In this document: positions 1 to 64,000 of the stretch, piece after piece | Position numbering within the stretch: the first letter of the stretch is position 1 | How the letters are laid out: the number at the start of each line of letters is the position of its first letter | Assembly (NCBI GenBank): GCA_013205245.1 | Contig: JABMNH010000022.1 | Coordinates: 1-64,000, forward strand | Direction of reading: 5' to 3' | Source: Flavobacteriales bacterium | Lineage (GTDB): Bacteria; Bacteroidota; Bacteroidia; Flavobacteriales; Flavobacteriaceae | DNA length: 64,000 nt | Position numbers and translations under genes: made by a program | Notes under the pieces: generated by a model | Told to the model about the DNA's origin: nothing | Seen by the model: the letters and a program-made list of their open reading frames with translations, nothing else | Databases searched by the model: none

Positions 1-170
1 ATCATATATTGCAAGGTTTATACCACAATATACCACTTTCCTTGCAATTTAAGCCTTAATAAAACGTCTAATAATCAACATAAATTGCTGAATAATAAAA
101 TAGTAAATAGTTATTAAGGCTCGACTATTTAACAAATTATTAACAAATTAATTACTAAAATTTAATTTTT

Positions 171-3051
171 ATGAAAGCAAAATTTTACTCTATTCTTTTT
201 GCAATCCTACTTACTGTACCAGTTTTGGCACAGTCTGGTAGCGTAACAGGTACTGTTACAGATACTGATGGGCAACCAATGCCAGGTGTATCTGTAATTG
301 TAAAAGGTACTACAACAGGTACTACAACAGATTTTGACGGAAAATATTCTGTAAGTGCAGCATCTGATGCTACATTGGTATTTTCTTATGTAGGTTACGA
401 AACTGCAAACGTTAAAGTTAACGGTAAATCTACCTTAGATGTAACTTTACAATCTGGTGTAGCCTTAGACGAAGTTGTTGTTATTGGATCACGTAACAAA
501 AACAGAACGGTAACAGATTCTCCGGTTCCTGTTGACATTATTGATGTAAAACAATTATTGGCAGACAGTCCACAAACTAATTTAAATCAGATTTTAAATT
601 ACGTGGCACCTTCATTTAGTTCTAACACACAAACTATTTCTGATGGTACTGACCATATTGACCCTGCTTCTTTAAGAGGATTAGGTCCAGATCAAGTGTT
701 GGTGTTAATTAATGGCAAACGTCGTCATTCATCTTCTTTAGTAAATGTAAATGGTACTTTTGGTCGTGGTTCTGTTGGAACTGACTTAAATGCTATCCCT
801 ACAGCTGCTATCGAGAGAATCGAAGTGCTTCGCGACGGTGCAGCATCTCAATATGGTTCTGATGCCATTGCAGGTGTTATAAATATTGTAATGAAAAAAA
901 CAACCAATACTGTTTTGGTAACTGCTAATACAGGCGCTTACTCATCTAAAAAATCAGGTGGATGGCATCAAGGTGGCACTGATGGTGAAACTACAGGTGT
1001 TAGTGTTAACTATGGTTTGCCTTTAGGCGAAAATGGTGGATTTATCAATCTTACAGGAATGTTTGATTCTAGAAATCCAACAAATAGAATGGGAACAAAA
1101 AATATTCCAAGGTTATAATGCTGTAGAAAGAATAGCTAATAATGCAGGTTATGATTTATCTCAACTATTATTACCTGCTAATATGGCAGATGTACAAAAT
1201 TTTGCACAGCAAGTAAGTTTCTTCTCTACAGGTTTAAAATCTGATATTGCTGCAGCTACAGATATAGCTACTTTACGTAACTTATTAAAAGGAGATATTA
1301 CTACAGAAGAATTAGCTGCTAGAGGTCTAGAAAGAAAAGACTTTAACATGCGTGTTGGTCAATCTGGATTAAGAAGTGGTAAAGCCTTTTTTAATATGGA
1401 ATTACCTACTGGAGACGAGGGCACAATTTATTCTTTTGGTGGTGTGAGTTATAGAAATGGTGATTCTGCAGGTTTTTACAGATTACCTTATCAAGATAGA
1501 GCTTACACGCCTATTTATATTAATGGTTTCTTACCAGAAATTCATTCTAACATTATAGACAAATCTATTGCTGCAGGTATTCGTGGTAAGATAGGTGACT
1601 GGGATGTTGATTTGAGTCAAACTTGGGGTCAAAATAGTTTTATGTACAGTATTGAAAATACTTCTAACGCAACTATGGGTAACGCTTCTCCATTACAGTT
1701 TAATGCTGGTGGATATGCTTTTACGCAAACCACAACCAATTTTGATATGTCTAAGTATTACGAAGACGAAATGGAAGGCTTGAATGTGGCGTTTGGTGCA
1801 GAATACCGTTTAGAAAATTATCAAATTTTTGCAGGAGAAGAAGGTTCTTATGCTAAATATGACACAAATGGAAATGCGGTACTAGATGCTGGTTTGCCTG
1901 AAACAACTGTAGTCGATTTTTATGGTACAGCAAGACCAGGTGGTGCACAAGTTTTCCCAGGCTTTAGTTTAGATAACGAGTTAAGCAAATACAGAACTAG
2001 TTTTGCTACTTATTTTGATGTAGAAGCACAAATGTCTAAATCATTCCTTTTAACAGGAGCTATTCGTTACGAAAACTATAATGATTTTGGCGCAACAACT
2101 ACTTTTAAATTAGCGTCACAACTTAAAGCTTCAGATAACTTCTCATTAAGAAGTTCATTTAATACAGGCTTTCGCGCACCATCATTACACCAATTGTATT
2201 TTAACAGTACTTCTACTGTTTTTGTTGATGGTATTCCAACTGATAAAGGAACATTCTCTAATGATAGCCGTGCGGCTAAATTATTAGGTATCCCACAATT
2301 GAAACAAGAAGAATCTACCAGTTTTAGTTTTGGTTTTACAGGAAGTGCTCCTGAATCACATCTTAAATTTACAGTTGATGCGTATTATATTAAAATTAAG
2401 GACCGTGTTGTTTATACAGGTTCATTTTCACCAGGCAGTAGCACTGAATTAAAAGCGTTGTTTGCACAAGCCAATGCAGGTTCTGCATCTTTCTTTGCCA
2501 ACGCTATTGATACACAAAGTACAGGTTTAGACATTGTTGTTACACATAATGGTAATTTAGGTGAAGGTACATTAAGAACAGATTTATCGGCTACATTCTC
2601 TAAAACAAAACAAATTGGTGGTGTAAAAGCTTCTAAAGTTTTAGCAGATGCTGGTTTAACTGACACTTATTTTGACCCTACTAGCAGAATATATTTAGAA
2701 TCTGCTGTGCCTAGAGCTAAAGCCAACTTAACATTTAACTATACAAAAGATAAGTTTAATGTAATGTTTAGAAATGTATATTTCGGCGCAGTTACTGAAG
2801 CCACTAATAATTTAGATAATCAACAAGAATTTAGTAGTAAAGTTGTAACCGATTTAACCTTTGGTTATAAATTAACTGACAATACTAAATTCACTTTTGG
2901 TGCAAATAACTTGCTAGATGTTTATCCAGACGAAGCTATTGAAGCTAACAGAAGTGGTGGTCGTTTTAATTATTCAAGACGTTCTCAACAATTTGGTGCT
3001 ATGGGTAGATTTATCTTCGCAAGATTATCTTTCACTTTAGACGCTAAATAA
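171..3051 (+). pseudogene. TonB-dependent outer membrane receptor, frameshifted
   Basis: One receptor gene is split over two frames. The first frame (171-1118) has a signal peptide ending VLAQ, a carboxypeptidase-like regulatory domain (about residues 22-95) and the TonB plug (about 100-245, with LRGLGPDQVLVLINGKRR and GAASQYGSDAIAGVINI). The second frame (in use from about 1100 to 3051) carries the beta-barrel and ends in a typical aromatic-rich last strand (FARLSFTL). The frames meet at an A6 run at 1097-1102. Removing one A gives a continuous product of about 960 residues through GTKIFQGYN. It would import a siderophore, metal or other ligand with TonB energy; the substrate is unknown. The gene may be intact in the organism if the extra A is a sequencing or assembly error. 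The 170 bases upstream hold a direct repeat of AACAAATTA but no clear promoter. Confidence 0.85.
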
Positions 3052-3077
3052 AAGAATTTAATTTCTTTATAATTTTT

Positions 3078-3115
3078 AAAGCTGCCTATAATTTTATGGG
3101 CAGCTTTTTATTTTT
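3078..3115 (+). terminator. Rho-independent terminator after the receptor gene
   Basis: AAAGCTGCC (3078-3086) pairs perfectly with GGCAGCTTT (3099-3107) and a T-rich tail follows. It sits 27 bases after the receptor stop and just before the next gene, so it ends the receptor transcript. Confidence 0.85.
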
Positions 3116-3121
3116 ACAGAT

Positions 3122-4393
3122 ATGATTCAAATAAATAAAAACATCACAGCATTAAAAGAATCGGCTACTTTAAAAATCAATCAAGAAGTTAAACAACTTA
3201 GAAATATAGGTAAAGAGGTTTTTCATTTTGGTTTCGGACAATCGCCATTCCCCATACATCAAAGTATTGTAAAAGCGTTAACTGATAATGCTACTTGCAA
3301 CCATTATCTTCCAACCAATGGCTTGCCAGCGCTTAAAAATAGTATTTCTTTATTCTTATCAAAACACCAAAATATCACATATGATGCCGATTCCATTTTT
3401 ATAGGTCCAGGAAGTAAAGAATTTCTCTACCAAATCATTTTGCTTTTAGAGGGTGTTTTTTTAATTCCACAAGCTAGTTGGGTAAGTTATTTACCTCAGA
3501 TTTTATCAAAAGGAGCAAAGCATCAAATAATACCAACAGCTTTTAAAAACAATTACAAATTAGAAGCACAAAGCCTAAAAAAATATTGTGAAATTCATAA
3601 GCAGGTTCAAAAAACACTCATATTAAATTCACCTAATAATCCTACTGGAGCAGTTTATAATGATGATGAATTAAAAGCTATTGCCAATGTTTGTAAAGCC
3701 TATCAAGTCATTGTTTTATCTGATGAAATTTATTCACAAATAAATTTTACTAATAATTGTGCGCCAAGTATAGCAAAATATTACCCTGAAAACACTTTGG
3801 TATTTGGCGGATTGAGTAAAGTCTTTTCTGCAGGTGGTTACCGTTTGGGTTTTGTAGCCATCCCTAAAAGTTTAGATGAACTTTACAACCCATTGCAGGC
3901 ATTGATAAGTGAAACTTTCAGTTCAGTTTCGGCTCCTATTCAATATGCCGCAGTTAAGGCTTTTAATTTTGATAAAGACGTTAAAAATTATGTAACTGAT
4001 TCAACGGTTATTTTAAAGGGTATTGCCAAATATATTTATGATGAATTAACCGAAAACAATATTATTTGTACCAAACCACAAGGCGCTTTTTATATGCTCA
4101 TTGATTTCGAAAATTACAGAAAAGCCTTATCAAATTTAAAAATAAACAACGCTTCAGATTTGACCACTTACTTATTGGCAAATCATAATATAGCATTGTT
4201 GCCCGGGTCTGATTTTTATTTTAATGAAGAAACTTTAACTTGTAGATTGGCCACCGTTGATTTTGATGGCGAAAAAGTTTATTGTGCTTTTAAAATGAGC
4301 CCTATAATTGATGCTGAATTTATAAAGCAACATACACCAAATATTTATAAGGGTTTAATTGTTTTAAATACTTTTTTGAACCACCTTAAATAA
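3122..4393 (+). CDS. Class I/II PLP-dependent aminotransferase
   Basis: Fold-type I aminotransferase of 423 residues in the aspartate aminotransferase superfamily. The signature blocks are in order: substrate-loop region FGFGQSPFP near the start, NSPNNPTGAVY in the middle, SDEIYSQI (PLP pyridine contact), and GLSKVFSAGGYRLGF with the expected Schiff-base lysine at residue 233. The C-terminal small domain contains the late arginine region (TCRLATVDF). The substrate cannot be told from sequence. It starts 7 bases after a strong terminator, so it probably has its own promoter or depends on read-through. It sits beside ornithine aminotransferase, but no shared pathway is evident. Confidence 0.85.
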   Translation: MIQINKNITALKESATLKINQEVKQLRNIGKEVFHFGFGQSPFPIHQSIVKALTDNATCNHYLPTNGLPALKNSISLFLSKHQNITYDADSIFIGPGSKEFLYQIILLLEGVFLIPQASWVSYLPQILSKGAKHQIIPTAFKNNYKLEAQSLKKYCEIHKQVQKTLILNSPNNPTGAVYNDDELKAIANVCKAYQVIVLSDEIYSQINFTNNCAPSIAKYYPENTLVFGGLSKVFSAGGYRLGFVAIPKSLDELYNPLQALISETFSSVSAPIQYAAVKAFNFDKDVKNYVTDSTVILKGIAKYIYDELTENNIICTKPQGAFYMLIDFENYRKALSNLKINNASDLTTYLLANHNIALLPGSDFYFNEETLTCRLATVDFDGEKVYCAFKMSPIIDAEFIKQHTPNIYKGLIVLNTFLNHLK

Positions 4394-4480
4394 TATGAAT
4401 CATATTTTATAAGATTATTATAAAATACAACTAAAGCATTTTTCTTTTTCTTTACTTTGTACTTTAAAATTTCCACAAAA

Positions 4481-5725
4481 ATGATAGCAGAAAAAAGTTC
4501 TTTAGCACAACAAAATATAGATTTAGAAAACAAATACGGTGCCCATAATTATCATCCATTACCTGTTGTTTTACAACGCGGCGAAGGTGTGTATGTTTGG
4601 GATGTAGATGGTAAAAGATATTACGATTTTTTATCGGCTTATTCTGCAGTTAATCAAGGACATTGTCATCCTAAAATAAATGAAGCTCTAGTCTCACAAG
4701 CTAGTACTTTAGCATTAACGTCACGTGCTTTTTTTAATGATGTTTTAGGGAAATATGAACAATATGTGACTGCGTATTTTGGATTCGATAAGGTTTTACC
4801 GATGAATACTGGTGCCGAAGCCGTTGAAACGGCTATCAAATTATGTCGTAAATATGCTTATGAAAAAAGAGGAATTCCAGAAAACGAAGCCAACATCATC
4901 GTCTGTGAAGGTAATTTTCACGGCAGAACCACAACCATCATTTCATTCTCTAATGACCCAGATGCGCGTAAAAACTTTGGTCCTTACACCCCAGGATTTG
5001 TAAAAATACCTTACAACGATTTAGAAGCTTTGCAAAAAGCTTTAAAAAAAACTCCAAATGTGGCCGGATTCTTAGTAGAACCTATTCAAGGTGAAGCAGG
5101 TGTATTTGTACCAGATGAAGGCTATTTAACATCCGCGAAAGCCTTATGCGAAAAGTACAACACCCTTTTTATTGCTGATGAAGTGCAAACAGGTATTGCC
5201 AGAACAGGAAAATTATTAGCTGTAGATCACGAAAATGTCAAACCGGATATTTTAATTTTAGGAAAAGCGTTATCGGGTGGTGTTTATCCAGTATCCGCTG
5301 TTTTAGCGAATGATGAAATCATGATGGTGATCAAACCAGGGCAACACGGCTCAACTTTTGGTGGTAACCCAATTGCAGCTAAAGTTGCTGTTGCTGCTTT
5401 AGAAGTTATTAAAAATGAAAAATTAGCCGAGAATGCCGAACAATTAGGGCGGTTATTTAGAAGTGAATTGAACGCATTTATAAAAACAAATCCGCTTATA
5501 AAATTGGTGCGTGGTAAAGGTTTGTTAAACGCTATTGTGATTAATGATGTAGAGACAAGTGAAACCGCTTGGAATATCTGTTTACAACTTAAAGAAAACG
5601 GGCTTTTGGCGAAGCCGACGCATGGTAATATCATAAGATTTGCGCCACCGCTTGTAATGACCAAAGAACAACTTTTAGATTGTGTCTCAATTATTAAAAG
5701 CACCATATCAAATTATAAATTTTAA
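4481..5725 (+). CDS. rocD: Ornithine--oxo-acid aminotransferase
   Basis: Converts ornithine plus 2-oxoglutarate to glutamate-5-semialdehyde plus glutamate, linking arginine breakdown to proline and glutamate. The 414-residue product carries the class III aminotransferase blocks: NTGAEAVETAIKLCRKY, FHGRTTTIISFSNDP, EPIQGEAGVFVPD, LFIADEVQTGIARTGK and ILGKALSGGVYPVSA with the PLP lysine at residue 262. The ATG at 4481 is preferred over an in-frame TTG at 4457. The TTG lies within a TACTTTG sequence that resembles a Bacteroidota promoter -7 element with one base missing, and the protein family starts near MIAEKSS. It is followed by a 130-base gap with nothing recognisable, then a convergent regulator gene. 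Confidence 0.95.
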   Translation: MIAEKSSLAQQNIDLENKYGAHNYHPLPVVLQRGEGVYVWDVDGKRYYDFLSAYSAVNQGHCHPKINEALVSQASTLALTSRAFFNDVLGKYEQYVTAYFGFDKVLPMNTGAEAVETAIKLCRKYAYEKRGIPENEANIIVCEGNFHGRTTTIISFSNDPDARKNFGPYTPGFVKIPYNDLEALQKALKKTPNVAGFLVEPIQGEAGVFVPDEGYLTSAKALCEKYNTLFIADEVQTGIARTGKLLAVDHENVKPDILILGKALSGGVYPVSAVLANDEIMMVIKPGQHGSTFGGNPIAAKVAVAALEVIKNEKLAENAEQLGRLFRSELNAFIKTNPLIKLVRGKGLLNAIVINDVETSETAWNICLQLKENGLLAKPTHGNIIRFAPPLVMTKEQLLDCVSIIKSTISNYKF

Positions 5726-5857
5726 TAGGATACATTTTATTTTAATAATAAATTTTCACATTGTGGCGTAAATTCTTTCCAATTATTCAAGAATAATGGT
5801 TCTTGGCAAATAATTTATATAATTGATACGCGTAAAAAGGGTTGTGAAAATTAGCCG

Positions 5858-6544
5858 TTAAAATCCATCAGAAATATGGATAAGTTTGGCTTTATCTAGA
5901 AGTTTTATTTGTTTACCGTGCAGTTTAATAATACCATCTCGTTTAAACTCAGATAAAAGTCTTATTGAAGATTCGGTAGCAGTACCAATGGCATTTGCTA
6001 TTTCTTCTCGTGTCAATTTTACTGCAATAAACCCATTTTCATCAACCCCAAACATACGTTCAAAATACAATAAAAATTCGGCTAAACGTTCTCTAACATT
6101 TTTTTGAGCCATCGTGGCAACGGTCATATTAGCCTTGTCTAAACTGTCGCAAAGAGACTTTGTTACAGATAAAGAAAACTCTTTGTTATTGGCAAACAAA
6201 TCTAACAATTCTTGCTTTGGTATAAAGCAAACTTCCATATCTTCTAATGCCGTAACAGTTAGTTTAGCACTCGTGCTGCTTAAAATAGATTTGTGCCCAA
6301 CTATTTCACCTTGTTTGATAAATCGTACAATTTGATCTTTACCATTTGGGGTTAATTTAGAGACTTTACATTCGCCACTTTGCAAACAATAAATACCATT
6401 TAAAACAGTTCCTTCAACAAATAAAGGCTGTCCGCGTTTGATATGTAAAATTGTTTTTTTGGAGTGAAGATGAGATAATTCAGCTTTACTAAGAGAATTA
6501 AAGGAGTTGAGTTCTTTTACTAAGCAGTGTTCACAATTTGCCAT
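5858..6544 (-). CDS. Crp/Fnr family transcriptional regulator
   Basis: The 228-residue protein has an N-terminal cyclic-nucleotide-binding-type beta-barrel (about 20-135, with RGQPLFVEGTVLNGIYCLQSGE), a long dimerisation helix, and a C-terminal Crp-type winged helix (about 170-210, LTREEIANAIGTATESSIRLL). A CxxC pair lies at the N-terminus (C4, C7), but the full four-cysteine set of E. coli Fnr is not evident, so iron-sulfur oxygen sensing is possible but not shown. It is divergent from ccoI, the first gene of the cbb3 oxidase locus, which makes oxygen-dependent control of that locus the likely job. No classical TTGAT-N4-ATCAA box was found in the 119-base intergenic region. Confidence 0.9.
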   Translation of the reverse strand: MANCEHCLVKELNSFNSLSKAELSHLHSKKTILHIKRGQPLFVEGTVLNGIYCLQSGECKVSKLTPNGKDQIVRFIKQGEIVGHKSILSSTSAKLTVTALEDMEVCFIPKQELLDLFANNKEFSLSVTKSLCDSLDKANMTVATMAQKNVRERLAEFLLYFERMFGVDENGFIAVKLTREEIANAIGTATESSIRLLSEFKRDGIIKLHGKQIKLLDKAKLIHISDGF

Positions 6545-6579
6545 AAATTACAATTACAATTAGTGTTTATAATATGCAT

Positions 6580-6587
6580 CAAAGGTA
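6580..6587 (-). promoter_or_regulatory. Promoter -7 element for the Crp/Fnr gene
   Basis: On the minus strand this reads TACCTTTG, matching the Bacteroidota housekeeping consensus TAnnTTTG, 36 bases before the regulator start codon. Confidence 0.5.
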
Positions 6588-6663
6588 CAAAAAAACTACT
6601 ATTCTTTATGTTATATTAATTACTTAAAAATGTTAATCTTTGCAAAACCAGATACAGTTATAG

Positions 6664-9045
6664 ATGTTAGATACCTCATGTTACCATTGTGGAACTCATT
6701 GTGAGTCATTAAATATTAAAATTGATGACAAATTATTTTGTTGCTATGGATGCAAAACTGTGTATGAAATTCTTAATCAAAGCGCGCTAAATTGTTATTA
6801 TGATTTAACTAATAAACCAGGTATTATTCCTTCAGAAATAAAGGGGAAGTACAATTACTTGGATAATAAAGAAATTGTCGATAAACTTTTAGAATTTGAT
6901 GATGGCAGTACAGCCATAGTCAAATTTAACATTCCGAGTATTCATTGCAGTTCGTGTATTTGGATTTTAGAAAATTTAAGCAAACTAAATCCTCATATTA
7001 AAACAACGCTTGTTAATTTTCCAAAAAAGACTGTTCGTGTTACATTTTCATCAGAAAAAACAACTTTAAAAGAAATTGTTGAGTTAATGACCTCAATAGG
7101 TTATGAGCCTTATATAAGTTTAGAAGACGCCTCTTCTGGAAAGAAAAAACAGAGCCGCCATTTAACCTATCAAGTGGCTGTTGCCGGATTTGCTTTTGGA
7201 AACATTATGCTCATGTCTCTACCAGAATATTTTCAGTTGAATGAATTTTGGTTAGATCAATACAAACCATTTTTTAGGGCTATCATGCTGCTTTTTGCCA
7301 TACCAGTTGTTACTTATTCGGCTCAAGATTATTATATATCGGCTTATAAAGGCTTAAAACATAAAGTACTGAATATCGATGTGCCCATTGCATTGGGTGT
7401 AAGTGTGCTTTTTATAAGAAGTACTTTTGATGTTGTTTTTAATTTAGGTCAGGGTTATTTTGACAGCCTTGCCGGATTGGTTTTCTTCTTGTTGTTAGGT
7501 AAGGTTTTTCAACAACGGACTTACGATTTTTTGTCGTTTGAACGCGATTATAAATCGTATTTCCCAATTGCCATCACAAAAATTGATAAAGATAAAAAAG
7601 AACAAAATATACCAGTTTACAATATTGAAAAAGGTGATAGATTGCTTATTAGACATCAGGAATTAGTACCTGTTGATGGCATTTTACTAAATGGAAATGC
7701 GTTGCTAGACTATAGTTTTGTGACAGGCGAAGCCCATCCTGTAAGTAAAAAATCTGGCGATAAGATTTTTGCGGGCGGCAAACAAATGGATGGCAGTTTT
7801 GAAATGGAAGTTTTAGAAACCATGTCTCAAAGCTATTTAACACAGTTGTGGAGTAATGAAATTTTTAAGAAAGACAAAGCCTATTCTATAAAATCCTTAA
7901 CGGATGCTATTAGTAAGAAATTCACAATTATAATTTTATCTATTGCTTTTATTTCTGGTTTGTATTGGTACAATATAAATCCGCATGATGCATTTAATGT
8001 GGTTACATCCATTTTAATTATTGCGTGCCCTTGTGCTTTGGCACTTGCAGCACCTTTTGCTTTGGGCAATATGTTGCGCTTATTTGGTAACAATAAATTA
8101 TATCTTAAAAATGCTGAGGTTATAGAAGATTTGGCTAAAATAGATACTTTGGTTTTCGATAAAACAGGAACCTTAACAACCAATCAGGCACACATAAAAT
8201 ACAGCGGAAATTCTTTATCCGATAAGGAAAAAAGTTGTATAAAATCATTGTTAAGACATTCAAATCATACCCTAAGTAGAAAGCTCTATGGTTTTATAAT
8301 AGCAAATGAGATTTTTGAAATCATTGACTTTAATGAGGAAATTGGTAAAGGCATTTTTGGGATTTGTGATGGGAGAACTATTTTATTAGGATCAGCCAAT
8401 TTTTTAGGTAATCAAAAAATAGAAAATATTTTACAAACGACCATTTGGATAAAAATTGACGATAAAATTAAAGGAAAATTTATTTTTGAGAACACCTATA
8501 GAAAAGACGTGCAAGAAGTTTTTGAAAAATTAAAACAAAATTACAAATTGATTGTTTTGTCTGGTGACAATGAAGGCGAAAAAGCGACACTTAATAAATT
8601 GTTGCCAGCACAAGTTGAATACTATTTTAATCAGAAACCACAGCAGAAATTAGATTTTATAAAAAATCTCCAATCTGAAGGGAAGAAAGTAATGATGATT
8701 GGCGATGGCCTTAATGATGCCGGTGCTTTAGCACAGAGTGATGTTGGTATAGCAGTGTCAGAAGATATCAATGTTTTTTCGCCAGCCTGCGACGGAATTG
8801 TAGCTGCAGAGAAATTTAGAATGATTCTAAATTACTTAAAATTGGCAAAAAATACAGTCATTCTTATAAAAATAAGTTTTGCTATATCATTTATTTACAA
8901 TTCACTAGGATTATTTTTTGCAGTTCAAGGATTATTGTCACCTATTGTTGCAGCCATCTTAATGCCACTTAGTTCAATATCGGTAGTTATTTTTGTAACC
9001 TTGGGCACAGGTTTTTTAGTTAAAAAAACTGATATTTGTCATTAA
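6664..9045 (+). CDS. ccoI: Copper-translocating P-type ATPase for cbb3 oxidase assembly
   Basis: FixI/CcoI-type heavy-metal P1B ATPase of 793 residues that moves copper across the inner membrane for the CuB centre of cbb3 oxidase. The N-terminus has a cysteine-rich metal-binding module (CYHCGTHC and CCYGC), then an HMA-like domain with IHCSSCIW. Membrane helices follow, with the CPC ion-binding motif at C455-P456-C457. The phosphorylation loop DKTGT has its aspartate at residue 499, and GDGLNDAGALAQSDVGIAV is the hinge motif. It opens the oxidase locus, which continues with ccoS 60 bases later. Confidence 0.95.
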   Translation: MLDTSCYHCGTHCESLNIKIDDKLFCCYGCKTVYEILNQSALNCYYDLTNKPGIIPSEIKGKYNYLDNKEIVDKLLEFDDGSTAIVKFNIPSIHCSSCIWILENLSKLNPHIKTTLVNFPKKTVRVTFSSEKTTLKEIVELMTSIGYEPYISLEDASSGKKKQSRHLTYQVAVAGFAFGNIMLMSLPEYFQLNEFWLDQYKPFFRAIMLLFAIPVVTYSAQDYYISAYKGLKHKVLNIDVPIALGVSVLFIRSTFDVVFNLGQGYFDSLAGLVFFLLLGKVFQQRTYDFLSFERDYKSYFPIAITKIDKDKKEQNIPVYNIEKGDRLLIRHQELVPVDGILLNGNALLDYSFVTGEAHPVSKKSGDKIFAGGKQMDGSFEMEVLETMSQSYLTQLWSNEIFKKDKAYSIKSLTDAISKKFTIIILSIAFISGLYWYNINPHDAFNVVTSILIIACPCALALAAPFALGNMLRLFGNNKLYLKNAEVIEDLAKIDTLVFDKTGTLTTNQAHIKYSGNSLSDKEKSCIKSLLRHSNHTLSRKLYGFIIANEIFEIIDFNEEIGKGIFGICDGRTILLGSANFLGNQKIENILQTTIWIKIDDKIKGKFIFENTYRKDVQEVFEKLKQNYKLIVLSGDNEGEKATLNKLLPAQVEYYFNQKPQQKLDFIKNLQSEGKKVMMIGDGLNDAGALAQSDVGIAVSEDINVFSPACDGIVAAEKFRMILNYLKLAKNTVILIKISFAISFIYNSLGLFFAVQGLLSPIVAAILMPLSSISVVIFVTLGTGFLVKKTDICH

Positions 9046-9064
9046 ATGTTAAAAAAACAAAACT

Positions 9065-9072
9065 TAAATTTG
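9065..9072 (+). promoter_or_regulatory. Promoter -7 element for ccoS-ccoNO-ccoQ-ccoP
   Basis: TAAATTTG matches TAnnTTTG exactly and lies 33 bases before the ccoS start. It suggests that ccoS and the structural genes have a start site separate from ccoI. Confidence 0.5.
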
Positions 9073-9105
9073 TACCACTAACTTTTATAATCAAAAATTA
9101 AACAA

Positions 9106-9288
9106 ATGGGTGTCATTTACATAATGATATTGGTAAGTTTACTAATTGCATTGCTTTTTTTCTTCTTGTTTATTAATTCTGTAAAATCAGGACAATATGA
9201 TGATACTTACACACCATCTGTGCGTATGTTATTTGAAGATGAATTGGTAAGTGATAATGAAAAGGAAAAATCAAAAACAACTAAATAA
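9106..9288 (+). CDS. ccoS: cbb3 oxidase maturation protein CcoS
   Basis: A 60-residue protein with a single N-terminal membrane helix (about residues 4-24) followed by a short charged tail. Length, topology and position between ccoI and ccoN fit CcoS, the small factor needed for cofactor loading of cbb3 oxidase. The conserved GQYDD after the helix is typical of the family. Confidence 0.88.
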   Translation: MGVIYIMILVSLLIALLFFFLFINSVKSGQYDDTYTPSVRMLFEDELVSDNEKEKSKTTK

Positions 9289-9316
9289 TCAACTATTAAC
9301 TAATTAATTAATCAAT

Positions 9317-11467
9317 ATGGAGAAAGAACAGTTTTATTACGACAACAAAATTGTTAGAATGTTCCTCTATGCCACTATTATCTGGGGTGTTGTAGGCATG
9401 TTAGTCGGGTTACTTGTAGCCTTCTTATTTATTTTCCCAAACTATTTAGGAGATTTTCCTTGGCTTAGTTTTGGTAGATTAAGACCTTTGCATACCAATG
9501 CCGCTATTTTTGCATTTGTAGGAAATGGTGTCTTTTTGGGGATTTACTATTCTATGCAACGCCTTCTTAAGGCTAGAATGTTTAATGATACTTTAAGTAA
9601 GATTCATTTTTGGGGATGGCAAGCCATTATTGTAGCTGCCGCCATTACATTACCTCTTGGGTTAAGCTCTTCTAAAGAATATGCCGAACTAGAATGGCCT
9701 ATAGATATTGCTATTACACTAATTTGGGTGGTTATGGGTATCAACATGATTGGTACAATTTTAAAACGCCGCCAACGTCATATTTATGTAGCCATTTGGT
9801 TTTACATTGCTACACTCATAACTGTAGCTGTTTTACATATTTTCAATAATTTAGAAATACCAGTTTCTGCATTTAAAAGTTATTCTGTTTATGCAGGTGT
9901 TCAAGATGCCATGGTACAATGGTGGTATGGTCATAATGCTGTGGCCTTTTTCTTAACAACGCCCGTACTTGGTTTGATGTACTATTTTGTACCTAAAGTC
10001 GCCAACAGACCAGTCTATTCATATAAATTATCTATTGTCCATTTTTGGTCATTAATCTTTATTTATATCTGGGCAGGACCACATCATTTATTATACACAG
10101 CTCTGCCAGAATGGGCTCAAAATTTGGGTACTGTATTTTCTATAATGCTTATATTTCCATCTTGGGGTGGTATGATAAACGGACTGCTAACTCTGCGTGG
10201 TGCTTGGGATAAAGTAAGAGAAAATCCTATTTTAAAATTCTTTGTTGTTGCCATTACTGGATATGGGATGAGCACTTTTGAAGGGCCAATGTTGTCATTT
10301 AAAAGTCTTAATGCCATAACACACTATACAGATTGGATTATTGCCCACGTACATATTGGTACTTTGGCTTGGAACGGATTTATGATTTCGGGTATTTTAT
10401 ATTGGTTGGTTCAAAAACTGTGGAAAACCGAATTATATTCTAAGAAATTAGCAAATACCCATTTCTTAATCGGCACAATTGGTATTTTATTATATGCCGT
10501 TCCTCTTTATGTAGCTGGTTTTATGCAGGCTTCTATGTGGAAAGAATTTAATCCAGATGGCACTTTGGTTTACGGGAATTTTTTAGAAACCGTTACCAAG
10601 ATTATGCCGATGTATGTGATGCGTGCTTTTGGAGGGACACTTTATTTGACAGGATTTATTTTACTGGCAGTCAATGTTTTTAAAACTATTAAAAAAGGTG
10701 AATTTATAGAAGATGAATTAGCAGAAGCGCCAGCGCTTAAACCTATCAGTTCTGGCAGATTGGCAGGCGAAGGTTTACATTCTTGGCTTGAACGTAAAAC
10801 AGTTTTATTTACTGTTTTAACAACAGTTGCTGTTTTAATAGGTGGTGCTGTAGAAATTGTACCACTTCTAGTTGTGCCGTCAAACATTCCTACAATATCT
10901 AGTGTTAAACCATATACACCTTTAGAATTAGAAGGACGCGATATTTATATTAGAGAAGGCTGTAACAACTGTCATTCGCAAATGATCCGCCCATTCCGTT
11001 CAGAAGTTGAACGTTATGGCGAGTATTCTAAAGCAGGTGAGTTTGTTTATGACCATCCATTCTTATGGGGGTCAAGACGTACTGGTCCAGATTTACATCG
11101 CATAGGTCAAAAATATAACGACAACTGGCATTTTAACCATATGATAGATCCTAGATCTACATCTCCAGGTTCAATTATGCCTCGTTATCCTTGGTTAGCC
11201 ACAACCGATTTAGATGTGTCTTTAACTGTCAAAAAGATGGATGTTATGGTAACATTAGGCGTGCCTTATACGAATTTCGAAATGGACAAAGCTTTATACT
11301 TGTTGAAAAATCAAGCTTTAGAAATCGAAAATAATTTAATGCAAGATCCTGAGTTTAAAAAGTCTTATGTTAACAGTAATATTAAAGATAAAGAAATAGT
11401 TGCTTTAATTTCTTACTTACAACGTTTGGGAACTGATATTAAAGCCAATAAAACGGCATTAAAATAA
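9317..11467 (+). CDS. ccoNO: cbb3-type cytochrome c oxidase, fused CcoN-CcoO subunit
   Basis: Residues 1 to about 470 are the heme-copper oxidase catalytic subunit CcoN, with many membrane helices. Histidine ligands are visible in RPLHTNAAIFAF, WWYGHNAVAFF, AGPHHLLYTALP and WIIAHVHIGTLAWN. After a linker and one further helix (about 495-515), the rest is CcoO, a membrane-anchored monoheme cytochrome c with C549-N-N-C552-H553 and a later methionine-rich region (SPGSIMPRYPW). The N-O fusion is common in Bacteroidota. The enzyme reduces O2 at low oxygen tension and pumps protons in the inner membrane. It is followed 4 bases later by ccoQ. Confidence 0.96.
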   Translation: MEKEQFYYDNKIVRMFLYATIIWGVVGMLVGLLVAFLFIFPNYLGDFPWLSFGRLRPLHTNAAIFAFVGNGVFLGIYYSMQRLLKARMFNDTLSKIHFWGWQAIIVAAAITLPLGLSSSKEYAELEWPIDIAITLIWVVMGINMIGTILKRRQRHIYVAIWFYIATLITVAVLHIFNNLEIPVSAFKSYSVYAGVQDAMVQWWYGHNAVAFFLTTPVLGLMYYFVPKVANRPVYSYKLSIVHFWSLIFIYIWAGPHHLLYTALPEWAQNLGTVFSIMLIFPSWGGMINGLLTLRGAWDKVRENPILKFFVVAITGYGMSTFEGPMLSFKSLNAITHYTDWIIAHVHIGTLAWNGFMISGILYWLVQKLWKTELYSKKLANTHFLIGTIGILLYAVPLYVAGFMQASMWKEFNPDGTLVYGNFLETVTKIMPMYVMRAFGGTLYLTGFILLAVNVFKTIKKGEFIEDELAEAPALKPISSGRLAGEGLHSWLERKTVLFTVLTTVAVLIGGAVEIVPLLVVPSNIPTISSVKPYTPLELEGRDIYIREGCNNCHSQMIRPFRSEVERYGEYSKAGEFVYDHPFLWGSRRTGPDLHRIGQKYNDNWHFNHMIDPRSTSPGSIMPRYPWLATTDLDVSLTVKKMDVMVTLGVPYTNFEMDKALYLLKNQALEIENNLMQDPEFKKSYVNSNIKDKEIVALISYLQRLGTDIKANKTALK

Positions 11468-11471
11468 AAAT

Positions 11472-11639
11472 ATGATACGTTTTGCAAAACATTATTTTGA
11501 AGGTATTGGTGGGATAGAAATTTATCCTATTATCTCTCTTGTATTATTTTTTACAGTATTTGTTACGATGCTTGTCATTGTAAATAAAATACCTAAAAAA
11601 GATATAAAAGATCACAGTAAAATGCCTTTAGATTCTTAA
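11472..11639 (+). CDS. ccoQ: cbb3 oxidase small subunit CcoQ
   Basis: A 55-residue reading frame, MIRFAKHYFEGIGG..., starts 4 bases after the ccoNO stop and ends 11 bases before ccoP. It has one membrane helix (about residues 15-38, IYPIISLVLFFTVFVTMLVI) and a lysine-rich cytoplasmic tail. This is the size, topology and place expected for CcoQ/FixQ, a subunit that stabilises the complex. It is easy to miss because of its length. Confidence 0.85.
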   Translation: MIRFAKHYFEGIGGIEIYPIISLVLFFTVFVTMLVIVNKIPKKDIKDHSKMPLDS

Positions 11640-11650
11640 AATTTAAAACT

Positions 11651-12289
11651 ATGACTACAAATAAAGAACAATCATTTATAAAACGATTAATGAAATCGTT
11701 AACCAAAGCCAACGAGCTTGGGCAAGAAGACAAAGTAATGACCGATCATGATTATGATGGTATTAGAGAATTAAACAATGTTTTGCCTCCATGGTGGCTT
11801 TACGGATTTTATATTACAATTATTATCGGCATCTTTTATTACGTGCAAGTTTTTACAAATTCAGAAGAATACAGTCAAGATAAAGAGTTTGTAAATGATG
11901 TTGAACAAGCAAATAAAGATATTGAAGCATACAAAACAGCGCATCCAGAATTGTTTAAAACTGATGTTGTTTTATTTACTGATGCCGAAAATTTAGCCGC
12001 TGGTAAAACTATTTTTGAGGCAACATGTTTAGCCTGTCATATGGCTGATGGCGGTGGTGGTATTGGACCAAATCTTACCGATGACCATTGGATTTTAGGT
12101 GGCGGTATAGAAAAAATATATCATACTATTTCAGAAGGTGGACGTCCTGGTAAGGGAATGATTCCTTGGAAAGGGTCTTTTAAACCAATGCAAATACAAC
12201 AGGTGGCTAGTTATGTCATTTCTTTGCAAGGCACAACACCCGCCAATCCAAAAGCTTCTGAAGGCGATATAGTGTGGACAAAACAGTAG
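11651..12289 (+). CDS. ccoP: cbb3 oxidase cytochrome c subunit CcoP
   Basis: The 212-residue protein has an N-terminal stretch with the CcoP-type sequence DHDYDGIRELNNVLPPWW, one membrane helix (about 47-67), and a single periplasmic cytochrome c domain with C126-L-A-C129-H130. A methionine that could be the distal ligand lies in GKGMIPWKG. Proteobacterial CcoP is about 300 residues with two hemes; only one heme motif is present here. The subunit passes electrons from soluble cytochromes to CcoO. It starts 11 bases after ccoQ. Confidence 0.93.
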   Translation: MTTNKEQSFIKRLMKSLTKANELGQEDKVMTDHDYDGIRELNNVLPPWWLYGFYITIIIGIFYYVQVFTNSEEYSQDKEFVNDVEQANKDIEAYKTAHPELFKTDVVLFTDAENLAAGKTIFEATCLACHMADGGGGIGPNLTDDHWILGGGIEKIYHTISEGGRPGKGMIPWKGSFKPMQIQQVASYVISLQGTTPANPKASEGDIVWTKQ

Positions 12290-12363
12290 TGTGTTTTCGT
12301 TCTGGAAATGCATTAATGTGTTTTTGATTTTTTTAGTTAGTAGTAGGAAGGCTTCCATAGGGT

Positions 12364-12388
12364 TTTGTTATAAATGTTTCATAACAAA
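12364..12388. promoter_or_regulatory. Inverted repeat upstream of ccoG, candidate operator
   Basis: TTTGTTAT (12364-12371) and ATAACAAA (12381-12388) are perfect 8-base arms around 9 bases. The centre lies roughly 40 bases before the start site predicted from the TACATTTG element at 12403, a position typical for class II activators. The regulator is not identified. Confidence 0.4.
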
Positions 12389-12402
12389 TTTTTAATCTGT
12401 TG

Positions 12403-12410
12403 TACATTTG
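12403..12410 (+). promoter_or_regulatory. Promoter -7 element for ccoG
   Basis: TACATTTG matches TAnnTTTG exactly, 39 bases before the ccoG start and after a 160-base gap, so ccoG probably begins a second transcript. Confidence 0.5.
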
Positions 12411-12449
12411 TAATCTTAATTTTAGGTAGCCTTTTTTTAATCAGAAGCA

Positions 12450-13865
12450 ATGATAAATCAGGATAAAGATAATTTTAGGGATTCTATAGGTACCATTAAT
12501 GAAGATGGTGACCGCAACGTTATATATCCTAAAAAGCCCAAAGGAATTTATTATAAATATAGAACTCTAATTAGTTGGGTTTTACTTGTTGCTTTAGTAA
12601 GTGCACCATTCATTAAAATAAACGGAAACCAGTTTTTATTATTTAATGTTTTAAAGGGGAAGTACAATATTTTTGGACAACCTTTTTGGCCACAAGATTT
12701 TTATCTGTTGGTAATATCAATGCTTATTGGTGTAGTATTTGTCATTCTATTTACTGTAATTTTTGGACGTATTTTTTGTGGTTGGATTTGCCCACAAACC
12801 ATTTTTATGGAAATGGTGTTTCGCAAAATAGAATACCTCATAGAAGGCGATAGAAGCAAACAAATTAAACTCGATAAACAAGCTTGGAATACCGAAAAAG
12901 TACTTAAAAAAAGTTCAAAATGGTTTATTTTTTACATCCTATCATTTGGTATAGCAAATGTATTTCTAGCCTATTTTATTGGGAGTGATGAATTGCTAAA
13001 ATATATTTTTGAAGGACCTTCAAATCATATTGATATACTTATAAAATTGGGTGTATTTTCTTTGGTTTTCTTTTTTGTTTTTGCATGGTTTAGAGAACAA
13101 GTGTGTATTATAGCCTGTCCTTACGGAAGGTTACAAGGCGTCTTGTTAGACGATAATTCTGTTGTTGTTGCTTACGATTATAATCGTGGCGAAAGTGAAG
13201 AAGGACGCTCTAAATTAAGAAAAGACGAAGACAGAGCAGACAAAGGCTTTGGCGATTGTATCGATTGTAAACAATGCGTTCATGTTTGTCCTACAGGGAT
13301 AGATATACGTAATGGCACACAACTAGAATGTATAAATTGTACAGCTTGTATAGATGCTTGCGATGAGATTATGGATACCGTAGGCTTTGAAAAAGGATTG
13401 ATAAGTTATGCTTCAGAAAATAACATCGCCAAAGGCGAAAAGTTCAAATTCAACCTTAGAATAAAAAGTTATGTTGTTGTTTTAAGCTTGATGATAATTG
13501 CTTTGGTAACCCTTTTATTTTTGCGTAGCGATATTGAAGCAACTGTTTTAAGATTACCAGGACAGATGTTTACCACAACAGAAACAACAGTTACCAATGT
13601 TTATACATTTACTTTGGTTAATAAAACCGTCACTAATTTTAAAGACCTTCAAATAAAATTGATAACGCAAAAGGGATTTTTAAAAGTAATAGGAGGTAAG
13701 ATTAGTTTAGATAACAATAAATTGACAGAAGGCACAATCTTTATTACGATTGATAAAAAAGATTTATCATCATCAAAAGTTGAATTAGAAGTAGGTATTT
13801 ATCAAGGCGATAAATTAATAGAAACAACAACAACCAATTTCCCATCGCCTTTAAGGATAAATTAA
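12450..13865 (+). CDS. ccoG: cbb3 oxidase accessory ferredoxin-like protein CcoG
   Basis: The 471-residue membrane protein has several N-terminal helices, FCGWICPQT and IIACPYGRLQG, and a double 4Fe-4S ferredoxin cluster region. The first set is C270, C273, C276, C280 (CIDCKQCVHVCPTG); the second is CINCTACIDAC about 23 residues later. A final periplasmic Ig-like domain ends the protein. CcoG (RdxA/FixG) is thought to reduce copper for insertion into cbb3 oxidase. It is followed closely by ccoH. Confidence 0.95.
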   Translation: MINQDKDNFRDSIGTINEDGDRNVIYPKKPKGIYYKYRTLISWVLLVALVSAPFIKINGNQFLLFNVLKGKYNIFGQPFWPQDFYLLVISMLIGVVFVILFTVIFGRIFCGWICPQTIFMEMVFRKIEYLIEGDRSKQIKLDKQAWNTEKVLKKSSKWFIFYILSFGIANVFLAYFIGSDELLKYIFEGPSNHIDILIKLGVFSLVFFFVFAWFREQVCIIACPYGRLQGVLLDDNSVVVAYDYNRGESEEGRSKLRKDEDRADKGFGDCIDCKQCVHVCPTGIDIRNGTQLECINCTACIDACDEIMDTVGFEKGLISYASENNIAKGEKFKFNLRIKSYVVVLSLMIIALVTLLFLRSDIEATVLRLPGQMFTTTETTVTNVYTFTLVNKTVTNFKDLQIKLITQKGFLKVIGGKISLDNNKLTEGTIFITIDKKDLSSSKVELEVGIYQGDKLIETTTTNFPSPLRIN

Positions 13866-13898
13866 AAGGGTATATTTAAGGCCTATTAAATTAAAAAT

Positions 13899-14351
13899 AT
13901 GAAAATAAAGATAAATTGGGGTACGGCTATTGTTATTGTTATGGCAGTGTTTATGGTATTTATTTTACAATATGTGTACCGCGCTTCTGTTTACGATAAA
14001 TACGAACATCATCTAGTAGCAGACGATTATTATAAAGACGAACTTAATTATCAAGAACAAATTGATAAGGAAGAAAATGCCAACAAATTGATAGAAAACG
14101 TCAAGATAATTAAATCAGAACTTGGTTTAAATATTGTTTTTCCAAAAGAATTTGAAGCTTCTAAAATTAGCGGAGACATTAAATTTTTGAGACCTTCAAA
14201 TGTAAAACTCGATTTTAAGGAAGACATTAAATTGACAGACAATACTTTTTTTATTTCAAATAAAGATTTGGTTGCTGGCAAATACAATATAAGCATAGAT
14301 TGGCGCTACAATACAAAAGGTTATATGTATAAAACCATTTATATTTTTTAA
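13899..14351 (+). CDS. ccoH: FixH/CcoH family assembly protein
   Basis: A 150-residue protein with one N-terminal membrane helix (about 8-28) and a periplasmic beta-rich domain, including DDYYKDELNYQEQI, which is characteristic of FixH. CcoH helps assemble the cbb3 complex. It lies 33 bases after ccoG and 2 bases before the next gene, so it is part of the same transcript. Confidence 0.88.
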   Translation: MKIKINWGTAIVIVMAVFMVFILQYVYRASVYDKYEHHLVADDYYKDELNYQEQIDKEENANKLIENVKIIKSELGLNIVFPKEFEASKISGDIKFLRPSNVKLDFKEDIKLTDNTFFISNKDLVAGKYNISIDWRYNTKGYMYKTIYIF

Positions 14352-14353
14352 AC

Positions 14354-15112
14354 ATGTTAGCTACAGCATTATTTTTAGGATTGCTAGGCAGTTTTCATTG
14401 TCTAGGTATGTGTGGCCCAATAGCCTTTGTTTTGCCATTAAATAGAGATAATAAAGTAAAGAGTATTGCCCAAACATTGTTATATCATTTAGGAAGACTT
14501 CTCAGTTATACCACTATTGGTTTACTTTTTGGTTTGTTAGGTAAAGGGCTGTATATAGCTGGATTACAACAAAATTTATCTGTATTAATAGGTGTTTTAA
14601 TGATATTAGTTGTCATTATTCCGAATTCAATTTTACAAAAAATTAAAATCACAAGACCCATTTTTAGTCTTGTATCAAAGGTAAAAATGGGGTTGGGTTT
14701 ATATCTCAAAAAATCGTCATTAAAAGCCTTCTTTTCAATAGGTATTTTAAACGGATTGCTACCTTGTGGATTGGTCTATATGGCCTTGTTTGGAGCTGTT
14801 TCAACAGGGTCTGGTTTTAATGGTGCTGTTTATATGATACTTTTCGGATTGGGCACAATTCCTATGATGACGGCAGCGCTTATTTTTGGAAATTTTTTAA
14901 AAGTGTCACTTAGAAACAAAATTCAAAAGGCAATTCCTATATTTGTAATAATTATTGGTGTATTATTTATTTTAAGAGGATTGGGATTAGGGATTCCCTA
15001 TATTTCACCTCCTCAAAAAATGTTAAAAATAAATTCAAAACCAATGAAAATGAATCACAGTTCAAATATTTTGTATTTAAAAAAGGAATTTAATGAGTTC
15101 TCAAAAGCATAA
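14354..15112 (+). CDS. TauE/SafE-like membrane protein (CcoH2 type)
   Basis: A 252-residue polytopic protein with about six helices. FHCLGMCGPIAF in the first helix and LNGLLPCGLVYMAL in the fourth are the two cysteine-containing motifs of the cytochrome-biogenesis-like family often placed after ccoG-ccoH. A Met- and His-containing tail (KPMKMNHSS) could bind copper. The role in copper supply to the oxidase is inferred from position and motifs. The last 20 bases overlap the next gene. Confidence 0.82.
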   Translation: MLATALFLGLLGSFHCLGMCGPIAFVLPLNRDNKVKSIAQTLLYHLGRLLSYTTIGLLFGLLGKGLYIAGLQQNLSVLIGVLMILVVIIPNSILQKIKITRPIFSLVSKVKMGLGLYLKKSSLKAFFSIGILNGLLPCGLVYMALFGAVSTGSGFNGAVYMILFGLGTIPMMTAALIFGNFLKVSLRNKIQKAIPIFVIIIGVLFILRGLGLGIPYISPPQKMLKINSKPMKMNHSSNILYLKKEFNEFSKA

Positions 15113-15956
15113 ATTAACAGCGCAAGATTTTTTAGAGATTAGTTCTACCGAAGATTTAAGACAAAAACTTTCTGAAAAAAAAATAGGCACTTCAAAAGTC
15201 GACCGTATTTTAGAGTATGAAGCCGATTTAGAATTGTTGCAAATAGAACTTGTAAAGTTGCAGCAATGGGTTATGAATAACAAAAAGCGTGTTGTCATAA
15301 TTTTCGAAGGGCGTGATGCGGCTGGTAAAGGGGGTAATATCCGCCGATTTACAGAGCATTTAAATCCACGTTCAGTAAGATTGGTAGCCTTAAATAAACC
15401 TACAGAAATAGAACGCGGGCAGTGGTATTTTAGACGTTACGTTAAACATTTACCAAATAGAGGCGAAATTGTTTTTTTTGACAGAAGTTGGTATAATCGC
15501 GCCGTGGTAGAGCCCGTTATGAATTTTTGTGATGAGCAACAGTACAAACAATTTATCTATAAAGTGCCCGAATTTGAGCACATGTTGTATGAAGATGGCG
15601 TCATCATTATTAAATTCTGGTTGTCTATATCTAAAGAAGAACAACTCAAACGTTTCGATTCACGCAATAATAATCCGCTTAAGCGATGGAAATTTAGCCA
15701 AGTAGATCAAAAAGGACAAGAATTATGGGATAAATATTCTTATTATAAAGAACAAATGTTTAGCAAAACACACATGTCTTACAGCCCTTGGATAATTGTA
15801 AGAACCAACGATAAAATGGCAGCGCGTTTAGAAAGTATTCGGTATGTACTTTCTCAATTTGATTATGACGATAAAAAAGAAACGAAGCTAAATTTAATAC
15901 CAGATCCAAATATTATAGTTCGTTATTTTAGATCATCAAGACATAATAAAGAGTAA
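15093..15956 (+). CDS. ppk2: Polyphosphate kinase 2 (first of a pair)
   Basis: PPK2-family P-loop phosphotransferase of 287 residues, which transfers phosphate between polyphosphate and nucleotides. Walker A is FEGRDAAGKGGNIRRF, followed by lid-region residues RGQWYFRRY and the Walker B/DRSW block FDRSWYNRAVVEPVM. Its length and lack of duplication indicate a single-domain PPK2. The ATG at 15093 lies inside the end of the preceding membrane protein gene (20-base overlap), indicating translational coupling to the cco locus. Confidence 0.92.
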   Translation: MSSQKHKLTAQDFLEISSTEDLRQKLSEKKIGTSKVDRILEYEADLELLQIELVKLQQWVMNNKKRVVIIFEGRDAAGKGGNIRRFTEHLNPRSVRLVALNKPTEIERGQWYFRRYVKHLPNRGEIVFFDRSWYNRAVVEPVMNFCDEQQYKQFIYKVPEFEHMLYEDGVIIIKFWLSISKEEQLKRFDSRNNNPLKRWKFSQVDQKGQELWDKYSYYKEQMFSKTHMSYSPWIIVRTNDKMAARLESIRYVLSQFDYDDKKETKLNLIPDPNIIVRYFRSSRHNKE

Positions 15957-15960
15957 TGCT

Positions 15961-16746
15961 ATGGAAAAGAGCTTTTTAGAAAGTGATGTGGATAAATTGA
16001 ATTCTAATAAAGGTATATTATCTTTATTTAATTCAAAACCTTTTAGTACAACAAAAGCATTGCGCTATGTAAAATATCAGAAAGACCTTAATAAGTTACA
16101 ATTAGAACTTATTAGAATGCACACTTGGGTAATAAATAATAATAAACGTGTTATTGTTATTTTTGAAGGCCGTGATGGTGCTGGAAAAGGTGGTGCTATA
16201 AGACGTATTACCGAACGCTTAAATCCTAGGCATTATTATGATGTTGCATTGCCAAAACCATCTATAGAAGAACAAGGTCAGTGGTATTTTCAACGTTATC
16301 TTTCCGAATTTCCAAAAGCAGGCGAAATTGTTTTTTTTGATAGAAGTTGGTATAATCGTGCGGTGGTAGAACCTGTAAACGGGTTTTGTAGTGAGCATCA
16401 ATATCAAATTTTTATGAATCAGGTAAACGACTTTGAACGTATGATTGCTGAATCTGATATTCAGATTGTAAAGATTTACATGTCTATATCTAAAACAGAA
16501 CAAGCGAGCCGTTTTGAAGATATTAAAAACAGTCCGTTAAAACAATGGAAGATGTCAAAAGTTGATGAACATGCTCAAGATTTATGGGATAAATACACTT
16601 TTTATAAAAACGAAATGTTTGCCAAAACAAGCTCCCAGATAGCACCATGGAAAGTGATACGCGCTAATAGAAAAACCGAAGCAAGGGTTAATGCTATAAA
16701 ACATATTTTAGACGTCATTCCTTATGACAAAAATATTGAAGTGTAG
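15961..16746 (+). CDS. ppk2: Polyphosphate kinase 2 (second of a pair)
   Basis: A 261-residue paralogue of the preceding gene, 4 bases downstream, with the same order of motifs: FEGRDGAGKGGAIRRI, EQGQWYFQRY and FDRSWYNRAVVEPVN. The two are clearly tandem duplicates but differ in the insert after Walker A (ALPKPSIEEQ versus ALNKPTEIER), so they may have different nucleotide preference. No terminator was found after it. Confidence 0.92.
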   Translation: MEKSFLESDVDKLNSNKGILSLFNSKPFSTTKALRYVKYQKDLNKLQLELIRMHTWVINNNKRVIVIFEGRDGAGKGGAIRRITERLNPRHYYDVALPKPSIEEQGQWYFQRYLSEFPKAGEIVFFDRSWYNRAVVEPVNGFCSEHQYQIFMNQVNDFERMIAESDIQIVKIYMSISKTEQASRFEDIKNSPLKQWKMSKVDEHAQDLWDKYTFYKNEMFAKTSSQIAPWKVIRANRKTEARVNAIKHILDVIPYDKNIEV

Positions 16747-16796
16747 TTTTATCTTAATAATTCACCAATGCTCTGTGTTGCCGTTTTTGTTATTAC

Positions 16797-16842
16797 CTAT
16801 CCTTTGGAGAGGTCGGAAATGCTTTTTTGCAGTTTTAGTGAG
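16797..16842. repeat. Possible degenerate dispersed repeat
   Basis: CCTTTGGAGAGG followed by GTGAGGTG in the short convergent gap resembles a degraded copy of a family of intergenic repeats I associate with flavobacterial genomes. There is no second copy in the window to confirm it. Confidence 0.25.
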
Positions 16843-16850
16843 GTGAAAAA

Positions 16851-18770
16851 TTAGTTGCTAAACTTGGTTTTAAGATCTTCGAGACTTTTATTAGAGCCTA
16901 CCAATGTTACAATATCGCCAACACGCAACAGTGTGTAACCATGCGAAATAATAAATTGTCCTCTACGTTTTAATGAAAGCATAATGACATCAGAAGGCAA
17001 GCGCAAATCGCGTAAGCGCAAACCAGCAATATCTTTATTTAAAATTTCTATATCAATAGAATCCTGACCTTTATCCATACCCAATAAAAGTGTGGTAGCA
17101 TTTGGTGAGCGCACAAAGTGGCCTAATAGGCTTACAATAGCCGTAGATGGATCAATAATTTTAGCACCTAGCTTATGGAATTTATCAAAGTTAATGCGCT
17201 CATTTAAACGCACAATAATATCTTTTGTGCCAAAATGTTCAAATATAAGTGTGGCAATCTCAAGATTCCGATTGTCATCTAACATTAAAATAGCAGCTTC
17301 TGTTAGGTCTAGATTTAATATTTTTAAATCGGGTTTTGACAAACTTTTTACCACGACAATATTTAGTTCGGGATATTTTTCTACAAAATTTTCAATTGAT
17401 GTCACCATTCTTACCTGCCAATTGTTTTTTGTTAATTGATGCGCTAAAGCGATAGATTGGTTTTCTACGCCAAAAATTACAGCATCTCTAGAAGAATCGG
17501 ATTCTGATGTTTTAGCACGAAGATGACTTTCTTTTACATAATTTAATGACCATTTAAATAGCGGTGGACCAACCAATTGATTTAAAACAATTACTGCAAT
17601 AATAATTGTTTCAAATTCATAACCCCATGTAGGGAATTCGTGTGATATAATTGTGGCTAAACCTAATGCCACACCAGCTTGGGTTAAATAGGGCATCCAT
17701 GCAATAGGAGCATATTTTGTATCATCTTTGGCAGCATAAACCCCAAATATACCTCCAAAAAACAGGGAGACAAGTCGCAACACAAAAAAACCAACGGCTA
17801 TACCAAAGACACTTATTAGCGTTTGAAACGATAAGGAAGCACCTGTTAATGTAAAGAATACGATGTAAATAATGGGACTTATTTTTCGCAACAATTCAGA
17901 AAATTCAATACGATGATTGCTATAATTTGTCAAAATAAAACTTCCAATTATGGCAATTAATAATGGTTCTAATATTATTTCATGATGAAACCAATCTATT
18001 GAATAAGTTTTTACAAAACCGGCAAAAACATAAATACCGTAACCTAATAAAATAACAAAACCAGCTTTAATGTTTTGATTTAGTTTGAGTGAAAACGGAA
18101 TTTGTAATAATTTACCAACTAAATAGCCAAGCCCTATAGAAGTTATAAGTTCTACAATGAGCAGAAATAAGAAGAAAAATCCAATTTCTTCTCCATTAAT
18201 CAATGTTTTAGCCAAAGAAAAACAAATGGCAAATAATATAATTACCAATACATCTTTTACAACAGTTACACCCAAAACTGTTTTAGTAAATGGGCCGTTG
18301 GCGCGCATTTCGTTTATTACAGCTATGGCAGATGAAGGCGATCGCGCCACGAAAATTGTTCCAAAAAGCAAGGAAATTCCAAGTTTAGCAGGGGCGGGTA
18401 ATGATGCCATAAATGGGATGTATTGTGCTGTTAAATAAATAACGCTACTACTTAAAATAAACGTTATTAATAATTGCCCAATAACCATCCATTTTATACT
18501 TTTAAGACGGCTTCTTAAATCGTCTAGATACAATTCAGACCCTGCCGAAAATGCTATAATGGCAAGGGCAATTTCATTTAAAAATAATAAATCGTCTAAA
18601 GTTTCTTTTTCTATAAAGTTTAGAAGTGAAGAACCCGAAATGATTCCAGTTATTATTAAGCCCGTTATTAATGGGAATTTAATTTTTTGAAAGACAATAG
18701 CAATCTGATTAGAAGCTAAGGCAACTATTAAAAAACCAATAAGTAATGTCATTAATCTATAATAGTCCAA
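16851..18770 (-). CDS. CPA2-family monovalent cation:proton antiporter with TrkA-type domains
   Basis: A 639-residue protein. Residues 1 to about 400 form a Na+/H+ exchanger (KefB/RosB-like) membrane domain with roughly 12 helices and a conserved ARSPSSAIAVINE block. Residues about 425-540 form a Rossmann NAD-binding TrkA-N domain (VIFGVENQSIALAHQL). The end is a TrkA-C domain (about 560-639, DIAGLRLRDLRLPSDV). Likely K+ or Na+ for H+ exchange at the inner membrane with nucleotide control of gating. It stands alone, convergent with the ppk2 genes. Confidence 0.88.
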   Translation of the reverse strand: MDYYRLMTLLIGFLIVALASNQIAIVFQKIKFPLITGLIITGIISGSSLLNFIEKETLDDLLFLNEIALAIIAFSAGSELYLDDLRSRLKSIKWMVIGQLLITFILSSSVIYLTAQYIPFMASLPAPAKLGISLLFGTIFVARSPSSAIAVINEMRANGPFTKTVLGVTVVKDVLVIILFAICFSLAKTLINGEEIGFFFLFLLIVELITSIGLGYLVGKLLQIPFSLKLNQNIKAGFVILLGYGIYVFAGFVKTYSIDWFHHEIILEPLLIAIIGSFILTNYSNHRIEFSELLRKISPIIYIVFFTLTGASLSFQTLISVFGIAVGFFVLRLVSLFFGGIFGVYAAKDDTKYAPIAWMPYLTQAGVALGLATIISHEFPTWGYEFETIIIAVIVLNQLVGPPLFKWSLNYVKESHLRAKTSESDSSRDAVIFGVENQSIALAHQLTKNNWQVRMVTSIENFVEKYPELNIVVVKSLSKPDLKILNLDLTEAAILMLDDNRNLEIATLIFEHFGTKDIIVRLNERINFDKFHKLGAKIIDPSTAIVSLLGHFVRSPNATTLLLGMDKGQDSIDIEILNKDIAGLRLRDLRLPSDVIMLSLKRRGQFIISHGYTLLRVGDIVTLVGSNKSLEDLKTKFSN

Positions 18771-18819
18771 ATTGAATAGCAGTTTAAGTTGTTAAATATA
18801 AGAAAAGATGCGCAATACC

Positions 18820-20583
18820 CTATAAATCTAACTTAAAGGTTTTTTTAAGAATTTCAATATTAGGGTTTTTTTCTTTAAGAGCTATGTATTTTTCTTGAGA
18901 AGTATAAATATATTCTTTTGTAGCAGCCTTATTTACAATTACTTTAAAGTCTATTTTGTAATTGTTAAGTTCTTTACGTAAACGTTCAAGTAAGGGCGTT
19001 TTACCTTTGTTAAACGAAATTTGCATGCCCTTATTAGGAAAGGTAACTTTAATGATGTCATCTTTAATTTGGGGTTTATTAGAGTTTAAAATCGAAAGCA
19101 TTATTTTTTCTCCAATAACGTCCAGATGTTCTAGATGCATGTTCCAAATTTTAAAAAATTGATCTTCAGTAAATGGGGTTCTTGGTAAATCTTTTTGTTT
19201 TGTATCGTTTGTTGCAGTGTTTATTGTCTTTTCTTTACTGATAAGACTTTTTAATGATAGGGCCGATCCGCTTCTTTTAGGAATGTTAAGTATGGGTTTT
19301 TTTAAAACGGGTGCTTTAATGTCAATTTTATTAGAAATCTTGTCTTTTTGCGAATCAGTTGGTTTTGAAGCAGGTTCTTCTTTATTTGGAACGGCGTAAT
19401 TCTCTTTAGGTTCTTCAAAATTTTTCTCAAGAATGATGTCTTTTTCAGAAACCGATTCTTTGTAAAAAGTAGCGGGTATTATAAAGGGTTTAGACTTTTT
19501 TTTTTCGTCTAATAAATTAGAGTCAAAATTTATAGAAGCCAGTTGCATCAAAGTAAGTTCTACTAATAGTCGCTGATTTTTACTTGTTTTGTAATTTAAA
19601 TCACAGGTGTTAGCCAATTCAATCGCTTTAAGCAAAAAGGGAACATCACAGGCTTTTGCCTGATTCAAATATAGTTCTTTGGCGCCATCGCCAACTTCTA
19701 ATAAGTTTACAGTTGCAGCATCTTTGGCTACTAAAATATCTCTAAAATGTGACGCCAATCCTGTTATGAAATGATGACCTTCAAAACCTTTATCAAGTAC
19801 TGTATTAAAGGCTAAAAACAATTGCGGAATGTTGTGTTTTAAAATTAAATCTGTTGTGTTAAAATAGACTTCGTAATCTAAAACATTCAGGTTTTCTATA
19901 ACAGCCAATCGGGTTAATTTAGCACCTGTAAAACTTACAACCCTATCAAAAGTAGAGAGGGCATCGCGTAAAGCACCATCGGCTTTTTGAGCGATGATAT
20001 GTAAGGCATCATCTTCGGCATCAATACCTTGTATTTTGGCAATTTTAATTAAATAATTTTTAATGTCTAAAACACCAATCCGTTTAAAATCGAATATCTG
20101 ACAACGCGATAAAATGGTTGGAATGATTTTATGCTTTTCGGTAGTGGCTAAAATAAATATGGCATGCGCAGGTGGTTCTTCTAAGGTCTTTAAAAAGGCG
20201 TTAAAAGCGGCCTGACTTAACATATGTACCTCATCAATTATATAGACTTTATAATTGCCCGTTTGAGGCGGGATTCTAACTTGATCGGTTAAATTTCTGA
20301 TATCATCAACAGAATTGTTTGAGGCGGCATCTAATTCAAAAATATTGAAAGAAAAATCTTCGTCTGGATCAATTTGCTCTAAATCTTTCTGATTTATACG
20401 CTTGGCTAATATTCTTGCACAAGTGGTTTTGCCAACACCTCTAGGGCCTGTAAACAAAAGGGCTTGCGCCAAATGGTTGCTTTTTATAGCATTTTCTAAG
20501 GTGTTTGTAATGGCTTGTTGCCCAACAACATCTTCAAAAATTTGAGGTCTGTATTTTCGTGCAGAAACTATAAATTGCTCCAT
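18820..20583 (-). CDS. dnaX: DNA polymerase III subunit gamma/tau
   Basis: Clamp-loader ATPase of 587 residues. It has Walker A GPRGVGKTTCARILAKR, Walker B IIDEVHML, the sensor ATTEKHKIIPTILSRC and the DnaX block FELDAASNNSVDDIRNLTDQVRIPP. The zinc module that usually sits between Walker A and FELDAASN is absent: the segment RINQKDLEQIDPDEDFSF has no cysteine. Domain III (about 230-360) and a low-complexity lysine-rich tail leading to a tau-like C-terminal domain follow. A TATCTTTG promoter element precedes it. Confidence 0.95.
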   Translation of the reverse strand: MEQFIVSARKYRPQIFEDVVGQQAITNTLENAIKSNHLAQALLFTGPRGVGKTTCARILAKRINQKDLEQIDPDEDFSFNIFELDAASNNSVDDIRNLTDQVRIPPQTGNYKVYIIDEVHMLSQAAFNAFLKTLEEPPAHAIFILATTEKHKIIPTILSRCQIFDFKRIGVLDIKNYLIKIAKIQGIDAEDDALHIIAQKADGALRDALSTFDRVVSFTGAKLTRLAVIENLNVLDYEVYFNTTDLILKHNIPQLFLAFNTVLDKGFEGHHFITGLASHFRDILVAKDAATVNLLEVGDGAKELYLNQAKACDVPFLLKAIELANTCDLNYKTSKNQRLLVELTLMQLASINFDSNLLDEKKKSKPFIIPATFYKESVSEKDIILEKNFEEPKENYAVPNKEEPASKPTDSQKDKISNKIDIKAPVLKKPILNIPKRSGSALSLKSLISKEKTINTATNDTKQKDLPRTPFTEDQFFKIWNMHLEHLDVIGEKIMLSILNSNKPQIKDDIIKVTFPNKGMQISFNKGKTPLLERLRKELNNYKIDFKVIVNKAATKEYIYTSQEKYIALKEKNPNIEILKKTFKLDL

Positions 20584-20606
20584 GTATAATTTTTAATTGA
20601 GGTGAA

Positions 20607-20614
20607 CAAAGATA
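20607..20614 (-). promoter_or_regulatory. Promoter -7 element for dnaX
   Basis: Reads TATCTTTG on the minus strand, an exact TAnnTTTG match 24 bases before the dnaX start, squeezed into the short gap after the upstream gene. Confidence 0.5.
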
Positions 20615-20619
20615 GTTTT

Positions 20620-22395
20620 TTAAGCGTAAATTTTGTTATATAAATCGGCGTATTTTTTCAAAATAACTTCACGTTTAGGTTTCATAGTTGGGGTTAATAA
20701 ACCGTTATCAACACCCCAAACATCGGGTGTTAATTCAAAGCGCTTAATTTTTTCCCAATTACCAAAACCTTCGTTTCCTTTATCAATTTCTTCTTGGATG
20801 CGATCTATGACTTTTTGGTTGGCAATCAAATCATTAATTGAATCAAATTCGTTTTCTAGATGGCGTTTAGCCCATTCTTTTACAAAAGCAAAATTAAGTT
20901 GAACTATAGCTGCTGGCATTTTTTGACCTTCGCCAACAACCAATATTTGTTCTATAAATAACGATTGTTTCATTTCGTTTTCTAAAAGAGCTGGCGAAAT
21001 ATATTTACCTCCAGAGGTTTTAAATATTTCTTTTTTCCGTCCAGTTATTTTTAAGAAACCATCAGCATCAAATTCGCCTTTATCTCCCGTATGAAAATAG
21101 CCATCAACAATAACTTCATTAGTCATTTTAGGATCTTTATAATAACCCATCATAACATTGGGACCTTTGCATAAAATTTCGCCATCTTCGGCAATTTTTA
21201 CCTCAACACCTTCAATGACTTTCCCCACAGTACCAATACGTTGCATGTTGTCATTATACATATTTACAGTAATAACAGGTGATGTTTCTGTAAGTCCATA
21301 GCCTTCCATTATCGGAATACCTGCTGCACAAAAAACTTTTGCCAAACGGGGTTGTAAAGCGGCGCTACCAGAAACCAATGTGCTAATATTACCGCCAAGT
21401 GCTTCTTGCCATTTTACAAAAATAAGCTTACGAGCAATTTTTAATTTAAGTTCATACCACCAGCCATTTTCGCCGTAAGGTTTATAATTAAGACCTAAAT
21501 CTACAGCCCAAAAGAATAAAGCTTTTTTTATACCAGTTAGTTCAGTGCCTTTCGCAATGATGGCATCGTACATTTTTTCAAGTAATCGGGGTACAGCTGT
21601 AAATAAATTTGGTTTTACTTCTTTAATATTAATACTTACTTTATCAAGACCTTCTGCAAAATAGATAGCAACATTTAAATATTGATATAAATACAAAATC
21701 ATGCGTTCAAATACATGACAAAGAGGGAGGAAACTCAGCGCTTTAGGACTGTCAACAATAATAGGAAACCTATTGCTTGATGACAATACATTACTTACCA
21801 CATTTTCATGAGAAAGCATCACACCTTTAGGTCTTCCTGTAGTTCCAGAAGTATAAATAAAAGTGGCTAAATCGGATGGCTTAACCTTATTTTTTCTTAC
21901 TTCAACATCTTTTTGTAAAGAGTCATCTGCGCCAAACTCTAAAAACTCTTGCCAATTACAGCATCCTTCAATGTCATCAAAAGAATATATTTCTTTAAGC
22001 AAGGGTGCTTTCTCTTTAGCAATTTTGGCTTTCTGATAAACTTCTTCATCAGAAACAAAACAATAAGTCACTTCGGCGTGATTAAAAATATATTCATAAT
22101 CGGCTGCCGCAATTGTAGGGTAGACAGGCACATTTTGAGCGCCAATTTGTAATACGCCAATATCCATAACAACCCATTCTGTTCTGTTTGTGCTAGATAT
22201 AACAGCAATTTTATCATTAGGTTTTATACCCAATTTCAAAAAAGCCCTACTTACTTTATTAGCTTTATTTATGAGTTCTTGAGATGAAGTAGATTCCCAA
22301 ACACCATTTTTCTTTGTAGAAAAGGCATTATCTAGACCTCCATTTTCTAATTGATAGTAAGCAAAATCAAAGAGGCGTGTTATTTTAGTTGTCAT
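20620..22395 (-). CDS. Long-chain fatty acid--CoA ligase
   Basis: AMP-forming acyl-CoA synthetase of 591 residues. The P-loop-like motif FIYTSGTTGRPKGVMLSHENV, GYGLTETSPVI and GYFHTGDKGEFDADGFLKITGRKKEIFKTSGGKYISP are all present, the last carrying the catalytic-domain rotation hinge. It activates fatty acids for lipid synthesis or breakdown. It is codirectional with dnaX and 36 bases upstream of it, but dnaX appears to have its own promoter. A FadD-type assignment is secure; chain-length preference is not visible. Confidence 0.9.
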   Translation of the reverse strand: MTTKITRLFDFAYYQLENGGLDNAFSTKKNGVWESTSSQELINKANKVSRAFLKLGIKPNDKIAVISSTNRTEWVVMDIGVLQIGAQNVPVYPTIAAADYEYIFNHAEVTYCFVSDEEVYQKAKIAKEKAPLLKEIYSFDDIEGCCNWQEFLEFGADDSLQKDVEVRKNKVKPSDLATFIYTSGTTGRPKGVMLSHENVVSNVLSSSNRFPIIVDSPKALSFLPLCHVFERMILYLYQYLNVAIYFAEGLDKVSINIKEVKPNLFTAVPRLLEKMYDAIIAKGTELTGIKKALFFWAVDLGLNYKPYGENGWWYELKLKIARKLIFVKWQEALGGNISTLVSGSAALQPRLAKVFCAAGIPIMEGYGLTETSPVITVNMYNDNMQRIGTVGKVIEGVEVKIAEDGEILCKGPNVMMGYYKDPKMTNEVIVDGYFHTGDKGEFDADGFLKITGRKKEIFKTSGGKYISPALLENEMKQSLFIEQILVVGEGQKMPAAIVQLNFAFVKEWAKRHLENEFDSINDLIANQKVIDRIQEEIDKGNEGFGNWEKIKRFELTPDVWGVDNGLLTPTMKPKREVILKKYADLYNKIYA

Positions 22396-22507
22396 ATTTT
22401 TATAAAGTTTCTAGTTTGCAAAGTAGTAAAATTAATCTATATATAAAACTCTTTACTCATGCTTAAAAAATGTAATAATCAGTTAAGTTTCTCTTAATTG
22501 TATTGTT

Positions 22508-22515
22508 TATCTTTG
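22508..22515 (+). promoter_or_regulatory. Promoter -7 element for pheT
   Basis: TATCTTTG, an exact TAnnTTTG match, 24 bases before the pheT start codon in the divergent intergenic region. Confidence 0.55.
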
Positions 22516-22539
22516 CATCCTAAAAATAAGTAAAAAAGA

Positions 22540-24969
22540 ATGAAGATTTCTTACAAGTGGTTACAAAAATACTTACCTATAGATTTAGATATAAACAAGG
22601 TTAGTGAAATTTTAACCGATTTAGGTCTTGAAGTAGAAGGCGTAGAAGCCATTGAAAGCATTAAAGGAAGTTTAAAAGGCATTGTTGTTGGCAAAGTGTT
22701 GACTTGCGGAAAGCATCCAAATGCCGATCGATTAAATGTAACTACTGTAGATTTAGGTGATGGTGTTCCTGTTCAAATTGTTTGTGGTGCACCTAATGTG
22801 GCTAAAGGTCAGACGGTTCCTGTAGCAACTGTTGGCACTACTTTATATGATGATAAAGGCGAGGCTTTTATAATTAAGAAAAGTAAAATAAGAGGTGAGG
22901 AAAGTTTTGGAATGATTTGCGCCGAAGATGAATTGGGTTTAGGAAAATCTCACGACGGCATTATGGTTTTAGACAATTCTTTAAAAGCGGGTACACCTGC
23001 TGCTAAAGTATTTAATATAGAAACCGATTACACAATAGAAATTGGTTTAACGCCCAATCGTGCCGATGCCATGAGCCATTTAGGCGTGGCGCGCGATTTA
23101 AGGGCAGGGCTTACCCAACAAGGCATTAACTCAAAATTGATTACACCTTCTGTAAGCGATTTTCATGTAGAAGAACGCACTTTTAAAATTGACATAGATG
23201 TGCAAGATAATCTTCGTGCACCCAGATATGTTGGTTTGAGTATTACCGATATTAAAATAGCCGAATCGCCAGAATGGCTAAAAAACAGATTAAATGCCAT
23301 TGGTCTAACGCCGATTAATAATGTTGTGGATATTACAAATTTTGTACTTCACGATCTTGGGCAGCCACTTCATGCTTTTGATGCCAATAAAATAAAAAAG
23401 AATAAAGTCATCGTTAAAACCTTAAAAGAAGGTACCAAATTCACAACCTTAGATGGTGTTGAACGCACGCTTCATCAAGAAGATTTAATGATATGTGATG
23501 GCGAAGAAAACCCGATGTGTATTGCTGGTGTCTTTGGCGGATTAGAATCTGGTATTAATGAAAACACAACAGCTATATTTTTAGAGAGTGCTTATTTTAA
23601 TCCTGTAAGTATCCGTAAAACGGCTAAAAGACATGCTTTAAATACCGATGCCTCTTTCCGTTTTGAGCGTGGTATCGATCCTAATATTACAGAATACACA
23701 CTAAAACGTGCGGCTATTTTGATTCATGAATTGGCAGGCGGTAAAATTTCTTCAGAAATAATTGATATTTACCCAAATAAAATTGACGATTTTCAAATAT
23801 TCTTGTCTTATGAAAGGATGAATAAATTAATTGGCCATTTCATTGATTCAGATATCATTCAGAACATATTGGTATCGTTAGATATAAAAATTAATAACCA
23901 CACAGAAACAGGATTAAACCTTACAATTCCGGCTTACCGTGTTGATGTAACAAGAGAAGTAGATGTTTTTGAAGAAATATTGCGTGTTTATGGCTATAAC
24001 AACGTAGAGTTTTCAGAAAAATTAAACATGTCTATTACGTCTTCTGTTGAGCAAAAGAATGAAAAAATTCAAAATATAGTTTCAACACAACTCATCAATT
24101 CAGGTTTTTTTGAAACGATGGCAAATTCGCTCACAAAGCCTAATTATACTGATTATTCTGATCAAATAAACGCCGATGCAAATGTTACTATTTTAAATCC
24201 GCTAAGTCAAGATTTATCAGTAATGCGTCAATCAATGTTGTTTAGTGGTTTAGAAACAGTTTCGTTTAATATCAATAGAAAAAATAAAGATTTAAAATTG
24301 TTTGAATTTGGTAAAACCTATCATAAATTCAATGATAAATACCAAGAAGAAAAACATTTAAGTTTATTTATAACAGGCAACAAATTGCCATTGGTATGGA
24401 ATTCTACGGCACAACAGTCAGATTTCTTTTACCTTAAAGGGATTGTAACAATGCTGCTACATAGGTTAGGCGCAACAGAAGTTAAACCTAAACCAACTAA
24501 AAACGATGTGTTTTCTGAGGGTTTAAGTTTGAGCTTAGGAAAAATTAAAGTGGTAGATTTTGGTGTTGTAAAATCAAATATCACAAAAGATTTTGGCATT
24601 AAGCAAGAGGTCTTATACGCCGATTTTAATTGGTCGGCTTTGTTAAAATTAGCGCAAAATAAATCAATAAAAGTGAGTTTACCTTCAAAATTTCCTGAAG
24701 TAAAACGCGATTTAGCTTTGCTTATAAATAACGAAACCACTTTCTTAGATATCTATCGTTTGGCAAAAGAGACAGAGCGCAGTTATTTAAAATCTATTGA
24801 TTTATTTGATGTGTATGAAGGCAAAAATTTACCCGATGGCAAGAAATCGTATGCGGTAAGTTTTATGCTACAAGACGAAGAAAAGACTTTAGATGAAAAG
24901 CAAATAGAAGGTATCATGCAAAAATTGCAAGGTGCTTTTGAAAATAAATTAGGCGCAAGTTTAAGATAA
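22540..24969 (+). CDS. pheT: Phenylalanine--tRNA ligase beta subunit
   Basis: An 809-residue beta subunit that charges tRNA-Phe with the alpha subunit PheS (not in this window). Domain order is clear: N-terminal MKISYKWLQKYL, EMAP-type tRNA-binding domain (about 40-150, IVCGAPNVAKGQTVPVA), B3/B4 editing domain (about 210-380, with RFERGIDP at its end), B5 domain, core, and the C-terminal FDX-ACB anticodon-binding domain (about 715-809, FPEVKRDLALLIN). Length is normal. It is monocistronic and followed by a cluster of dispersed repeats. Confidence 0.97.
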   Translation: MKISYKWLQKYLPIDLDINKVSEILTDLGLEVEGVEAIESIKGSLKGIVVGKVLTCGKHPNADRLNVTTVDLGDGVPVQIVCGAPNVAKGQTVPVATVGTTLYDDKGEAFIIKKSKIRGEESFGMICAEDELGLGKSHDGIMVLDNSLKAGTPAAKVFNIETDYTIEIGLTPNRADAMSHLGVARDLRAGLTQQGINSKLITPSVSDFHVEERTFKIDIDVQDNLRAPRYVGLSITDIKIAESPEWLKNRLNAIGLTPINNVVDITNFVLHDLGQPLHAFDANKIKKNKVIVKTLKEGTKFTTLDGVERTLHQEDLMICDGEENPMCIAGVFGGLESGINENTTAIFLESAYFNPVSIRKTAKRHALNTDASFRFERGIDPNITEYTLKRAAILIHELAGGKISSEIIDIYPNKIDDFQIFLSYERMNKLIGHFIDSDIIQNILVSLDIKINNHTETGLNLTIPAYRVDVTREVDVFEEILRVYGYNNVEFSEKLNMSITSSVEQKNEKIQNIVSTQLINSGFFETMANSLTKPNYTDYSDQINADANVTILNPLSQDLSVMRQSMLFSGLETVSFNINRKNKDLKLFEFGKTYHKFNDKYQEEKHLSLFITGNKLPLVWNSTAQQSDFFYLKGIVTMLLHRLGATEVKPKPTKNDVFSEGLSLSLGKIKVVDFGVVKSNITKDFGIKQEVLYADFNWSALLKLAQNKSIKVSLPSKFPEVKRDLALLINNETTFLDIYRLAKETERSYLKSIDLFDVYEGKNLPDGKKSYAVSFMLQDEEKTLDEKQIEGIMQKLQGAFENKLGASLR

Positions 24970-24981
24970 AATTTATATGAT

Positions 24982-25140
24982 TTGTCATTCCGACAGAGGT
25001 ACAAAGTACCGACGAGGAATCTTTTTATCAATAATCTAATTATCATCCTGAACTGTCATCCTGAGCGAAGTCGAAGGAGGAGTCGAAGGAATTTAACAAT
25101 ATCCATGCAAATGTCAGGCTGAGCGTAGTCAAAGCCTATT
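24982..25140. repeat. Cluster of dispersed palindromic intergenic repeats
   Basis: TTGTCATTCCGACAGAGG ... GACGAGGAATCT (24982-25022) is followed by CTGTCATCCTGAGCGAAGTCGAAGG (in part 25054-25078), a partial AGTCGAAGGA copy, and ATGTCAGGCTGAGCGTAGTCAAAG (about 25111-25135). The same families recur at 27579-27688 and 30686-30800. GGTAC/GTACC pairing inside the first unit and inversion between units allow hairpins. They fill the gap between pheT and pyrD. Confidence 0.8.
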
Positions 25141-25152
25141 TGAACCTAGCGA

Positions 25153-26175
25153 ATGTACAAAACTATAATCCGCCCCATATTATTTCTGTTTCATCCAGAG
25201 TTGATTCATCATATCACTTTTGCGACGCTTAAAATACTGTTTAAAATCCCTGGTTTTAGTGTGCTGATAAAAGCGAATTTTGGTTTAACCGATAAAAATT
25301 TAGAGCGCAACCTTTTCGGATTGCATTTTAAAAATCCTGTAGGATTGGCAGCTGGGTTTGATAAGAACGCCGGGTTGTTTGATGAATTGGGTGCTTTTGG
25401 ATTCGGGTTTGTAGAAATAGGTACCGTCACACCAAAACCACAATCTGGGAATCCTAAAAGACGTTTGTTTCGGTTAAAAAAAGACAATGCGCTTATCAAC
25501 CGTATGGGTTTTAATAATGATGGGGTAGAAGTGATAGCCGAACGTTTAAAACATCGTAAAACAGATGTAATTATTGGTGGGAATATTGGTAAAAACAAAA
25601 TCACACCCAATGAAAAGGCCGTTGATGATTATCTTATTTGTTTTGATAAACTCTTTGATGTGGTCGATTATTTTGTTGTGAATGTCAGTTCTCCAAACAC
25701 ACCAAATTTACGAGCCTTACAAGATAAAAAACCGCTCACAGAAATATTACAGGCTTTACAAAACGCCAATAATGATAAATCAAAACAAAAACCAATCCTT
25801 TTAAAAATAGCCCCAGATTTAGCCGATAGTCAGCTTTTAGACATTATAGACATTGTTAAAATCACAAAAATTGCGGGCCTTATCGCGACCAATACAACGC
25901 TTTCAAGAGACGGCTTAAAGTCCGAGAATAAAAAAGAAACAGGCGGCTTAAGTGGTAAACCATTAACCAATCGTGCTACCGAAGTGATTCGGTTTTTAGC
26001 AGAAAAATCCGATAAGGCTTTTCCGATTATTGGCGTGGGTGGCATTCATTCTCCAGAGGATGCCCAAGACAAAATAGAGGCAGGTGCAGATTTGGTACAG
26101 CTTTATACTGGATTTATTTACGAGGGCCCAAGTTTGGTTAAACGGATAAATAAAAGCTTGTTGGGCATCAAGTAA
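25153..26175 (+). CDS. pyrD: Dihydroorotate dehydrogenase (quinone), class 2
   Basis: Oxidises dihydroorotate to orotate in pyrimidine synthesis, passing electrons to membrane quinone. The 340-residue length and the N-terminal amphipathic extension (about 1-45) mark class 2. FMN-binding and catalytic blocks are visible: [36 protein letters not shown], and [12 protein letters not shown] with the class 2 catalytic serine. [28 protein letters not shown] lies near the end. It starts right after the repeat cluster. Confidence 0.96.
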
Positions 26176-26184
26176 GTTCTTACT

Positions 26185-26787
26185 TTATATAGCTGTAGCC
26201 ATTGATTTCATCAAAAAATAGGCAACAGGTAATGAAATTAAAAAACCAATAAGTAGCGGTTGCCATGAGCTTTTGGTTTGGTAAGTAGTATCAGAATTCA
26301 GCTCAGGTTTTATAAAATATTGATAAAGTAAATAACAGCCTAACAAACTTGTCAAAACACTTATTATTGGCGATGTTATTTTTAAAGCACCCATAAGATA
26401 AACTTGCAGTAAAGAATAAGCCAAACCAGAAAAAATTGCCAATCGTGACTTCGCCTTATTTTTAAGCTGAATAAGGTTTAGTGCTATTAAAATACTGCTT
26501 GCAAAGACCGAAAATAACACACCGAATAATATGATAAAATTAAAACTGTAAAGTTCTATTTTCTCAATTGCTACACTTTTAGATTGTATTGGTGCCGCAA
26601 TTTCACGCGCTTCAAGTTTGGTTTTTAAGTTGAGAATTTCAGGATTGTCAAAACCACGTTTTTCCAGCTCCCAAATAGCAGCTAAAACAGCTTCTTCTTG
26701 ATAATCAGAACTGTTATTGAAATAAGTTTTCAATTCCGATTCGTTCATTTTCAGCATTTTACTAGAAAAGTAATTTTCGTTTGTCAT
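26185..26787 (-). CDS. Hypothetical membrane protein
   Basis: A 200-residue protein I cannot assign. Residues 1 to about 75 are soluble and acidic, with a motif EEAVLAAIWELEKRGF that looks like a short helical domain. Four hydrophobic helices follow at about 80-105, 115-135, 140-160 and 175-195. No catalytic motif is visible. It lies convergent with pyrD and 40 bases after the purL start region on the same strand direction, but no functional link is evident. Confidence 0.6.
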   Translation of the reverse strand: MTNENYFSSKMLKMNESELKTYFNNSSDYQEEAVLAAIWELEKRGFDNPEILNLKTKLEAREIAAPIQSKSVAIEKIELYSFNFIILFGVLFSVFASSILIALNLIQLKNKAKSRLAIFSGLAYSLLQVYLMGALKITSPIISVLTSLLGCYLLYQYFIKPELNSDTTYQTKSSWQPLLIGFLISLPVAYFLMKSMATAI

Positions 26788-26826
26788 AATTTATAGTTGT
26801 TTGACCAACACAAGATACGTCTTTTA

Positions 26827-29800
26827 TTAATGTTTTACTACCCAATCTTTTGCATTGACAAAAGCTTCTAACCACGGACTCACTTCATCATTTCTGTCTT
26901 TTGGATAATGCGCCCAATTCCAAGGAAAAGTAGAGCGTTCTAAATGTGGCATCATTACGGTATGACGTCCGTCAACCGATGTCAACATAGCTGTGTTAAA
27001 ATCTGATCCGTTTGGATTGGCAGGATAAGCATCATAACCATATTTACCAGCAATATTATAGCGACTTTCTTTGTAAGAAAAACTGAATTTTCCTTCACCG
27101 TGTGCAGACCAAATACCCAATTTACTTCCGGCAAGGCTAGATAACATGACCGAATTATTTTCAAGTATTTCTACAGAAGTAAAATTACATTCAAATTTAC
27201 CAGAATCATTGTGCAACATTTTTGGTTTCTCTTGATGATTAGGTGTTATTAAACCCAATTCAACAAACAATTGGCAACCATTGCAAACACCTAGAGATAA
27301 AGTATCTTCTCTGGCAAAGAAATTATCTAAAGCCTTTTTAGCTTTTGGATTGTATAAAAAAGAACCTGCCCAACCTTTGGCAGAACCCAATACATCGGAG
27401 TTTGAAAAACCACCAACGGCTACTATAAATTGGATGTCTTCTAAAGTTTCGCGGCCACTGATTAAATCGGTCATATGAACGTCTTTTACGTCAAATCCGG
27501 CAAGGTGCATGGCGTACGCCATTTCGCGTTCAGAGTTGCTGCCTTTTTCACGAATAACCGCTGCTTTTGGTCGCATTTCGTCATTGCGAATCCCGACTTC
27601 TCGGGATGAAGCAATCTCTTCATCTGTTTGCTCAAAATCCCTTCGACTCCGCTCAGGGTGACTTTCTGCATTTTTATTTGCAATGACGTTTGGCAATTTT
27701 CCTGTAAAATTCTCAGGAAATTTAAATTGTAAAGGTTGATTTTTATAATTGGCAAAGCGCTCATCTGCTTTAGCTTTACCCGATTGGTGACTGTCTAATA
27801 AGTAGGAGGTTTCAAACCAATAATCGCGGTATTCTGCGATGTTAAATAGGTAGGTTTCAAGACCATTAATCAAAGTCAAGTTGGCACTATTTATAGCAGA
27901 TCCGATTTGCGTAAAGTCAACTTGTGAATTGTTTAAAATCGCTTCAAAAGCTCCTGGCTGATTGGTCTGAACCACCAATCCGGCATTTTCTGAAAACAAT
28001 AATTTAACCGCATCATTTTCATTCAATGCAGATAAATTAATCTCAGCGCCAAGCTGATTATCAGCAAAACACATTTCTAACAAACAGGTTAAAAGGCCAC
28101 CTGCCGACACATCGTGTCCGGCTGTAATAAGTCCGTCTGAAATGCAAGTCTGAATGGCATTAAAAGCCTTTTTAAAATATGCGGCATCTTTAATATCGGG
28201 TGTGTCGCTACCTATTTTATCCAAACTTTGGGCAAAGCTTGAGCCCCCCAATTTAAAGCTGTCTTTCGATAAATTCAGATAATAAATTTTGTTGTTAGCA
28301 TCGGTTTTTAAAACGGGCTCAACAACTTTGGTAATGTCGTTGCAATGCGCCCCAGCTGAAATAATGACTGTTCCAGGTGCCATTACATTGCCATCGGGAT
28401 ATTTTTGTGTCATCGATAAGGAATCTTTTCCGGTCGGAATATTAATGCCCAAATCAATAGCAAAATCCGATACCGCTTTAACGGCGTTATACAACCGTAC
28501 ATCTTCGCCAGCATTTCGACAAGGCCACATCCAGTTAGCAGATAAAGACACCGATTTTAATTGGTCTTCTAATGGCGCCCAAACCAAATTGGTTAAAGAC
28601 TCCGCAATAGCATTTCTAGAACCAGCTTCTACATCTATTAAAGCGCTTAATGGCGCATGACCTATAGACGTAGCAATTCCGTTTTGGCCTTTATAATCTA
28701 AAGCCATCACACCCACATCATTTAAAGGGAGTTGCAAAGGCCCGCAGGTTTGCTGCTTGGCAACTTTCCCGGTAACACAACGGTCCACTTTATTGGTCAG
28801 CCAATCTTTACAAGCCACAGCTTCAAGCTGTAACACATTTTTGGCATAGGTGTAAATATTTGCAATATTATAAGTTAAATCTTGATAGTTTTGAACGAGC
28901 GTTTCATCGGTCATTACCGTTTTTGGCGAACTGCCAAACATATCGCTTAAAGCCAAATCAATCGGATTTTTATCTTCCTTATCGGATGTAAAAGTAAAAC
29001 GTTCATCATCTGTAACCACACCAACTTCATAAAATGGTGCACGTTCGCGTTCGGCTATTTTTTTTAGCAAATCAGCATCTTTTTTGTGGATGACTAAGCC
29101 CATCCGTTCTTGCGATTCATTGCCGATAATTTCCTTGGCAGATAGGGTAGGATCGCCTAAAGGCAATTTATTAATGGCAATGATACCACCGGTTTCTTCA
29201 ACCAATTCCGACAAACAATTTAAATGGCCACCTGCGCCGTGATCGTGAATGGAAACAATGGGATTGACATCGCTTTCTACCATCGCACGGATGGCATTGG
29301 CTGCCCTTTTTTGCATTTCGGGATTAGAGCGTTGCACGGCATTTAGTTCAATGCGATTGCTCATATCGCCAGTATTGGCAGATGAAACAGCCGCGCCACC
29401 CATACCAATACGGTAATTGTCGCCACCTAAAATAATGATTTTATCACCTGTTTTTGGTCTGTCTTTTAAACTGTCTTGTGCTTTTCCAAAACCAATGCCA
29501 CCAGCTTGCATAATAACCTTATCAAAACCCAACTTGCGGTTGTGTTCTTCGTGTTCAAAAGTCAAAAGAGAACCAGAAATTAAAGGTTGTCCGAATTTGT
29601 TACCAAAATCGGATGCGCCATTTGAGGCCTTTATCAAAATATCAATGGGTGTTTGGTACAACCATTGGCGTTCTGGCATGGTTTCCCAAGTACGTTGTTT
29701 TAAACGCGAATAAGATGTCATATAAACCGCTGTTCCTGCTAAAGGTAAAGACCCTTTTCCGCCGGCAAGCCTGTCGCGGATTTCACCACCAGAACCTGTA

Positions 29801-30579
29801 GCGGCACCGTTAAAAGGTTCGACTGTGGTTGGAAAATTATGGGTTTCAGCTTTAAGCGATAAAACACTATCTATATTTTTGGCTTCGTAAAAATCGGGTT
29901 TATCGGCACTTTTTGGTGCCCATTGTTCAATTTTCGGACCTTTTACAAAAGCCACATTATCTTTATAAGCAGATACAATTCCGTTGTGATTTTGTTCTGA
30001 TGTATTCTTAATCAGTTTAAATAGTGACGTTGGCATGGTTTCTCCGTCAAGAACAAATGTGCCATTAAAAATTTTATGCCTACAGTGTTCTGAGTTTATT
30101 TGCGAAAAACCAAATACTTCAGAATCGGTTAACGGGCGCTTTAATTTTTTAGCGAGGTCTTTTAAATACGTAATTTCTTCGTCGTTTAAAGACAAGCCTT
30201 CTTGTTGGTTATAAGCTTCTATATCGGTAATTTCTAAAATGGGTTTTGGTAAGGCGTCAATCGTAAAAATAGCTTGATTTAATGCGGTATATTTTACCTG
30301 AAGCATCGGATCGAAATCCGCATTAGCGCTAGCTACTTTTGTGAATTGTTCTATACGCTCAATCCCGACAAGGTTCATATTCTGCGTAATTTCAACCGCA
30401 TTGGTACTCCACGGTGTAATCATTTCTACCCGTGGGCCAATAAAAACACCTTGGATGTCATTGTCTAAAAGATGTGTAGCATCGCCAAATAACCAACAGA
30501 GTTTATCAATATTTTCTTGTGTTTGTTTAGAACTTTTAACCGCGAAATAGTGGGTATTTTTGTTGAAGAATAAAACCAT
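26827..30579 (-). CDS. purL: Phosphoribosylformylglycinamidine synthase, large single-chain form
   Basis: Fourth step of purine synthesis: FGAR plus glutamine and ATP to FGAM. The 1250-residue chain has an N-terminal PurS-like part, a linker, two AIRS-type halves with ATP and FGAR sites (SEHCRHKIFNG, LKAETHNFPTTVEPFNGAATG, SIHDHGAGGHLNCLSELVE) and a C-terminal class I glutaminase. The catalytic cysteine is C1099 in LGVCNGCQL, and the His/Glu pair is in PHLERS. Between synthase and glutaminase, residues about 965-1001 (containing SHPERSRR) are encoded by a dispersed palindromic element and are not part of the family sequence. The reading frame is intact. Confidence 0.96.
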   Translation of the reverse strand: MVLFFNKNTHYFAVKSSKQTQENIDKLCWLFGDATHLLDNDIQGVFIGPRVEMITPWSTNAVEITQNMNLVGIERIEQFTKVASANADFDPMLQVKYTALNQAIFTIDALPKPILEITDIEAYNQQEGLSLNDEEITYLKDLAKKLKRPLTDSEVFGFSQINSEHCRHKIFNGTFVLDGETMPTSLFKLIKNTSEQNHNGIVSAYKDNVAFVKGPKIEQWAPKSADKPDFYEAKNIDSVLSLKAETHNFPTTVEPFNGAATGSGGEIRDRLAGGKGSLPLAGTAVYMTSYSRLKQRTWETMPERQWLYQTPIDILIKASNGASDFGNKFGQPLISGSLLTFEHEEHNRKLGFDKVIMQAGGIGFGKAQDSLKDRPKTGDKIIILGGDNYRIGMGGAAVSSANTGDMSNRIELNAVQRSNPEMQKRAANAIRAMVESDVNPIVSIHDHGAGGHLNCLSELVEETGGIIAINKLPLGDPTLSAKEIIGNESQERMGLVIHKKDADLLKKIAERERAPFYEVGVVTDDERFTFTSDKEDKNPIDLALSDMFGSSPKTVMTDETLVQNYQDLTYNIANIYTYAKNVLQLEAVACKDWLTNKVDRCVTGKVAKQQTCGPLQLPLNDVGVMALDYKGQNGIATSIGHAPLSALIDVEAGSRNAIAESLTNLVWAPLEDQLKSVSLSANWMWPCRNAGEDVRLYNAVKAVSDFAIDLGINIPTGKDSLSMTQKYPDGNVMAPGTVIISAGAHCNDITKVVEPVLKTDANNKIYYLNLSKDSFKLGGSSFAQSLDKIGSDTPDIKDAAYFKKAFNAIQTCISDGLITAGHDVSAGGLLTCLLEMCFADNQLGAEINLSALNENDAVKLLFSENAGLVVQTNQPGAFEAILNNSQVDFTQIGSAINSANLTLINGLETYLFNIAEYRDYWFETSYLLDSHQSGKAKADERFANYKNQPLQFKFPENFTGKLPNVIANKNAESHPERSRRDFEQTDEEIASSREVGIRNDEMRPKAAVIREKGSNSEREMAYAMHLAGFDVKDVHMTDLISGRETLEDIQFIVAVGGFSNSDVLGSAKGWAGSFLYNPKAKKALDNFFAREDTLSLGVCNGCQLFVELGLITPNHQEKPKMLHNDSGKFECNFTSVEILENNSVMLSSLAGSKLGIWSAHGEGKFSFSYKESRYNIAGKYGYDAYPANPNGSDFNTAMLTSVDGRHTVMMPHLERSTFPWNWAHYPKDRNDEVSPWLEAFVNAKDWVVKH
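27579..27688. repeat. Palindromic repeat element inserted in frame within purL
   Basis: The element is bounded by CGTCATTGC (27579-27587) and its inverse GCAATGACG (27680-27688). It contains the hairpin AATCCCGACTTCTCGGGAT and a copy of CCCTTCGACTCCGCTCAGGGTGA, the same repeat seen between genes at 25054-25078 in the opposite orientation. It adds about 36 residues to PurL without a stop codon. Confidence 0.85.
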
Positions 30580-30610
30580 TGGTAAAAATGCGTTAGGATT
30601 TAGATTTTTG

Positions 30611-30618
30611 CAAATTTA
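30611..30618 (-). promoter_or_regulatory. Promoter -7 element for purL
   Basis: Reads TAAATTTG on the minus strand, an exact TAnnTTTG match 32 bases before the purL start codon. Confidence 0.5.
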
Positions 30619-30685
30619 TTACAATGCTTTGTAAGGCTAAAGCATTTGTTGATAATAAATGGAAAATAAAATGAAGGATGGTTTT

Positions 30686-30800
30686 TTGTCATTCCGACAG
30701 AGCACCAAAGGAGTGACGAGGAATCTCTAATTTGCTACTTAAGAGATTCTTCACTTTAGCCTGTCTTGAGCGACAGTCGAAAGGTTCAGAATGACAAAAC
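30686..30800. repeat. Dispersed palindromic repeat, inverted pair
   Basis: The left arm TTGTCATTCCGACAGAGC ... GACGAGGAATCTCT (30686-30729) is followed by an inverted right arm AGAGATTCTTCACTTTAG ... TTCAGAATGACAAAA (30742-30800). It is the same family as 24982-25022. It fills part of the roughly 370-base gap between purL and the his leader. Confidence 0.8.
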
Positions 30801-30850
30801 ATTTAAGGCTTTACTTTTGCTGGCTTGAGCGTCTCTCTTGTGCCAATAGT

Positions 30851-30882
30851 TCTCCCGAAACTGCATAAACAGTTTTGGGAGA
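30851..30882. repeat. Perfect 13-bp hairpin between purL and the his leader
   Basis: TCTCCCGAAACTG (30851-30863) and CAGTTTTGGGAGA (30870-30882) pair over 13 bases with one G-T, around a 6-base loop. There is no T tract on either side, so it is not a standard terminator; it is probably another repeat unit. Confidence 0.5.
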
Positions 30883-30926
30883 GGGAAAAATATTTTATTT
30901 TTTTTAACATAATAAAATAAAATATA

Positions 30927-30934
30927 TATATTTG
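30927..30934 (+). promoter_or_regulatory. Promoter -7 element for the histidine operon
   Basis: TATATTTG, an exact TAnnTTTG match, 18 bases before the leader peptide start. Confidence 0.6.
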
Positions 30935-30952
30935 CCATTCAAAACAGAAATA

Positions 30953-31012
30953 ATGTTTAATAATTTACATCATCATCATTTACAAACAAACGAAAGAAAT
31001 CGGGTGTCATGA
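30953..31012 (+). CDS. hisL: His operon leader peptide
   Basis: A 19-codon frame encodes MFNNLHHHHLQTNERNRVS. Four consecutive CAT histidine codons occupy 30968-30979, followed 33 bases after the stop by a strong terminator and then hisG. This is the classical layout of a histidine attenuator: when charged tRNA-His is scarce the ribosome stalls on the His run and transcription continues into hisG. I do not see an obvious antiterminator helix, so the switching structure is unresolved. Confidence 0.8.
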   Translation: MFNNLHHHHLQTNERNRVS

Positions 31013-31044
31013 TGCTGTATTAATTTAAATTAAAAAATAAATAT

Positions 31045-31074
31045 AAAGCTCGCCTGATAGGCGGGCTTTTTTTT
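31045..31074 (+). terminator. Attenuator terminator of the his operon
   Basis: AAAGCTCGCC (31045-31054) pairs with GGCGGGCTTT (31060-31069) over 10 base pairs (one T-G), with a 5-base loop and a run of T to 31074. It sits between the His-rich leader peptide and hisG, 10 bases before the hisG start, so it must be read through for the operon to be expressed. Confidence 0.88.
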
Positions 31075-31084
31075 GCTTAAAACT

Positions 31085-31945
31085 ATGGAAAGAAAAATAA
31101 AAATTGCTGTACAAAAAGCAGGGAGATTAAACGAAGATTCTCTTAAATTATTAAAAGATTGTGGTATTTCTATTGATAATGGAAAAGACCAATTAAAAGC
31201 CTCGGCGAGTAATTTTCCGTTAGAAGTTTTATACTTGCGTAATGGGGATATACCGCAATACTTGAGAGATGGCGTGGTAGATATCGCTATTATTGGTGAG
31301 AATGTTTTAATAGAAAAAGGAACGGATATTGGCATCGTAGAGAAACTAGGTTTCTCTAAATGCCGGGTTTCTTTAGCCGTGCCAAAAGAGACTTTCTATA
31401 CAAGTATTAAAGATTTAGATGGCAAACGCATTGCGACCTCGTACCCAAATACGGTAAAAGAATACTTCAAAAAATTTGATGTAAACCCCGATATTCACAT
31501 TATTAATGGATCAGTTGAGATTGCACCGAATATCGGTTTAGCCGATGCCATTTGCGATATCGTTTCTAGCGGAAGCACACTTTTTAAAAACAATTTAAAA
31601 GAAGTGGAGGAGATGTTGCAAAGCGAAGCGGTTTTAGCTGTGTCGTCTACTATTTCTGATGACAATCAAAAGATTTTAGACAAACTTCAATTTAGAATTC
31701 AAGCTGTTTTAAAAGCACGAAAATCAAAATACATTTTGATGAATGCGCCTAATGATAAAATTGAAGCCATTATTAAATTATTACCTGGCATGCGTAGCCC
31801 AACTGTTTTACCTTTGGCAGAAGAAGGTTGGAGCTCTATTCACACAGTTATCGATAAAGGATCGTTTTGGGAAGTTTTAGATGAATTAAAAGCCAATGGC
31901 GCTGAAGGATTATTAGTGATTCCTATCGAAAAAATGGTACTATAA
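31085..31945 (+). CDS. hisG: ATP phosphoribosyltransferase, long form
   Basis: First, committed step of histidine synthesis: ATP plus PRPP to phosphoribosyl-ATP. The product has 286 residues. The catalytic domain includes KIAVQKAGRLNEDSL, VDIAIIGENVL, and the PRPP loop region ICDIVSSGSTLFKNNL. The C-terminal ACT-like domain (about 210-286, with GMRSPTVLPLAEEGWSSIHTVI) marks the long, histidine-inhibited HisG form. The ATG at 31085 is chosen; an in-frame TTG at 31073 lies inside the terminator T tract. Confidence 0.96.
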   Translation: MERKIKIAVQKAGRLNEDSLKLLKDCGISIDNGKDQLKASASNFPLEVLYLRNGDIPQYLRDGVVDIAIIGENVLIEKGTDIGIVEKLGFSKCRVSLAVPKETFYTSIKDLDGKRIATSYPNTVKEYFKKFDVNPDIHIINGSVEIAPNIGLADAICDIVSSGSTLFKNNLKEVEEMLQSEAVLAVSSTISDDNQKILDKLQFRIQAVLKARKSKYILMNAPNDKIEAIIKLLPGMRSPTVLPLAEEGWSSIHTVIDKGSFWEVLDELKANGAEGLLVIPIEKMVL

Positions 31946-31955
31946 AATTGAGAGT

Positions 31956-33242
31956 ATGAAAATTTATAAAAATCCTGATAATCTGCATCTCAAAGCACTT
32001 TTAGAACGCCCTAAAAGTCAGCATACTTTTAAAAAAGAGCAATTGGTTGCCACTATTTTAGACACTGTAAAGCAGAAAGGCGACAGTGCGTTGTTTGATT
32101 ATTCTAAAAAGTTTGATAGCGTTGTATTACAAAATTTAGCTGTTTCAGCAGATGAGTTATCATCGGCAGAAGCTAAAGTTTCAAAGGCTTTAAAAGAAGC
32201 CATAAAACAGGCTTATAAAAATATTTACACCTTTCACGAAGCACAACAAGAAAGTACAAAAGTAGTAGAAACCATGCCTGGGATATCTTGCTGGCGAAAA
32301 AGCGTAGCGATTGAGAAAGTGGGATTGTATATTCCTGGTGGTACGGCACCATTATTTTCGACAGTTTTAATGTTGGGTATTCCTGCTAAAATAGCCGATT
32401 GTAAATCAGTTGTTTTGTGTACACCACCAAATAAAAATGGAGAGATTGCACCCGAAATATTATATACGGCACAACTGTTAGGTATTATAAATATTTTTAA
32501 AATTGGTGGTGCGCAAGCCATTGCGGCGATGGCTTTTGGCACCGAAAGCATTCCGCAGGTTTATAAAATATTCGGCCCAGGAAATAGCTATGTAACCTTG
32601 GCAAAAACCTTGGTGCAAAAAGAAGGCGTGGCGATTGATATGCCCGCAGGACCATCGGAATTAATGGTGGTTTGCGATGCTACAGCTAATGCTGGATTTG
32701 TAGCTTCCGATTTACTCTCTCAAGCTGAACACGGTGTGGATAGTCAGGTTGTTTTGGTCTGTACAGATTGCGATTTTATAAAGGATGTGCAATTGCAATT
32801 AGCTGTACAAATAGCAGTGTTACCAAGACAGGCTATCGCCGAAAAAGCTTTAGAAAATTCAAAATTGATTTATGTAGAAAAAAAAGAACAAGCCATTGCT
32901 TTAGCCAATTATTATGCGCCAGAGCATTTAATTGTTTGTGGTAAAGATGAGCAGTTTTATGTGGATAATATTCAAAATGCAGGCTCGGTTTTTATAGGAG
33001 ACTATACGCCAGAAAGTGCTGGCGATTATGCTTCGGGTACCAATCATACTTTGCCAACAAGTGGATTTGCTAAAGTTAGTGGCGGCGTGTCTTTAGATGC
33101 TTTTGTAAAGAAGATTACTTTTCAGAAGTTATCCGCTAAGGGTTTACAAAATATCGGTAAAACAGTAGAAATTATGGCTGAAGCCGAAGGTTTAGAGGCA
33201 CATAAAAATGCCGTGACATTGCGTTTAAATAGTTTAAAGTAG
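31956..33242 (+). CDS. hisD: Histidinol dehydrogenase
   Basis: Catalyses the last two oxidations, histidinol to histidine, with NAD+ and Zn2+. The 428-residue protein has the family blocks VGLYIPGGTAPLFSTVLMLGIPA, GGAQAIAAMAFGTESIPQV, KIFGPGNSYVTLAK, the Zn/active-site segment LLSQAEHGVDSQ, YAPEHL and DYASGTNHTLPT. It starts 10 bases after hisG. It is followed by a 100-base inverted repeat rather than directly by hisC. Confidence 0.97.
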   Translation: MKIYKNPDNLHLKALLERPKSQHTFKKEQLVATILDTVKQKGDSALFDYSKKFDSVVLQNLAVSADELSSAEAKVSKALKEAIKQAYKNIYTFHEAQQESTKVVETMPGISCWRKSVAIEKVGLYIPGGTAPLFSTVLMLGIPAKIADCKSVVLCTPPNKNGEIAPEILYTAQLLGIINIFKIGGAQAIAAMAFGTESIPQVYKIFGPGNSYVTLAKTLVQKEGVAIDMPAGPSELMVVCDATANAGFVASDLLSQAEHGVDSQVVLVCTDCDFIKDVQLQLAVQIAVLPRQAIAEKALENSKLIYVEKKEQAIALANYYAPEHLIVCGKDEQFYVDNIQNAGSVFIGDYTPESAGDYASGTNHTLPTSGFAKVSGGVSLDAFVKKITFQKLSAKGLQNIGKTVEIMAEAEGLEAHKNAVTLRLNSLK

Positions 33243-33343
33243 TTGTCATTACGAGGAGACCCGATAGCTATCGGGACGACGTGGTAATCTTTTTAATTGG
33301 TTGAGATTGCCACATCACGCTAAAGCGTGGCTCGCAATGACAA
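33243..33343. repeat. Inverted repeat element between hisD and hisC
   Basis: The left arm TTGTCATTACGAGGAG ... GTGGTAATCT (33243-33290) and the right arm AGATTGCCACATCACG ... CTCGCAATGACAA (33304-33343) are inverted copies. Each contains its own short palindrome (CCCGATAGCTATCGGG on the left, CACGCTAAAGCGTG on the right). It would fold into a long hairpin in the his mRNA. It also opens 23 spurious codons in frame upstream of hisC. Confidence 0.85.
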
Positions 33344-33369
33344 AGAGAAAAGTTAAAAAAAGTAGTAAA

Positions 33370-34410
33370 ATGAATATTCAAAAACTAGTTAGGGAGAATA
33401 TTAAAAATTTAAAACCTTATTCATCGGCAAGAGATGAGTTTAAGGATTTAAGTACTGCCATGATTTTTTTAGACGCTAATGAAAATCCGTTTGAAAATGG
33501 CGTGAATCGCTATCCAGATCCGCAACAAACGTCACTTAAAAATGAGTTGTCTAAATTGAAGGGAATTCCTACAAATCAGATTTTATTAGGGAATGGAAGT
33601 GATGAAGTATTAGATCTCATTTTTCGCGCCTTTTGCGAACCCAAACAAGATAATATTATTACATTACCACCAACATACGGTATGTATAAAGTGTTGTCAA
33701 ACATCAATAATATTGAAGAAAGAGAAGTATTGCTTACTGATAGATTTCAGCCCAATGTAGATGAAATTTTAAAAGTTGCAGACGTCAATTCTAAACTATT
33801 GTTTTTGTGTTCACCAAACAATCCAACAGGAAATTCATTTAACAATGAAGCAGTTGAAAAACTATTAAAATCATTTAATGGTTTGGTGGTTATAGATGAA
33901 GCCTATATTGATTTTTCGGAACAAAAAAGTTGGTTGGATAGATTAGATGAATTTCCGAATTTAATAATCACACAAACCTTGTCTAAAGCTTATGGAATGG
34001 CAGGAATACGCTTGGGTATTTGTTATGCCTCTGTAGAAATTACTGCAATTTTAAACAAAATTAAACCACCTTATAATGTCAATGAATTGACACAGCAAAA
34101 AGCTTTGAAACGGATTTTGAATCGTAATAAGGTAAAAAACGAAATAGGCAGAATTATAGAACAACGTGACAAATTAGTAGAAAAACTAAAAACGATTTCG
34201 TTTATAGAAGAAATTTACCCAACAGACGCTAATTTTGTGCTCGTTAAAGTTGATGATGCCGATAAAAGGTACAATCAATTAATTATAAACGGTATTGTTA
34301 TTCGCAACAGAACAACGCAAGCTTTGTGCGAAAACACCTTACGTTTGACGGTTGGTACAAAAAGTGAAATTAAGAAATTACTGAAAGCATTAAAAGATAT
34401 TGAATTATGA
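33370..34410 (+). CDS. hisC: Histidinol-phosphate aminotransferase
   Basis: PLP enzyme forming L-histidinol phosphate from imidazole-acetol phosphate and glutamate. The 346 residues contain [70 protein letters not shown] (PLP lysine) and a final arginine region RLTVGTK. The ATG at 33370 ([10 protein letters not shown]) is the start. The open frame extends upstream to 33301, but those codons are the inverted repeat, not family sequence. It overlaps hisB by 4 bases. Confidence 0.95.
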
Positions 34411-35540
34411 AGAAAATTCTATTTATTGACCGCGATGGCACCATGATTAAGGAGCCAGCAGATGAGCAAATTGATGCTTTTGATAAAATTATTTTTTATC
34501 CAAAAGTGTTTGCTTATTTAGGGAAAATCGCCAAAGAATTAGATTACGAATTGGTCATGGTTACCAATCAAGATGGTCTGGGAACTGATTCTTTCCCAGA
34601 AGATAATTTTTGGCCTGTACATAACTTCATTATGAAGTCATTCGAAAATGAAGGTGTTGTGTTTAAAAATGTAATTATTGACCGTACTTTTCCATCAGAA
34701 AATGCAGACACCAGAAAGCCCAAAACAGGTCTTTTGACGCAATATTTTGCGGACGATTATGACTTAGAAAATTCATTTGTTATAGGTGACCGTTTAACGG
34801 ATGTTGAGTTGGCTAAAAACCTTGGTTCAAAAGGAATTTTTATCAACAATAATACAAATTTAGGAAGAGAAGAAATATCAGCAAAAAAAGAAGATTTAAA
34901 CGCTTTTATTGCTTTAGAAACTATTGATTGGCAAGATATATATGAATTTTTAAAATTAGAAAGTCGTACTGCCGAGCTGACTCGCAATACCAATGAAACT
35001 AAAATTGATATCAAACTAAATCTAGACGGTACAGGAAAAAGTGATATTTCGACTGGCATTGCTTTTTTTGACCACATGCTCGATCAAATTGCACGTCACG
35101 GCAATATGGATTTATCCATAAAAGTAAAAGGCGATTTAGAAGTTGATGAGCACCACACAATTGAAGATACCATGATTGCTTTGGGTGAAGTTTTTGCCAA
35201 GGCTTTGGGAAATAAGTTAGGTATCGAGCGTTACGGTTTTTGTTTGCCAATGGATGATTGTTTGGCACAAGTGGCTATTGATTTTGGCGGTCGAAATTGG
35301 TTGGTTTGGGATGCTGATTTTAAACGTGAAAAAATTGGTGAAATGCCAACAGAAATGTTTTATCATTTGTTTAAATCGTTTACAGACGGTGCAAAATGTA
35401 ATTTAAATATCAAAGCCGAAGGTGTGAATGAACACCACAAGATTGAAGCGATATTTAAAGCTTTTGCCAAAGCCATAAAAGCAGCTGTAAAACGAGATTC
35501 AGAAAAAATGATTTTACCAAGTACTAAAGGGATGCTATAA
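34407..35540 (+). CDS. hisB: Bifunctional histidinol-phosphatase / imidazoleglycerol-phosphate dehydratase
   Basis: The N-terminal half (about 1-165) is a HAD phosphatase with the nucleophile motif FIDRDGTM (D8, D10) and [20 protein letters not shown]. The C-terminal half (about 180-377) is IGP dehydratase with [32 protein letters not shown] and [14 protein letters not shown], whose histidines bind the metal pair. The fusion catalyses steps 7 and 9 of the pathway. It overlaps hisC by 4 bases and so is translationally coupled. Confidence 0.97.
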
Positions 35541-35604
35541 AGTTAATGGTTTTTGGTTGATAGTTTTTGGCTGTCAACCAACAACTAACAATCAATAACA
35601 AAAC

Positions 35605-36186
35605 ATGAAAATTGTCATTATTAATTACGGCGCAGGGAATATTCAATCCATAAAGTTTGCGATTCAAAGATTGGGTTATGAAGCCACCTTATCAGATAAT
35701 GCCGAGGAAATAAAAACTGCTGATAAAGTTATTTTTCCTGGTGTTGGAGAGGCTAGTAGTGCTATGGAAAAACTCAGAGTAACAGGTTTAGATGCGCTGA
35801 TACCAACTTTAAAGCAACCTGTTTTAGGGATTTGTTTGGGTATGCAATTGATGTGTAAACATTGTGAGGAAGGAGACACAAATGGTTTAAATATTTTTGA
35901 TGTGGATGTTGTGAAATTTGACGCTAGCAAAAAAGTGCCACAAATTGGATGGAATCAGATTGAAAATTTGACATCAGATTTATTTAAAAATGTCAATAAC
36001 AAAGAGTTTATGTATTTGGTGCATAGTTTTTATGTGCCATTAAATGATGAAGCCATTGCAACTACTGAATATGGCATTAAATATGCCTCAGCATTGCAAA
36101 AAGATAATTTTTATGGCGTACAATTCCACCCTGAAAAGAGTAGTAAAGCAGGTGAACAGATATTAAAAAACTTTTTAGAATTATAA
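35605..36186 (+). CDS. hisH: Imidazole glycerol phosphate synthase glutaminase subunit
   Basis: A 193-residue class I glutamine amidotransferase with [20 protein letters not shown], the nucleophile elbow GICLGMQLM and the His-x-Glu pair in VQFHPEKSS. It feeds ammonia to HisF. A GGTTGATAG/CTGTCAACC hairpin (about 35556-35581) lies in the 64-base gap after hisB. The next gene starts 1 base after its stop. Confidence 0.96.
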
Positions 36187-36187
36187 A

Positions 36188-36907
36188 ATGAGAATAATAC
36201 CAGCCATTGATATCATTAACGGAAAGTGTGTGCGTCTTTCAAAAGGAGATTACAGCACGCAAAAGATATATAATGAAAACCCGTTAGAAGTTGCTAAAAT
36301 GTTCGAAGCTCACGGCGTAAATTTTTTACATTTGGTAGATTTAGATGGTGCAAAAGCCAGTCATATTGTGAACCACAAAGTATTGGAAAGCATTGCTTCA
36401 AATACAAATTTAAGTATAGATTTTGGTGGTGGATTAAAATCTGATGACGATTTGCGCATTGCATTTGAATCGGGTGCCAACCAAATTACAGGCGGAAGTA
36501 TCGCTGTTAAAAATCCTTCAACTTTTAAAAGTTGGTTAAAAAATTATGGTGCTGATAAAATTATTTTAGGCGCCGATGCTAATAATGAAAAAGTAGCCGT
36601 TGGAGGTTGGCTTGAAGAATCGGATGAAGACCTCATCCCTTTTATTAAAAACTATGTAAAAGAAGGTATTAGTTATGTTATTTCTACAGATATTTCTAAA
36701 GATGGCATGTTACAAGGACCAAGCTTTGATTTATATAAAAAGATTTTAAATGAAGCACCTAAGATAAAATTAATAGCTTCTGGAGGTATTTCATGTTTTG
36801 AGGAATTGCCAAAATTAGCCGCAATGGGTTGCGAAGGTACTATTATTGGCAAAGCCATTTATGAACATAAAATTAGTATGAAGCAAATTGAAAATTATAT
36901 ATTGTAA
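36188..36907 (+). CDS. hisA: ProFAR isomerase
   Basis: 1-(5-phosphoribosyl)-5-[(5-phosphoribosylamino)methylideneamino]imidazole-4-carboxamide isomerase. It is a 239-residue TIM barrel with [47 protein letters not shown] and the phosphate-binding [11 protein letters not shown]. It is coupled to hisH (1-base gap). A palindrome TATCACA-N8-TGTGATA follows at 36930-36951. Confidence 0.96.
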
Positions 36908-36971
36908 CAAGGGTTATAGGTTTAAATTGTATCACAAAGAATAATGTGATAAGAAAATTATAAAATGAATT

Positions 36972-37388
36972 ATGAAAATCAAATTTATTGAAAAAGAAAA
37001 CTTGAGTATTATTTTGCCTTTTCTAGGATTATTGAATGAAAATACTGATAAAGAAATACTAGAATTGAGATTAGAGGAGATGAAAAATAATTCATATTAC
37101 TGTGTCGGTGTTTTTGACAATGAAAAGTTAATTGGAATTTGTGGTTTTTGGTTGCTGGTTAAATATTATGTTGGCAAACATATAGAGCCTGATAATGTTG
37201 TTATTTTACCCGAATATCGCAATCAAAATATTGGCAATAAAATGATGGAATTTGTCTATGAATATGCCAAAAATAATGGTTGTATTGCATCGGAACTGAA
37301 TTGTTATGTAGCTAATAATTCGGGGATAAAATTTTGGTTAAATCAAGGCTATAAAATTCTTGGTTTTCATTTTCAGAAAAAACTATAG
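36972..37388 (+). CDS. GNAT family N-acetyltransferase
   Basis: A 138-residue GNAT-fold protein: LIGICGFWLLVKYYVG forms the central strands, and VVILPEYRNQNIGNKMMEFVYEYAKNNGC carries the acetyl-CoA pyrophosphate loop (R/Q-x-x-G-x-G/N region). The acceptor is unknown. It sits between hisA and hisF, separated from each by about 65 bases, whereas the other his genes mostly overlap or nearly touch. A palindrome at 36930-36951 precedes it. It looks like an insertion into an otherwise standard operon. Confidence 0.82.
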   Translation: MKIKFIEKENLSIILPFLGLLNENTDKEILELRLEEMKNNSYYCVGVFDNEKLIGICGFWLLVKYYVGKHIEPDNVVILPEYRNQNIGNKMMEFVYEYAKNNGCIASELNCYVANNSGIKFWLNQGYKILGFHFQKKL

Positions 37389-37454
37389 TATTGAGTTATC
37401 AAAGAACTATTTTGTGCTCAGTATTTAAATAAAAAACAATTATTATAAACAGAA

Positions 37455-38210
37455 ATGTTAACAAAAAGAATTATTCCCTGTCTCGATATTAAAAACGGAA
37501 GAACCGTTAAGGGTATCAATTTTATTGATTTACGAGATGCTGGTGACCCTGTAGAATTGGCTGAAATTTATGCCAATAGTGGTGCTGATGAATTGGTATT
37601 TTTAGATATTACGGCAACGGAACAACGCAGAAAGACATTAGCCGAGTTGGTGATGCGTGTGGCTTCAACAATAAATATTCCTTTTACAGTTGGTGGTGGT
37701 ATTTCGTCTGTTGAGGATGTAGAGATATTGCTGAATTCTGGTGCCGACAAGGTATCTATTAATTCATCTGCAGTTAAAAATCCGCAGTTAATTAATGATT
37801 TGGCTGCAAAATTTGGAAGTCAATGTATCGTAGTTGCCATTGATGCCAAACAAATTGATGCTGAGTGGATTGTTCATTTAGTAGGGGGTAAAGTGCCAAC
37901 AGATATTAAATTATTTGATTGGGCTAAAGAAGTTGAAGAAAGAGGTGCGGGTGAAATTTTATTCACATCTATGGATCACGATGGTACTAAAAACGGATTT
38001 GCAAACAAAGCCTTGGCCTATTTAAGTGAGTTGGTAAATATTCCAATTATTGCTTCTGGTGGCGCAGGAAATATGCAACACTTTACGGATACTTTTATAG
38101 ATGGTAAAGCTGATGCTGCCTTGGCTGCCAGTGTATTTCATTTTAAAGAAATAGACATCATAGATTTAAAAAAAGAATTAAGAAATAACAATATACCTGT
38201 AAGATTATGA
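37455..38210 (+). CDS. hisF: Imidazole glycerol phosphate synthase cyclase subunit
   Basis: A 251-residue TIM barrel partner of HisH that forms IGP and AICAR. It shows [19 protein letters not shown] (catalytic Asp in LDI), [47 protein letters not shown] (second catalytic Asp) and [11 protein letters not shown]. It overlaps hisIE by 4 bases. Confidence 0.97.
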
Positions 38211-38806
38211 AAATAGATTTTAACAAAAACCAAAACGGATTGGTACCTACAATCATTCAAGATGCAACGACTAGAAAAGTATTGATGTTGGGTTATATGA
38301 ATGAAGAAGCCTACACAAAAACAGTTAGCTTAAATAAAGTTACTTTTTTTAGCAGAACTAAAAATCGCTTATGGACAAAAGGTGAAGAAAGTGGCAATTT
38401 TTTAATTGTGGCTTCTATAAAAAACGATTGCGACAATGACACCCTTTTAATTGAAGCCAATCCCGTTGGGCCTACCTGTCATACAGGTTCTGATACTTGT
38501 TGGAATGAAACCAATGAAGCACAAAGCTTTTTACCCACTTTAGAAGCTGTTATTACAGATCGCAGAACAAACCCAACGGATAAATCTTACACGGCTTCAT
38601 TATTCAAAAAGGGCATGAATAAAATTGCTCAAAAAGTAGGCGAAGAGGCAGTAGAAGTGGTAATTGAAGCTAAAGATAATGACGATAATCTGTTTTTAAA
38701 TGAATCGGCTGATTTGTTATTTCACTATCTCATTTTATTGCAAGCCAAAGGTTTTACTTTAAAAGATGTGGAAGCTATTTTAAAAGAGAGACATCAAAAA
38801 AGTTAA
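38207..38806 (+). CDS. hisIE: Bifunctional phosphoribosyl-AMP cyclohydrolase / phosphoribosyl-ATP pyrophosphatase
   Basis: The N-terminal HisI (about 1-105) has [40 protein letters not shown] and the Zn-binding [12 protein letters not shown]. The C-terminal HisE (about 110-199) has [32 protein letters not shown]. It catalyses steps 2 and 3 of the pathway and ends the operon. It is convergent with the next gene at a distance of 8 bases; no terminator was seen. Confidence 0.96.
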
Positions 38807-38813
38807 TACAGCA

Positions 38814-39914
38814 TTAATTAACGATTAGTTTTTTAATAAATACCCTATTATTTTCGGTGTTTTTGATTTTCAAGATGTATAATCCTTTGCTTAAATCTGA
38901 TATGTTGATTTGTTTTTTTGAGGAACTTTTTCTCAAAACACCCCTCATATCATAGATTTCAGTTTTAGATAAATAATTTGTTTCAATGCTTATAGAGTTA
39001 GATGCAGGATTTGGGTACATAAAAGTATTTCCATTTTCAAATTCGTCTATTTCTAATGGATTACTTGTTTCAAGTTGATAAAGCCCAGAGCTTCCCGTTG
39101 TACTTTCTTCGGCAGATAAGTAATACTGATTTATGTTTATTGCAGCAATACTTTCTATTTGGAAAGATTTGCCAGATGGTGTTTGTAACACATCACGAGT
39201 TATTGTGCCACCAGAAAAATTAGTTGCGCTAAAATCTTTAATTTCAATAATAAAAGGTGAGGCAAAAGTATATCCTGTCAAAAGAATAGCATTTGATGCA
39301 GAATTATAATCGCCTCCTGTTACGAGCCCTTGAGAATCAAAACTGTCAATTTTAGAAATTTGATAAGTACCAGGTGTTTTAGATAAAGAATAAATTTTGG
39401 TTTTACTATCTCCCCAATTCTTAGTAAAAATATATAGTTTATCGCCAAAAGAGATTAAGGTTTCCGCATCAAAATTTGTAAAAACAGTACTGCTTGTAAA
39501 ACTTGTTTGATCTGCATAATTATAATTGATAACTTCAGCTGTAACAGTATTACTAGTTGTCGTTAAATAATCTGAAAGGGAAACTTTATATACTTTTAGA
39601 TCTGTTCTTGTGCCACTATTATTTCCGATATCTCCTATGTAAATATAATTACTATCAAAACATATATCTTCCCAATCTACATTTGTAGCATTACTAATAG
39701 TAACTTTTCGACTAGTATTACCTGTATTTATATCTATTTCATATAATGCAGCTTCTCCTCCAGAATCATTATGAGTTATTAATCTTTGATTGGTGTAGAT
39801 TAAACCGGATGTCTCTTTTATTGTAGTATCAAGACCAGTTAATAAACTTAATTGTTGACCCTGGCCCATAATTGGGATTAAGAGCGTCAAAACAAACAAG
39901 TAAATCAATTTCAT
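38814..39914 (-). CDS. Secreted protein with type IX secretion sorting domain
   Basis: The signal peptide is MKLIYLFVLTLLIPIMGQGQ. The body (about 20-290) reads like a beta-propeller, with repeated DIG/SLS/YIGDIGNNSG strands. The C-terminal domain (about 295-366, FMYPNPASNSISIE ... GLYILKIKN ... KKLIVN) is a T9SS type A sorting signal, so the protein is exported and probably anchored at the cell surface. The start at 39914 is chosen because an upstream in-frame ATG at 39944 lies inside a TATATTTG promoter element. The function of the body is unknown. Confidence 0.8.
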   Translation of the reverse strand: MKLIYLFVLTLLIPIMGQGQQLSLLTGLDTTIKETSGLIYTNQRLITHNDSGGEAALYEIDINTGNTSRKVTISNATNVDWEDICFDSNYIYIGDIGNNSGTRTDLKVYKVSLSDYLTTTSNTVTAEVINYNYADQTSFTSSTVFTNFDAETLISFGDKLYIFTKNWGDSKTKIYSLSKTPGTYQISKIDSFDSQGLVTGGDYNSASNAILLTGYTFASPFIIEIKDFSATNFSGGTITRDVLQTPSGKSFQIESIAAININQYYLSAEESTTGSSGLYQLETSNPLEIDEFENGNTFMYPNPASNSISIETNYLSKTEIYDMRGVLRKSSSKKQINISDLSKGLYILKIKNTENNRVFIKKLIVN

Positions 39915-39941
39915 AGGTTGAGAAAATTGAAATGGAATAAG

Positions 39942-39949
39942 CAAATATA
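39942..39949 (-). promoter_or_regulatory. Promoter -7 element for the T9SS protein gene
   Basis: Reads TATATTTG on the minus strand, an exact TAnnTTTG match 28 bases before the ATG at 39914. Confidence 0.5.
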
Positions 39950-39980
39950 AAGATTATTTAAATATACAACAATTAATAAC

Positions 39981-40607
39981 TCAACTTCTGCCTCTCTTTT
40001 TAAGATAATAATGCCACAAGAAATAAGTGGCGAGAGAGCGTAGTGGTTGCCAATTTTCTGCTAGTAAAAGTATTTCTTCTTTAGTCTTAGCAGATGTTAG
40101 CTCTTTAATAGTGTTTACAATGGCAATATCGCCAATGGGGAAAATGTCTTTGGCTTGTAAACAAAAAAGCAAATAAATATCGGCTGTCCAATTGCCAATA
40201 CCTTTGATATTTGTGAGTTGATTTCTGACTTCAGTTTCAGTAAGATTTGGAAAATTATCTATATCTAAATCTCCCTTTAATAGGGCATCCGATAAGGTTC
40301 TTAAATATTTGGCTTTTTGCCAACTTATTTGACACGTCCGCATTTCAATATCAGTTAGTTTTAATATTTCTGCAGGCGTGAATGTTGGTAAAAAATTATT
40401 GAGTTTGTTAAAATGAGCTTCTGCTGATGCTAAACTTACCTGTTGTTCTAATATTATTTTTGATAATGAAGTGAATCCTTGTGGTCTTGTCCAATTTGGA
40501 GGCGTACCATATTCATCATAAATAGATTTAAAAACAGGGTCTAATTTTAAAAGCCTATTTATATCTTCTTGATTTACAATATGGGCGGTTGATTTTTCTA
40601 TTATGAT
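39981..40607 (-). CDS. DNA-3-methyladenine glycosylase (AlkA-type), no standard start codon
   Basis: HhH-GPD superfamily glycosylase that removes alkylated bases. Visible are FTSLSKIILEQQVSLASAEAHFNKL, the helix-hairpin-helix ITNIKGIGNWTADIYLLF, and the catalytic aspartate in FPIGDIAIVNTIKEL. Only 120 residues follow the first ATG (40343), but the open frame continues upstream with good family sequence (LDPVFKSIYDEYGTPPNW) back to 40607. There it meets the parC stop codon in the same frame. No ATG, GTG or TTG occurs in that extension; ATT at 40580, or ATA/ATC at 40601-40607, are the only candidates. The start may be non-canonical, mutated, or supplied by read-through of parC. Confidence 0.65.
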   Translation of the reverse strand: MIIEKSTAHIVNQEDINRLLKLDPVFKSIYDEYGTPPNWTRPQGFTSLSKIILEQQVSLASAEAHFNKLNNFLPTFTPAEILKLTDIEMRTCQISWQKAKYLRTLSDALLKGDLDIDNFPNLTETEVRNQLTNIKGIGNWTADIYLLFCLQAKDIFPIGDIAIVNTIKELTSAKTKEEILLLAENWQPLRSLATYFLWHYYLKKRGRS

Positions 40608-40613
40608 TAAGAA

Positions 40614-43253
40614 TTAAAACAATGTAATCTGCCCGTCTTCATCTGTTGGGCTTTGCGAGACTTCATCAGATTCTGAGGCTATTTCTATAGAGATGGGTTC
40701 TACATCTTCGTCAGAATTAATATCTTCGCTTTCTACCTCATAATCTTCAAGAACAGGTGGTTCATATTCTAAAGGTTCTAGAATATCAATGTATTTAATC
40801 TTTTCTTTTGTCAATTGATTGCCCAATGCTTTTATCCCTTTTATGGCAATAAATTCTTCAAAATTTAAAGGTTCATCTTCTAAACTTTTCTTTGAATACA
40901 CTACAGACGCCATTGGTCTATAATCTGTAGAAACAATTTCTAATTTAGATTTGGGATGCTCACTAATAAATAATTCATCTTTATTAGGATTATCAACCAT
41001 AAAACGTTTTACATAATAACGGTCTTTATCGCCATCGTAATAAACAGCAGAGATTGGTTTGTTTGGAACCCATTTTTCTAAAACAATCATATCCTCATCA
41101 AAGTGGGCTGTGAGTTTTGGCTCAATGGTTTTTATAATTCCCTTTTGATTGATGATGAGCAGTCTGTCGGCTGCAGTAAATTCTCCTAATAAATCGCCTC
41201 TACCATCAACATTTAGTCGTTGTACGGTATCATCAAACCAAATTTTACGTGGTTTTAAAGTAGAGACACCTTCGTTTTTAAGTTCAATTTTTCTAATGGT
41301 ATGTTTGGTAACGGTATTGCCTCTTACACCACGTCCTTTAATGGCTAAATCGGCAAAATCTAAATCCCATTTCAGTTTTTTGATTGAACCTACGGCGCGT
41401 AAATTAACCGTTACAGATTCGGCTTCTCCGTTGGCATTTGCAGAGAAATAAAGCATTTTAGAATTTTCGTCATCATTAGCTAGATTGTAAGATTTATCAC
41501 GCGTTACGCCTGTAACAGGAAAACGTTTTATATAAGTTGGGCCGCTTTTACCAGAACGATACAACATGTTGTAAATAGTGCGTTTGTCATTCTTTTTAAA
41601 GATGGCCACATGAATGATGTCTTTGCCGATAAAAGTTTTAGCAGACACTTTGGTAATCATCATATTTCCGTTGTTTAGAAACACAATAATTTCATCAATA
41701 TCAGAGCAATCGGTTACATAGTCATCTTTTTTAAGTGCTGTGCCAATAAAACCTTCTTCTCTGTTTACATACAATTTGGTATTGCGCATCACAACTTTTG
41801 TGGCTATAATATCATCAAAAGCACGAATTTCTGTTTTGCGTTCTTTGCCTTTGCCATATTTTGTTTTTAAATTTTTGAAGTAGCTAATGGCAAAATCTAC
41901 CAAATTGTCTAAATAGTTGTTTACTTCGGCAATTTTATCTTCAAGAGATTCGATAAACTGTTTGGCTTTATCTAAATCGAATTTTGATATTTTTTTAATG
42001 CGGATTTCAGTCAGTTTAACGATATCATCTTCGTGGATGGCACGTTTAAGGTGGCCGATGTGTGGTTTTAAACCTGCGTCTATGGCTTTTATAACACCAT
42101 CCCAAGTCGATTCTTCTTCAATATCTCTATAGATACGGTTTTCTATAAATATCCGCTCAAGCGATGCAAAATGCCATTGTTCTTCTAATTCATTTCTTTG
42201 AATTTCTAATTCTTGTTTTAAAAGCCCAAGTGTTTGATTTGTTGATATGGATAAAATTTCTGAGACACCTATAAAAATAGGTTTGTTATCTTGAATGATA
42301 CAAGACAATGGCGAGATTGAAATTTCGCAATTTGTAAAGGCATAAAGTGCATCAATTGTTTTGTCTGGCGATACATCGTTTGGAAGATGAATGAGTATTT
42401 CAACATCGGCAGCTGTATTATCTTCTATGTGTTTTATTTTAATTTTGCCTTTGTCGTTGGCTTTGATAATGCTGTCAATTAATGACGTGGTAGTTGTACC
42501 AAAAGGAATTTCGGAAATAATGAGCGATTTCTTATCGGATACAGAAATTTTTGCTCTTACCAATATTTTACCTCCGCGAAGGCCATCGTTATAGTTAGAA
42601 AAATCGGCTATACCACCCGTTTGGAAATCGGGGAGAATTGTAAAGGATTTTCCTTTTAATATTTTGATGGAGGCATCGATTAATTCTATAAAATTATGAG
42701 GGACAACTTTTGTAGATAGACCCACCGCAATACCTTCGGCACCTTGTGCCAAAAGAAGTGGGAATTTTACAGGTAAATTTATAGGCTCCTTACGGCGGCC
42801 ATCATAAGAGGCTTGCCATAGTGTTGTTTTTGGATTGAAAATGACTTCTAAGGCAAATTTAGATAATCGGGCTTCTATATATCTTGACGCAGCAGCGCGA
42901 TCGCCAGTAAGGATATTCCCCCAGTTTCCTTGCATGTCAATCAACAATTCTTTTTGTCCAACTTGTACAAGTGCATCGGCAATACTGGCATCCCCATGAG
43001 GGTGATATTGCATGGTATGACCAACAATATTTGCGACCTTATTATAACGCCCATCGTCTAAATCTTTCATAGACTGCATAATGCGACGTTGCACGGGTTT
43101 TAGTCCATCGTTTATGGCAGGAACAGCGCGTTCTAGAATTACATAAGACGCATAATCAAGAAACCATTCTTTAAACATACCCGTAACTTTGGTAATGGTT
43201 TCGTGATTGGTATTTGAACCGTCTTGATTTATATTGGGATTTTCAATAGTCAT
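40614..43253 (-). CDS. parC: DNA topoisomerase IV subunit A
   Basis: The 879-residue subunit that cuts and rejoins DNA for decatenation. It has YASYVILERAVPAINDGLKPVQRRIM, GHTMQYHPHGDASI, and the catalytic tyrosine in AAASRYIEARL. IAVGLSTKVVPHN and a C-terminal beta-pinwheel region follow, then an acidic tail rich in E, D and S. Its pairing with parE 540 bases upstream on the same strand supports topoisomerase IV rather than gyrase. The stop codon is followed directly, in the same frame, by a glycosylase coding sequence. Confidence 0.94.
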   Translation of the reverse strand: MTIENPNINQDGSNTNHETITKVTGMFKEWFLDYASYVILERAVPAINDGLKPVQRRIMQSMKDLDDGRYNKVANIVGHTMQYHPHGDASIADALVQVGQKELLIDMQGNWGNILTGDRAAASRYIEARLSKFALEVIFNPKTTLWQASYDGRRKEPINLPVKFPLLLAQGAEGIAVGLSTKVVPHNFIELIDASIKILKGKSFTILPDFQTGGIADFSNYNDGLRGGKILVRAKISVSDKKSLIISEIPFGTTTTSLIDSIIKANDKGKIKIKHIEDNTAADVEILIHLPNDVSPDKTIDALYAFTNCEISISPLSCIIQDNKPIFIGVSEILSISTNQTLGLLKQELEIQRNELEEQWHFASLERIFIENRIYRDIEEESTWDGVIKAIDAGLKPHIGHLKRAIHEDDIVKLTEIRIKKISKFDLDKAKQFIESLEDKIAEVNNYLDNLVDFAISYFKNLKTKYGKGKERKTEIRAFDDIIATKVVMRNTKLYVNREEGFIGTALKKDDYVTDCSDIDEIIVFLNNGNMMITKVSAKTFIGKDIIHVAIFKKNDKRTIYNMLYRSGKSGPTYIKRFPVTGVTRDKSYNLANDDENSKMLYFSANANGEAESVTVNLRAVGSIKKLKWDLDFADLAIKGRGVRGNTVTKHTIRKIELKNEGVSTLKPRKIWFDDTVQRLNVDGRGDLLGEFTAADRLLIINQKGIIKTIEPKLTAHFDEDMIVLEKWVPNKPISAVYYDGDKDRYYVKRFMVDNPNKDELFISEHPKSKLEIVSTDYRPMASVVYSKKSLEDEPLNFEEFIAIKGIKALGNQLTKEKIKYIDILEPLEYEPPVLEDYEVESEDINSDEDVEPISIEIASESDEVSQSPTDEDGQITLF

Positions 43254-43733
43254 TTATGTCTTTAGGGTATTTTCGGAAATTATTTTTTTAAGTGATTCTT
43301 TCAAGTTATGTCTTCTTTTACGACTTACATTGGTAATGTTAAATGATTTTTTTACGATGCCTTTTTCTTTAGAATTGATGTATAGACTTAATGTTTTATA
43401 CAGCCCATAATTTTTAATTTTAAATCGATTTAATTTACTTTTAGGAAATTCTACAGCCATCATACTTTCTGGAAATATGCCATGTTTTACAATACTTGCA
43501 TTTTTTATAATAAGTATTTGTCCTGTACTGTCATATTCAAAATATTCACGTCCATTTAAAGTATGTACTATTAATAAAAAAGACAATACTAAAAAGTTAT
43601 ATTTAAAAATCTGATAAGATACATTTAGTAGTGGCACATCTAAAATTATAAGAAATATTGCCACCAATAGTATCAGTGTCACTAAATAAATATACTTGTG
43701 ATTTTGTATTCTTTTCTTATTGTTAAATTTCAT
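43254..43733 (-). CDS. Hypothetical membrane protein between parE and parC
   Basis: A protein of about 159 residues, unassigned. Two hydrophobic helices (about 15-35 and 40-58) are followed by a soluble domain with a PH-like look (DSTGQILIIKNASIVKHG and KNYGLYKTLSLYIN). The ATG at 43733 (MKFNNKKRIQ) is more natural than the ATG at 43766. The stop is immediately before the parC start, so it shares the parE-parC transcript. Confidence 0.6.
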   Translation of the reverse strand: MKFNNKKRIQNHKYIYLVTLILLVAIFLIILDVPLLNVSYQIFKYNFLVLSFLLIVHTLNGREYFEYDSTGQILIIKNASIVKHGIFPESMMAVEFPKSKLNRFKIKNYGLYKTLSLYINSKEKGIVKKSFNITNVSRKRRHNLKESLKKIISENTLKT

Positions 43734-43794
43734 CCAATTTTTTTCAAACACTGTTATAGTCCCCACTATTGGTATTTAAAGACAATGGGAAATT

Positions 43795-45648
43795 TTATGT
43801 TTCTATCATATTCAATTCTACTTTTAAATTATTTACTATAAATTTTTGTCTGTCTGGTGTATTTTTACCCATATAAAATTCGAGTAATTGTTCAATACTT
43901 ACTTCTTTATCTAACATTACAGGTTCTAAACGGATATCGTTTCCTATAAAATATTTAAATTCATCTGGCGATATTTCTCCCAGACCTTTAAAACGGGTTA
44001 TTTCTGGTTTGCCTGTCAGTTTTTCTATGGCATTTTGTTTTTCTGTTTCAGAATAGCAATAGATGGTTTCTTTTTTATTACGGACTCTAAAAAGAGGCGT
44101 TTCTAAAATATATAAATGGCCTTCTTTTATAAGTTCAGGGAAAAATTGTAAGAAAAAAGTAATGAGTAATAAACGGATATGCATTCCATCTACATCGGCA
44201 TCTGTGGCAATTATTATGTTGTTATAACGCAGATTTTCAATACCATCTTCAATATTTAAAGCCGCTTGTAAAAGGTTGAATTCCTCATTTTCGTACACAA
44301 TTTTTTTAGAGAGTCCGTACGCATTTAAAGGCTTTCCTTTTAAGCTAAAAACAGCTTGTGTATTTACGTTTCTTGATTTTGTGATAGACCCACTAGCCGA
44401 ATCGCCTTCTGTAATAAACAGCGAACTGTCTAAACGAAGGTCCTTTTTCATATCGGTCATATGAACCCGACAATCGCGTAATTTTTTGTTGTGTAAACTC
44501 GATTTTTTAGCGCGGTCTTTTGCCAATTTTCTAATGCCAGATAATTCTTTGCGTTCCTTTTCTGCTTGTACAATTTTATTGAGAATTTTATCGGCAGTAG
44601 CAGGGTTTTTATGAAGGTAATTATCGAATTTAGTTTTAAGAAAATCGTTTATATAAGTACGCACTGTTGGAAAATCGCCCCCCATTTCTGTAGACCCCAA
44701 CTTTGTTTTGGTTTGAGACTCAAAAACAGGTTCAAGCACTTTTATACTCACAGCTGCAACTATAGATTTACGGATATCGGAGGCGTCATAATTTTTACCA
44801 AAATAATTTCTAACCGTAGTTACAATGGCTTCTCTAAAAGCTATTTGATGCGTGCCGCCTTGTGTGGTATTCTGGCCGTTTACAAAAGAGTGGTACTCTT
44901 CGCTGTATTGCGCTTTACTATGCGTTAAAGCTACTTCAATATCTTCGCCTAATAAGTGAACAATGGGATAAAGTCTGTCCTTCTCGGATATTTTTTCATC
45001 GAGTAAATCTCTTAATCCAAATTCAGACTGGTATTTTTCGCCATTAAAAATAATGCTTAATCCCGTATTTAAATAGACATAATTTTTGAGCATTTTGATA
45101 ATATACTCATGTCTGTATTTGTATTTGTTAAAGATAATTTCGTCTGGAATAAAAGTAACTTTTGTCCCTTTTCTTATAGATGATTGTTGGATGGGTTCTT
45201 GTTCTATAAGCTCACCAAGTTCAAAAGTGGCGCTCGTCGTTTTATCGTCTCTAAAAGATTGTACTTTAAAAAAAGATGACAAAGCATTCACCGCTTTTGT
45301 ACCAACACCATTTAACCCAACAGATTTTTTAAAGGCCTTGGTATCGTATTTTCCACCAGTATTCATTTTGGAGACAACATCAACTACTTTTCCTAACGGA
45401 ATACCACGTCCATAATCGCGTATAGTTACCACGGCTTCTTTAACCGATACTTCTATGGTTTTACCAGCGCCCATAACATATTCGTCAATAGAATTGTCTA
45501 TAACTTCTTTAATGAGGATGTAAATACCGTCATCGGGCGAAGACCCATCGCCTAATTTACCGATATACATACCGGGACGCATACGAATATGCTCTTTCCA
45601 ATCGAGGGATTTTATATTATCTTCGGTATAAGAAGTTTGATCTGACAT
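43795..45648 (-). CDS. parE: DNA topoisomerase IV subunit B
   Basis: A 617-residue GHKL ATPase subunit: [17 protein letters not shown] (ATP site), [11 protein letters not shown], and [15 protein letters not shown]. The TOPRIM domain has [16 protein letters not shown] and [20 protein letters not shown], and [15 protein letters not shown] follows. It is the partner of ParC for decatenating daughter chromosomes. It is first in a parE, hypothetical, parC transcript. Confidence 0.95.
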
Positions 45649-45777
45649 AAATAAGCTGTAAATTTCTAAAGGATGCTAATTTACTCAATGATAGCATCAT
45701 TTAAAAGCATAAACATAATTAATTATTAACAGTTTTATGCTATTTATGAGTTAAAAAAGAAAATTAAATTTAGAGGT

Positions 45778-48342
45778 CTAAAAATTGACTCTAAATACAA
45801 AATTACTGATTCTTTCTAGCGAAACTTTATCGGCAGAATTAATAAGATTTGAAGTGTTACTTATATAAAAATCGCGGCTTAAAATATTTTCTTTATTTAA
45901 AACATTAAGATAAGATAAGCCAATGTTTGCTTTTATGTTTTTTGTTTTTGAAAGGCTAAAATTATAGGTTGTAGAAAAATCTAGCCTGTTATAACTTGGT
46001 AAATTATAATTATTTATGCCGTCTGTCTGAAGAGAATTTCCGCCATGATTATTTGAAACAATAGCAATAGCTTTTGAATAGGGTTTGCCCGAATGCCAAC
46101 GCCATCCTAAAGCAAAATCGAAATTTCTCCATCTATACGTATGCGACCAATAAAAATTGTGTTTGATATTTGAGTTTCCCGGAAAATAAGCATCGGCATT
46201 TAAATCTTCAAATTTATTTTGAGTATCGTCAAAGGTGTAGCTTAACCATGTGGCATAGTTTTTAAATTCTTTTTTTACATAAAAATCGAATCCTTTGACC
46301 TTACTTTTTCCAGGATGCGCATCGTTGTCAAAAACATCAGAAAAGCCAAAGTTTAAAGTTACAAGACCATTAATATTTTTTATATAAGCATCAACATCTA
46401 TATGCCATTTGTTTTTAATATAAGAAAAACCAAGAGAGTATTGAGTGGCTGTTATTACAGGGAATTTAGTATTATCGGCAAGCGACCATAATTTATTTTC
46501 AAGAGATAATCCGCTTTGAATGGTTTCATCAATCTGACTTAAAGTTTGCGTTTTATATTCGCCAGTAATATTTAAAATGAGATTGGGAGTTAAGTATTTG
46601 CCAATATTTAAACGTGGCTCCGCATATATTTTTTGAAGATTCTGATAATAATTGATTCTTAATCCAGCATTGAAATTAATCTTGTTTTTATCTGAATATT
46701 CAAAAGAAGTGTATAACGCATGCGTATTTAGAGTTTGATCGTTACCATCTTCGTTTGTAATATCATCATCGGTTGTTAAAAAAAAGTAGGAGACATCTTT
46801 ATTAGAAAATTGATAACCACTTTTTAAAACAAAATAGTCATTTATTTTATAGTCTGTATTTAGAGAAATACCAAAATCTTTGACCGTGTTTTTTTTAGCA
46901 AAAGATAAATTTTCTACGTCGTTTTCTGATTTAAATTTATTGTATAATAAATAATAATTAGAGTAGTAAGCATTAAGCTGATGTTTAAATTTAGGACTCC
47001 AGTTTTTAAACCAATTTACAGCATAACCACGATTATAGGTTTCTAATAAATCATTAAATAAAATGGCATTCTCATCGTCACCAGATTCAGAATCGTCAAT
47101 TTCTTTGATGCCAAAATCTAATTTATTTTTAATAAGTAAACTACTAAAAGTAAGTGTATTATTATCACCAATCTTAATAATGCCTTTAATATTGTAATCA
47201 AGAAAGAAAAAGTTGTTATTGGTGCTAAGTAAAGAATTAGGTTGTGTGCTTTTAAATACAATATCTGAAGTTTCTTTATAAGTATTGCTCTGATAAATAT
47301 CTGTAAACGATCTTCTGCCAGAAACCAAAATGCTGAACTTGTTTTTAATAACAGGCACTTTAATATAGGCATCGGTAGAGATGAGGTTAATGCCACCACC
47401 ACCTTCTAATTTTGTTTGAATAGCATCACTCGTTTTAATGTCTAAAACACTCGAAATACTTCCGCCAAATTTGGCATCGGTCCCTTTATTTATAAAATTA
47501 ATTTCTTTGGTTATATACGGATTGAATGGCGAAATAGCACCAAATAAATGACCGCTGTGGTAAATTTTAATACCGTCCCATAAAATGAGATTCTGATCTG
47601 GTGTGCCACCCCTAACATGAAGACCTGTAGCAGTTTCGCTTGGACTATTAACACCAGGTAATAATTGAATACTCTGAAATAAATCTGGTTCGGTAAGACC
47701 AGCTAAAATGCCTAGTTTTTTTGGCGAAATAATAAAAGAGCCAGAACTTGTTTTGTCAATGCCATTTGTTAAATAATTTTTAATGACAATGGTTTGTATT
47801 TTTTCGCTTTTTTCGTTCAGAATTACATCGGCACAATTGTTTTTAAACAAAGTTTTTGCTTGAATGATTTTGGATGTAAATCCCAAATATTGGAATTTAA
47901 TGAGTGATCCAGCTTTAAGATTTTCAATTTTAAAGTAACCATCTTCATCTGATACAAGACCTTTATTATTATAGATAATTGTCGCGCCAGATAAAGGTAT
48001 TTCGTTATCAGATTTAAGTGTGCCACAAATATTGATTAAATCTGCGTCGTTTATCTGCCTTACGGCGATGTATTGACTAGACAGTACCTCAAAAAATAAT
48101 GATGTTTGTTCTTTGAGTAGGTGAAGAATTTCTGGTAATGTTTTGTCTTTTACAGAAAGGCTTATAAAACGATTAGAAACATCTTTGGTTTGAAATGAAA
48201 AATGAACATTATAAGCCTTCTCCAAATAAGTAATAACTTCTGTAAGGTCTTTATTTTTAAAGTTTACAGAAGTTATTGTTTTTTGCTGTGGATAGGCGAA
48301 AAATGTGAATAGAAAAAAAACACAAACTATTTTTACCCGCAT
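45778..48342 (-). CDS. TonB-dependent receptor with STN domain, ECF-linked
   Basis: The 854-residue outer membrane receptor has a signal peptide ending YPQQ. It has an STN (secretin/TonB short N-terminal) domain (about 22-95), a carboxypeptidase-like regulatory domain (about 107-175), the plug (about 190-300, GLHVRGGTPDQNLILWDGIKIY) and a beta-barrel ending FVFRVNF. The STN domain is the signalling domain that contacts FecR proteins. The gene follows fecR by 2 bases and so completes a sigma-FecR-receptor surface-signalling set. The ligand is unknown. Redox-protein genes opposite suggest a metal or redox cofactor, by inference only. Confidence 0.92.
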   Translation of the reverse strand: MRVKIVCVFFLFTFFAYPQQKTITSVNFKNKDLTEVITYLEKAYNVHFSFQTKDVSNRFISLSVKDKTLPEILHLLKEQTSLFFEVLSSQYIAVRQINDADLINICGTLKSDNEIPLSGATIIYNNKGLVSDEDGYFKIENLKAGSLIKFQYLGFTSKIIQAKTLFKNNCADVILNEKSEKIQTIVIKNYLTNGIDKTSSGSFIISPKKLGILAGLTEPDLFQSIQLLPGVNSPSETATGLHVRGGTPDQNLILWDGIKIYHSGHLFGAISPFNPYITKEINFINKGTDAKFGGSISSVLDIKTSDAIQTKLEGGGGINLISTDAYIKVPVIKNKFSILVSGRRSFTDIYQSNTYKETSDIVFKSTQPNSLLSTNNNFFFLDYNIKGIIKIGDNNTLTFSSLLIKNKLDFGIKEIDDSESGDDENAILFNDLLETYNRGYAVNWFKNWSPKFKHQLNAYYSNYYLLYNKFKSENDVENLSFAKKNTVKDFGISLNTDYKINDYFVLKSGYQFSNKDVSYFFLTTDDDITNEDGNDQTLNTHALYTSFEYSDKNKINFNAGLRINYYQNLQKIYAEPRLNIGKYLTPNLILNITGEYKTQTLSQIDETIQSGLSLENKLWSLADNTKFPVITATQYSLGFSYIKNKWHIDVDAYIKNINGLVTLNFGFSDVFDNDAHPGKSKVKGFDFYVKKEFKNYATWLSYTFDDTQNKFEDLNADAYFPGNSNIKHNFYWSHTYRWRNFDFALGWRWHSGKPYSKAIAIVSNNHGGNSLQTDGINNYNLPSYNRLDFSTTYNFSLSKTKNIKANIGLSYLNVLNKENILSRDFYISNTSNLINSADKVSLERISNFVFRVNF

Positions 48343-48344
48343 TA

Positions 48345-49235
48345 TTATTTTTTAGATACGATAACTTTTTTGTTTTTAATTATAAAATTAAAGTTCAAAG
48401 GTACAAAAATAGACTTTAGAGCCAAATCAATATTGTGATTGTCAAAACTGGCATTTAATAAGATGTTTTTATCAATGTTTGTGGCATCTACATCAATTTT
48501 AAATTGGTTTTCTAAATCGTTAATTATAATAAATAAAGGTGTGTTTTTATAAGTGTTTAGACCATTTATCCACGAAGGTTTAGCAAGTTCAATAGCCCAG
48601 TTAGATTCAGTATTTTTTGCAAATTGATAGGTTTGTCCTTGGGTCAGAATGGTACGTTTACCATTTATGGTTACTTCAATTTTTCCTTCAAAACAGGCAA
48701 CTTTTAAATAGTTTTTACCTGTTTTAACATTAAAGTGAGTGCCTAAAACTTTTACAACGCCCATACTTGTTTTAACTAAAAATGTATTGCCATGCGCAAC
48801 TTCAAAATAAGCTTCGCCAATTAAGTTAATATTCCTACTTTCAGACCAAGATCTTTTATTATAACTTAAAGTCGATTTGGCATTTAGTTTTATATAAGTG
48901 CCGTCTTCTAAGTTAAAAGCAGATTGTTCTCCGTAATTTGTACTTAGTGTTGTATCTGAAAAAACAAATAGGTAAGCAGCCAATAGAAGCGCTACAGTAG
49001 CCGCTGCGCTATAAGCCCAATTTGGGATAAAGCTGATGACTTTAGCTTTTGGTTTGGATATTTTAGATTTAATTCTTTTTAACATGGCCTCTGAATCAAA
49101 TTTTGGAGATTCAAATTTTTCTAAATCGAATTTTATCTTGTTATATATATCAAATTCAGTTTCGCCAATCAAAGATTTTAATGCTTCGTCGGATATTTCA
49201 GCATTCAACCATTTTGCTAAAAAGTTATCATTCAT
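48345..49235 (-). CDS. FecR-family anti-sigma factor
   Basis: About 296 residues from the ATG at 49235 (MNDNFLAKWLNAEISDEAL); an ATG at 49250 is also possible. The N-terminal cytoplasmic domain binds the sigma factor, one membrane helix (about 74-92) crosses the inner membrane, the FecR domain (about 95-200, with NINLIGEAYFEVAH) is periplasmic, and a DUF4974-like C-terminal domain contacts the receptor. A GTAGGGT-N14-TTGTTTAATA promoter motif lies between the sigma gene and this gene, so fecR and the receptor can be induced separately from the sigma gene. Confidence 0.92.
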   Translation of the reverse strand: MNDNFLAKWLNAEISDEALKSLIGETEFDIYNKIKFDLEKFESPKFDSEAMLKRIKSKISKPKAKVISFIPNWAYSAAATVALLLAAYLFVFSDTTLSTNYGEQSAFNLEDGTYIKLNAKSTLSYNKRSWSESRNINLIGEAYFEVAHGNTFLVKTSMGVVKVLGTHFNVKTGKNYLKVACFEGKIEVTINGKRTILTQGQTYQFAKNTESNWAIELAKPSWINGLNTYKNTPLFIIINDLENQFKIDVDATNIDKNILLNASFDNHNIDLALKSIFVPLNFNFIIKNKKVIVSKK

Positions 49236-49279
49236 ACTATTATATTTCATTTGTTGCCAATTTAATATTTGGTTACAGC

Positions 49280-49310
49280 TATTAAACAAGCTAATATCTT
49301 AATACCCTAC
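49280..49310 (-). promoter_or_regulatory. ECF sigma promoter motif before fecR-receptor
   Basis: On the minus strand GTAGGGT (49310-49304), 14 bases, then TTGTTTAATA (49289-49280). It has the same spacing as three copies on the plus strand; the last hexamer differs by one base. GTAGGGT begins at the last base of the sigma gene stop codon. Confidence 0.7.
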
Positions 49311-49813
49311 TATATATTGCCAATTTTTTCTCTAATATATTTTAAGGCGAGGTGCATGCGTTTTTCAATAGCTTTTACAGAAAGGCCTAATAAGTCTGCA
49401 ATTTCTTTATATGTTTTCTTTTCTATTCTATTTAAAAGAAATACTTCGCGTTGGCCATCTGGCAAGTCAGACAAAGTGGTTTGAAGCTTATCCATATATT
49501 CTTTTTCTAGCATTACAAATTCGGGCGTCTCTACGTTTGTGTCATTTTGCGGAATTTGTTGGTATCTTAAAACAACCTTTTCGTGATTTTTTTCATTTAA
49601 AAACATGTTGGTAGCAACAGTAAATAAAAAGGACTTGGCTTTTTCTAAAACAACATCGGCACATTTTTGCCACAGTTTAATAAATGATTCTTGTACAATA
49701 TCTTCGGCAGATTCTAAATTACCGAATTTATAGTACAAGTAATTACGTAAATCTTTGGCATGTTTATTATAGAGACTTTCATAAACTGCAGGTTTGCATA
49801 CATTATCTAACAT
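49310..49813 (-). CDS. ECF RNA polymerase sigma factor
   Basis: A 167-residue sigma-70 family ECF factor. Region 2 is YNKHAKDLRNYLYYKFGNLESAEDIVQESFIKLWQK and region 4 is LSDLPDGQREVFLLNRIEKKTYKEIADLLGLSVKAIEKRM. The ATG at 49813 is chosen over 49870 because the upstream in-frame codons overlap a TAAATTTG promoter element (49843-49850). So the sigma gene looks to be transcribed by the housekeeping sigma, while its likely targets carry a different motif. Confidence 0.93.
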   Translation of the reverse strand: MLDNVCKPAVYESLYNKHAKDLRNYLYYKFGNLESAEDIVQESFIKLWQKCADVVLEKAKSFLFTVATNMFLNEKNHEKVVLRYQQIPQNDTNVETPEFVMLEKEYMDKLQTTLSDLPDGQREVFLLNRIEKKTYKEIADLLGLSVKAIEKRMHLALKYIREKIGNI

Positions 49814-49842
49814 CAACTTAAATTGTATAATTACTAAAAATT

Positions 49843-49850
49843 CAAATTTA
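49843..49850 (-). promoter_or_regulatory. Housekeeping promoter -7 element for the ECF sigma gene
   Basis: Reads TAAATTTG on the minus strand, an exact TAnnTTTG match 29 bases before the ATG at 49813. Confidence 0.5.
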
Positions 49851-49933
49851 AAAAAAAATAGGATAAACACTTATGTTTATTAATCTAATTTACATCATTT
49901 GTTTTCGATATTAAATAATTTTTTTATGAATAG

Positions 49934-49964
49934 GTAGGGTAATTATTTAGATGCTTGTTTTATA
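49934..49964 (+). promoter_or_regulatory. ECF sigma promoter motif before the small lipoprotein gene
   Basis: GTAGGGT (49934-49940), 14 bases, TTGTTTTATA (49955-49964). The start codon of the 44-residue lipoprotein is 48 bases further on. Confidence 0.75.
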
Positions 49965-50012
49965 ATCGAAGCGGGTAATAAAACAATTAACAAATCAACA
50001 CAATTATAAATT

Positions 50013-50147
50013 ATGAAAAATTTAAGCAAACACACAGTATTTGTAGCCCTTGTAACGGTAATGATAGCATTGGCATTTTCATCATGTAGTAAAGGGAGCT
50101 CAATTGTAGATCCAACTGAAACACATCAAGAAAACGGTACAAATTAA
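50013..50147 (+). CDS. Small lipoprotein (44 residues)
   Basis: Encodes MKNLSKHTVFVALVTVMIAL...: a lysine-containing N-region, a hydrophobic helix, and a lipobox AFSSC, leaving a mature peptide of about 20 residues, CSKGSSIVDPTETHQENGTN. No family is recognised. The gene has its own ECF-type promoter 48 bases upstream and its own perfect terminator 40 bases downstream, so it is a stand-alone unit. It is shorter than usual annotation cut-offs. Function unknown; an abundant surface peptide or a signal to the FecR/receptor pair is speculation. Confidence 0.75.
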   Translation: MKNLSKHTVFVALVTVMIALAFSSCSKGSSIVDPTETHQENGTN

Positions 50148-50187
50148 TACAACAATATTGGTTAAGTATTTTTGAGTTATGTTAGTT

Positions 50188-50216
50188 AAAAGGAAAGTAG
50201 AAATACTTTCCTTTTT
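50188..50216 (+). terminator. Terminator of the small lipoprotein unit
   Basis: AAAAGGAAAGTA (50188-50199) pairs perfectly over 12 bases with TACTTTCCTTTT (50204-50215) around a GAAA tetraloop, followed by T. Confidence 0.9.
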
Positions 50217-50250
50217 GTATTAATTATGAATTAAAATTTTTAATAAAATG

Positions 50251-50281
50251 GTAGGGTGAAATAAGATTGGTTTGTTTTATA
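50251..50281 (+). promoter_or_regulatory. ECF sigma promoter motif before a short non-coding unit
   Basis: GTAGGGT (50251-50257), 14 bases, TTGTTTTATA (50272-50281). No coding frame follows before the terminator at 50345-50374. Confidence 0.75.
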
Positions 50282-50287
50282 ATTGAA

Positions 50288-50374
50288 GAGTCAATAAAGA
50301 AATAAATAGAAAATATATTTTTGAGTTAGTTAGTTTGATTAGATAAAGAGGAGCATGAGGGTTCCTCTTTTTTT
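50288..50374 (+). ncRNA. Candidate short non-coding transcript, ECF-controlled
   Basis: A unit of about 90 bases lies between a full ECF-type promoter motif (50251-50281) and a rho-independent terminator (50345-50374), with no plausible reading frame. Its middle (TATTTTTGAGTTAGTTAG) resembles the 3' region of the preceding lipoprotein unit (TATTTTTGAGTTATGTTAG), and both have GAAG just after the promoter. It may be a decayed duplicate of that unit that has lost its gene, or a small RNA. Ends are estimated. Confidence 0.4.
50345..50374 (+). terminator. Terminator of the short non-coding unit
   Basis: AAAGAGGA (50345-50352) pairs with TCCTCTTT (50363-50370), with a 10-base loop and a T run to 50374. 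Confidence 0.85.
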
Positions 50375-50423
50375 GTTTTTAATTTATCTGTAAACTAATA
50401 TTTTAAAAATATTTTAATTAAGA

Positions 50424-50454
50424 GTAGGGTAAATTTATCAGTCCTTGTTTTATA
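50424..50454 (+). promoter_or_regulatory. ECF sigma promoter motif before the thioredoxin-ApbE-DUF3570 operon
   Basis: GTAGGGT (50424-50430), 14 bases, TTGTTTTATA (50445-50454). The first gene of the operon starts 43 bases further on. Confidence 0.75.
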
Positions 50455-50497
50455 GATGTAGTTCAAAAATTAAAACAAATTTTTAAAAAATAGTATC

Positions 50498-50962
50498 ATG
50501 AAAAAATTATCAACTTTAGCTTTATTCTTAATAGGTTTTAGTGCAGTTGCTCAAATAACCAGTGTGACTAATTTAAACGAAGCCAAATCTATAGCTACTT
50601 TAGAAAATAAAACCATTATGATAGTCTTTTCTGGATCCGATTGGTGTGTGCCTTGCATGCGTTTAGAAAAGGAAATATTGAGCCAACCTGAATTTGAAAA
50701 TTTTGAGGCCAAAAAAATTGTGCTTTTAAAAGCTGATTTTCCTACACGTAGCAAAAACAAAAAATTGATAAGCCAAGCGCAACAGGATTATAACGCTAAG
50801 TTATTCGAAAAATACAATCCAAAGGGCATTTTCCCACTAGTGGTTCTGTTAAATAGCGACGCCAAAGTAATCGCCGAAACAGGCTATAAAAATATGAGTT
50901 CGGGCGCATATGCATCTTATATAAATGATTTGGTAGCCTCTAAAGACACCCAAGTTTATTAA
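50498..50962 (+). CDS. Secreted thioredoxin-like protein
   Basis: A 154-residue protein with a signal peptide (MKKLSTLALFLIGFSAVAQ) and a thioredoxin fold of the Thioredoxin_7/DUF255-like type. The active-site motif is SDWCVPCMRLEKEIL (CVPC), and cis-proline-region IFPLVVLLN follows. It would act as a thiol-disulfide oxidoreductase in the periplasm. It is first in a four-gene operon with ApbE, a small Cys-tailed lipoprotein and DUF3570. Its likely substrate is a disulfide or metal-binding cysteine in one of these partners, for example the CGC tail of the small lipoprotein (inference). Confidence 0.88.
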   Translation: MKKLSTLALFLIGFSAVAQITSVTNLNEAKSIATLENKTIMIVFSGSDWCVPCMRLEKEILSQPEFENFEAKKIVLLKADFPTRSKNKKLISQAQQDYNAKLFEKYNPKGIFPLVVLLNSDAKVIAETGYKNMSSGAYASYINDLVASKDTQVY

Positions 50963-50999
50963 AAACTATCATTAACAGAAGAATATAACAAACTAAAAA

Positions 51000-51989
51000 A
51001 TGAAAATTAAATTAACCATAACTGTTTTGATTCTATGTTTTGTTCAGCAATTGACAGCGCAAACACAAGAATATAAAAGAGACCTAAAACTTATGGGGAG
51101 TGGTTTTGAAATAATTGTTATAGCCGATAATAATAAAGATGGCGAACAATATATTGATGTGGCTATAGCCGAAATAAAAAGAATCGAAAATATTATTTCG
51201 TCTTGGTCTTCAACATCCGAAACTTCTGATGTAAACAGAAATGCAGGCATGAAACCTGTAAAAGTAAGTGACGAATTGTTCAATTTAATTGATAGAGCTA
51301 TCAATATATCTAAGCTCACCGATGGTGCTTTTGACATAAGTTATGCCTCGATGGATAAAATTTGGAAGTTTGATGGCAGTATGTCAGAAATGCCATCCGC
51401 GGAAGCGATTAAAAAATCGGTAGTAAAAGTGGGCTATCAAAACATCATCCTCAACAAAGAAAAAAGCACTGTCTTTTTAAAATTAAAAGGAATGAAAATT
51501 GGGTTTGGGGCTATTGGCAAAGGTTATGCGGCAGATAAAGCCAAAGCATTATTACAAAATATGGGCGTAAAAGCGGGCGTGATTAACGCTTCTGGCGATA
51601 TGAATACCTGGGGCGTGCAAGCAGATGAAAAACCTTGGAAAGTCGGAATTACCAATCCAGTTAACAAAGAAAAAGTGTTTTCGTGGTTTAACTTAACAGA
51701 TGATGCCGTTGTAACTTCTGGCAACTATGAAAAATATGTAAAATTTAATGGTGTAACCTATACACATATTATTGATCCAAGAACGGGCTATCCAGCGCAC
51801 GGCATTTATAGTGCCACGGTATTTAGCAAGAGTGCCGAATTAAGTGATGCTTTAGCCACATCAATTTTTGTAATGGGCGTAGAAACAGGCTTAGATTTTA
51901 TAAATCAATTAAACGGTGTTGAATGTGTCATTGTAGATGAAAATTTAAGACTTCACTTTTCAAATAAATTAAAAACTAAAGAATACTAA
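51000..51989 (+). CDS. apbE: FAD:protein FMN transferase
   Basis: ApbE-family enzyme of 329 residues with a signal peptide (MKIKLTITVLILCFVQQLTAQ). It attaches FMN from FAD to a Thr/Ser of exported proteins. Family blocks present are ISSWSSTSETSDVNRNAG, GFGAIGKGYAADKAK, GVINASGDMNTWG, YTHIIDPRTGYP and a Mg-site aspartate/threonine region SDALATSIFVMG. No FMN-bind domain protein is encoded nearby, so the acceptor is either elsewhere or one of the operon partners. It is 37 bases after the thioredoxin gene and 2 bases before the next gene. Confidence 0.94.
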   Translation: MKIKLTITVLILCFVQQLTAQTQEYKRDLKLMGSGFEIIVIADNNKDGEQYIDVAIAEIKRIENIISSWSSTSETSDVNRNAGMKPVKVSDELFNLIDRAINISKLTDGAFDISYASMDKIWKFDGSMSEMPSAEAIKKSVVKVGYQNIILNKEKSTVFLKLKGMKIGFGAIGKGYAADKAKALLQNMGVKAGVINASGDMNTWGVQADEKPWKVGITNPVNKEKVFSWFNLTDDAVVTSGNYEKYVKFNGVTYTHIIDPRTGYPAHGIYSATVFSKSAELSDALATSIFVMGVETGLDFINQLNGVECVIVDENLRLHFSNKLKTKEY

Positions 51990-51991
51990 AT

Positions 51992-52213
51992 ATGAACAAA
52001 ATGAGAAAAATAATGATCATAATGCTATTTGCAGGTTTAATTACAAGTAGTTGTAGTTCTGTAAAAGCTTACGAACGCGCCAAACTTAACGATAAAGAAA
52101 TGGCATTATCGCCAAAATTATCGGCACGGTATGAATTACAATTTCATACATATAGAGAAGCAGCATCTGGTGCAAATGGAGGTAAAACTGGTGGCGGTTG
52201 CGGCTGTAATTAG
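51992..52213 (+). CDS. DUF4266-type small lipoprotein with Cys-rich tail
   Basis: A 73-residue protein with a lipoprotein signal (LITSSC lipobox), a conserved central stretch KAYERAKLNDKEMALSPKLSARYELQFHTYREAASG, and a Gly-rich tail ending GGGCGCN. The CxC at the extreme C-terminus could bind a metal or form a disulfide with the partner thioredoxin. It is 2 bases after apbE and 22 bases before the DUF3570 gene. I recognise the family by its RE-A-G...GGCGCN ending; its biochemical role is not established. Confidence 0.85.
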   Translation: MNKMRKIMIIMLFAGLITSSCSSVKAYERAKLNDKEMALSPKLSARYELQFHTYREAASGANGGKTGGGCGCN

Positions 52214-52235
52214 TAATAAACAATTAAAGAAAATA

Positions 52236-53597
52236 ATGAAAAGATTATTAATAGTTCTTTTAGTGGTATTTACTGCCATTATAAATGCACAAGAAAAAAA
52301 GGACAGTATTGCTGTAAATAGAACAGCTTATAAAAAGAAAGTTTTAGATAATGTAGAGGTTAACTTTTTATACAGTAATTACCTACAAAACGGGAGTCAT
52401 GCTGCTGTAACTGGTGGTGTTGGCGATGAAAAATTGACCGATAATACACCTGCTATTTTAATTAATATTCCACTAAATGCAGATGCTATTTTAAGTGTTG
52501 ATTTTGGGGTAGATTTTACCACATCGGCTTCTACAGATCAAATCAATCCTTTTGCAGTAGCTGTAACAGGTGGTGGAGAAGGCGATGATCGAGATAAATC
52601 TGGAACAACAAGCAGTAAATCTTCTGCACTTCTTAAAACAAGTGCTTCTACTGGTGGTGGAGATGATGGGCCTCCTGCTCATGCTAGAAAACATGGCAGT
52701 CTAACTTATACACATACTTCTGATAATAGAACTTTCTCTTGGGGTGTAGATGGCGCTTTTTCATCAGAACAAGGCTATAATTCTGTTGGCGCTGGCATAC
52801 AATTTAGAAAATCTTTTAATAATGATAATTCCGAAATCAATTTCAATTCATCAGCCTATTTCGATAAATTAGATTTAATTTATCCTGGTGAATTTAGGAC
52901 TTCAGAAGGTTTGAGTCCTTCGGTTGGGTTTAAATTATTGGATTTAAATCACAGAAATTCATTTTCTGCGGCTTTATCATTTTCGCAAATGTTGAACAAG
53001 CGCATGCAAATTTCTTTTAGTGCCGATATTATTTACCAAGAAGGATTGCTTTCTACAAACTACCAGCGTGTGTATTTTAAAGACAAACCAATAGAAACTG
53101 TAAATAATATTGAATTAGCACATGATGTTGAGCGTTTGCCAAGCACACGTAGCAAACATCCTTTTGGAATGCGTTTTAACTATGCCGTATCTGATGTTAT
53201 TATTTTAAGAACATTTTACCGCTATTATTCAGATGATTGGGGTGTTTCTGCCAACACATACGACATTCAAGTTCCTTTAAAGTTGTCGAAATCGTTTACG
53301 GTTTACCCGATGTACAGACACCATTCGCAACAACAATCTACCTATTTTGCACCAAAAAGTTCACACAAATCAACAGAAACATTTTACACATCAGATTACG
53401 ATTTATCAACTTTTAGTAGCTCACAATATGGTGTGGGCTTTACAATTGCACCTCCTTTAGGAATTTTTAAACTAGACACCTCAAATGCAGGCAATCCATT
53501 TAGATTTAAAAGTTTTGATATCAGGTACAATTACTATTCTAGATCTGACGGTCTTAAGGCTAATATTCTTTCTCTAAACGCACAGTTTAGTTTTTAG
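52236..53597 (+). CDS. DUF3570 outer membrane beta-barrel protein
   Basis: About 453 residues from the ATG at 52236 (MKRLLIVLLVVFTAIINAQ, signal peptide). The upstream in-frame codons to 52131 overlap the preceding gene and are not used. The body is rich in alternating aromatic/polar beta-strands and ends SLNAQFSF, as in barrel proteins. Residues about 110-155 form a Gly/Ser/Asp-rich, histidine-containing loop (GGGDDGPPAHARKHG). It is the last gene of the thioredoxin/ApbE/DUF4266 operon and is followed by a strong terminator. The family is unexplained; a porin or outer-membrane partner of the small lipoprotein is an inference. Confidence 0.87.
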   Translation: MKRLLIVLLVVFTAIINAQEKKDSIAVNRTAYKKKVLDNVEVNFLYSNYLQNGSHAAVTGGVGDEKLTDNTPAILINIPLNADAILSVDFGVDFTTSASTDQINPFAVAVTGGGEGDDRDKSGTTSSKSSALLKTSASTGGGDDGPPAHARKHGSLTYTHTSDNRTFSWGVDGAFSSEQGYNSVGAGIQFRKSFNNDNSEINFNSSAYFDKLDLIYPGEFRTSEGLSPSVGFKLLDLNHRNSFSAALSFSQMLNKRMQISFSADIIYQEGLLSTNYQRVYFKDKPIETVNNIELAHDVERLPSTRSKHPFGMRFNYAVSDVIILRTFYRYYSDDWGVSANTYDIQVPLKLSKSFTVYPMYRHHSQQQSTYFAPKSSHKSTETFYTSDYDLSTFSSSQYGVGFTIAPPLGIFKLDTSNAGNPFRFKSFDIRYNYYSRSDGLKANILSLNAQFSF

Positions 53598-53636
53598 CAT
53601 ACCCCAACCGTCAGAGTTTAGGTTTTTTGGTTAGTT

Positions 53637-53666
53637 AAAGGCAAGGATTTTTCCTTGCCTTTTTTT
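53637..53666 (+). terminator. Terminator of the thioredoxin-ApbE-DUF3570 operon
   Basis: AAAGGCAAGGA (53637-53647) pairs perfectly with TCCTTGCCTTT (53652-53662), with a short T loop and a T run. Confidence 0.92.
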
Positions 53667-53717
53667 GTGATTAAGAGCAATTAAATTAGATTTACATAAT
53701 TATAAAATAATTTAAAG

Positions 53718-54458
53718 ATGTCTGTTAAACAACAAATACCAAATGGCTTAACTTTATTAAATTTATTAAGTGGTCTTGTGGCAGTGCTTTTTGCCGCCAT
53801 TGGTGAGCTAGAAATGGCTGCCTATTTTGTCTTTCTGGGTATTTTCTTTGATTATTTTGACGGATTTGCAGCCCGACTTCTAAATGTGCAAGGTGAATTA
53901 GGAAAACAGTTAGACTCTTTAGCCGATGTTGTGACCTCTGGTGTTGTACCTGGTATTGTTATGTTTCAACTTTTAAGACAGAGTCTAGAATTACAAGATG
54001 TTATTTGGTTTACTTCTTTAGAAAAAATGACATGGTTGCCTTTTATAGGATTAATTATTACACTGGCATCAGCATACAGATTAGCAAATTTTAATATTGA
54101 CACGCGTCAAACAGATTCTTTTATAGGATTGCCCACACCTGCATTAACCCTTTTTGTTTTGTCTTTGCCCTTAATTTTGGTGTATCAACCAAATCAATTT
54201 ATCATATCGCTTATTGAAAATCAATATGTTTTGATTGCTATTACTTTAATAGGTAGTTATTTAATGAATGCTAATATTGCCATGTTTGCGTTAAAGTTTA
54301 AATCGTTTAAACTAAAAGAGAACTATGTTAAATATATATTTTTAGCTATTTCGTTACTTTTGTTGGGATTACTTCAATTTATCGCTATTCCAATAATTCT
54401 AATCATATATATAGTAATATCTATATTAGATAGTCTATTAACTAAAAAGCTTGTTTAG
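53718..54458 (+). CDS. pssA: CDP-diacylglycerol--serine O-phosphatidyltransferase
   Basis: Makes phosphatidylserine for phosphatidylethanolamine. It is a 246-residue membrane protein of the CDP-alcohol phosphotransferase family, with the signature FDYFDGFAARLLN ... GELGKQLDSLADVVTSG (pattern D-x2-DG-x2-AR-x8-G-x3-D-x3-D). About seven hydrophobic segments follow. It has a terminator before it and stands alone, unconnected to the ECF cluster. Confidence 0.93.
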   Translation: MSVKQQIPNGLTLLNLLSGLVAVLFAAIGELEMAAYFVFLGIFFDYFDGFAARLLNVQGELGKQLDSLADVVTSGVVPGIVMFQLLRQSLELQDVIWFTSLEKMTWLPFIGLIITLASAYRLANFNIDTRQTDSFIGLPTPALTLFVLSLPLILVYQPNQFIISLIENQYVLIAITLIGSYLMNANIAMFALKFKSFKLKENYVKYIFLAISLLLLGLLQFIAIPIILIIYIVISILDSLLTKKLV

Positions 54459-54588
54459 ATAAGTTTGTCATATTTTCTTAATCTTGAATTTTAGTACGTA
54501 AAAATAGGTAGAACTAAAATTACCTTGTTTTACTATGATGCAGAATTTCAGTTGGTTATATATTTACAACATATTAAAACCAATTGAT

Positions 54589-55224
54589 ATGAAACCCTTT
54601 ACAACCAACACAGTTTACTTATCCCTAATAGGTCTATGCTGTTTAATAAATTTAAATTCCTGTACCACAGAGCCTATAGAAGTTATTGAAGCAGTTTCTA
54701 CTAGTAAATTAGAGGTTTCTAATGATCCAGACAAAGATGGATTAATCACAGAAATCGAAATCATTTTAGGTACAGACCCTAATAATGCAGATACAGATAA
54801 TGATGGATTATTAGATGGCATTGAAGATTTTAACAGAAATGGTATTGTTGATGTAACAGAATCAAATCCTTTGTTAGAAGACACAGATAGTGATGGTATA
54901 CTAGATGCTACCGAAGATTTAAACCATAATGGAAAAATGGATGCAGGCGAAATGTATCCGCTAAGTAAAGATACGGACGGCGATTTAATTGAAGACGGTG
55001 TAGAAGACAAAAATAAAAATGGAAAACATGATGCTGGTGAAACAAACGGTACAGATAGTGATTCAGATGATGACGGTTTGTCAGATGGTGAAGAAGATAG
55101 TAATCAAGACGGAAACCAAGATCCAGGAGAATCAGATCCAAATGATTCAGATACTGACGATGATGCCGATGGTGATGGTGTAAATGATGATGATCAAGGT
55201 GATGATGATGACGATGATGACTAA
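54589..55224 (+). CDS. Asp-rich repeat lipoprotein (thrombospondin type 3-like)
   Basis: About 211 residues from the ATG at 54589. The lipobox LNSC gives a lipoprotein. The mature part is a series of calcium-binding repeats of the DxDxDGLxD type (DKDGLITEIE, DTDNDGLLDGIED, DTDSDGILDATED, DTDGDLIEDGVED, DSDDDGLSDGEED), ending in a run of aspartates. The ATG at 54589 is chosen because the in-frame ATG at 54535 precedes a non-signal-like stretch. Calcium binding is expected from the repeats; the biological role is unknown. CTTGTTTTAC upstream partly resembles the ECF motif but with wrong spacing. Confidence 0.8.
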   Translation: MKPFTTNTVYLSLIGLCCLINLNSCTTEPIEVIEAVSTSKLEVSNDPDKDGLITEIEIILGTDPNNADTDNDGLLDGIEDFNRNGIVDVTESNPLLEDTDSDGILDATEDLNHNGKMDAGEMYPLSKDTDGDLIEDGVEDKNKNGKHDAGETNGTDSDSDDDGLSDGEEDSNQDGNQDPGESDPNDSDTDDDADGDGVNDDDQGDDDDDDD

Positions 55225-55251
55225 ATAAAAGTTAATAAATACTCTAAAAAA

Positions 55252-55989
55252 TCATTTAAACCTTTTTTTTCTAAGTTCAAAATTAGAACCCAAATAAACA
55301 CGTCGTACCATTTCATCAGCGGCAAGCTCTTCTGGCGTGCCTTCTTTTAAGATACCACCTTCGAACATAAGGTATGTTTTATCTGTAATAGCAAGGGTTT
55401 CTTGCACGTTATGATCGGTTATAAGTATGCCAATATTTTTACCTTTTAAATGCGCTACAATACTCTGAATGTCTTCTACGGCAATAGGATCAACACCAGC
55501 AAAAGGTTCATCCAATAAAATAAATTTTGGGTCAGATGCCAAAGCTCGGGCAATTTCTGTGCGGCGGCGCTCGCCACCCGATAATAAATCGCCTCTATTT
55601 TTACGCACATGAATTAAGCCGAACTCTTCTAATAAAGATTCTAATTTATTTTTTTGCTCGGCTTTGCTTAAATCAGTAAATTCAAGAATACTCATTATAT
55701 TATCTTCAACAGAAAGTTTTCTAAAAACCGAAGCTTCTTGTGCAAGATAGCCTATGCCTTTTTTTGCCCTTCTGTAAACTGGTAATTTGGTAATATTTTC
55801 ATTATCAATGTATATTTTCCCTGAAAAAGGTTTGATAAGGCCAACAATCATATAAAATGATGTGGTTTTCCCAGCGCCATTAGGACCAAGTAAACCTACA
55901 ATTTCACCTTGGTTTACATGAAAACTTACATCTTTTACTACGGTACGCCGCCCGTATTTTTTTACAATATTTTCAGCTCGAAGGATCAT
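55252..55989 (-). CDS. lptB: Lipopolysaccharide export ABC transporter ATP-binding protein
   Basis: A 245-residue ATPase of the LptBFG complex that extracts lipopolysaccharide from the inner membrane. Walker A is [19 protein letters not shown], the Q-loop follows, the ABC signature is [16 protein letters not shown], Walker B is [13 protein letters not shown], and the switch histidine is in [10 protein letters not shown]. It keeps the flavobacterial codon style (many TTA leucines). It is 30 bases downstream of tatC, where the codon style changes. Confidence 0.95.
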
Positions 55990-56019
55990 ATAGGCAAATA
56001 ACGTAATTTTGAATTAACT

Positions 56020-56886
56020 TTACATCTCATCGAACTCTTTTTCACGTTTTTTAACGACTCTTCTTGAAATCATTATTCCAATTTCATACAAAAAAACTAA
56101 GGGAAAACAAACCATAACCTGGCTGAATATATCCGGAGGTGTAATAATGGCCGACATAAGCAGCATTACAACATAAGCATGTTTCCTGTATGTTTTCATG
56201 AACTGGGGAGTAAGTATCCCAACTTTGCTAAGGAAATATGAAAAAACTGGAATAAGGAATACAACACCTGATGCAAAAGATATTGATGTTAATGTACTAA
56301 TATAAGACCTGGTGTTAATTGTGCTTATTACCTCATCGCTGATACTATAAGTTCCTAAAAAATGGATAGATAATGGAACAATCAGGTAATATCCAAAAAG
56401 CACACCCAGCATAAATAGAATTGAAGTGTAAAAAACAGCACCGTTTGCATGTTTTTTTTCTTTATTGTAAAGAGCCGGCCTTATGAATTTCCAGAATTCA
56501 TTAAAAACAAATGGCGAAGCTATTATTAATCCTGCAATAATTGAAACCATTATGTGCATCATAAATTGATCAGCCATTTTTATGGCAATAAGGTTTAAGC
56601 CATTCTGATTTATTTTTATTGACTCTGAATTAAGTAGGTCCCCTAATTTAAAAAACATTCTGTTTGTCCAGAAATCGGCATTTTTTGGCTTAAGAATAAC
56701 AGTATCAAAAATAAACTCCTTCATTATAAATGCAACTACTGCAAATATTACTATTGCCAAAGCCGACCTGATTATATGCCACCGAAGTTCCTCAAGGTGT
56801 TCCAAAAAAGACATTTCTGATTGAGTACCCTTTTTATTTCCTCCTTTTTTTGTAGAGGTAGACTCTTTATTAGATGTATCGTTCAT
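56020..56886 (-). CDS. tatC: Twin-arginine translocase subunit TatC
   Basis: A 288-residue six-helix membrane protein, receptor for twin-arginine signal peptides. Typical blocks are EMSFLEHLEELRWHIIRS, SPFVFNEFWKFIRPALYNKEKK, and SAIITPPDIFSQVMVCFPLVFLYE. It carries a lysine/serine-rich N-terminal extension of about 25 residues. Leucine codons are largely CTT/CTA and arginine codons include AGG, unlike the genes to its left. tatC-lptB order is common in Bacteroidota, but kpsF, often found beside tatC and recQ, is missing here. Confidence 0.95.
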   Translation of the reverse strand: MNDTSNKESTSTKKGGNKKGTQSEMSFLEHLEELRWHIIRSALAIVIFAVVAFIMKEFIFDTVILKPKNADFWTNRMFFKLGDLLNSESIKINQNGLNLIAIKMADQFMMHIMVSIIAGLIIASPFVFNEFWKFIRPALYNKEKKHANGAVFYTSILFMLGVLFGYYLIVPLSIHFLGTYSISDEVISTINTRSYISTLTSISFASGVVFLIPVFSYFLSKVGILTPQFMKTYRKHAYVVMLLMSAIITPPDIFSQVMVCFPLVFLYEIGIMISRRVVKKREKEFDEM

Positions 56887-56933
56887 TAAATAATGAATTG
56901 CAAAATTTTTGTAAAAAACTTCACAAATATAAA

Positions 56934-56941
56934 TACTTCTT
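56934..56941 (-). promoter_or_regulatory. Promoter -7 element for tatC
   Basis: Reads TATATTTG on the minus strand, an exact TAnnTTTG match 48 bases before the tatC start. Confidence 0.45.
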
Positions 56942-57062
56942 CACATTAAACATTTGCGGGAACAATTTTTGTTGTATTTTTAATTTTACAAATCGTTTGT
57001 CATTTCACTTACTTTTAATAAATTAGAATTGAATTTTGAAGATTAGAAAGAAATAACTTTTT

Positions 57063-59249
57063 ATGTATAAAGACAATACATTAGGTGAGGACCTGCAGAA
57101 ATATTTTGGTTTCGACAGGTTTAAAGGGAGGCAGGAAGAGGCAATTAAGAGTGTTCTCAAAGGGGATAATACCTTTGTATTGATGCCAACAGGGGGAGGA
57201 AAGTCGTTAATTTATCAGTTGCCGGCAATTTTGATGAAAGGTACTGCTATAATAATTTCGCCTTTAATTGCATTAATGAAAAACCAGGTTGATTCAATCA
57301 GAGGATTTCAAACTGAAGATAATATAGCACATTTTTTAAATTCATCACTTTCAAAATCTGCAATCCAGGAAGTAAAGGATGATGTACTGGCAGAAAAGAC
57401 AAAACTTTTGTATGTTGCGCCTGAGTCGTTAACAAAAGAGGACAACATTGAATTCCTAAAAAAAATAAATGTGTCTTTTTATGCTATCGATGAAGCTCAT
57501 TGTATTTCGGAATGGGGACATGATTTCAGACCAGAATACAGGCGTATCAGGCCAATAATTAATGAAATTGGGCCTTCGCCGGTAATTGCTCTTACTGCTA
57601 CGGCTACTGCAAAAGTGCAACATGATATTCAAAAAAACCTGGGAATACTTGATGCTAATGTTTTCATGGAATCCTTTAACCGGGCTAATCTTTATTATGA
57701 AGTGCGCCCAAAGGTTAAAACGGAAGCTCAAATTATAAGGTTCATCAGCCAGAACCAAGGTAAATCAGGGATTATTTATTGCCTTAGTCGAAAAAAGGTG
57801 GAAGAATTGACTGAAGTTTTACAGGTTAATGGAATCAAAGCACTTGCTTACCATGCTGGCATGGACGCTGCAACACGGTCATCTAATCAGGATTCTTTCA
57901 TAATGGAAGGTGTTGATATTATTGTGGCAACAATAGCTTTCGGAATGGGAATTGACAAACCTGATGTAAGATTTGTAATTCATTATGACATTCCTAAAAG
58001 CCTTGAAGGATATTATCAAGAAACAGGTCGGTCGGGTCGAGACGGTGGTGAAGGTAAATGTATCACTTTTTATAGCTATAAAGACATTCAAAAGCTTGAA
58101 AAATTTATGCATGGAAAGCCTGTTGCTGAACAAGAAATTGGAAAACAACTTTTGCTTGATACAGTTTCATATGCCGAATCTGCAATTTGCCGAAGAATAA
58201 TTCTGTTACATTATTTTGGTGAAAAGTATAGGGAAGATAATTGCGGTAATTGTGATAATTGCCTTAACCCAAAAGAACAAATTGAAGCCACCAAAGAACT
58301 TATTACAGGATTAAATGCAATTAAGGAAGTTAAAGGCAAATATAAGGGGGAGCATGTTTCTGATATTCTTGTTGGTAAAAAAACTGCGGCCGTAAAATCA
58401 TTTAAACATTACGAACTCGAATCATTTGGAGTTGGGGCAGATCATGAAGAACGATTTTGGAGTGCTGTTTTCAGGCAGGCAATGATTGCGGGTTATATTA
58501 ATAAGGAGATAGAAAATTATGGACTGCTGAAGATTACAAAAAAAGGCGACGAATTTTTGAAAAGTCCAGAAGTTTTTATGCTTGTTAAGAATCATGAATA
58601 CGAAAACGACGATTCGGATGTTATTATTAGCGGTGCTCCTGCTGGAGCTACAGGTGGCGATCCTGAGTTATTTGCCATGCTAAAAGACCTGAGAAAAAGA
58701 AAAGCACAAAAAATAAATCTTCCACCTTTTGTAATTTTTCAGGATCCATCACTTGCCGATATGTCACTTCAATACCCTATAAACCTTGAAGAGTTGCAAA
58801 AAATACAAGGTGTTGGGCTGGGGAAAGCCAAAAGGTATGGGAAAGATTTTGTTGAACTTATAAAAACATATGTCGAGGAAAATGAAATTGAACGGCCTCA
58901 GGATATGGTGGTTCGTTCAGTTGCGAATAAATCAAAATTGAAAGTTTTTATTATTCAGGGTATCGACCGAAAAATTGCTTTTGAAGATATTGCTGAATCA
59001 CAGGCTATCGAAGTCAAAGATGTTTTAACTGAAGTTGAAGCAATTGTTAATTCAGGTACTCGATTAAATATTGACTATTACATTAACAATGTATTGGATG
59101 AAGAACATCAGGATGAGATATTTGACTATTTCAGGGAAGCAAAAAATGATTCTCTTGCAGAAGCATTAGATGAACTCGGAGAGGACGAATATTCAGAAGA
59201 TGATATCAGGTTAATGCGAATTAAATTTATGTCAGATCTGGGAAATTAA
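57063..59249 (+). CDS. recQ: ATP-dependent DNA helicase RecQ
   Basis: A 728-residue 3'-5' helicase. SF2 motifs are PTGGGKSLIYQLPA (I), AIDEAHCISEWGHDFRPEY (II and aromatic loop), ALTATATA (III) and QETGRSGRDGGEGKC (VI). The zinc-binding domain cysteines are in ICRRII and DNCGNCDNCLNP, then comes a winged helix, and an HRDC domain (about 540-610). A long C-terminal helix-turn-helix-like tail follows, as in Bacteroidota RecQ1. Codon use (AGG at 57117 and 57129, CTG, CTC) differs from the flavobacterial part of the window. It is divergent from tatC. Confidence 0.95.
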   Translation: MYKDNTLGEDLQKYFGFDRFKGRQEEAIKSVLKGDNTFVLMPTGGGKSLIYQLPAILMKGTAIIISPLIALMKNQVDSIRGFQTEDNIAHFLNSSLSKSAIQEVKDDVLAEKTKLLYVAPESLTKEDNIEFLKKINVSFYAIDEAHCISEWGHDFRPEYRRIRPIINEIGPSPVIALTATATAKVQHDIQKNLGILDANVFMESFNRANLYYEVRPKVKTEAQIIRFISQNQGKSGIIYCLSRKKVEELTEVLQVNGIKALAYHAGMDAATRSSNQDSFIMEGVDIIVATIAFGMGIDKPDVRFVIHYDIPKSLEGYYQETGRSGRDGGEGKCITFYSYKDIQKLEKFMHGKPVAEQEIGKQLLLDTVSYAESAICRRIILLHYFGEKYREDNCGNCDNCLNPKEQIEATKELITGLNAIKEVKGKYKGEHVSDILVGKKTAAVKSFKHYELESFGVGADHEERFWSAVFRQAMIAGYINKEIENYGLLKITKKGDEFLKSPEVFMLVKNHEYENDDSDVIISGAPAGATGGDPELFAMLKDLRKRKAQKINLPPFVIFQDPSLADMSLQYPINLEELQKIQGVGLGKAKRYGKDFVELIKTYVEENEIERPQDMVVRSVANKSKLKVFIIQGIDRKIAFEDIAESQAIEVKDVLTEVEAIVNSGTRLNIDYYINNVLDEEHQDEIFDYFREAKNDSLAEALDELGEDEYSEDDIRLMRIKFMSDLGN

Positions 59250-59304
59250 ACCCCTGAATAAGTAATGACTTTTCTCCAAAACAACCGAGGTAAATAAAAT
59301 TAAT

Positions 59305-59312
59305 TATTTTTG
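59305..59312 (+). promoter_or_regulatory. Promoter -7 element for ahcY
   Basis: TATTTTTG, an exact TAnnTTTG match 16 bases before the ahcY start. Confidence 0.45.
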
Positions 59313-59328
59313 CGCAAAATTTTATATT

Positions 59329-60747
59329 ATGACAATAGCTGTGAAAAAAGAATTAGATTATAAAATTGCCGATATTAATCTTGCCGAATATGGCAGGAAA
59401 GAAATAGAGATAGCCGAAAAAGAGATGCCTGGGCTGATGGCTATCAGACGAAAATTTGGTAAATCAAAACCTTTAAGTGGAGCACGTATTATGGGGAGCC
59501 TCCATATGACTATTCAAACTGCCGTTTTGATTGAAACATTGAAAGAATTAGGCGCTGAAATTCGATGGGCAAGCTGTAATATTTTTTCCACACAGGATCA
59601 TGCAGCGGCAGCAATTGCAAAAGCAGGCATCCCCGTATTTGCATGGAAAGGTGAAACTCTGAAAGAATACTGGTGGTGTACCGATAAAGCTCTGGATTTT
59701 GGAAATGGACTTGGCCCAAACTTAATTGTCGATGATGGCGGTGATGCAACAATGATGATTCATCAGGGATATGCTGCTGAAAAAAACCCTTCAATTCTTG
59801 ATAATCCGGCTGGTGGTGAAGATGAAAAAGAACTTAATCTAGCATTAAAGGAAATTCTGGCTTATGATTCAAACAGGTGGAGTCAGGTTGTGAAAGAAAT
59901 GAAGGGAGTTTCAGAAGAAACAACAACTGGTGTTCATAGGTTATATCATATGAAGGAAGCTGGTGAACTACTGTTCCCGGCAATTAATGTTAATGATTCA
60001 GTTACTAAATCGAAGTTTGATAATCTTTATGGTTGCCGTGAATCACTTGCCGATGGTATAAAGCGTGCAACCGATGTAATGATTGCAGGGAAAGTTGTGG
60101 TTGTAGCTGGTTATGGCGATGTTGGGAAAGGGTGTGCAAAATCGATGCATAGTTATGGAGCACGGGTAATTGTAACCGAAATTGACCCGATTTGTGCTTT
60201 GCAGGCTGCTATGGAAGGATTTGAAGTTAAAACGATGGAAGATGCACTTGACGAGGGTAATATTTTTGTTACAACTACGGGTAACAAAGATGTTCTAACA
60301 GCACAACATATGGCGCAAATGAAAGACCAGGCAATCGTTTGTAATATTGGTCATTTCGATAACGAAATTCAGGTTGCTCAACTAGAAAAGTGGGAAGGCA
60401 TAAAAAAACTCAATATTAAACCACAGGTCGATAAGTATAGCTACCCCGACGGACACAGTATTTTCCTGTTAGCTGAAGGAAGGCTTGTTAACCTGGGTTG
60501 TGCAACCGGGCACCCATCATTTGTGATGAGTAATTCATTTACAAACCAATCACTTGCTCAAATCGACCTTTGGCAAAATGATTATCAAATAGGTGTTTAT
60601 AGGTTATCTAAAAAACTGGATGAAGAAGTTGCAAGGCTACATCTTGAACAACTTGGAGTTAAATTAACACAACTTTCTGATGATCAAGCTGAATATCTTG
60701 GTATCCCAAAAGAAGGGCCATACAAGCCTGAACATTACCGCTATTAA
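59329..60747 (+). CDS. ahcY: Adenosylhomocysteinase
   Basis: Hydrolyses S-adenosylhomocysteine to adenosine and homocysteine with bound NAD+, relieving product inhibition of methyltransferases. The 472 residues include [38 protein letters not shown], the NAD site [23 protein letters not shown], and the C-terminal [15 protein letters not shown]...[10 protein letters not shown] tail that completes the NAD site of the neighbouring subunit. It is monocistronic, convergent with the AraC gene. Confidence 0.97.
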
Positions 60748-60757
60748 GTAAATTTAC

Positions 60758-61657
60758 TTAGGATTGGATATCGTGAAACATCCGTTTGTTTTGCAAATGG
60801 AATTGTTGTTGATATTCGGTGGGTGTAAATTTTGTTAATCGACGGAAGGTGCGGTTAAAGTTTGAAAGGTTGTTAAAACCACACTCAAAGCATATTTGTG
60901 AAACCGTTAGATTGCCTTCAATAAGAAGCTTACAGGCATAACCTATCCTCATATCATTAAGGTATTCCGATAAAGATTTGCCGGATTTTTCTTTAAAAAA
61001 CCTACAGAAAGCAGATGGGTGGTAACCTGCAATATCAGAAACCATATCCAGAGTTATTTTTTCACGATAATGAAAATTTAGGAAATTTATCACCTTATCT
61101 AACCTGTCATTCGAAAATCCATTCATTTCGAGTGGAAAAGCTTCGCTTCCCAGTACCTTATAAGATTCACTTTTTGCCAGTTCGTTCAATATTTGAAGCA
61201 TTAAAACGATTCTTTCAAAACCACTTACCTCTAACATACGGTGGATCATTTTATCTAAATCGTTAACATAAGGATTCAGGAACTGAATTCCCCTGGTTGA
61301 TAAATTAAGTAGTTTTTTTATGTGATAAAATTCAGTATAATTATTTAATGCATTGATAAAAAAATCAGAATGAAACTGAATTACAATAGCCCTGACTTTT
61401 AATTCCGGATTTTCCTGATGAAAAGCTTCATCGCTTTTCCAAAAGTGCGGAAGGTTACTTCCGGCAAGTATCAGATCTCCTGCTTCAAAAGATTCAATGC
61501 TGTCCCCAACATATCGGGTTCCATAACTTTCAAGTACATAACACAATTCATACTCGCTATGTGAATGCCATGGGTACGTAAAATGAGGAATATTCCGCCA
61601 TTTTACCTTTATAGTAGACCTACCCGGAAAATCGATATGTTCATGCATTATTTTCAT
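60758..61657 (-). CDS. AraC family transcriptional regulator
   Basis: The 299-residue regulator has an N-terminal cupin (about 10-110, PWHSHSEYELCYVLE and AGDLILAGSNLPHFW) that probably binds a small carbohydrate. Two C-terminal helix-turn-helix motifs follow: first about 205-225 (LDMVSDIAGYHPSAFCRFFKE), second about 250-275 (VSQICFECGFNNLSNFNRTFR). It is divergent from the uroporphyrinogen-decarboxylase-family gene and likely controls it and the PmoA-like gene. The start codon could also be a few codons later (MHEHIDF). Confidence 0.9.
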   Translation of the reverse strand: MKIMHEHIDFPGRSTIKVKWRNIPHFTYPWHSHSEYELCYVLESYGTRYVGDSIESFEAGDLILAGSNLPHFWKSDEAFHQENPELKVRAIVIQFHSDFFINALNNYTEFYHIKKLLNLSTRGIQFLNPYVNDLDKMIHRMLEVSGFERIVLMLQILNELAKSESYKVLGSEAFPLEMNGFSNDRLDKVINFLNFHYREKITLDMVSDIAGYHPSAFCRFFKEKSGKSLSEYLNDMRIGYACKLLIEGNLTVSQICFECGFNNLSNFNRTFRRLTKFTPTEYQQQFHLQNKRMFHDIQS

Positions 61658-61677
61658 AGCAATATTGTTTTGAATTT

Positions 61678-61732
61678 AACAAGTAGTGTTAATTCTTTAA
61701 TTTTGATAATCTGATATTAAAACTAACTTGTT
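61678..61732. promoter_or_regulatory. Inverted repeat, candidate operator between divergent genes
   Basis: AACAAGTAGTGTTAAT (61678-61693) and ATTAAAACTAACTTGTT (61716-61732) are long imperfect inverted arms around 22 bases. It lies between the araC-type gene (start 61657) and its TATTTTTG element (61750-61757, minus strand), so binding there would block that transcript: possible autoregulation. Confidence 0.4.
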
Positions 61733-61822
61733 TTGAGTTGCTTTCAAAGCAAAAATAGCAAAATTGCTAATTAAGTACAAATAGTAGTTAATATATTACT
61801 GTCGTTGCTTTATGTATTTGTT

Positions 61823-61830
61823 TAAATTTG
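61823..61830 (+). promoter_or_regulatory. Promoter -7 element for the uroporphyrinogen-decarboxylase-family operon
   Basis: TAAATTTG, an exact TAnnTTTG match 20 bases before the start codon at 61851. Confidence 0.45.
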
Positions 61831-61850
61831 TTTATAAACCTGACTAAATT

Positions 61851-62894
61851 ATGACGAACGAACAATGGACTTTGTTAACCACTGCTGTTAATGGCATTAT
61901 TCCTGAGAAACCTATTACTGGATTTATTATAGATAGCCCATGGCTTCCAGGTTGGGCAGGTGTATCAAATTTAAATTTTTATTCTTCAGAAGAAACATGG
62001 TTTCAGGTTAATAAAAAAGCCATCGAAACTTTTCCTGATATAGTATTTCTTCCTGGGTTTTGGTCCGAATTTGGAATGTGTACTGAACCTTCTGCTTTTG
62101 GAGCCAAACTGGTTTGGAACGATTACAATTTACCTCATGCCGATAAAATTATTAATGATATCTCAGAAATAGATAAAATAAGTGATCCTAACCCTAAAAC
62201 TGATGGATTACTCCCCTTTATTATCCAACGATTGGTGAACTATCAAAAACCGATTCAGGAAATAGGGCACGAAATAAAATTTGCAATTGCTCGCGGTCCC
62301 TTAAATATTGCATCTTTCCTCATGGGCACAACTGAACTTATGATGGGTTTTATGATGGATCCGGAAGCAAGCCATAAATTACTTGAGAAAATTACACAAT
62401 TTAGTATAAACTGGATTCAGGTTCAAAAAGAAACTTTCCCTTCCATTGAAGGCATTCTTGTTCTTGATGATATTGTAGGATTTATTGGTGATGATGAATG
62501 TAAAGAATTTGCTGTACCTTATATTAAAAGAATTTTTAATGCATTTGATTCAAATCTAAATTTTTTCCATAACGATGCCCAGGGACTTATAAGTACTCCT
62601 TATTTAAAAGAAATGGGAGTAAACCTGTTCAATTTTAGCTTTGAACATTCAATGAAACAAATACGTGGATTAGCAGGACCTGAAGTTGCTTTGATCGGGA
62701 ATTTACCGCCTCGAGATGTTCTTGCATCCGGAACTTCTGAGCAGGTTCGTGAAGAAACACGGAAAATGGTTCAGGAATTTGGTGATAAAAATAGAGTAAT
62801 CTGGTCTTGTGGAGGAGGAATGCCCCCTGATGTAACTACTGAAAATATAAACGCATTTAAAGAAACTATTGACGAATTTGTACCCTTAATCTGA
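61851..62894 (+). CDS. Uroporphyrinogen decarboxylase family protein
   Basis: A 347-residue TIM-barrel protein of the URO-D superfamily, which also includes corrinoid-dependent methyltransferases. Visible are LPGFWSEFGMCTEPSAFG, AIARGPLNIASFLMGTTELMMGF, ILVLDDIVGFIGDDECKEF, NFFHNDAQG and IWSCGGGMPPDVTTENI. Heme-pathway HemE motifs are not evident, and the gene lies with an AraC regulator and a PmoA-like protein rather than heme genes. A role in breakdown of a methylated or plant-derived compound is more likely than heme synthesis, but the substrate is unknown. Confidence 0.8.
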   Translation: MTNEQWTLLTTAVNGIIPEKPITGFIIDSPWLPGWAGVSNLNFYSSEETWFQVNKKAIETFPDIVFLPGFWSEFGMCTEPSAFGAKLVWNDYNLPHADKIINDISEIDKISDPNPKTDGLLPFIIQRLVNYQKPIQEIGHEIKFAIARGPLNIASFLMGTTELMMGFMMDPEASHKLLEKITQFSINWIQVQKETFPSIEGILVLDDIVGFIGDDECKEFAVPYIKRIFNAFDSNLNFFHNDAQGLISTPYLKEMGVNLFNFSFEHSMKQIRGLAGPEVALIGNLPPRDVLASGTSEQVREETRKMVQEFGDKNRVIWSCGGGMPPDVTTENINAFKETIDEFVPLI

Positions 62895-62905
62895 TAATAT
62901 ATATT

Positions 62906-64000
62906 ATGAAAACAATTTCTTTTATTATTGGTTTTTTGATTCTGACATTCATGTCAACATCACAGGAAATTGCAAAATTTACAATTTCTTCAGGTAATGT
63001 TGAAAGGATAAATACCACGGTTTGTGTGCCGCTTCAAAGTGTTAATTACAATACCGATAATGGAAACATTGTTTTATATGAGATAACAAAGAATAGTGAA
63101 ATAGAAATCCCATGTCAAATAGAACCTGGTCATTCTGCAAATCTCTGGTTCATATTATCAGGAATTTCTCAAAAATCAGAAAACAGAGATTTTGTTATAA
63201 GAATTCAGGAAAAACAAAAATCAATTTCAGGGATTACATTAAAAAAGGATGAGAAAGATTTAAGTATAACGTATAATGAAAAACCAATATTAAATTACCG
63301 TTTTGGAATTACATATCCTCCTGCCGGGATTGATCCCTTATTCAAACGTTCGGGATTTATTCATCCACTTTGGTCGCCCGGAGGAGAAGTTCTTTCAAGA
63401 ATTCAGGCACCCGATCATTACCACCATTATGGAATTTGGGGTCCCTGGACTGTTACACATATTGGTGAGCGGGAAGTAGATTTTTGGAATTTATTGAAAG
63501 GTCAGGGTACCGTTAAATTTAATAGTTTCCTTTCAGAATATGAAGGAAGTGTTTACACCGGATTCCAGGCAATTCAAAATCACATCGATTTTGGTGCAAG
63601 CGGAGAAGATCAGATTGCAATAAAGGAACTATTGGATGTCCGAGCCTGGAATATAAGTTCTGAAGGTAAAATTTGGATGGTAGATTATACAACAAATATT
63701 AATAGCCCATTGGAAAAAGGCATTATGCTTGATGCGTATCGTTATGGAGGAGGAATTGGTTTTAGGGCTACCGAAAAATGGCATAAAGATAATTGCACTG
63801 TATTAACCTCTGAAGGAAAAGAAAGAGTTGATGCAGACGGAACTTTTGCACGTTGGTGTATTGTAGAAGGAGAATCGGATACCGAAGAAGGTAGGTCAGG
63901 AATTTTATTTCTGAGCCATCCTTCAAACAGAATGCACCCCGAACCAATGAGAGTATGGCCTCTTGATGGTAACAGTGGAAGAGGTGATATGTATTTTGAA
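62906..64000 (+). CDS. PmoA/DUF6807-type secreted protein, cut by window end
   Basis: An open frame from the ATG at 62906 runs 365 codons to the window edge without a stop. The signal peptide is MKTISFIIGFLILTFMSTSQ. The conserved core FIHPLWSPGGEVLSRI ... DHYHHYGIWGPWTVTHIG ... VDFWNL matches the DUF6807 (PmoA-named) family, found near carbohydrate-use genes in Bacteroidota and Planctomycetes. The histidine cluster HYHHYGIW could bind metal. It begins 11 bases after the URO-D-family gene and shares its transcript. The C-terminus is missing. Confidence 0.8.
   Translation, partial: MKTISFIIGFLILTFMSTSQEIAKFTISSGNVERINTTVCVPLQSVNYNTDNGNIVLYEITKNSEIEIPCQIEPGHSANLWFILSGISQKSENRDFVIRIQEKQKSISGITLKKDEKDLSITYNEKPILNYRFGITYPPAGIDPLFKRSGFIHPLWSPGGEVLSRIQAPDHYHHYGIWGPWTVTHIGEREVDFWNLLKGQGTVKFNSFLSEYEGSVYTGFQAIQNHIDFGASGEDQIAIKELLDVRAWNISSEGKIWMVDYTTNINSPLEKGIMLDAYRYGGGIGFRATEKWHKDNCTVLTSEGKERVDADGTFARWCIVEGESDTEEGRSGILFLSHPSNRMHPEPMRVWPLDGNSGRGDMYFE

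Follow-up and report, generated by a model that had tools for sequence, protein, structure and literature searches.

A GTAGGGT-type ECF promoter family that probably places redox operons under FecI/FecR/TonB-receptor-type control in a Flavobacteriales bacterium

Results

Genes and features of the locus

The window (the whole stretch of 64,000 nucleotides analysed, positions 1 to 64,000 of contig JABMNH010000022.1) contains an ECF sigma factor gene that is followed on the minus strand by the genes for a FecR anti-sigma factor and a TonB-dependent receptor. A small lipoprotein gene, a short non-coding unit and a thioredoxin-ApbE-DUF4266-DUF3570 operon lie on the plus strand. The features are listed below, the promoters being those predicted by the pattern search and the matrix described in the next section.

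45778..48342, minus: TonB-dependent receptor with an N-terminal signalling-type domain (Pfam TonB_dep_Rec_b-barrel, Plug and CarbopepD_reg_2)
48345..49235, minus: FecR anti-sigma factor (Pfam FecR PF04773, 68.1 bits, and FecR_C)
49280..49310, minus: predicted ECF promoter of fecR-receptor (−35 GTAGGGT, −10 TTGTTTAATA)
49310..49813, minus: ECF sigma factor, FecI-like, 167 aa (Pfam Sigma70_r2 and Sigma70_r4_2)
49843..49850, minus: TAAATTTG, housekeeping-type −7 box (TAnnTTTG) of the sigma gene, read directly
49934..49964, plus: predicted ECF promoter of the small lipoprotein gene
50013..50147, plus: putative lipoprotein, 44 aa, lipobox-like SSCS (ORF reading)
50189..50219, plus: intrinsic terminator 3' of the lipoprotein gene
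50251..50281, plus: predicted ECF promoter of the non-coding unit
50286..about 50378, plus: non-coding unit of about 90 nt, ORF-free up to the intrinsic terminator at its end
50424..50454, plus: predicted ECF promoter of the thioredoxin-ApbE-DUF4266-DUF3570 operon
50498..50962, plus: secreted thioredoxin-like protein with CVPC (Pfam Thioredoxin_7)
51000..51989, plus: ApbE, FAD:protein FMN transferase (Pfam ApbE, 287.7 bits)
51992..52213, plus: DUF4266, small and lipoprotein-like, with C-terminal GGGCGCN (CXC) (Pfam DUF4266, 70.9 bits)
52236..53597, plus: DUF3570, probable outer-membrane beta-barrel (Pfam DUF3570, 120.6 bits; model and fold matches)
53637..53670, plus: intrinsic terminator of the thioredoxin-ApbE-DUF4266-DUF3570 operon

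The sigma factor scores 117.3 bits against TIGR02985, slightly below the cut-off of 126.4, and is not counted as a member of this family. Residues 27-85 of the receptor match FecR_C above its cut-off, and match STN at 24.6 bits, under its cut-off of 28.4. A ligand search found no sequence relative of the receptor among solved structures. The gene after the receptor is a topoisomerase-like ORF, and the ORFs of the window include no SusD-like one beside the receptor, indicating that this is not a SusC/SusD uptake locus.

ApbE attaches FMN to its substrates, and DUF3570 is an experimentally shown substrate in Chlorobium luteolum, with the thioredoxin-like and DUF4266 proteins as proposed partners in flavinylation (PMC8238504). 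The DUF3570 protein is modelled as a beta-barrel with modest confidence (mean pLDDT 59), and outer-membrane barrels are among its best fold matches, at low TM-scores. It contains two TSAS sites rather than [S/T]GA[S/T], one of which is conserved in L163 and L234. The ORF at 54535-55224 encodes a highly acidic, secreted-looking protein in which calcium-binding repeats of the Dx[DN]xDG type are followed by a terminal Asp run.

The 44-aa lipoprotein has no match in Pfam or NCBIfam. A sister species (L115) contains a similar small lipoprotein gene, also with the promoter motif, and a similar non-coding unit (90-228) upstream of it. A search of the non-coding unit against Rfam gave only two weak matches, both well under the gathering score, and its fold is unremarkable (z-score −1.8, due mostly to the terminator). 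A strict screen finds four such units among 207 sites, and reading by eye suggests more. The unit is, from its sequence, probably a small RNA. A C-poor GAGTTAGTT-like stretch, at 50165-50188, 50320-50344 and 53612-53636, lies just 5' of the terminator of each of the three plus-strand units (small lipoprotein, non-coding and thioredoxin-ApbE). This UG-rich element was considered as a mark of the regulon and rejected on a survey of terminators, which shows related elements before a few other terminators of the genome.

Promoter motif in the window

The pattern GTAGGGT-N14-TTGTTTWATA occurs at four exact sites in the window, with zero mismatches, at the coordinates and on the strands given in the preliminary description. 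When up to three mismatches are permitted, the same four sites are still the only ones. Shuffled windows contain a mean of 0.83 sites and never reach four. The minus-strand site begins with a G that is also the final base of the sigma stop codon. A test matrix, built from 79 fecR promoters of other genera with the genus of the window left out, gives the same four sites with scores of 22.9-27.7, and nothing further above 10 in the window. Under a third-order Markov null, about 0.3 sites per genome score above 22 and none above 24.

Conservation is restricted to the core GTAGGGT(A/T)-N14-(T/C)TGTTnTA, which is asymmetric and without an inverted repeat. The TGTT-type box of the −10 element originally proposed is retained in this core, while the full 10-mer TTGTTTTATA is not and overstates the element, because the conserved part is shorter. 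Two boxes at fixed spacing, a TGTT/CGTT −10 and an adjoining ECF/anti-sigma pair fit an ECF promoter, and the four sites are ECF-type promoters as judged by these features. This result supports the earlier suggestion that the FecR/receptor genes, the lipoprotein gene, the non-coding unit and the thioredoxin-ApbE operon have a common ECF-type promoter beside the gene for an ECF sigma factor. No description of the GTAGGGT motif with sigma factors was found among the papers listed by searches of the open-licence PMC literature, those listed for the motif itself looking unrelated by title.

Conservation of the circuit at orthologous clusters

Orthologous sigma/FecR/TonB-receptor clusters (n=87) were collected from Flavobacteriaceae, Saprospiraceae and Chitinophagales, from the family and from named genomes. 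The motif is present directly 5' of fecR in 81 of the 87 clusters, and the threshold is reached in 0 of 1740 shuffles. The distance between the motif and the start codon is mostly 5-45 bp. Because the matrix was seeded with the pattern of the preliminary description, the tests on untrained data are the ones that count. The divergent side of the sigma gene, which was unused in training, contains the motif in 61/87 clusters versus 0/870 shuffles.

The sigma gene itself had been described as having an ordinary promoter, and this is borne out: a TAnnTTTG box is located at 49850-49843 on the minus strand, and a GTAGGGT-type promoter is absent. TAnnTTTG is found within 130 nt of the sigma gene in 67/87 orthologues (10.6% in shuffles), and a site of the GTAGGGT type precedes the sigma gene in one of the 87, where it is marginal. 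Because the −7 box of housekeeping promoters in Flavobacterium psychrophilum is reported to be TAnnTTTG (PMC9723704), the sigma factor is apparently made from a housekeeping promoter. The arrangement in which a housekeeping promoter serves the sigma gene and the ECF promoter serves FecR and the receptor appears, from these sequences, to hold across the clade.

The genome contains one member of this sigma clade, the next best sigma factor being 29% identical, and none of its five other ECF loci contains the motif. Because of these two results, the assignment of the motif to this sigma factor is good, and the sigma factor is predicted to recognize it. The relatives often contain two to four sigma factors of the clade, which leaves the assignment within the clade ambiguous there.

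The commonest divergent target in the relatives is a large lipoprotein, which suggests that the redox role described below is lineage-specific rather than the ancestral core. CFxFxYP-like stretches recur within this lipoprotein (L118, L131, L182, L193 and others), of which Pfam covers little or nothing. In Aquimarina (L177, L179, L180 and others), the motif is located 5' of 7TM-transglutaminase and ATP-grasp glutamate-ligase-like genes. In three Kordia genomes (L166, L171 and L172, about 6000-6400, minus strand), the divergent ECF promoter is followed by a non-coding stretch (GTGGCAGCAAAGCTATTGAG...) that is conserved and looks structured. The short transcripts downstream of the motif at L119 6071, L121 7268 and L135 7062 have ATTGCTATGA and GTGTTTAGGTTGGTTTTT before the terminator in common, and are candidates for tiny ORFs or a small RNA family.

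Sites elsewhere in the genome

The genome (GCA_013205245.1, 2.38 Mb, 79 contigs, 94% complete) was searched with a relaxed pattern and the matrix, and the whole-genome figures come from pattern searches and a 385 kb sample. The exact pattern has a single additional copy, 5' of pntA. Outside the window, three sites on other contigs, one of them before pntA, have scores of 27.9-28.8, where the Markov null gives none above 24. They precede the following genes.

Other contig: cytochrome operon, encoding a membrane protein (275 aa), a 4Fe-4S/FAD pyridine-nucleotide oxidoreductase (451 aa) and a cytochrome (613 aa, 23 CXXCH)
Other contig: transhydrogenase operon, encoding NAD(P) transhydrogenase, pntA first
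Other contig: CcsBA/ResB cytochrome maturation gene, with the site 249 nt upstream of the gene

The regulon had been called compact; these equally strong sites before pntA, the multihaem-cytochrome operon and CcsBA contradict that. The cytochrome operon is followed by an incomplete gene for another multihaem cytochrome, which is cut off where the contig ends. In the sister species, the corresponding sites score 21.7 (cytochrome operon), 17.5 (pntA) and 21.5 (CcsBA). Within the family, the motif is present 5' of the cytochrome operon in 9/18 cases and absent in the other 9/18, and CcsBA copies near the cytochrome operon carry it in two genomes. It precedes the thioredoxin-ApbE-DUF4266-DUF3570 operon in 8 of 41 family cases, the remaining 33 being without it, and the two groups are separated by a clear gap. 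The motif-bearing operons include those of L163, where the sigma cluster adjoins the operon, and of L234, a Saprospiraceae genome. In L106, the thioredoxin-ApbE-DUF4266-DUF3570 genes are contiguous with those for the membrane protein, oxidoreductase and cytochrome. DUF4266 is present more frequently where the genome has the cytochrome operon than where it does not (13/18 versus 101/281; Fisher p = 0.004, a test that ignores phylogeny).

pntA was rejected as a family-wide target, since the motif before it is confined to this genus among the genomes tested. Two weak sites, C20 (within a gene) and C58 (score 14.9), were discarded. A site at C51:2010-2038 (score 22.5) falls where a divergent gene begins and precedes a hemA-like gene by 181 nt. 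A role in haem supply would suit the regulon, or this site may be due to chance.

Discussion

Proposed control of extracytoplasmic electron transfer

Computation established the promoter and its conservation, together with the target genes and the families to which they belong, and the ECF promoter family and its regulon are real, wider and more coherent than first seen. The redox content of this regulon points to a reading absent from the preliminary description, namely that surface signalling of the FecI/FecR/TonB-receptor type has been recruited to control extracytoplasmic electron transfer. This reading is likely to be correct. Within it, we infer that the sigma factor recognizes the promoters and is inhibited by FecR, that there is a signal, and that electrons flow between the modules. 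The sigma factor would be made from its housekeeping promoter and presumably be held by FecR until the outer-membrane receptor senses its ligand, upon which FecR would free the sigma factor to act. The freed sigma factor would direct RNA polymerase to GTAGGGT-N14-(T/C)TGTTnTA promoters and would raise its own anti-sigma factor and receptor, not itself, in a loop that appears to be conserved in the clade. It would also turn on the thioredoxin/ApbE/DUF4266/DUF3570 flavin system, the operon for the membrane protein, FAD-FeS oxidoreductase and 23-haem cytochrome, CcsBA for cytochrome maturation, NAD(P) transhydrogenase, the small lipoprotein and the probable small RNA. With the oxidoreductase, the multihaem cytochrome, the cytochrome maturation function and the transhydrogenase, an electron route to the envelope would be complete, and the redox modules may form one chain leading to an electron acceptor. 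Thus, one switch probably activates a whole electron-transfer programme outside the cytoplasm. A bolder version, in which the receptor-signalled ECF sigma factor would be a dedicated switch for one envelope-spanning pathway of flavinylated DUF3570/DUF4266 and the oxidoreductase-fed 23-haem cytochrome, tuned by the small RNA, is possible and is put forward tentatively.

It is rather unlikely that the motif is a true promoter of the sigma clade whose role is control of surface lipoproteins and the receptor, with the redox operons acquired piecemeal and forming no coherent programme. The divergent target is the large lipoprotein in most relatives, Aquimarina-like genomes have the 7TM-transglutaminase and ATP-grasp ligase genes instead, and most thioredoxin-ApbE operons of the family are without the motif, all of which would be expected from such a role. 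However, nearly all strong sites in the genus precede redox genes, in both species despite changed site sequences, and redox targets are seen again in distant genomes. Control of electron transfer by surface signalling is the preferred reading.

The sites might instead bind a transcription factor, either activator or repressor, because a conserved two-box sequence by itself is no proof of recognition by a sigma factor. This is improbable in view of the asymmetry of the motif, which forms no inverted repeat, the constant spacing, a TGTT/CGTT −10 that in most cases lies 5-45 bp upstream of the start codon, and the tie to the ECF/FecR pair in 81/87 clusters, where no other common regulator was seen. 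Local duplication or chance is more improbable still as the origin of the four copies. A stretch of 521 bp holds three of the four sites, and a 3' element is common to the lipoprotein and non-coding units, as recent duplications lacking regulatory meaning would leave, but the 14-base spacers and flanks differ among the copies and the motif recurs 5' of orthologous genes in many genera, a conservation that contradicts this reading.

DUF3570/DUF4266 clusters are widespread and have no known purpose. The present results give them a candidate regulator and a promoter that can be read from sequence, with a 23-haem cytochrome operon, cytochrome maturation and transhydrogenase as candidate partners, which makes the pathway testable. 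The sequence rule makes the targets of this Bacteroidota sigma clade readable from genomes. The predicted circuit, conserved in the clade, is one where the sigma factor would raise production of FecR and the receptor but not its own.

Comparison with known systems

The FecI-FecR-FecA system of E. coli is a cell-surface signalling system for ferric citrate uptake. The present locus resembles it in that a FecI-like ECF sigma factor, a FecR anti-sigma factor and a TonB receptor with a signalling-type domain are encoded side by side, and in that the sigma factor is predicted to act on the receptor gene. It differs in that fecR is also a predicted target along with the receptor gene, that the sigma factor would be made from its own housekeeping promoter, and that the further predicted targets are redox operons, whereas that in E. 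coli is a transporter. SusC/SusD uptake loci of Bacteroidota are likewise under ECF/FecR regulation, and have an ECF sigma factor, a FecR-type anti-sigma factor and a TonB receptor in common with this locus, which differs in having no SusD-like gene by the receptor.

The SM6 promoters of F. psychrophilum are also a Flavobacteriaceae ECF-type promoter class, and among their targets are a putative regulatory RNA and the genes of an ECF/anti-sigma pair; they differ in being described by a CGT box and in having targets of the T9SS and Band-7 kinds, and GTAGGG is absent from the main text of that report (PMC9723704). The thioredoxin-ApbE operon resembles the reported flavinylation clusters in containing all four genes, ApbE, DUF3570, DUF4266 and thioredoxin, with a C-terminal CXC in DUF4266 (PMC8238504). 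The named neighbours of those clusters are DsbD or an iron transporter (PMC8238504), whereas the operon described here has TSAS in place of [S/T]GA[S/T] and is linked to an ECF/FecR/receptor regulator and a multihaem cytochrome operon.
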